Assembly (NCBI GenBank): GCA_030272785.1
Contig: JARXKM010000023.1
Coordinates: forward strand, 1-32,313
Length of the DNA: 32,313 bases
Reading direction: 5' to 3'
Source of the DNA: Pseudomonadota bacterium
GTDB lineage: Bacteria; Pseudomonadota; Gammaproteobacteria; Burkholderiales; Burkholderiaceae_D
Each line of letters opens with the position of its first letter. Positions within the stretch are counted from its first letter, which is position 1. A program made the position numbers and the translations under genes. The notes under the pieces are model-generated. The model was given only the letters and a program-made list of their open reading frames with translations. It was not told the origin of the DNA and made no database searches. Positions 1 through 32,313 of the stretch are shown one piece after another.

Positions 1-512
1 ACGAACGGCGACGAGGCCGACAGCGCGATGAAGTGCGGCACGTAGCGCGACAGCGAGTGCAGCAGGAACAGCGCGTCGTCGCCCGAGCTGCAGCCGATGT
101 GCACGTGCTGGCCGAAGATGGTGAACTGCTTGGCCAGGTAGCCGTACAGCGACGACAGTTCCTGGAAGCGCGGCTTGGGATAGATCTTCTGCTGCGACCA
201 GTGCTGGAACGGGTGGGTGCCGCCGCCGCCGATGCCGATGTTGAGCGTGTCGGCAGCCGCCACCAGCAGCTTGCGGATCTCGTGCAGTTCGGCCAGCAGC
301 GGCACGTGGCTGGTCTGCACGCTCGAATTAATCTCGATCATGCTCTCGGTGATTTCCGGCGTGACGTTGCCGGGGAAGGGCTTGCGCGAGAGCAGGTGCA
401 GCAGGTCGGGGCTGGCGGCGGTCAGGTCGAAGTCCGACAGGCTCACCAGCTGCAGCTCGAGTTCGACGCCGAAGGTGAGCGACTGCGATGTGGCAAACGG
501 TTCAAGCGCCAT
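1..512 (-). CDS. Carboxylate-amine ligase, YbdK/glutamate-cysteine ligase-like (partial; C-terminus beyond window start)
   Basis: Minus-strand translation from ATG at 512: [41 protein letters not shown]...[52 protein letters not shown]...[10 protein letters not shown], typical of the YbdK/GCS2 family. Confidence 0.85.
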
Positions 513-1692
513 GTTGCTGCTCCGCCGTTTCGCGCGCCCAGACCAGCGCGCGCTGCAAGATGATGGGACCGAACAGTTCGAGCAGCAGGCTGACCGCGGC
601 CAGCGAGCGCGCCGCGTCGGCCACCGGCAGGCCGGCCTGGCGCGCGTGTTCGAGCAGCAGGATGACGAAGATCGACAGCGGCGCCAGCCCCAGGCCGGTC
701 AGCGCGCCCTTGCGCCACGAGATGCCCGACAGGTGCGCGAAGGCGGTCACGCCGAGCGTCTTGGTGAGCAGGCGCGCCGCCACCAGCGCCAGTGCCAGCA
801 GGCCGCCGCCCTGCACATGGCGCCAGTCGAGCGTCGAGCCGGCGAACACGAACAGCAGCACCGCCAGCAGCTCGCCGAGCGCGCCGAAGTTGCGCTGCGC
901 CTGGCCAAAGGCGACGCGGCGATGGCGCGCGGTCAGGCCGAACGCCAGCGCGGCGACCACCGGCGAGAGGTGGAACGTGTAGGTGACCGCCACCAGCAAA
1001 ATGACCGACAGCGCGAAGGCGACGGTGGCGTCCTGCGCCAGGTTGCCGAGCGCGCGCAGCACGCCCGGCACCACCACCCCGGCGACGGCGCCGGCGACGG
1101 CCGACAGCGCCAGCAGCACCAGGCTGTTGAGGGTGGCGTCGGCCAGGTCTTCGGAGGCGCGGAACATCGAGAAACCGACCAGCAGGTTGAAGGCGAACAC
1201 CGCCAGCACGCAATTGAGCGCCGCCAGGTGCATCACCCGTTCGGTGACCTGGCCGGAGCTGCGCTGCTCGTTGATGACGCGCACCACCGTGGCCGGCGAG
1301 GTCGCCATCGACAGCGCCGCCAGCATCAGTGCGCTCATTTGCGCGCTGCCGAAGAAGCTCGCCACCAAGTAGGCGGCGCCGAAGGTGGCGCCGGCTTCGA
1401 CCAGGCCGGTCACGCCGATCCACGGATTGCTGCGCAGCCAGCGCAGGTTGATGCGGTAGCCCAGTTCGAACAGCATCAGGCCGAAGGCGACGTCGGCCAT
1501 CACCAGCACCGGGCCGCCCTCGGGCACCGGCAGCACGCCGACCTGGCCGCTGGCCAGCATGAAGCCGACCAGGCCGTAGAAGCTGACGCGCGGCAGGCCG
1601 GTCCAGCGATTGCCGAATTCGCCCGTCAGCCAGGCCAGGGCAACGGCGAACGGCCAGGCGAGGCTGGTGAGGATCGACAGCAAGTCGGGCAT
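502..1692 (-). CDS. Cation:proton antiporter, CPA2/KefB-like membrane protein
   Basis: C-terminal part of ORF 502..3495 (-) from [52 protein letters not shown]; many hydrophobic TM segments; overlaps the YbdK start by about 11 nt. Confidence 0.8.
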
Positions 1693-1887
1693 GTGGGTGT
1701 CCTTCAAAGCTGGGCTGGAGAGGCGATGATACAAGAGCGCGGCGGCGCCGCCGGTTCGTTTGGCGTGCGCACCGTCATGCCCGTTTGCTGAGGCGGCGCA
1801 TGCCGGCGCCGCGCAAGTCCGGCGAACATGATGACAAGTCGTTAAGTGCAAATCTATCAATAACCTGCAAGACTTCCGGTCGACGCC

Positions 1888-4467
1888 ATGGCAAGCACAA
1901 CTTTCTCCTGGATCCACCTGACCGATTTTCACTATGGCCTGGACGGCCAGGACACCCTGTGGCCGAACCTGCGCAAGCCCTTCTTCGACGATCTTGCCGA
2001 GATGCATAAGCGCACCGGGCCGTGGCAGGTGGTCTTCTTTACCGGCGACCTGGTGCAGCAAGGCCGTGCGCAGGAGTTCGCAGCGATGCAGCGCGAGGTG
2101 CTCGACCGGCTGTGGCGCAAATTGCACGAGCTCGGCTCCGGCGACGCGGTCCTGCTGGCGGTGCCCGGCAACCATGACCTGGTGCGTCCCGATCCGGCGC
2201 CCGATGACCCGGCGCGCGACAAGTTGCTCGAGAAAGAGCGCTTCGCCGAGGTGGCGGCCCGGTTCTGGGGCAAGCCAGACGGTGGCTACCGGCGCGTCGT
2301 CAATACCGCGTTCGCCGCCTACAGCGACTGGTGGGGCAGCGCATCGCAGCGTCCGCGCTCGCTGCAGAACGGCATCTTGCCCGGCGATTTCGCCTGCACG
2401 CTCGACTGCGGCGACCATGCGGTCGGTATCGTCGGTCTCAATACCGCGTTTTTCCAGCTCGCCAGCGGCGACTATCAAGGCAAGCTCGAATGGGATGCGC
2501 GCCAAATGCATGCCGTGTGCGGCACGGCCACTGACGACTGGGTCGAGCGGCACGCGGTGTGCATGCTGTTGACCCATCATGGGCCGGACTGGCTGAGCGA
2601 AGCGGCGCGCCGCCATGGCGACAGCGAGATTCTCCCGGCGGGCCAGTTCGCGCTGCACCTGTACGGCCACGCGCACACGGCCAGCTTTCAGCAGCGTCGC
2701 AGCATCGGCGAGCCGGACGCGGTGCGCCTGTGCCAGTCGCGTTCCGTGTTCGGCATGGAATGGTGCGGCGACCCGCCCGTCGTCACCCGCCAGCATGGTT
2801 ACGCGATCGGACGGATTGCCTTTGACGACGGCCAGGCCAGCCTGCGGCTGTGGCCGCGCGTGGCGACCGACCAGCCGAGGGGAATGGGCTGGCGCTACAT
2901 TGCCGACGGGCCCAGCGGGCCGCTCGACAGCGACGGCGGCACCCGGGCCGAGCGCGTCGCGTGGCGCGGTGCGCCGGCGCCGGGCGTGGCCGGAGAACGG
3001 GCGGCGCACTCGTTGCTGCCGTCGCGCCGCCCGTTCTTCGGCCGCAGCCGGGAGTTGCAGGACATCGCCGCCTGCCTGCTGCCGGACTACACCGGCTGGG
3101 GTGTGCTGCTCGACGGCCCCGGCGGCTTCGGCAAGACCTCGCTGGCGCTCGAGGCGGCGCATGCGGCGCCGGCCGCGCTGTATCCGCTCAAGCTGTTCAT
3201 CACCGCCAAGTCGAGCCGGCTCGGCGCCGACGGCGTGCACCCGGTCGACGATCACCGGGTGGCCGACTATTTCGCCATGCTCACCGAGATCGGCCACGCG
3301 CTCGGGCTCGACAAGATCGACAGCGTGCCGCAGGAGCTGCGCGCGCGCCAGGTGCGCCACGCGCTGGCGGCGCAGCGCGTGCTGCTGGTGCTCGACAACC
3401 TCGAGTCGTTCAGCCGCGAGGAGCGGCACCGCGTCTACGACCTGCTCGACTTCCTGCCGTCCGGCTGCCGCGCCATCGTCACCAGCCGCGGCCACGACGA
3501 GCGCGCCGCGCCCACCTTACGGCTCGACAAGCTCGATGTCGATGCCGCCCGCCGCCTGCTCGAAAAACTCGGCGAGCGGATGCGCGCGATCGCCCGCCTG
3601 AGCGACGCCGAGCACCACACGCTGTACGTCGAGACCGGCGGCAATCCCTTGCTGCTGACCTGGGTGGCGGCCCAGCTCGGGCGTACCCACGGCAGCGCGT
3701 ACAGCGTGGCGGCGGCCGTGTCGCGCCTGCACGCGGCGTATCGCAAGCAACGCTCGAACGCGCACAACGATCCGCTCGAATTCGTCTTCGGCGCCTTGCT
3801 CGACAGCTGCAGCCGCAGCGAAACGGCGGTGCTGGCGTCGCTGTGCCATTTCAGCGAACCGGCGCCGCTGGCCTGCCTGCTGCCGATTGCCAACATGCAC
3901 GACAGCGCCGTGCGCGGCGCACTCGACGACTTGCGCGAGCGCGCCGTGCTGATCGAGGACGACGCCCATGGCCGCTGGTCGCTGCCGCCCTTGTGCTCGC
4001 GCTTCCTGCGCCACCGGCGTCGCGCCGCCGTCAGCGCGGCCGGCGGGCGGCTGCAACAGCATGCCTGCCGGCTGGCCACCCACGCCAACCGCGGCGACGG
4101 CTATGCCGAACTGGAGGGCGCCTGGCCGTTGATCGCGGCAGCCTTGCCGCTGCTCATCGAGGGCGGCAACGCGCGCCTGCAGCAGCTGTGCAAGGAACTG
4201 TATCCGTTTCTCGATTTCAGCCGGCGCTGGCATCGGCTGCTCTCGTTGAGCCAGGCGGCCGAACGCAAGGCGCTGTCGGCGGGCGACCTCGACAGCGCCG
4301 GCTGGCGCGCCTACGATGCCGGCCGGGTGCATGCGCTGCAAGGCGATGGCGATGCGGCGCAAGCGTGCCATGCGCGCTGCCTCGCTCACTGGGGCGCGGC
4401 GACCAATGCGCGTCAGGCGGCGGCGCTGGTGCGCCTTGCCCAACCGCCGCTTGTCGCGCAGGGGTGA
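1888..4467 (+). CDS. Calcineurin-like metallophosphoesterase fused to an NB-ARC/STAND-like NTPase, with a short C-terminal helical (possibly TPR-like) region
   Basis: MPE motifs: TDFHYG, FTGDLVQQG, VPGNHDL, LLTHHGPDW, LYGHAHT. NTPase motifs: Walker A GPGGFGKTS (about 3115-3141), Walker B VLLVLDNLESF (about 3379), sensor-like CRAIVTSRG, GLPL-like TGGNPLLLTWVAAQLG. Confidence 0.85.
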   Translation: MASTTFSWIHLTDFHYGLDGQDTLWPNLRKPFFDDLAEMHKRTGPWQVVFFTGDLVQQGRAQEFAAMQREVLDRLWRKLHELGSGDAVLLAVPGNHDLVRPDPAPDDPARDKLLEKERFAEVAARFWGKPDGGYRRVVNTAFAAYSDWWGSASQRPRSLQNGILPGDFACTLDCGDHAVGIVGLNTAFFQLASGDYQGKLEWDARQMHAVCGTATDDWVERHAVCMLLTHHGPDWLSEAARRHGDSEILPAGQFALHLYGHAHTASFQQRRSIGEPDAVRLCQSRSVFGMEWCGDPPVVTRQHGYAIGRIAFDDGQASLRLWPRVATDQPRGMGWRYIADGPSGPLDSDGGTRAERVAWRGAPAPGVAGERAAHSLLPSRRPFFGRSRELQDIAACLLPDYTGWGVLLDGPGGFGKTSLALEAAHAAPAALYPLKLFITAKSSRLGADGVHPVDDHRVADYFAMLTEIGHALGLDKIDSVPQELRARQVRHALAAQRVLLVLDNLESFSREERHRVYDLLDFLPSGCRAIVTSRGHDERAAPTLRLDKLDVDAARRLLEKLGERMRAIARLSDAEHHTLYVETGGNPLLLTWVAAQLGRTHGSAYSVAAAVSRLHAAYRKQRSNAHNDPLEFVFGALLDSCSRSETAVLASLCHFSEPAPLACLLPIANMHDSAVRGALDDLRERAVLIEDDAHGRWSLPPLCSRFLRHRRRAAVSAAGGRLQQHACRLATHANRGDGYAELEGAWPLIAAALPLLIEGGNARLQQLCKELYPFLDFSRRWHRLLSLSQAAERKALSAGDLDSAGWRAYDAGRVHALQGDGDAAQACHARCLAHWGAATNARQAAALVRLAQPPLVAQG

Positions 4468-4517
4468 GCGTTGTCAGATGAATGCCGGCACGCGCAAAGG
4501 GCGGCGCCGAACGGTGG

Positions 4518-5687
4518 CTACTTGCTCAGCAGCCGCATGCCGCGTTCGAGCCCGTCGATGGTGAGCGGGAACATGCGGTTGTTCATGATCTGCTTGATCA
4601 CCGAGATCGACTGGCGGTATTGCCACACGCCTTCCGGCTCCGGATTGAGCCAGACGAATTTCGGGAACTGGTGGCAGAAGCGCGCAAGCCATTCGGCGCC
4701 CGCCTCCTCGTTGTTGTACTCGACCGAGCCGCCCGGCTGCAGCACTTCGTACGGGCTCATGGTGGCGTCGCCGACGAAAATGAGCTTGGTGTCGGCCGGG
4801 TACTTGCGCAGGATGTCCCAGGTCGGGAAGCGCTCGGCGTTGCGGCGCCGGTTGTTCTTCCACAGGTAGTCGTAGACGCAGTTGTGGAAGTAGAAGAACT
4901 CCATGTTCTTGAACTCGGTCTTGGCCGCCGAAAACAGCTCCTCGGTGCGGGCGATATGGTCGTCCATGCTGCCGCCGACGTCGAGCAGCATCAGCACCTT
5001 GATCTTGTTCTTGCGCTCGGGCTGCATCTTGATGTCGAGGTAGCCGGCATTGCTGGCGGTGGCGCGGATGGTGGCGTCGAGCGCCAGTTCGTCCTCGGCG
5101 CCCTCGCGGGCGAACTTGCGCAGGCGCCGCAGCGCCACCTTGATGTTGCGCGTGCCCAGTTCGCGCTCGGCGTCGTAGTCCTTGTAGGCGCGCTGCTCCC
5201 ACACCTTGACGGCGGTGCGGTTGCCGCCGGCGCCGCCGATGCGGATGCCTTCCGGGTTGGTGCCGCCGTTGCCGAACGGCGAGGTGCCGCCGCTGCCGAT
5301 CCACTTGCTGCCGCCCTCGTGACGTTCCTTTTGCTCCTTCAGCAGTTCATTCAAGCGGTCCATCAGCTTGTCGTAGCCGAATTTTTCCAGCGCCGCCTTC
5401 TGCTCGGGCGTCAGCTCGCGTTCCATCCGCTTGATCAGCCAGTCGAGCGGGATCGCGCTGTTGGCCTCGAAAGCGCCGTTGATGCCCTTGAAGTAGTGGC
5501 CGAAGGCGCGGTCGAATTTGTCGAAATGGGCCTCGTCCTTGACCATCACCAGCCGCGCCAGGAAGTAGAAGTCGTCCATCGACTGGCCGATCAGGTTCTT
5601 TTCCATCGCCTCGAGCAGGGTCAGGAATTCCTTGATCGTCACCGGGATCTTGGCGTCCTTGAGCGTGAAGAAGAAGTCGATCAGCAT
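4518..5687 (-). CDS. VWA domain-containing CoxE-like protein
   Basis: ORF MLIDFFFTLKDAKIPVTIKEFLTLLEAMEK...KIKVLMLLDVGGSMDDHI (MIDAS DxGxS)...; adjacent to a MoxR ATPase gene. Confidence 0.88.
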   Translation of the reverse strand: MLIDFFFTLKDAKIPVTIKEFLTLLEAMEKNLIGQSMDDFYFLARLVMVKDEAHFDKFDRAFGHYFKGINGAFEANSAIPLDWLIKRMERELTPEQKAALEKFGYDKLMDRLNELLKEQKERHEGGSKWIGSGGTSPFGNGGTNPEGIRIGGAGGNRTAVKVWEQRAYKDYDAERELGTRNIKVALRRLRKFAREGAEDELALDATIRATASNAGYLDIKMQPERKNKIKVLMLLDVGGSMDDHIARTEELFSAAKTEFKNMEFFYFHNCVYDYLWKNNRRRNAERFPTWDILRKYPADTKLIFVGDATMSPYEVLQPGGSVEYNNEEAGAEWLARFCHQFPKFVWLNPEPEGVWQYRQSISVIKQIMNNRMFPLTIDGLERGMRLLSK

Positions 5688-5688
5688 G

Positions 5689-6279
5689 TCAGGCGCCCGC
5701 GTGCAGCTGCAGGCGGTCGTGCAGCGCCGATTCGATGCCGGCCCATTCGCCGCGCAGGATGCTGTAGATGACGGTGTCGCGCACGCTGCCGTCGCGCCGC
5801 GCGCCGTGGTGGCGGATCACGCCGTCCTTGTGCGCGCCGAGCCGTTCGATGGCCGCCTGCGAGGCGTGATTGAGGTTGTCGGTGCGCAGGCCGACCACCG
5901 CGCAGCCGAGCGTGTTGAAGGCGTGCGCCAGCAGCATCAGCTTGCAGCTGGTGTTGACGCCGCTGCGCTGGCGGCTCTTGGCGTACCAGGTGTGGCCGAT
6001 CTCGACGCGGTCGATGTCGGCGGCGATGTCGTGGTAGCTGGTGGTGCCCATCACGGCGCCGCTGGCGGCGTCGATGACGGCGAAGGCGAGCCGGTTCGGC
6101 ATCGCCAGCGCGGTGGCGATGTACTCGTCGACCTGCTGCGGCCCCGGCACCCAGGTCACGCGCAGGGTCCAGATCTGGCCGTCTTCGGCGGCGGCGCGCA
6201 GGCCGTCGGCGTGGCGGGGCGACAGCGGCTCGAGGCGCACGCCGTTGAATGCAAGGCTGACCGGTTCGACGTGAATCAT
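5689..6279 (-). CDS. GNAT family N-acetyltransferase (RimJ/RimL-like)
   Basis: Minus-strand ORF from MIHVEPVSLAFNGVRLEPLSPRHADGL...VIDAASGAVMGTTSYHDI...VEIGHTWYAKSRQRSGVNTSCKLMLLAHAFNTLGCAVVGLRTDNLNHASQAAIERLGA. Confidence 0.88.
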   Translation of the reverse strand: MIHVEPVSLAFNGVRLEPLSPRHADGLRAAAEDGQIWTLRVTWVPGPQQVDEYIATALAMPNRLAFAVIDAASGAVMGTTSYHDIAADIDRVEIGHTWYAKSRQRSGVNTSCKLMLLAHAFNTLGCAVVGLRTDNLNHASQAAIERLGAHKDGVIRHHGARRDGSVRDTVIYSILRGEWAGIESALHDRLQLHAGA

Positions 6280-6287
6280 CCGGCGTC

Positions 6288-7154
6288 CTAGCGGTTGGTG
6301 CGCGACATGTAGACCAGCCGTTCGAACAGGTGCACGTCCTGTTCGTTCTTGAGCAGCGCGCCGTGCAGCGGCGGCACCACGGTCTTGCTGTCCTTGCTGC
6401 GCAGCGCCTCCGGGCCGATGTCCTCGGCCAGCAGCAGCTTGAGCCAGTCGAGGAACTCCGACGTCGACGGCTTCTTCTTCAGGCCCGGCACCTCGCGCAC
6501 CTCGTAGAAGCTTTGCAGCGCCTGCGCCAGCAGATCCTGCTTCAGGGTCGGGTAGTGCACCTTGACGATCTGCTCCATCGTGTCCTTGTCGGGGAACTTG
6601 ATGTAGTGGAAGAAGCAGCGGCGCAGGAAGGCGTCCGGCAGCTCTTTTTCGTTGTTGGAGGTGATGATCACCAGCGGCCGGTGCACCGCGCTGACCATTT
6701 CGCGCGTCTCGTAGACGTAGAATTCCATGCGGTCCAGTTCGCGCAGCAGGTCGTTCGGGAACTCGATGTCGGCCTTGTCGATCTCGTCGATCAGCAGCAC
6801 CACCGGCTCGGGCGCGGTGAACGCCTGCCACAGCACGCCCTTGACGATGTAATTGTGGATGTCGCGCACGCGCTCGTCACCGAGCTGCGAATCGCGCAGG
6901 CGCGAGACGGCGTCGTATTCGTACAGGCCCTGCTGCGCCTTGGTGGTCGACTTGATGTGCCACTGCATCAGCGGCATGTCGAGCGCGGCCGCCACTTCCT
7001 CGGCCAGCATGGTCTTGCCGGTGCCCGGCTCGCCCTTGATCAGCAGCGGACGCTGCAAGGTGAGGGCGGCGTTGACCGCCAGTTTCAGGTCCGCGGTGGC
7101 GACATAGCTGTCGGAACCCGCAAAGCGGGGTGCCGGTTGGTGAGATGCATGCAT
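6288..7154 (-). CDS. MoxR-family AAA+ ATPase
   Basis: RPLLIKGEPGTGKTMLAEEVAAAL (Walker A), VVLLIDEIDKAD (Walker B), IITSNNEKELPDAFLRRCFFHYIKFPD; start chosen at MHASHQPAPRF. Confidence 0.9.
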   Translation of the reverse strand: MHASHQPAPRFAGSDSYVATADLKLAVNAALTLQRPLLIKGEPGTGKTMLAEEVAAALDMPLMQWHIKSTTKAQQGLYEYDAVSRLRDSQLGDERVRDIHNYIVKGVLWQAFTAPEPVVLLIDEIDKADIEFPNDLLRELDRMEFYVYETREMVSAVHRPLVIITSNNEKELPDAFLRRCFFHYIKFPDKDTMEQIVKVHYPTLKQDLLAQALQSFYEVREVPGLKKKPSTSEFLDWLKLLLAEDIGPEALRSKDSKTVVPPLHGALLKNEQDVHLFERLVYMSRTNR

Positions 7155-7325
7155 GGGATGTTGGCCGAGAATGGAATTGGTTCGAGTATAAGCGAAGTGC
7201 GGCGCGGCGGCAGGCGCCACCGAGAATCTGGACTGCGACCCGGTCTTGGGTTAAAATCGCAGGTTGATAGTGCAAATTGTAACTATTGCGCGGCCGGATC
7301 CGATTACCACCTTACCATTGCAACC

Positions 7326-7664
7326 ATGAAAAAAATCTTCGCACTTCTCGTGCTCGCCGGCATTTTCAATGTCGCCGCAGCGGCGGACATCGTTGGAAAC
7401 CCCAAGGCCGCAGCTGCCAAGGTGGAAATGTGTATCGGCTGCCACGGCATTCCCGGTTACAAGGCCTCGTTCCCGGAAGTGTACCGGGTACCGATGATCG
7501 GTGGCCAGTCGGCCAAGTACATCGAAAGTGCGCTGACGGCCTACAAGAAGGGTGACCGCAAGCATCCGACCATGCACGGCATTGCCGCCAGCTTGTCCGA
7601 CCAGGACATCGCCGACGTCGCCGCGTACTATGCGCAGCAGCCTTCCAACACCGCGCCGAAATAA
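7326..7664 (+). CDS. c-type cytochrome (small, exported)
   Basis: Signal peptide MKKIFALLVLAGIFNVAAAAD and CxxCH motif MCIGCH; C-terminal helix typical of class I cytochrome c. Confidence 0.9.
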   Translation: MKKIFALLVLAGIFNVAAAADIVGNPKAAAAKVEMCIGCHGIPGYKASFPEVYRVPMIGGQSAKYIESALTAYKKGDRKHPTMHGIAASLSDQDIADVAAYYAQQPSNTAPK

Positions 7665-7674
7665 GGACAGCCCC

Positions 7675-8019
7675 ATGAAAAAACTGATCACCGGCCTGTT
7701 CGTAGGCGTCGTCTCCCTCAACGCGTTCGCCGGCGGCAGTGTCGCCAGCGGCGAAGCACTGGTCAAGAAATACAGCTGCGCGGCCTGCCACGGCGCCGAC
7801 TTCAACAAGCCGGTCGACCCGAGCTACCCGAAGCTGGCTGGCCAGCCGGCCGACTACATCGCCCACGCGCTGACCGCCTACAAGCGCGGCGACGGCGCCA
7901 ACGGCCGCAACAACCCGATCATGGGCGGCCAGGTCAAGCCGCTGTCGGACAAGGACATCGCCGACATCGGCGCCTATCTGGCCAGCCTGCCCACGACGCT
8001 GGTGGTCGGCCACCGCTGA
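7675..8019 (+). CDS. c-type cytochrome (small, exported), paralogous neighbour
   Basis: Signal peptide MKKLITGLFVGVVSLNAFA and CxxCH motif SCAACH; 10 nt downstream of the previous cytochrome gene. Confidence 0.9.
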   Translation: MKKLITGLFVGVVSLNAFAGGSVASGEALVKKYSCAACHGADFNKPVDPSYPKLAGQPADYIAHALTAYKRGDGANGRNNPIMGGQVKPLSDKDIADIGAYLASLPTTLVVGHR

Positions 8020-8051
8020 TCGACGCCGTCCGCGGACGGTGCCACCAAGAC

Positions 8052-8095
8052 ATCCTTTCAGCCGGCGCGCGTCGCCGGTGCGAAAGGATTTTTTT
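8052..8095 (+). terminator. Rho-independent terminator after the cytochrome pair
   Basis: atcctttcagccggcg-cgcgt-cgccggtgcgaaaggat followed by a T run. Confidence 0.8.
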
Positions 8096-8109
8096 CGTCT
8101 GAACATAAA

Positions 8110-8207
8110 AAACCGGGACAGACCCGGTTTCCGCCGTAGAAAAAACCGGGACAGACCCGGTTTTCGCCGTAGCGGCTGCCTTGTAAAAACCGGGTCTGTC
8201 CCGGTTT
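8110..8207. repeat. Cluster of three REP-like 21-bp hairpins (AAACCGGG-ACAGA-CCCGGTTT): 8110-8130 (+), 8143-8163 (+), 8187-8207 (inverted)
   Basis: 8-bp arms AAACCGGG/CCCGGTTT with loop ACAGA (TCTGT in the inverted copy); same unit recurs at about 22.1-22.35 kb. Confidence 0.9.
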
Positions 8208-8236
8208 TCTGCGGTTTCTGCGCCGAGCAGGACAGG

Positions 8237-8656
8237 CTAGCGCTTGCGCACGCACTCGACGTAGGCGTCGGCGTCCGGCGGCACGCCGTCGCGCTGCGAA
8301 TTCCAGATCATCTCGCCGAGGCATTCCATGATCCGGTGGTGCGCCTCGTGCTGGCCGACGCGGCCGGTGAGCGCATTGATGGCGTCGCGGATGCCGCGCG
8401 GCTGGTCGACCGAGACCTGCTCGGAAATCGACAGGTGCATCGACAGGTGCAGGAAGGGATTGGTCCTGCCGCCTTCGACGGCATAGTCGCGCGCCAGCGC
8501 GGCGTCGACGTCGGCCAGCTCGGCGTCGTACTCGGGATGGCCGGCGATCCAGTCGCCCGCGATCGCTTCCATCGGGCTGAGGATGTCGCCGGCGCGCTGC
8601 TTGCGGAACACGTCGCAAAAGAAACGGCGGACGTCGTCGGAGGACGGTGTGAACAT
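8237..8656 (-). CDS. DUF1841 family protein
   Basis: MFTPSSDDVRRFFCDVFRKQRAGDILSPMEAIAGDWIAGHPEYDAEL...NPFLHLSMHLSISEQVSVDQPRGIR; longer start at 8689 possible. Confidence 0.75.
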   Translation of the reverse strand: MFTPSSDDVRRFFCDVFRKQRAGDILSPMEAIAGDWIAGHPEYDAELADVDAALARDYAVEGGRTNPFLHLSMHLSISEQVSVDQPRGIRDAINALTGRVGQHEAHHRIMECLGEMIWNSQRDGVPPDADAYVECVRKR

Positions 8657-8786
8657 GGTCGGCAAAGGTGTCGGGGCTGAAGCCGCCATTGTAGCCGCTA
8701 CGCGCGCGCCAGGCCGAACCGGGCGCGCACAGGCCGCCGCGCGCCGCGCGCGGCGCGGCAGCGGTCAGTCAATCAGGCGGCGCAGC

Positions 8787-9782
8787 TCACAGCGGCGCCG
8801 CACGGACCGCTGGCTTGCGCTTCGGGAATACCTCGCCGCCCAGGTAGGAAATGTAGAAGCGGCGCTGGCTCATGGCGATCAGCACGCGGTGCGCGCGCAG
8901 GAAATCGGCGCCGATCAGCACCTCGGGCGTGCGGTAGCTAACGCCTTGCGGCGGATTGTCGCGCATGCCGATGTGCGCGTGTTTGATCGTTTCGCTGCCG
9001 ATCGCGAAGCTGTCTACCTCGACCTGCCAGGTGTCGATGCGGGCGTCGCCGATGCCCGTCGAGCTGCCGCGTCGTTCGACGTTGGCGTCGCCTACCTTGA
9101 TGCCGGCCCGTTCGGCGGCGGCGCGGGTCATCGAGGTGAAGTTGGCGCCGGTGTCGATGATTGCCTCCATCTTGGTGCCGTTGATCTCGATGATCAGGCG
9201 CGGGTCGAGATGGCCCGTTTCGGTGCCGCCGAAGCCGATCTCCATCGCATCGGCGCTCCAGTAGGCCAGGTAGGTGTCGGCACAGTCCTTAGCGCGGTAA
9301 AACTTGAGCTTGTGCTCGGCAAGCGAAATCTCGAGGTCGGCCTGCAGCAGGAAATTGGCGCCCAGGATGCCGTCGAAGCCGGGCGGCTTGCCCATATTGC
9401 CCAGCACCGCCATCGTGGTCTTGCCGCTGTGCGCGTCGCCGACCGCGATGTCGTCGATCCTGGCGACGTAATTGACCGAGGTGCCGCTGATGCCCTGCGA
9501 ATAGGCGCCGTTCTGATGCAGCGGCACGTTGTACTTGTCGGCCCACGCCTTGACCAGCTTGCTCGACGCGGCGCCGGTGTCGGCCAGCAGGACCGCCGGA
9601 TTGCCGTTGATCGTGCCGTCGACGGTGGGCTGCCAGACGTCGCCGCTGCCGCGCAGTTGCAGGGTCGCCACCGGCACGTAGTGACAGGCCGGTGCCTCGG
9701 CGGCATGGCCGAAGGCGCATGGCAGCGCCAGCAGCAGAAGGGACAGGGGGCGCAGCGCGCCTTTGTGCATGGTCATGGTCAT
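8787..9782 (-). CDS. Retropepsin-like aspartic protease with two DTG-containing domains, exported
   Basis: Signal peptide (HKGALRPLSLLLLALPCAFGHAAEA); AVLLADTGAASS and MEAIIDTGANFTS; FDGILGANFLLQ and EVLIGADFLRAH. Confidence 0.8.
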   Translation of the reverse strand: MTMTMHKGALRPLSLLLLALPCAFGHAAEAPACHYVPVATLQLRGSGDVWQPTVDGTINGNPAVLLADTGAASSKLVKAWADKYNVPLHQNGAYSQGISGTSVNYVARIDDIAVGDAHSGKTTMAVLGNMGKPPGFDGILGANFLLQADLEISLAEHKLKFYRAKDCADTYLAYWSADAMEIGFGGTETGHLDPRLIIEINGTKMEAIIDTGANFTSMTRAAAERAGIKVGDANVERRGSSTGIGDARIDTWQVEVDSFAIGSETIKHAHIGMRDNPPQGVSYRTPEVLIGADFLRAHRVLIAMSQRRFYISYLGGEVFPKRKPAVRAAPL

Positions 9783-9862
9783 AGTCGTCGCAGTACGGTG
9801 GGAGGAAACGGCATGCCGGGGCTGTCTGGCCCGGGGGCGATGTTGGGTGAGGCCGGCGCCGT

Positions 9863-11406
9863 TCATGGCGCCGGTGCGCGCGGGCAGTCGCGCCGGCGCG
9901 CCGCCGTCAGCGCCTTCGCGGCGCTCCGGTCGCCCTGCGCACCAGCCAGTTCGGCGACGAACAGCTGGGCCTCGCAGTCTTGCGCGGCAGCCTGTGCCGG
10001 CGCGCCGGCGGCCAGCGCCCGCAGGCGCGCGGCGTCGATGCGGCCGAGGTAGAAGTCGGCCACCGGCACCGGCCAGCGGCGCTCGCGGTCGCCCTCGAAG
10101 CGCAGCGCCAGCTGGCGCGCCGCGCCGGCGCCGTCGCCTGCCTGCAGCTGGGCCAGGTACAGGTACAAGGGCAGGCGCGGATCGTCGCGGTGCTGCGCGG
10201 CGGCGCGGCTGAACACGCCGGCCGACTCGCGCGCCTGGCCGTCATGCAGCAAGGTCGCGCCGACCTGGATGCTGGCGCCGGCATGGCCGTGCTGCGTCGC
10301 CTTCTGCAGCCAGGCGGCGGCCGGCGCGGCGGCGGCCGGCACGCCGCTGCCGCTGCGGTAGACATTCGCCAGCGCATATTCTGCCTCCGGATTGCCGGCG
10401 TCGGCCTCGCGCTGCAGCCACGGCGCGATGCCGGTGGCGCCGCGCGTAAACACGTCGCCGCCGAGGTAGGAAATGTAGAGGCGATTCTGGCTCATCGCAA
10501 ACAGCACCCGGTGGGCGCGCAGGAAATCGGTGCCCAGCAGGACGTCGGCGTGCAGGCGCCCGGTTTCCGGCGTGGCCGCGATGCGCAGCTCGGCGTCGCG
10601 GATCGTCTCGCTGCCGATCGTCAGCGTCTTGAACACCGCGCGCCATTGTGCCAGCCGTTCGGCGCCGATGCCGACCGCGTCGCGTGTCTTGATGGTGCCG
10701 GGGCTATCGATGTCGATGCCGGCCTTGCGCGCGGCGCCGACGAACACGAAGCTGCCGGAGGCGCCGCTGTCGATGATGGCGTCGAGCTTGACGCCGTTCA
10801 GTTCGACCGTGAAGGTCTGGTTGCGGCTGTCGCCGAAGCTGCCCGTCAGCGGCACCTCGTAGGCATCCTGGGACCAGTAGGCGAGAAAGCTGTCCTTGCA
10901 GTTGTGCGGCCGGAAGAAGCGCAGCTGCTTGTCCGCCAGCGCGATTTCGACGTCGGCCTGGAACAGGAAGTCGGCGCCGACGATGGCGTCGAACGGCGGC
11001 GTCATGCCGGTCTCGCCGATCACCCGCACGGTACGCTTGCCGCTGTGGATCGCGCGACCGCGAAGTCGTGGATGCGGACGTCGTACACGCGGCTGGCGCC
11101 GCCGATGCCGTTGACGCGCGCGCCGGTCATGTGCAGCGCCAGGTCGAGCCGCTCGGCGGCGCCGCGCGTCAGATAGGTGGCGTGCGAGCCGGTGTCGATC
11201 AGCATCGGCGCCGGCAGGCCGTTGATGGCGCCGTCGACCGCCGGATGGAACGCCGCGCCGAGGTAGCGCAGCGGCAGTTCCGCCAGATTGACGTACTGGC
11301 ATTTGAGCGGCGCCTCGTCGGCGCGGGCGGCGCCCGCAACGAGGACCAGGGCGATGGCGAAGAGAACGGCCAGCGGCAGGGCGCGGCGGAGACGGAAAAT
11401 GGACAT
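9863..11406 (-). pseudogene. Second retropepsin-like aspartic protease with C-terminal Sel1/TPR-like repeats, split by a frameshift near 11050
   Basis: Frame 1 (ORF 11020..11445): MSIFRLRRALPLAV...MLIDTGSHATYLTRGAAERL...VYDVRIHDFAVAR. Frame 2 (ORF 9863..11302): IHSGKRTVRVIGETGMTPPFDAIVGADFLFQADVEIAL...AIIDSGASGSFVF...WLQREADAGNPEAEYALANVYRSGSG. Together they align collinearly with the neighbouring paralogue; total length (1544 nt) is one short of a multiple of 3. Confidence 0.7.
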
Positions 11407-11446
11407 GCGCGATTCTAGCGCAGCAAATTGCGCAAGAATGAACATT

Positions 11447-11484
11447 GATAAAAAAAAGATGGCCGGCGCATGCGGCCGGCCATC
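11447..11484 (-). terminator. Rho-independent terminator downstream of rppH
   Basis: Minus strand gatggccggccgcatgcgccggccatc followed by tttttttta. Confidence 0.8.
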
Positions 11485-11492
11485 GGGTGCGG

Positions 11493-12101
11493 CTATTCCT
11501 TCACCGGCGCCAGCGCCAGCTGCGGCTCGGCCACGCAGTCCGGTTCGGCGGCGCTCGCGCGCGGTGCGTGCGGCTGGCGCAGGTAGCGGGCGGTGTGGCG
11601 CCGCTCGTGGGTGTGCGCGCCGCCGGCCGGCCAGGTCAGGAAGCGCGACAGCTCCTGCAAGGCGCGCTGGTAGACGTCGCGCTTGAACTCGATCACCACG
11701 TCGAGCGGCACCCAGTATTCGTGCCAGCGCCAGGCGTCGAATTCGGGATGGTCGGTCAGGCGCAGGTTGACGTCGTTGTCGCGCGCGACCATCCGCAGCA
11801 GGAACCAGATCTGCTTCTGGCCACGGTAATGCCCGCGAATTTCACGCTTGATGAAATGATCGGGCACCTCATAGCGCAGCCAGTCGCGGGTGCGACCGAC
11901 GATCTTGACGTGCTCCTGGCGCAAGCCGATTTCTTCCTCCAGCTCGCGGTACATCGCCTGCTCCGGCGTCTCGCCGTACTTGATTCCCCCTTGCGGGAAC
12001 TGCCACGAGTGCTCGCGCACCCGCTTGCCCCACCACACCTCGTTCTGGGCGTTTAGCAGGATGATGCCGACGTTGGGCCGAAACCCTTCACGGTCGAGCA
12101 T
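11493..12101 (-). CDS. rppH: RNA pyrophosphohydrolase (Nudix)
   Basis: [60 protein letters not shown] (Nudix box); divergent from proS. Confidence 0.93.
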
Positions 12102-12304
12102 AAGTGCACCTCGAATACTTTCTGCCAGCGTCTGCTTCTTATATTTTTACCTACAAATCCGGGCCCCCACCAGGTTTTCGACGGGCGAAAACGGCGGGAA
12201 CCGCTTAATCGGACCCATTTGCACAAAGAGTGGACGCATCGGCCGGCTAATCCTTTAAAATTAGGTTGATTATAACTCTCTCTTTTTAAAAAGAATTCAC
12301 CGAT

Positions 12305-14038
12305 ATGCGTGCCTCCCGATTTTTTATTTCAACTCAAAAAGAAGCGCCGTCCGACGCCGAGATCGTCAGCCACCAGCTGATGATGCGCGCCGGGATGATC
12401 AAGCGCCTCGGTTCCGGCATCTACACCTACATGCCGACCGGCCTGCGTGTCATCCGCAAGGTCGAAGCGATCATTCGCGACGAGATGAACAAGGCGGGCG
12501 CGATCGAACTGCTGATGCCGCTGGTGCAGCCGGCCGAACTGTGGCAGGAGACCGGCCGCTGGGACAAGATGGGCCCGGAGCTGATGCGCGTGAAGGACCG
12601 CCATGGCCGCGAGTACGCGATCCAGCCGACGTCGGAGGAAGTGATCACCGACGTGGTGCGCACCGAGATCAAGTCGTACCGCCAGCTGCCGCTCAACTTC
12701 TACCATATCCAGACCAAGTTCCGCGACGAGCGCCGGCCCCGTTTCGGCCTGATGCGCGGGCGCGAATTCACCATGAAGGACGCCTACTCGTTCGACCGCG
12801 ACCTGGCCGGCATGCAGGCCTCGTACAAGGTCATGTTCGACGCCTACGGCGCCATCTTCACCCGCTTCGGGCTGCGCTTTCGCGCCGTGGCGGCCGACAA
12901 CGGCGCCATCGGCGGCACCGGCTCGCATGAATTCCACGTCATCGCCAGCACCGGCGAAGACGCGCTGGTGTACTGCCCGACGTCCGACTTCGCCGCCAAC
13001 ATGGAAGCGGCCGAAGCGATGCCGATCGCCGCCAGCCGCCCGGCGCCCGCCCAGGCGCTGACCAAAGCGTCGACCCCCGGCACCGTCAAGTGCGAGCAGG
13101 TCGCCGCCTTGCTGGGGCTGCACCTCGCGCAGACCGTCAAGACGATCGCGCTGACGGTCGAAAAAGCGGTCGACGGCAAGCAAGTGAAGGAAAACTGGAT
13201 GCTGCTGCTGCGCGGCGACCATGAACTGAACGAGGTCAAAGTGGCCAAAGTGGCCGGCCTGGCGGGTCACCGTTTCGCCACCGAAGCGGAGATCCTCGAC
13301 TGCTACGGCAGCATTCCCGGCTACCTGGGGCCGATCGGCTGCAAGCTGCCGGTCACGGTGGTGGCCGACCGCACGGTGGCCAACATGGCCGATTTCGTTT
13401 GCGGCGCCAATCAACCGGACTTCCACTACACGGGCGCCAACTGGGGCCGCGACATCGCCGAGCCGCTGGTGGCCGACCTGCGCAACGTCGTCGAAGGCGA
13501 TGCCTCGCCGGACGGCAAGGGCGTGCTGGCGATCGAGCGCGGCATCGAGGTGGGCCACGTGTTCCAGCTCGGCACCGCCTACTCGGCCAGCATGAAGGCC
13601 ACCTTCCTCGACGAGAACGGCAAGCCGGCGCCGCTGCAGATGGGCTGCTACGGCATCGGCGTCACCCGCATCCTGGGCGCGGCGATCGAGCAGAACTTCG
13701 ACGACAAGGGCATCATCTGGCCGACCGCGATCGCGCCGTTCGAAGTGGTGCTGTGCCCGATGGGGATGGACCGCAGCGAGATGGTCAAGGCACAGGTCGA
13801 ATCGCTGTACGCCGACCTGCAGGCGGCCGGCGTCGACGTCATCGTCGACGACCGCGGCCTGCGTCCGGGCGCCATGTTCGCCGACTGGGAGCTGATCGGC
13901 GTGCCGCACCGCGTGGTGATCGGCGAGCGCGGCCTGAAGGAAGGCAACCTCGAATACCAGGGCCGGCGCGACGCCGAGGCGACCGCCGTGCCGGTGGCCG
14001 GCATGGTCGACTTCATCAAGGGCGCGCTGCGACAGTGA
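12305..14038 (+). CDS. proS: Prolyl-tRNA synthetase
   Basis: [86 protein letters not shown]...; 577 aa, bacterial-type ProS with insertion domain. Confidence 0.97.
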
Positions 14039-14676
14039 ACCGTGCAGCGCGCGTCGTGAGGTGGCTGGGCCGGGCGCTGCTGGCGGCCGGCCTGGCCGCC
14101 GCGGCCGCCGCGCAGGCCGGCAACCAGAAGGAAGAGGCGCTGGCCGATTCGGTGCGGCTGGCGCTGGCGAACGCGATCAAGGATGCGCGCCCGCCGCAGC
14201 CGGTGTTTCGCGACGAGGCGGCGCGCCAGCGCTACGGCGTGTGGCTGGCCGAGATGTCCGAGCGGCTCAGGCGCAAGCTGCCGGACGCGCAGTCGCGCAG
14301 CGAATTTCTCGCCACCGCCTGGTACGAGGCCACCCGCGCCGGGCTCGACCCGGCTATGGTGCTCGGGCTCATCCAGGTCGAGTCGGCCTACCGCAAGTAC
14401 GCCGTGTCGATGGTGGGCGCGCGCGGCTACATGCAAGTGATGCCGTTCTGGACCGGCGTGATCGGCGACAGCGACCGCCGGAAGCTGTTCAATATGCAGA
14501 CCAACCTGCGCTACGGCTGCGCCATCCTGCGCATGTACATCGACATGGAGCAGGGCAGCCTGTACCTGGCGCTGGGCCGCTACAACGGCAGCCGCGGCCG
14601 GCCCGAGTACCCGAACGCGGTGCTGGCGGCGTGGAAGAAGTGGGAGTTGGCGCCGGCGGCGGGCGGCACGCACTGA
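14035..14676 (+). CDS. Lytic transglycosylase (SLT domain)
   Basis: GTG start overlapping the proS stop (GTGA); [54 protein letters not shown]...[35 protein letters not shown]. Confidence 0.88.
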
Positions 14677-14699
14677 TCGCGCTACTGCCGGCTCAGCAT

Positions 14700-14775
14700 G
14701 GATCCCCGCGTTCGCGAGGATGACGGTATTTTGGCTATCGACAGTAAATACGCCGTCCTGGCGCAAGCGGGGACC
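14700..14775. repeat. Degenerate inverted pair of a dispersed repeat (GGATCCCCGCG-TTCGCGAGGATGACGG and inverted GGTCCCCGCTTGCGCCAGGACGG)
   Basis: 14700-14726 ggatccccgcgttcgcgaggatgacgg; 14753-14775 ccgtcctggcgcaagcggggacc is an imperfect reverse complement. Confidence 0.5.
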
Positions 14776-14847
14776 GGTGTTGAGATTGCAGGGAACCTAC
14801 GACGATTAATTTCCAATATATTAATTAACTCGATTACACGCATAAAC

Positions 14848-14881
14848 AAAAAGCCCCGGTGGCGACACCGGGGCTTTTTTT
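14848..14881. terminator. Bidirectional Rho-independent terminator
   Basis: aaaaagccccggtggcgacaccggggcttttttt between the convergent transglycosylase and SWIB genes. Confidence 0.9.
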
Positions 14882-14908
14882 CAATTCGGCCGGAAAGCCA
14901 AGTCGATA

Positions 14909-15316
14909 TTATTTCAGATGATCGGAAATGAGTTTGGTCATTTCGAACATGGAAACCTGGGCTTTGCCGCCGAAAACAGCTTTGAGCTTGTCGTCGGCAT
15001 TGATCATGCGGCGGTTAGCGGCATCTTGCAGGTCCAGCTTCTTGATATAGTCCCACACTTTTTTGGTGACTTCGGTGCGTGGCAGCGGTGCTGCGCCAAC
15101 CACTGCGGCCAAGGTATCGGACGGCGTCATCGCCTTCATGAAGGCGGCATTCGGCTTGCGGGGTGCTGCTGGTGCTTTCACGGCGGCTGCTTTTGGCGCC
15201 GCGGCCTTTGCTGGAGCTGCTTTCTTTGCTGCCGGCTTTGCCGCTGCTGCTGGCTTGGCGGCCGCTTTCTTTGCTGGAGCTGCTGCTGGGGTTTTTTTGG
15301 CTGTTGCCATCTTCAA
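14909..15316 (-). CDS. SWIB/MDM2 domain protein with Ala/Lys/Pro-rich histone H1-like N-terminal tail
   Basis: MKMATAKKTPAAAPAKKAAAKPAAAAKPAAKKAAPAKAAAPKAAA...NAAFMKAMTPSDTLAAVVGAAPLPRTEVTKKVWDYIKKLDLQDAANRRMINADDKLKAVFGGKAQVSMFEMTKLISDHLK. Confidence 0.92.
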   Translation of the reverse strand: MKMATAKKTPAAAPAKKAAAKPAAAAKPAAKKAAPAKAAAPKAAAVKAPAAPRKPNAAFMKAMTPSDTLAAVVGAAPLPRTEVTKKVWDYIKKLDLQDAANRRMINADDKLKAVFGGKAQVSMFEMTKLISDHLK

Positions 15317-15474
15317 GCCTCCTTAACGAAACATGGGAAATTGCGCAATTTATCGCACGGCTTATATTGGTGGGGTTTTACTGTTGTTGCAAGTCTTTTT
15401 CGCGATTTTTCACTCTATTGGCGGCGAAATAAGCCGTTACCGCCGCGCCCGGGCGCCGCAGGGGGAAAAACCGA

Positions 15475-15511
15475 TAAAAAAAGCCGGCCGCAAACTGTTT
15501 CGCGGGCCGGC
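15475..15511 (-). terminator. Rho-independent terminator downstream of ffh
   Basis: Minus strand agccggcccgcgaaacagtttgcggccggcttttttt. Confidence 0.8.
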
Positions 15512-15550
15512 TGCCGGTTGCGCCGCGCGTGCGCACGGCTGCGCGGAAAT

Positions 15551-16918
15551 TTAGCGCATGCCCGGCATCATGCCTTTCATCCCGCGCATCATCTTCATCA
15601 TGCCGCCGCCCTTGAGCTTTTTCATCATGCTTTGCATCTGCTCGAACTGGGTCAGCATGCGGTTCACTTCCTGCACCTGCACGCCGGCGCCGGCGGCGAT
15701 GCGGCGCTTGCGGGTCGCCTTGATCAGCTCCGGCTTGGCGCGCTCACCCGGCGTCATCGAGTCTATCATGCCGACCATGCGGCGCACCTGCTTGTCGGCC
15801 TGGTCCATGTTGCCGCCGGCGGCGGCTTGCTGGAACTGGGCCGGCAGCTTGTCGACCAGGCTGGCCATGCCGCCCATTTTCTTCATCTGGGAAAGTTGCG
15901 ACTTGAAGTCGTTCATGTCGAACTTGCCGCCGACCTTGAGCTTGTTGGCCAGGTCGGCCGCCGCCTTGCTGTCGACGCCCTTGCGCGCTTCCTCGACCAG
16001 CGCGAGGATGTCGCCCATGCCGAGGATGCGGTTGGCCATGCGCTGGGCGTCGAACGCCTCGAGGCCGTCGAGCTTTTCGGACACGCCGGCGAACTTGATC
16101 GGCTTGCCGGTGATGTGGCGCACCGACAGCGCGGCGCCGCCGCGTGAGTCGCCGTCGAGCTTGGTGAGCACGATGCCGGTCAGCGGCAGCGCGTCGTTGA
16201 AGGCCTTGGCGGTGTTGATCGCATCCTGGCCGAGCATGGCGTCGACCACGAACAGCGTCTCGATCGGCTTGACGGCCGCGTGCACGGCGCTGATCTCGGC
16301 CATCATCGCCGCGTCGATGCCGAGCCGGCCGGCGGTGTCGATGATGAGCACGTCGTGGTAATGCTTCTTGGCCCAGTCGAGCGCGGCGAGCGCGATGTCG
16401 ACCGGCTTGTCGGTGGCCGACGACGGGAAGAAATCGGCGCCGACCTGCTTGGTGACCGATTCGAGCTGGGCGATCGCGGCCGGACGGTAGACGTCGGCCG
16501 AGACGGTCAGCACTTTTTTCTTCTTCTGTTCGCGCAGGTACTTGGCCAGTTTGCCGACGGTGGTGGTCTTGCCGACGCCTTGCAGGCCGGCCATCAGGAT
16601 GATCGCCGGCGGCTGCTGCGCGAAGCTCAGCTGCGACGCCTCGGGGCCGAGGTCGGCGCCCATCAGCGCGGCCAGCTCGCGCTGCACCACGCCGACCAGC
16701 GCCTGGCCGGGGCTGAGCGAGCCGATCACTTCCGCGCCGAGCGCCTTTTCCTTGACGCGGCCGATGAATTCGCGCACCGCGGGCAGCGCCACGTCCGCTT
16801 CGAGCAGCGCCAGGCGCACTTCGCGCAGCATCTCGGCGGTGTTGGTTTCGGTCAGACGCGCCTCACCGCGCATGGTCTTGACGACCTTGGCAAGGCGTTG
16901 GGTTAAGTTATCGAGCAT
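15551..16918 (-). CDS. ffh: Signal recognition particle protein
   Basis: MLDNLTQRLAKVVKTMRGEARLTETNTAEMLREVRLALLEADVALPAVREFI...GLQGVGKTTTVGKLAKYL...IIDTAGRLGID...Met-rich C-terminus MMKKLKGGGMMKMMRGMKGMMPGMR. Confidence 0.97.
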   Translation of the reverse strand: MLDNLTQRLAKVVKTMRGEARLTETNTAEMLREVRLALLEADVALPAVREFIGRVKEKALGAEVIGSLSPGQALVGVVQRELAALMGADLGPEASQLSFAQQPPAIILMAGLQGVGKTTTVGKLAKYLREQKKKKVLTVSADVYRPAAIAQLESVTKQVGADFFPSSATDKPVDIALAALDWAKKHYHDVLIIDTAGRLGIDAAMMAEISAVHAAVKPIETLFVVDAMLGQDAINTAKAFNDALPLTGIVLTKLDGDSRGGAALSVRHITGKPIKFAGVSEKLDGLEAFDAQRMANRILGMGDILALVEEARKGVDSKAAADLANKLKVGGKFDMNDFKSQLSQMKKMGGMASLVDKLPAQFQQAAAGGNMDQADKQVRRMVGMIDSMTPGERAKPELIKATRKRRIAAGAGVQVQEVNRMLTQFEQMQSMMKKLKGGGMMKMMRGMKGMMPGMR

Positions 16919-17031
16919 GGCGAACCTGGATCAAGACGTGGACAAGCCCGGCGCAGCGCCGGACGGTGACCCGCATTTTACCTCATCGCCGTTGGTGCGC
17001 CCGCCGCTTCCTGCTACCATCGCCACTGAGT

Positions 17032-17052
17032 TGTCATGCATGTTGCATGACA
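17032..17052. promoter_or_regulatory. Perfect inverted repeat TGTCATGCA-TGT-TGCATGACA, candidate operator
   Basis: 9-bp perfect arms with 3-nt spacer, 46 bp upstream of the ATG at 17098 in the ffh divergent intergenic region. Confidence 0.5.
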
Positions 17053-17097
17053 TGCAATCGGCGCGCGGCCGTCAGGGTCGCTGTCGAAGGACCGGCG

Positions 17098-17838
17098 ATG
17101 AGACCTTGTTTGTTAGCGCTGTTGTTCTGGCTAGCCATTCCGGCCGGCGCCGCCACCGTGCGCATGGCGTTCGGCGACAACCTGCCGCCGTATATATTAG
17201 TGGACAGCAGTGCGGGCATCGAGGTCGATATCGTGCGCGAGGCGCTGGCCTACCGCGGCCACGTGCTCGAGCCGGTATTTACGCCGATGGGACGGATCCC
17301 GCTGATGTTTATCGGCGCCAAGGTCGATGCGATCATGATGGACGTCGGCCAGGACATGACGGCCGCCGGCGGTTTCTACGGCGAGCCGCCGGTACTGTAT
17401 GACAATGTGCTGTTTACCTTGGCGGCGCGCCACTTGCAGCTCAGGCGCCCCGGCGACCTCGACAAGTTGTTCGTCATGTCCTTCGTCGGCGCCGCCATCC
17501 GCTATCCCGACTGGCTCGGCAGGCACCAGCGCACGCCGCTCTATGTCGAGCGCAACAACCAGGCGGTCCAGCCGCGCCTGCTGGCGCTGGGACGCTACGA
17601 CGCCGTCGTCAGCGACCGCACCATCTTCGCCTACTATGCGCGCCAGCAGGAACGGGCCGACCCGCGCTTCCGCATGCCGGCGGTCGACGAGCACCAGTTG
17701 CCGCCGGCCGATCCACGCGCCTACCGCCCGGTGTTCAACGACGCCACGGTGCGCGACGATTTCAACGCCGGCCTGGCCTGGCTGCGCAAGAGCGGCCGCT
17801 ACGCCGCGATCTACCAGCGCTACCTGAGCGGCGAGTAG
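17098..17838 (+). CDS. Periplasmic substrate-binding (SBP_bac_3-like) protein
   Basis: MRPCLLALLFWLAIPAGAATVRMAFGDNLPPYILVDSSAGIEVDIVREALAYRGHVLEPVFTPMGRIPLMFIGAKVDAIMMDV...SGRYAAIYQRYL. Confidence 0.75.
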   Translation: MRPCLLALLFWLAIPAGAATVRMAFGDNLPPYILVDSSAGIEVDIVREALAYRGHVLEPVFTPMGRIPLMFIGAKVDAIMMDVGQDMTAAGGFYGEPPVLYDNVLFTLAARHLQLRRPGDLDKLFVMSFVGAAIRYPDWLGRHQRTPLYVERNNQAVQPRLLALGRYDAVVSDRTIFAYYARQQERADPRFRMPAVDEHQLPPADPRAYRPVFNDATVRDDFNAGLAWLRKSGRYAAIYQRYLSGE

Positions 17839-17955
17839 GGCTGCCGCGGCGGCCTGGCGGCGCGCGCTATTTGACACTTCTTGCATAGCAGTATAGCCTT
17901 TCCAGCAAGCCACTTTTGTGCACCGGTGGCGCTCGTGACAGACAAGGTAGGCGCG

Positions 17956-19437
17956 ATGGCAACATACTGGACGATACTGGCCGTGGCGGGCGCCTGCCTG
18001 GCGGCGCCGGCCCAAGCGGCGGACCAGGCGGCGGATCAGGCGGCGGACCAGGCGGCGCCCACCGCGACGACGACGCTGGCCGCGGCGGCGCAGGCGCTGG
18101 CCGACCAGGTGTTCGCGCGCTGGGACGGACGATCGCCCGGCTGCGTCGTCGGCGTCGCCGAGCACGGCAAGCCGCTGCTGACCGGCGCCTACGGCATGGC
18201 CGACCTCGAGCACGGCGTGCGCAACGGCGCCGACACCATCTTCGAGGCCGGCTCGGTGTCGAAGCAGTTCACCGCCGCCGCCATCGCGCTGCTGGCGCGC
18301 GACGGCAAGCTCGCGCTCGACGATCCGGTCCGCAAATACATCCCCGAACTGCCCGACTACGGCGCCGCACTGACCATCCGCCACATGCTCGCCCACACCA
18401 GCGGGCTGCGCGACTGGGGCGCGGTGGCCGAGATCGGCGGCGCGCCGCGCGGCACGCACGTCTACACCAACGCCGACGTGCTGGGCATCGTCGGGCGCCA
18501 GAGCGCGCTCAATTTCGCGCCCGGCACGCGCTGGTCGTACAGCAACACCGGCTACAGCCTGGCCGCCATCATCGTCGAACGGGTCAGCGGCCAGCCGTTC
18601 GCCGCCTTCACCCGCGCGCGCCTGTTCGCACCGCTCGGCATGACCAGCACCTCGTGGCGCGACGACTACAGCCGCATCCTGGAGCGGCGCGCCATCGCCT
18701 ACGACAAGCGGGCCGACGGCTACCACACCGACATGCCGTTCGAGAACGTGGTCGGCAACGGCGGCCTGCTCACTACCGTCGGCGACCTGCTCAAGTGGAA
18801 CGAGAACATCGAGCATCCGCGCGTCGGCGATGCCGCGTTCTGGCGCGCCGCGCAAACGCCCGGCACGCTGGCCGACGGCAGCGCCCACCACTACGGCCTG
18901 GGCCTGTCGATCCTGCATGCCGAGCACGAGCCGATGGTGACCCACGGCGGCGCCACCGCCGGCTACCGCAGTGTGCTGAGCCGCTATCCGCGCCGCCAGT
19001 TGTCGGTCGCGGTGCTGTGCAATGCCGGCGACGCCCACCCTGGCGCCGACGCCGCGTTGCTGGTGCGGCGCTTGCTCGAGACGCGCCCGGCCATGGCGGC
19101 GCTGGCCGACGCGCCGCGTCCGCCGGGCGGCGTGCCGGCGGTGCGCGCGTCGGCCCGCACGATCGCCGAGGTGCCGCTGGCCGAACTGGCCGGCACCTAC
19201 GTCAGCGCCGACGCCGACGCCCGCTACGTGGTGACCGAACAAGACGGCGTCCTGGTGGTGCGGGCGCGTTACGGCGCACCGACGACGCTCACGCGCGTCG
19301 CCGGCGACCGCTTCTTCCACGGCGGCGCCGGCGTGGTGTTCCTGCGCGACGCGCAGCAGCGCGTGAGCGGCCTGAGCGTGGCGATCGACCGCGCCTGGGA
19401 CGTGCGCTTCGCGCGTCAGCCCGGGCGGACCGATTGA
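17956..19437 (+). CDS. Serine hydrolase, class C beta-lactamase-like, exported
   Basis: TIFEAGSVSKQFTAAAIALLARDGKLALDDPVRKYIPELPDYG (SxxK motif SVSK), YSNTGYSLAAIIVERVSG (YxN), LGLSILHAEHEPMVTHGGATAGYRS. Confidence 0.88.
   Translation: MATYWTILAVAGACLAAPAQAADQAADQAADQAAPTATTTLAAAAQALADQVFARWDGRSPGCVVGVAEHGKPLLTGAYGMADLEHGVRNGADTIFEAGSVSKQFTAAAIALLARDGKLALDDPVRKYIPELPDYGAALTIRHMLAHTSGLRDWGAVAEIGGAPRGTHVYTNADVLGIVGRQSALNFAPGTRWSYSNTGYSLAAIIVERVSGQPFAAFTRARLFAPLGMTSTSWRDDYSRILERRAIAYDKRADGYHTDMPFENVVGNGGLLTTVGDLLKWNENIEHPRVGDAAFWRAAQTPGTLADGSAHHYGLGLSILHAEHEPMVTHGGATAGYRSVLSRYPRRQLSVAVLCNAGDAHPGADAALLVRRLLETRPAMAALADAPRPPGGVPAVRASARTIAEVPLAELAGTYVSADADARYVVTEQDGVLVVRARYGAPTTLTRVAGDRFFHGGAGVVFLRDAQQRVSGLSVAIDRAWDVRFARQPGRTD
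18012..18058 (+). repeat. 12-bp in-frame tandem repeat (AADQ)n after the signal peptide of the serine hydrolase
   Basis: gcggcggaccaggcggcggatcaggcggcggaccaggcggcg encodes AADQAADQAADQAA. Confidence 0.85.
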
Positions 19438-19490
19438 ATGCATAATGGTAAGTACATCGAACAACAACCATCCCATCGACGGAGACACGC

Positions 19491-20465
19491 ATGACAAACA
19501 CAATGATCTGCAAGACCATCGCCATCGCGGCCATGCTGGTGGCCGGCGGCGCCCAGGCACAGGAAGTGGTGCGCCTCGGTAACCTCAAGTTCGCCCACTA
19601 CGGCGCCGTCTCGTACATCAAGGAAATCGCGCCGAAATGCGGCATCAAGGTCGAGGAGAAGATCTTCGCCAAGGGCCTCGACGTGATGCAGGCGATCATC
19701 GCCGGCGAACTCGATGTCGGCACCACCGCCTCCGAGGCCGCCATTTCCGGCCGCGCATCCGGCGCGCCGATCTTTGTCGTGGCCGGCTTTGCCAAGGGCG
19801 GCGCGCGGCTGGTGGCGCGGCCCGAACTGGGCATCAAGACGGTCAAGGACCTCAAGGGCCACAAGGTCGGCGTGACGCGCGGCGCGATCCAGGAAGTGCT
19901 GTTGATGGCCGAGCTGCAAAAGCATGGCCTGAGCGCCGACAGCGCGCCTGGCAAGGACGTGCAGCTGATCTACCTGTCGTACCCCGACCTGAACGCCGCG
20001 CTGCTGGGCAAGAACATCGACGCCATGATGCAGTCCGAGCCGCAGTCGTCGCAGGCGATCAACAAGAATTTCGGCGTCGAGGTGATCAAGCCGTACGACA
20101 CGCCGATCGGCGAGCCGGTGCGCACCATGGTGATGACGGAGAAGTTCTACAAGGAGAAGCGGCCGCTGGCGGAAAAATTCATGAAGTGCTTCGTCGAGGC
20201 GACCAAGAGCTTCATCGACAACAAGGCGCTGGCCGAGAAGTATGTGCGCGAAACGGTATTCAAGGGCCAGATCACGGCCGACGACTTCAACGACGCGATC
20301 GGCAATTCCTCGTACTCGTATGACATCACGCCCGAGCACATCCAGATCACCACCGACATCATGGTCAAGACCGGGGTCGGCAAGATGGCCAAGCCGCCGG
20401 TGGCCAAGGACTGGGTCAAGACCGACCTGCTCGACGCCGCCAAGAAGAGCCTGAATGTCAAGTAA
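19491..20465 (+). CDS. ABC transporter substrate-binding protein (SsuA/TauA/NMT1-like)
   Basis: MTNTMICKTIAIAAMLVAGGAQAQEVVRLGNLKFAHYGAVSYIKEIAPKCGIKVEEKIFAKGLDVMQAIIAGELDVGTTASEAAISGRASGAPIFVVAGF; upstream of permease and ATPase genes. Confidence 0.88.
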   Translation: MTNTMICKTIAIAAMLVAGGAQAQEVVRLGNLKFAHYGAVSYIKEIAPKCGIKVEEKIFAKGLDVMQAIIAGELDVGTTASEAAISGRASGAPIFVVAGFAKGGARLVARPELGIKTVKDLKGHKVGVTRGAIQEVLLMAELQKHGLSADSAPGKDVQLIYLSYPDLNAALLGKNIDAMMQSEPQSSQAINKNFGVEVIKPYDTPIGEPVRTMVMTEKFYKEKRPLAEKFMKCFVEATKSFIDNKALAEKYVRETVFKGQITADDFNDAIGNSSYSYDITPEHIQITTDIMVKTGVGKMAKPPVAKDWVKTDLLDAAKKSLNVK

Positions 20466-21297
20466 GTCAAATAAGGCGCGCCTGACAAGCCGGCGCTGGC
20501 AGGAGTTCGGCGTCGGGCTGGTGGTGCCGGCGGCCGTCATCGCGCTGTGGCAGTTCGTCACCAGCATGGGCTGGGTCAATCCGCAGGTGCTGCCGTCGCC
20601 GCTGGCGGTGGTCGAGAAGTGGATCGCCTACCTGCTGCCGATGCAGCCGTATGCCGGCGGCAGCCGGCTGGCCTGGCTGGTGTCGGGCGAATTGATCATC
20701 GATTCGCTCGGCTCGATGTACCGGGTGCTGGTCGGCTTCGCCATCGGCGCCGGCCTGGCCTTGCCGATGGGCCTGGCGATGGGGGCGAGCGCGCGCGTGT
20801 ACGCCTGGTTCAACCCGCTGTTCCAGCTGCTGCGGCCGATTCCGCCGATCGCCTACATCCCGCTGTCGATCCTGTGGTTCGGGCTGGGCAATCCGCCGGC
20901 GGTGTTCCTGATCGCGCTCGGCGCCTTCTTCCCGGTGCTGATGAACACCATCGCCGGCGTGCGCCAGGTCGACAGCATCTACCTGCGCGCCGCCCGCAAC
21001 CTGGGCGCCAACCAGCGCACCATGTTCCTGCGCGTGATCCTGCCGGCCGCGGTGCCGTACATCCTGGCCGGGGTGCGGATCGGCATCGGCACCGCCTTCA
21101 TCGTGGTGATCGTGTCGGAAATGATTGCCGTCAACAACGGGCTTGGCTTTCGCATCCTCGAGGCGCGCGAATATTTTTGGTCCGACAAGATCATCGCCGG
21201 CATGATCACCATCGGCCTGTGGGGCCTGGCGATCGACGTCGGCATGAACCGCCTGAACAACCATCTGCTGCGCTGGCACCGCGGCCTGGAAAGCTGA
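20455..21297 (+). CDS. ABC transporter permease (SsuC/TauC-like)
   Basis: MSSKSNKARLTSRRWQEFGVGLVVPAAVIALWQFVTSMGWVNPQVLPSPLAVVEKW...VLIALGAFFPVLMNTIAGVRQVDSIYLRAARNLGANQRTMFLRVILPAAVPYILAGVRIGIGTAF; overlaps the upstream gene. Confidence 0.93.
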   Translation: MSSKSNKARLTSRRWQEFGVGLVVPAAVIALWQFVTSMGWVNPQVLPSPLAVVEKWIAYLLPMQPYAGGSRLAWLVSGELIIDSLGSMYRVLVGFAIGAGLALPMGLAMGASARVYAWFNPLFQLLRPIPPIAYIPLSILWFGLGNPPAVFLIALGAFFPVLMNTIAGVRQVDSIYLRAARNLGANQRTMFLRVILPAAVPYILAGVRIGIGTAFIVVIVSEMIAVNNGLGFRILEAREYFWSDKIIAGMITIGLWGLAIDVGMNRLNNHLLRWHRGLES

Positions 21298-21298
21298 C

Positions 21299-22096
<798 letters not shown>

Positions 22097-22102
22097 TCCC
22101 AA

Positions 22103-22348
22103 AAACCGGGACAGACCCGGTTTTTGGCATTGCCACGGGCTGATAATTGCCTCAATACCGGGTCTGTCCCGGTTTAGCGCGCAACGCCCTTTGGCGCGAA
22201 CTGGGCCAGCGATGATGGAAGAGCAGCAGCGCCACCGCAGCGACGACTGCGCATGGCCGCGGTCGACTGATCCCGAAACCGGGACAGACCCGGTTTTCGG
22301 CATTGCCACGAGACGATGTTTGCCTCAATACCGGGTCTGTCCCGGTTT
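22103..22348. repeat. Second REP-like cluster: 22103-22123 (+), 22155-22175 (inverted), 22276-22296 (+), 22328-22348 (inverted)
   Basis: Same AAACCGGG-ACAGA-CCCGGTTT hairpin as at 8110-8207; inverted copies read ATACCGGGTCTGTCCCGGTTT. Confidence 0.9.
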
Positions 22349-22400
22349 GGCGCGGTCCGGCGATCACTCCCGGCGGCGACTATGGTGTAAACTCGCGTCC

Positions 22401-23204
22401 ATGCAGACTTATTTCTTCTTTGCCGCCGCGCTGTTGTACGCCGGGTGCGCCTTGCTTCCGATCCGGCAGGGCGCGCTGATCGCGTCCGTCACCGCCTTCG
22501 CCTGGCTGTTGCACGGCGCCGCGCTTTGGGGCGACATGCGCGCCCCCGGCGGGCTGCGGGTCGGCTTCGCCATCATGCTGTCGGCCGCGCTGTGGGTGTC
22601 GGTGCTGGCGTACTGGTTCGAGAACCGCAATTTCGCGCTCGACGGCCTGCGCCGCCTGGTGATGCCGTGCGCCGCCGCCGCCGCGGTGCTGCCGGCGCTG
22701 TTTCCGGGCAGCGTGTTCCAGCTGCAGGGCCAGTCGCCCGCCTTCGGCTGGCACATCGCCGTCGCCATCCTCGCCTACAGCACCTTGACCATCGCCGCCT
22801 TCCACGCGGTGCTGATGGCGCTGCAGGAGTCGCGCCTGCATACGCGCAGCCCGGCGGCCGGCTGGCTCGGCGGCGCGCTCGACCAGCTGCCCGCCTTGCT
22901 GACGATGGAAAAACTGCTGTTTCGCCTGATCGGCATCGGCTTCGTGTTGCTCAGCCTGACCGTGTTGTCGGGCATCGTGTTTTCCGAGCAGCTGTTCGGC
23001 GCCGTCCTCAAGTGGGACCACAAGACCGTCTTCGCGCTGCTGTCGTGGATACTGTTCGCCGCCTTGCTGGCCGGGCGGCGCTGGCGCGGCTGGCGCGGCA
23101 AGACTGCCTTGCGCTTCACCCTGGCCGGCTTCGCCACCCTGGTGCTGGCCTATGTCGGCAGCCGCTTCGTGCTCGAAGTGGTGCTGCACCGGGCGCTCGC
23201 ATGA
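22401..23204 (+). CDS. Cytochrome c assembly/CcsA (YpjD-like) integral membrane protein
   Basis: MQTYFFFAAALLYAGCALLPIRQGALIASVTAFAWLLHGAALW...FGWHIAVAILAYSTLTIAAFHAVLMALQESRL...LLTMEKLLFRLIGIGFVLLSLTVLSGIVFSEQLFG..LKWDHKTVFALLSWILFAALLAGR. Confidence 0.88.
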   Translation: MQTYFFFAAALLYAGCALLPIRQGALIASVTAFAWLLHGAALWGDMRAPGGLRVGFAIMLSAALWVSVLAYWFENRNFALDGLRRLVMPCAAAAAVLPALFPGSVFQLQGQSPAFGWHIAVAILAYSTLTIAAFHAVLMALQESRLHTRSPAAGWLGGALDQLPALLTMEKLLFRLIGIGFVLLSLTVLSGIVFSEQLFGAVLKWDHKTVFALLSWILFAALLAGRRWRGWRGKTALRFTLAGFATLVLAYVGSRFVLEVVLHRALA

Positions 23205-23443
23205 GCCGCCTGCTGTTCTGGCTGGCGCTGGCGGTGCTGGTGGTGATGGCCGTGCGCAGCAAGCTGCGCGGCGCCGGCTCCGGGCCGGCGGCGCCGTCGC
23301 GCCGCGCGCCGCCCGAGCCGCCGGCGATCGAAACGATGACCAGCTGCGCCCACTGCGGGCTGTACTTCCCGGCCTCGGAGGCGGTGCGCGCCGACGGCCT
23401 GGACTACTGCAGTCCGGCCCACGTCCGGCTGCCGGCGAAATAA
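23201..23443 (+). CDS. PP0621-like small protein (N-terminal TM, Cys-rich C-terminal motif)
   Basis: MSRLLFWLALAVLVVMAVRSKLRG...IETMTSCAHCGLYFPASEAVRADGLDYCSPAHVRLPAK; ATGA overlap with the upstream stop. Confidence 0.8.
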   Translation: MSRLLFWLALAVLVVMAVRSKLRGAGSGPAAPSRRAPPEPPAIETMTSCAHCGLYFPASEAVRADGLDYCSPAHVRLPAK

Positions 23444-23449
23444 GCGCCG

Positions 23450-25147
23450 ATGGCCCGCTGGCAAGCGCTGTCGGCCGAATCGCGCGAGACCTTCTGGCGC
23501 TCGCTGCAGACGCTCAACGCCACCCGCGTCGCCATCGCGCTGGTGCTGCTGCTGTACCTGAGCGTGGGCAGCCGCGCCGCGCCGCCGGTCAGCGCGCAGC
23601 TGTACGCGATCGCCTGCATCGCCTACCTGGCCGCGGCGATGCTGTTCGGCAGCCTGACGATCTACTGGCGGCGCCGCTTCCTGCTGCAGCTGGGCGCCCA
23701 GATTGCCTTCGACCTCGGCGTCATTACGCTGCTCTACCTGAGCGCCGGCGGCGCCCGCAGCGGCCTGGCGATCCTCTACCTGTTCCCGCTGGCCGGCGCG
23801 GCGATCCTGGCGCCGCTGCTGCTGGCGCTGTTTTCGGCCGCGCTGGTGTCGCTGCTGCTGATCGGCGAGAGCGCCTGGCAGGTGGTCATCGAAGGCCGCG
23901 ATACCCCGCTGGTGCAGTCCGGCCTGTACGGCGCGGCATTTTTCGCCACCGTGCTGCTGGTGTCGCGGCTGGCCGGCAAACTGATCGGCCAGGAAGAGCT
24001 GGCCGCGCGGCGCGGCGCCGACCTCAAGATCCAGCAGGCGATCAACCGCATCGTGATGGCTGACGTCGGCGACGGCATCCTGGTGGTCGGCGCCGACGGC
24101 CACGTTTTCACCAGCAATCCGGCGGCTCAGCGCATGCTGGCGCTGGCCGGCGAGGGCGTCGACTTCCGCCTCGCCGGGCTCGCCGCGCTGGCGCCGATCG
24201 CCCAGGCCTTCGATGCCTGGCTGGCGCTGCCGCCCGAGCGCGCCGCGGCCGACGGCCAGGGCGCGTTCGTCACCGTCAAGCCGGACCAGGACGGCGCCGG
24301 CGGCGGCGACAGCGCGCCGGTACTGCGCAGCATGCGGCCCGACCTGGCGGCGCACCTGAAGCTGCGCTTTGCCCGCGTCGACACCGCCGACCACGCCACC
24401 GGCCGCTGTGTGATCTTCCTGCAGGACGTGACGGCGATCGAAAACCAGGCGCAGCAACTGAAGCTGGCGTCGATGGGCCGGCTCACCGCCAGCATCGCCC
24501 ACGAGGTGCGCAACCCGCTGTCGGCGATCGGCCACGCCACCTCGCTGCTGGCCGAGGACCTGGCCGAGCCGTCGCACGCGCGCCTGCTCAAGATCGTCGC
24601 CGACAACGTGGCGCGGGTGAACCGCATGGTCGAAGACATCCTGCAGCTGTCGCGCAAGGTGCAGCCGCACGCCGAGCCGCTGCCGCTGGCCGGCTTCCTC
24701 ACCGAGATCCGCGGCGAGTTCCAGGAGACCCACGCGCTGGCCGCCGACATGATCGCGCTCGCCGGCAGCGACTGCGCGCCGGTGCGCTTCGACGCGCTGC
24801 ACCTGCGCGAGGTGGTGGTCAACCTGCTCACCAACGCGATCCGCTACGCCAGCGGCACGCCCGGCTCGATCCGGCTGTTCGTCGCCAGCGACAGCCCCGG
24901 CCGCATCGAGCTGCACGTGCAGGACGACGGCCCCGGCATCACGCCCGAAGTGCGCGCCCACCTGTTCGAGCCGTTCTACACCACCTCCAGCAAGGGCACC
25001 GGCCTGGGCCTGTACCTGGCGCGCGAGCTGTGCCTCAACAACGAGGCCATGCTCGACTACGAATACCGGGTCGACGCCGGCGCCTTCGGCATGCGCCAGG
25101 CCAGCGGCCGGTTTGTCATCACCTTCGCGCAGCCACTGACCCTGTAA
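23450..25147 (+). CDS. pilS: Sensor histidine kinase PilS
   Basis: N-terminal TM region, PAS-like region, MGRLTASIAHEVRNPLSAIGHATSLLAEDL (H-box), VVVNLLTNAIRYA (N-box), LHVQDDGPGI, GTGLGLYLARELC (G-boxes); syntenic with pilR. Confidence 0.88.
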   Translation: MARWQALSAESRETFWRSLQTLNATRVAIALVLLLYLSVGSRAAPPVSAQLYAIACIAYLAAAMLFGSLTIYWRRRFLLQLGAQIAFDLGVITLLYLSAGGARSGLAILYLFPLAGAAILAPLLLALFSAALVSLLLIGESAWQVVIEGRDTPLVQSGLYGAAFFATVLLVSRLAGKLIGQEELAARRGADLKIQQAINRIVMADVGDGILVVGADGHVFTSNPAAQRMLALAGEGVDFRLAGLAALAPIAQAFDAWLALPPERAAADGQGAFVTVKPDQDGAGGGDSAPVLRSMRPDLAAHLKLRFARVDTADHATGRCVIFLQDVTAIENQAQQLKLASMGRLTASIAHEVRNPLSAIGHATSLLAEDLAEPSHARLLKIVADNVARVNRMVEDILQLSRKVQPHAEPLPLAGFLTEIRGEFQETHALAADMIALAGSDCAPVRFDALHLREVVVNLLTNAIRYASGTPGSIRLFVASDSPGRIELHVQDDGPGITPEVRAHLFEPFYTTSSKGTGLGLYLARELCLNNEAMLDYEYRVDAGAFGMRQASGRFVITFAQPLTL

Positions 25148-25256
25148 GCAGGACCGTAATGTTCGGCGTGGCCAGAGGCGCGCTCTGGTCCGGCGTCGCC
25201 GCCACGATCACGGATGGCCGCAGCGCCAGCCGGTGGTTCACCAGTTCCAGTCGCCT

Positions 25257-25649
25257 TCATGCCGCCGCGCGGGCGGGCCGCAGCGCGCACGCGCCATCGC
25301 CGCCGAGCGCATGCGCGAGCGAGGCGACGATCAGGAACGCGGGATACTCCCAGCCGCCGCCGTTTGCCGAGAAAACCCAGCCGTTGGCCACATGTACGCT
25401 GGCGGCGCCGATCAGCACCGGGATGAGGGCAAGCGACGCCACCCGGCCGTGCCAGCCGAGCAGGATCATGGTGCCTCCCGCCAGTTCGGCGGCGACCACC
25501 GGATAGACGGCATGCGGCGGAAACCCATGGGCTACGAAGAACTGGTCGGCGCCGGGCAGGGTGAATACGAAGATCTTGAGCAGCGCGTGGGCGCACCACA
25601 TGACGCCGAGGGCGGTGCGCAGGAGGGTGAAGGCATAGGCGGATTGCAT
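25257..25649 (-). CDS. DoxX family membrane protein
   Basis: MQSAYAFTLLRTALGVMWCAHALLKIFVFTLPGADQFFVAHGFPPHAVYPVVAAELAGGTMILLGWHGRVASLALIPVLIGAASVHVANGWVFSANGGGWEYPAFLIVASLAHAL. Confidence 0.85.
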   Translation of the reverse strand: MQSAYAFTLLRTALGVMWCAHALLKIFVFTLPGADQFFVAHGFPPHAVYPVVAAELAGGTMILLGWHGRVASLALIPVLIGAASVHVANGWVFSANGGGWEYPAFLIVASLAHALGGDGACALRPARAAA

Positions 25650-25672
25650 GGTGTCGTCCTTTCGAAATTGTC

Positions 25673-25724
25673 GTTGCAATTGCAACCAAATCGAATTGTA
25701 CTTGCATGTAATTGCATTTGCAAC
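25673..25724. promoter_or_regulatory. Paired palindromic candidate MarR operators between doxX and marR
   Basis: 25673-25686 GTTGCAATTGCAAC (perfect 14-bp palindrome) and 25711-25724 ATTGCATTTGCAAC (reverse complement GTTGCAAATGCAAT, 12/14 match). Confidence 0.7.
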
Positions 25725-25737
25725 TAAAATTCGCGGC

Positions 25738-26184
25738 ATGACAACCCAGGCAAATCAGCAATCCGCGTGGCCGCTGCTGCTCACCGGGCACGCGCTCCTC
25801 ACCGGCAACATTGAGCGCAGGCTAGCCGAAGCCGGCCTGCCGCCGCTTGCGTGGTACGACGTGCTGTGGACGCTCGAGCGCGCGCCGCGGCACCGGCTGC
25901 GCATGCACGAACTGGCCGACGGCGTCGTCCTCACCCGCAGCAATCTCACCCGCCTGGTCGACCGTCTGCAGGCGGCCGGCCTGCTGCGCCGCGAGCCCGA
26001 CCCGGACGACAAACGCGGCGCCTACGCCGCGCTCGAACCGGCCGGGCTGGCGCTGCGCAAGAAGATGTGGGCGGCATATTCGGCCGCGATCCACGAGTTG
26101 TTCGACGCCCACCTGGACGACGATGAACAGCGCGCGCTGGCCGCCGCGTTACGCAAGGTGATCCTGGCCGCGCGCGCCGGCTGA
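25738..26184 (+). CDS. MarR family transcriptional regulator
   Basis: MTTQANQQSAWPLLLTGHALLTGNIERRLAEAGLPPLAWYDVLWTLERAPRHRLRMHELADGVVLTRSNLTRLVDRLQAAGLLRREPDPDDKRGAYAALEPAG (wHTH). Confidence 0.9.
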   Translation: MTTQANQQSAWPLLLTGHALLTGNIERRLAEAGLPPLAWYDVLWTLERAPRHRLRMHELADGVVLTRSNLTRLVDRLQAAGLLRREPDPDDKRGAYAALEPAGLALRKKMWAAYSAAIHELFDAHLDDDEQRALAAALRKVILAARAG

Positions 26185-26203
26185 CGGCACGCCCAGCCCT
26201 CTT

Positions 26204-26241
26204 CAGCCGGACCGCAGCCGGACCGCAGCCGGACCGCAGCC
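26204..26241 (+). repeat. 11-bp tandem repeat (cagccggaccg, about 3.5 units)
   Basis: cagccggaccgcagccggaccgcagccggaccgcagcc immediately after marR. Confidence 0.85.
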
Positions 26242-26248
26242 CGTCGCG

Positions 26249-26301
26249 ATGGTGTAGACTTGGCGCCTATGCAAACCTCTCTTTTCTTTGTCGCTGCGCC
26301 C
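26249..26301 (+). pseudogene. Candidate decayed copy of the 5' end and upstream region of the ccsA-like gene
   Basis: atggtgtagact-tggcgcct-ATGCAAACCTCTCTTTTCTTTGTCGCTGCGC resembles 22382-22431 atggtgtaaact-cgcgtcc-ATGCAGACTTATTTCTTCTTTGCCGCCGCGC; differences are mostly transitions. Confidence 0.5.
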
Positions 26302-26393
26302 GATCGGCGCGGCCTTGCGCGACCCGGTGCCGCCAGGTCTGCGGCAGTCGCGCCGGCAAGCGCGCCGCTTGGCGTGGCGAGACCGGCCGCATC

Positions 26394-27814
<1,421 letters not shown>

Positions 27815-27815
<1 letters not shown>

Positions 27816-28477
27816 TGGCGGCGCTGACGCGCGCTGCCATCGGCGCCGACGGCTGGTGCGGCCAGGCGCTGCGCTACGACTCGCCCAACTGCGACGCCAG
27901 GCCGGCCGGCGCCCAGGTCGAGCTGCTGGTGGTGCACAACATCAGCCTGCCGGCCGGGCGCTTCGGCGGCCCGCACATCGCCGACCTGTTTACCAACCGC
28001 GTCGATTTCGCCGCCGACCCCTCGTTCGCCGACCTGCGCGGCCTGACCGTCTCGGCCCACTTCCTGGTGCGCCGCGACGGCGCCGTGCTGCAGTTCGTCT
28101 CGTGCGAACAGCGCGCCTGGCATGCCGGCGTGTCGCGCTTCGGCGGCCGCGAACAATGCAACGATTTTTCGGTCGGCGTGGAAATGGAAGGCTCGGATTT
28201 TGTTGCATTTTCGCCAGCGCAATATGAATCGCTGGCCGCGCTGACGCTGGCGCTGGCGGCGCGCTATCCGCTGGCCGCGGTGCAGGGGCACGAACACGTC
28301 GCGCCTGGCCGGAAAACCGATCCCGGACCGTACTTTGACTGGGAAATGCTGGCAAACCGGCTCAGCGAGGCGGCCGCCCGGCTGCCTCATAACAGTGCAG
28401 TGTTAGTGACCGCTCACCGTCTGGTCGGCGTGGTTTCCGCGCTGAAAAATGTCAATCCCTTGCACCAAAAAAAATAG
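27815..28477 (+). CDS. ampD: 1,6-anhydro-N-acetylmuramyl-L-alanine amidase AmpD
   Basis: SPNCDARPAGAQVELLVVHNISLPAGRFGGPHIADLFTNRVD...VSAHFLVRRDGAVLQFVSCEQRAWHAGVSRFGGREQCNDFSVGVEMEGSDF...VQGHEHVAPGRKTDPGPYFDWE. Confidence 0.95.
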
Positions 28478-28511
28478 CAAATATTTAGTCCCCAATGGTG
28501 TCCGAAATGTA

Positions 28512-28540
28512 TTGCGTGTGCTTAGTTCAGGTACTACAAT
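28512..28540 (+). promoter_or_regulatory. Sigma70-like promoter upstream of nrdA
   Basis: TTGCGT-N17-TACAAT (28512-28517 / 28535-28540). Confidence 0.6.
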
Positions 28541-28576
28541 TAGTCTCACTTCAGCGCTCATGACTAGATGTAGTGG
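28531..28576. promoter_or_regulatory. Two NrdR-box-like palindromes
   Basis: 28533-28544 ACTACAATTAGT and 28563-28574 ACTAGATGTAGT, both ACTA-N4-TAGT, centres 30 bp apart; partial match to the NrdR box consensus acaCwAtATaTwGtgt; first box overlaps the -10. Confidence 0.65.
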
Positions 28577-28798
28577 TGCCGAAGGGTTCACCCCCGGCAC
28601 AGTTTCACCCCCGCCCAGCACGCCTGGAACGGTTTTAACGCAGCGTAATCCACCCATGTTTCCACGTCGTTTGCCCACAGGCTGCAACGGTGGTGGGGTA
28701 TTTTTTGCTTTTTTTATTAGTTGACGGACCCGCCCACCCGGCGGTCCACTTGATAACAATGGCAGCAGCACGACTGCATGCCGCCCCTGGGAGCCTCA

Positions 28799-31732
28799 AT
28801 GCAAACATCACAAGACATGTCTACCAATCCTCTGCACGTCACCCCAGGCTTGACGGCTCCCGCGGCGGCCGGCAGCGCCGCCGAGCTCGCATCGCACGGC
28901 GACTACCGCATCATCCGCCGCAACGGCGCCGTCGTCGCCTTCGAGCCGTCGAAGATCGCCATCGCCGTCACCAAGGCGTTTCTGGCCGTCACCGGCGGGC
29001 AGGGCGCCGCCTCGGCGCGCGTGCGCGACCTGGTCGAGCAGCTCACCGCCAGCGTGGTCGCCGCGCTGGTGCGCCGCCACCCGGGCGGCGGCACCTTCCA
29101 TATCGAAGACGTGCAGGACCAGGTGGAATTGTCGCTGATGCGCTCGGGCGAGCACGACGTCGCGCGCGCCTACGTGCTGTACCGCGCCAAGCACATGGAA
29201 GTGCGCCGCCTGGCCAAGGAAGCCCAGGGCGGCTCCGCCAGCCTGGCTGCGCCACTGCTGCACGTGACCGAGAACGGCGAGCGCCGTGCACTGGACATGA
29301 ACCAGGTCCGTGACCTGATCAACGCGGCCTGCGTCGGCCTCGAAAAACACGTCGACGCCGACGCCATCCTGGCCGAGACGGTGCGCAACCTGTACGACGG
29401 CGTGCCGGTCGAAGAGCTGCACAAGTCCGCCATCCTGGCGGCGCGCGCGCTGATGGAAAAAGACCCGGCCTATTCGCAGGTGACGGCGCGCATCCTGCTG
29501 CACACGATCCGCAAGGAAGTGTTCGGCCAGGAAGTGCCGCAGGCGAAAGCGGCGGCTCACTATGTCGAGTACTTCCCGCAGTACATCGCCAAGGGCATCG
29601 CCAGCGAGCTGCTCGATCCGGTGCTGGCCACCTACGACCTGGCCAAGCTGGCCCGCGCGCTGGTCGCCGACCGCGACCTGCAGTTCGGCTACATCGGCCT
29701 GCAGACGCTGTACGACCGCTACTTCCTGCACGTGCGCGATGTGCGCATCGAGATGCCGCAGGCGTTCTACATGCGCGTCGCGATGGGCCTGTCGCTGCGC
29801 GAGGAAAACCGCGAAGCGCGCGCCATCGAGTTCTACCACCTGCTGTCGTCGTTCGACTTCATGAGCTCGACCCCGACCCTGTTTAACGCCGGCACCCTGC
29901 GCTCGCAGCTGTCGTCGTGCTACCTGACGACCGTCTCGGACGACCTCGAAGGCATTTTCGACGCCATCAAGGAAAACGCGCTGCTGGCCAAGTTCGCCGG
30001 CGGCCTGGGCAACGACTGGACCCCGGTGCGCGCGCTCGGCGCCCACATCAAGGGCACCAACGGCAAGTCGCAAGGCGTGGTGCCGTTCCTCAAAGTGGTC
30101 AACGACACCGCCGTCGCGGTCAACCAGGGCGGCAAGCGCAAGGGCGCGGTCTGCGCCTACCTGGAAACCTGGCACATGGACATCGAGGAATTCCTCGACC
30201 TGCGCAAGAACACCGGCGACGACCGCCGCCGCACCCACGACATGAACACCGCCAACTGGATCCCGGACATGTTCATGAAGCGCGTGATGGAAAAGGGCGA
30301 GTGGACCTTGTTTACGCCGTCGGAGACGCCGGACCTGCACGACAAGGTCGGCAAGGCCTTCGAGGCGGCCTACCTCGGCTACGAAGCGCAAGCGGCGGCC
30401 GGTGAACTGCGCGTGTTCAAAAAGATCGCCGCGCTCGACCTGTGGCGCAAGATGCTGTCGATGCTGTTCGAAACGGGCCACCCGTGGATCACCTTCAAGG
30501 ATCCGTGCAACATCCGTTCGCCGCAGTCGCACGTCGGCGTCGTCCACAGCTCGAACCTGTGCACCGAGATCACCTTGAACACCAGCGCCGATGAAATCGC
30601 CGTCTGCAACCTCGGTTCGGTGAACATGCCGGCGCACATGAAAGAGGGCAAGCTCGACAAAGTCAAGCTGCAGAAAACCGTGCGCACCGCGATGCGCATG
30701 CTCGACAACGTCATCGATATCAATTACTACGCCGTCGAAAAGGCCCGCAACTCCAACCTGCGCCACCGTCCGGTCGGCATGGGCATCATGGGCTTCCAGG
30801 ACTGCCTGCACATGATGCGCGTGCCGTTCGCCTCGAACGAAGCGGTCGAATTCGCCGACCGCTCGATGGAAGCGGTGTGCTACTACGCCTACCTGGCCTC
30901 GACCGAACTGGCCGAAGAGCGCGGCCGCTACGAATCGTACGAAGGTTCGCTGTGGTCGCGCGGCATCTTGCCGCAAGATTCGGTGGCGTTGCTCGCTGAA
31001 GAGCGCGGCGGCTACCTGGAAGTCGATGCGTCGTCGGCGATGGACTGGACCCCGGTGCGCGAGCGCATCAAGCAGTTCGGCATGCGCAATTCGAACTGCG
31101 TGGCGATCGCGCCGACCGCGACGATCTCGAACATCATCGGCGTGTCGGCCTGCATCGAGCCGACCTTCCAGAACCTGTACGTGAAGTCGAACCTGTCGGG
31201 CGAATTCACCGAGATCAATTCCTACCTGGTGCGCGACCTCAAGGCGCGCGACCTGTGGGACGAAGTGATGATCGCCGACCTGAAGTACTTCGACGGCTCG
31301 CTGACCAAGATCGACCGCATCCCGCAAGACCTGCGCGATCTCTACGCCACCGCCTTCGAAGTGTCGCCAAGCTGGCTGGTGGAGGCCGCATCGCGCCGCC
31401 AGAAGTGGATCGACCAGGCGCAGTCGCTCAACATCTACATGGCCGGCGCGTCGGGCAAGAAGCTCGACGAGACGTACAAGCTGGCCTGGCTGCGCGGCCT
31501 CAAGACCACTTACTACCTGCGCACCATCGCGGCGACCCACATGGAGAAGTCGACTTCGAAGACCGGCGCGCTGAACGCGGTGTCGGTGGACGGCGGCATG
31601 TCGGCCAGCGCACAGAGCGCGGCGGCCGATGTGGCGGCGGCGGCAGTGGTGGCGGCGGCCGAAGCGGACGGCGCGGCGTGCTACCTGCGTCCGGGCGACG
31701 ACGGCTTCGAGGAATGCGAAGCCTGTCAATAA
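28799..31732 (+). CDS. nrdA: Ribonucleoside-diphosphate reductase, class I alpha subunit
   Basis: N-terminal ATP-cone (YRIIRRNGAVVAFEPSKIAIAVTKAFLA), SSCYLTTVSDDLEGIFDAIKENALLAKFAGGLGNDWTPVRA, NLCTEITL, C-terminal ECEACQ; start 28799 chosen because of ggag RBS (28778 or 28817 possible). Confidence 0.95.
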   Translation: MQTSQDMSTNPLHVTPGLTAPAAAGSAAELASHGDYRIIRRNGAVVAFEPSKIAIAVTKAFLAVTGGQGAASARVRDLVEQLTASVVAALVRRHPGGGTFHIEDVQDQVELSLMRSGEHDVARAYVLYRAKHMEVRRLAKEAQGGSASLAAPLLHVTENGERRALDMNQVRDLINAACVGLEKHVDADAILAETVRNLYDGVPVEELHKSAILAARALMEKDPAYSQVTARILLHTIRKEVFGQEVPQAKAAAHYVEYFPQYIAKGIASELLDPVLATYDLAKLARALVADRDLQFGYIGLQTLYDRYFLHVRDVRIEMPQAFYMRVAMGLSLREENREARAIEFYHLLSSFDFMSSTPTLFNAGTLRSQLSSCYLTTVSDDLEGIFDAIKENALLAKFAGGLGNDWTPVRALGAHIKGTNGKSQGVVPFLKVVNDTAVAVNQGGKRKGAVCAYLETWHMDIEEFLDLRKNTGDDRRRTHDMNTANWIPDMFMKRVMEKGEWTLFTPSETPDLHDKVGKAFEAAYLGYEAQAAAGELRVFKKIAALDLWRKMLSMLFETGHPWITFKDPCNIRSPQSHVGVVHSSNLCTEITLNTSADEIAVCNLGSVNMPAHMKEGKLDKVKLQKTVRTAMRMLDNVIDINYYAVEKARNSNLRHRPVGMGIMGFQDCLHMMRVPFASNEAVEFADRSMEAVCYYAYLASTELAEERGRYESYEGSLWSRGILPQDSVALLAEERGGYLEVDASSAMDWTPVRERIKQFGMRNSNCVAIAPTATISNIIGVSACIEPTFQNLYVKSNLSGEFTEINSYLVRDLKARDLWDEVMIADLKYFDGSLTKIDRIPQDLRDLYATAFEVSPSWLVEAASRRQKWIDQAQSLNIYMAGASGKKLDETYKLAWLRGLKTTYYLRTIAATHMEKSTSKTGALNAVSVDGGMSASAQSAAADVAAAAVVAAAEADGAACYLRPGDDGFEECEACQ

Positions 31733-31741
31733 ACAAGCGTC

Positions 31742-31774
31742 GGGTCTGGGGGGCTGACCCGTGGGTCAGACCCC
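31742..31774. repeat. Nested palindromic element between nrdA and nrdB (GGGTCTG...CTGACCC-gt-GGGTCAGACCCC)
   Basis: gggtctggggggctgacccgtgggtcagacccc: outer arms GGGTCTG/CAGACCC and inner arms CTGACCC/GGGTCAG, followed by ggtttt. Confidence 0.75.
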
Positions 31775-31874
31775 GGTTTTGCTCTCGGCATATTCGCCGC
31801 GAAACGACTAGAATTTGAAGCATGCGCTGCATCGCGGCGCGTGAACGACACACCATCAAGAAGGAAACATCATC

Positions 31875-32313
31875 ATGTTGTCATGGGACGAAGACACCTC
31901 CACCGCGCCAGCGGCCAGCCTGCCGCACGGTAGCGCCGACCCGGCAGCCGAAGCGCCGGCCGATGCCGCGCTGGTTGCCAAGCGCGTCAACGCGGACGAC
32001 AAACGCATCATCAACGGCAAGACCGACGTCAACCAGCTGGTCCCGTTCAAGTACAAATGGGCGTGGGACAAATACCTGGCCGGCTGCGCGAACCACTGGA
32101 TGCCGCAAGAGGTCAACATGCAGCGCGACATCGAATTGTGGAAAAATCCCAACGGTTTGACCGAGGACGAGCGTCGCCTGGTGAAAAGAAATTTGGGCTT
32201 CTTCGTGACCGCCGATTCGCTCGCCGCCAACAACATCGTGCTCGGCACTTATCGCCATATCACGGCGCCGGAATGCCGCCAATACCTGCTGCGCCAGGCC
32301 TTCGAAGAGGCGA
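31875..32313 (+). CDS. nrdB: Ribonucleoside-diphosphate reductase, class I beta subunit (partial, runs off window end)
   Basis: [146 protein letters not shown]. Confidence 0.95.

Follow-up and report, generated by a model that had tools for sequence, protein, structure and literature searches.

Within a 32,313-nucleotide stretch of DNA from a Pseudomonadota bacterium (hereafter the window), a single gene encodes a calcineurin-like metallophosphoesterase (MPE) joined to a STAND NTPase. We consider it likely that this gene represents a rare family of one-gene, NLR-like conflict proteins, spread by horizontal transfer and laid out as effector, NOD, arm and TPR sensor, and that the copy in the window is a disarmed remnant of such a protein.

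Domain architecture of the fusion protein

The features of the locus, with their positions in the window, are:

1888..4467, plus strand: MPE-STAND gene (metallophosphoesterase-STAND), ATG start, 859 aa, uninterrupted; C-terminally truncated, as the family length is 1026-1043 aa
1888..2862, plus strand: calcineurin-like MPE domain, residues 1-325 (PF00149, invariant ligands, homologue model)
3016..3756, plus strand: STAND NBD and helical domain, about residues 377-623 (NB-ARC PF00931, conserved motifs, Foldseek)
3115-3138, plus strand: Walker A, GPGGFGKT, within the STAND NBD
3382-3399, plus strand: Walker B, LLVLDN, within the STAND NBD
Residues 584-589, plus strand: GGNPLL motif, within the NBD and helical-domain segment
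3772..4017, plus strand: winged-helix domain, about residues 629-710, with wing strands at 689-691 and 696-698, likewise in the intact homologue
4021..4401, plus strand: arm of six helices forming three TPR-like hairpins, about residues 712-838, counted against the anatomy of PH0952 (PMC6468293)
4408..4467, plus strand: TPR sensor stub, with homology to 4437 followed by unrelated codons and the stop
502..1692, minus strand: antiporter flank, a monovalent-cation/proton-antiporter-like membrane protein by sequence appearance; outside the system
4518..5687, minus strand: VWA flank, a VWA_CoxE-type protein (PF05762, E 5e-8); outside the system
1706..4518, no strand: segment replacing the antiporter-VWA interval of two congeners (blastn empty-site comparison)

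The original prediction of an 859-aa fusion between a phosphoesterase and a STAND NTPase was confirmed by Pfam, with both PF00149 and PF00931 scoring above their cut-offs. The Metallophos match (E 5.8e-8) covers residues 9-264, and the metal ligands of the DxH, GD, GNHD, H and GHxH set (D13, H15, D54, N95, H96, H230, H261 and H263) are all intact. Every homologue that spans these positions retains the ligands, as well as K416 and T417 of the P-loop; the complete classical ligand set proposed earlier was thus found as described, and the site is not degenerate. Since the AlphaFold2 model of the window protein (11 relatives, mean pLDDT 71) was poor in the MPE, a model of an intact homologue was built from 24 sequences (pLDDT 84). 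In that model the MPE has an SMPDL3A/class III nucleotide phosphodiesterase-like fold, its best structural matches including SMPDL3B/A, purple acid phosphatase and Rv0805. The modelled domain may hydrolyse cyclic nucleotides.

The NB-ARC match (E 1.3e-5) spans residues 406-599, and the homologues hardly vary in Walker A (GPGGxGKT), LLVLDN and GGNPLL. A TSRG motif noted earlier is present in the window protein, whereas relatives have T(S/T)RR. The NBD is followed by a helical domain, a winged-helix domain and an arm, the order expected of STAND proteins. The best Foldseek matches of the window model were all STAND proteins, namely PH0952 (PDB 6mfv, the best match, over 535-686 columns), Apaf-1, MalT and plant NLRs including NRC, which identifies the NTPase as STAND and leaves the earlier NB-ARC/STAND assignment in place over a non-STAND ATPase. 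PH0952 was again the top match of the intact-homologue model. A profile search against the PDB recovered TPR proteins, AfsR and PH0952; a PDB sequence search with the window protein alone gave nothing useful.

In PH0952 a NOD is followed by an arm built of three TPR-like hairpins and then by a TPR sensor (PMC6468293). PH0952, MalT and Apaf-1, which are STAND proteins with TPR or WD40 sensors, share the NBD-HD-WHD-arm anatomy of the window protein, in which the boundary of the arm was placed from helix order in the models, but a phosphoesterase effector is found in none of them. Unlike the window copy, PH0952 and MalT retain a TPR sensor.

Sensor loss, insertion site and module exchange

Intact homologues (n=8) are 1026-1043 aa long and end in about five TPR units. 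The window copy is without ~180 aa, the whole TPR sensor, and ends at the arm/sensor boundary: measured against PH0952, it retains effector, NOD and arm and has lost essentially the entire sensor. In tblastn, its homology stops at 4437 (L033 homologue: residue 865). Nine codons of unrelated sequence lead to a stop, and 50 bp further on lies the stop codon of the VWA gene, which is convergent. The roughly 200 aa that had been assigned to the region after the NTPase are accounted for by the winged helix and arm (about 629-838) plus ~10 sensor residues. The C-terminal repeat sensor typical of STAND proteins is a feature of the family and not of the window copy. The earlier suggestion of a minimal sensor or another mode of activation is not supported: the TPR sensor is complete in intact relatives, and the window copy is truncated at its C-terminus. 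As read from the sequence, the window copy is a 3' deletion and not a minimal-sensor design.

A frameshift hiding the sensor was ruled out, as tblastn with an intact homologue found nothing significant in the other frames downstream of 4437 and no continuation past it. A sensor on another contig was likewise ruled out, a search of the genome giving only generic TPR matches of 24-25% identity. The frame is open and the composition host-like (GC3 of 0.88, a normal value), indicating that decay, if any, is recent. The collections contain no sister copy, the nearest homologues being about 48-69% identical to the window copy.

The gene is solitary and the genes on both sides are ordinary, as had been predicted. 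The VWA gene occurs in 5/5 genomes of the genus, with main matches of 92-97% identity in congeners, and the MPE-STAND gene was absent from all four congeners searched, so the universal presence in the genus that had been named beforehand as speaking against the prediction was not seen. In two congeners the flanks are contiguous by blastn: window positions 1-1705 and 4519-7895 lie 195 bp apart in G001, and 1-1703 and 4519-8020 lie 184 bp apart in G004. The antiporter-VWA interval is thus 184-195 bp in these genomes versus 2.8 kb in the window.

True homologues were found in three of the 394 genomes of the family sample, the window's own included; in a few further genomes of that sample the MPE is joined to other partners. 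The class sample (369 genomes) held one other relative, a TIR version, and the phylum sample (399 genomes) yielded no further one. Intact homologues occur in Methylococcaceae, Competibacteraceae, Chromatiaceae, Contendobacter, Lamprocystis, Kuenenia and Holophagales, and also in the window's own family (G005). The gene is therefore patchy, has spread horizontally and was inserted between the antiporter and VWA genes. The homologue search proposed with the original prediction thus bore out a patchy fusion, but not proximity to defence genes: in the ORF lists around the intact homologues no defence islands were evident and the neighbours were apparently ordinary genes. One neighbour (L034) resembles a PIN toxin.

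Both halves of the protein are exchanged. A protein of 845 aa (genome G591, locus L080) shares the NTPase-winged helix-arm chassis (40% identity across residues 377-850 of the window protein); it differs in having a TIR-like domain (TIR_2, E 5e-6, just below the Pfam cut-off) in place of the MPE, and a complete TPR sensor. Conversely, the MPE module is fused in other phyla to caspase, TIR, SIR2+TIR, Death-like bDLD1, nSTAND5, AAA_35 and NB-ARC domains. Two-way shuffling of modules is a hallmark of effector-swapping conflict proteins. Relatives of the MPE are also carried on mobile elements: one lies directly behind a tyrosine (phage) integrase (L071), one is on another viral contig (L073) and further ones are on plasmids.

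Proposed function and rival readings

The closest experimental precedent is DS-8, a single protein with a metallophosphatase and a NACHT domain that protects E. coli against phage; its defence is abolished by mutating either the enzyme or the NTPase, and SMPDL3A-like proteins are the reported structural neighbours of its MPE (PMC13092281, Science 2026). DS-8 (NF053861) and the window protein both have an N-terminal SMPDL3A-like MPE followed by a STAND-type P-loop NTPase in one protein, with the active-site motifs of both intact in the window protein, and DS-8 (from DefensePredictor) is likewise an isolated one-gene system. The window protein also hits the anti-phage models DS8 and DS9, though just within its MPE, and against NF053861 the window protein scored 36.5 bits, again over the MPE only, compared with a full-length cut-off of 790. 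In contrast to DS-8, the window protein has an NB-ARC-type NTPase; intact relatives add a TPR sensor to it, which the window copy lacks. The MPE region is also homologous to the PADLOC candidate PDC-S60 (PDLC05051; E 3.3e-10, match limited to 4-242 of 1027). Membership of Avs (AVAST) was rejected, as the PADLOC scan gave only PDC-S60 and an 'Effector' model for the MPE region.

Calcineurin-type effectors beside STAND NTPases were predicted earlier (Kaur et al. 2020, PMC7159879; PMC8195603). In the available text of these two surveys, predicted conflict systems use the calcineurin-like phosphoesterase as an interchangeable N-terminal effector, as they do TIR and caspase, although in other contexts (ternary, TRADD-N, lectin-fold and others), and the NB-ARC-TPR MPE family does not appear there by name. 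The phosphoesterase-STAND kind of protein is therefore already known from DS-8, and the present family is a new, little-studied variation on it.

For intact members we propose a mechanism modelled on STAND biology (PMC6468293) and on the analogy with DS-8. At rest, the TPR sensor and arm would most likely keep the NOD shut with ADP inside. Once the sensor bound a trigger derived from an invader, the NOD would be released, and ATP-bound NODs would then oligomerise, switching on the clustered phosphoesterases. The active enzymes would hydrolyse a phosphodiester or nucleotide substrate, and infection would be halted, probably at the cell's expense. The earlier idea of a regulated nucleotide phosphodiesterase in conflict or defence fits such a scheme and has DS-8 as its precedent; the defence role, oligomerisation and substrate are proposed by analogy for the family, and defence by the window copy itself is doubtful.

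The same architecture could instead belong to a STAND regulator of signal transduction, in which the TPR sensor recognises a metabolite or a partner from the cell itself and thereby governs a cyclic-nucleotide phosphodiesterase, so that a second messenger is tuned much as MalT or AfsR tune transcription. MalT is indeed among the structure matches and AfsR among the profile matches, the MPE fold resembles Rv0805, a class III phosphodiesterase, and the genes are solitary among apparently ordinary ones. We nevertheless regard this as unlikely: a housekeeping regulator would not typically be so extremely rare and patchy across phyla or leave an empty site in congeners, nor would it typically swap its effector for TIR or have its MPE fused to caspase, TIR and SIR2, and no DNA-binding output domain was found. 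The neighbours raise another reading, in which a vWA-MoxR ternary conflict system includes this gene: VWA_CoxE and MoxR-like AAA genes follow it here, and such systems carry calcineurin and STAND effectors, according to the available text of PMC7159879. This is scarcely credible, because the VWA gene occurs in congeners that have no MPE-STAND gene and is convergent with it, and no such pair was recognised in the ORF lists around intact homologues. Linkage to the neighbouring VWA/MoxR genes was accordingly rejected on the empty sites, the gene having no such pair of its own. We favour the conflict-protein reading of the family because of the effector swapping, the MPE fusions, the MPE relatives on mobile elements and the DS-8 precedent. 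Weighing against it are the apparently ordinary neighbourhoods of the intact homologues and the fact that STAND NTPases serve as transcription regulators too.

That the truncation of the window copy is an assembly or binning error is quite improbable. The truncation was observed in one draft genome only, of 520 contigs and 83% completeness, and frameshifted or split copies occur in other drafts (L039 and L042, for example), but the breakpoint is internal to a contig of 32 kb, the match to congeners in the VWA gene that directly follows extends as far as the stop codon of that gene, and neither a frameshifted sensor downstream nor a sensor on another contig was found. Autoinhibition in STANDs with TPR sensors is due mainly to the arm (PMC6468293), so the truncated protein could stay folded and off, and its complete effector, NOD and arm, intact motifs, open frame and normal GC3 would also suit a functional MPE-STAND that is partly deregulated, triggered by a partner, or dominant-negative. 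Such a copy would be rather unexpected, given that the sensor, where several STANDs have their primary inducer-binding site (PMC6468293), is gone and no candidate partner gene is nearby. Over the winged-helix and helical region it resembles the L035-L057 group less closely (49%) than L033 does (64%), although the intact L027 is just as low (48%). Still less probable is that the sensor-less form is a working variant activated by, or interfering with, another STAND protein or trigger in the cell. More modestly, the intact NB-ARC-TPR family with its MPE/TIR swap may be an anti-phage system as yet without a name. The logic of a working variant would be analogous to that of truncated or helper NLRs in plants. 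We prefer to see in the window copy a probably non-functional, disarmed or decaying remnant: it probably cannot be triggered because the 3' end of the gene, and with it the entire sensor, has been lost, and it is likeliest to be non-responsive because the part that usually forms the primary inducer-binding site has gone. Its loss of function is thus a probable consequence of the deletion.

The family would be a rare addition to the NLR-like immune proteins of bacteria: its NTPase-sensor chassis bears a phosphoesterase in one protein and a TIR-like domain in another. As the weapon may differ while the trigger stays, the cleavage target of DS-8-type metallophosphoesterases becomes testable by comparison, and the family and its MPE/TIR swap merit testing more than the single window locus. 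The locus also advises caution, in that an apparently 'minimal' NLR can be a receptor minus its sensor.

Further relatives of the phosphoesterase and side observations

Phage records gave no match to the MPE-STAND family, and a direct phage location was rejected, viral contigs yielding only MPE relatives with other C-termini. MPE proteins of ~1100 aa were found at L028:6379-9660, L029:8205-11507, L071:1515-4832, L072, L073:7983-11318 and L076:7989-11300, on chromosomes, a plasmid and viral contigs; some have weak TPR matches, and no Pfam-recognised NTPase was found in those scanned.

Two family copies are interrupted by frame changes (L039 and L042), L039 also being without a ~95-residue stretch, which suggests frequent decay or draft-assembly errors. 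In the window, translations of 8060-8240 and 22190-22310 contain recurring repeats of the 'KTGSVPVF / NRDRPGF' type; these suggest a dispersed short DNA repeat in intergenic positions. The empty site of G001 also contains GGGGTCTGACCC-like repeats.

On a Pseudomonas plasmid (L077:8001-11310), an MPE gene overlaps a second, hypothetical gene of ~760 aa, and the pair, flanked by umuDC and a tyrosine recombinase, may be a split version. G005, a relative of the window genome, encodes an 821-aa MPE-PtuA fusion (L032:7722-10184, minus strand), with a DS-8/DS-9-like MPE at residues 7-304 and a PtuA-like (Septu / retron Ec78) AAA ATPase at 357-811. In two cyanobacterial proteins (L045:8375-11071 and L047:257-2983), the MPE is C-terminal, behind bDLD1, the reverse of the order in the window protein.
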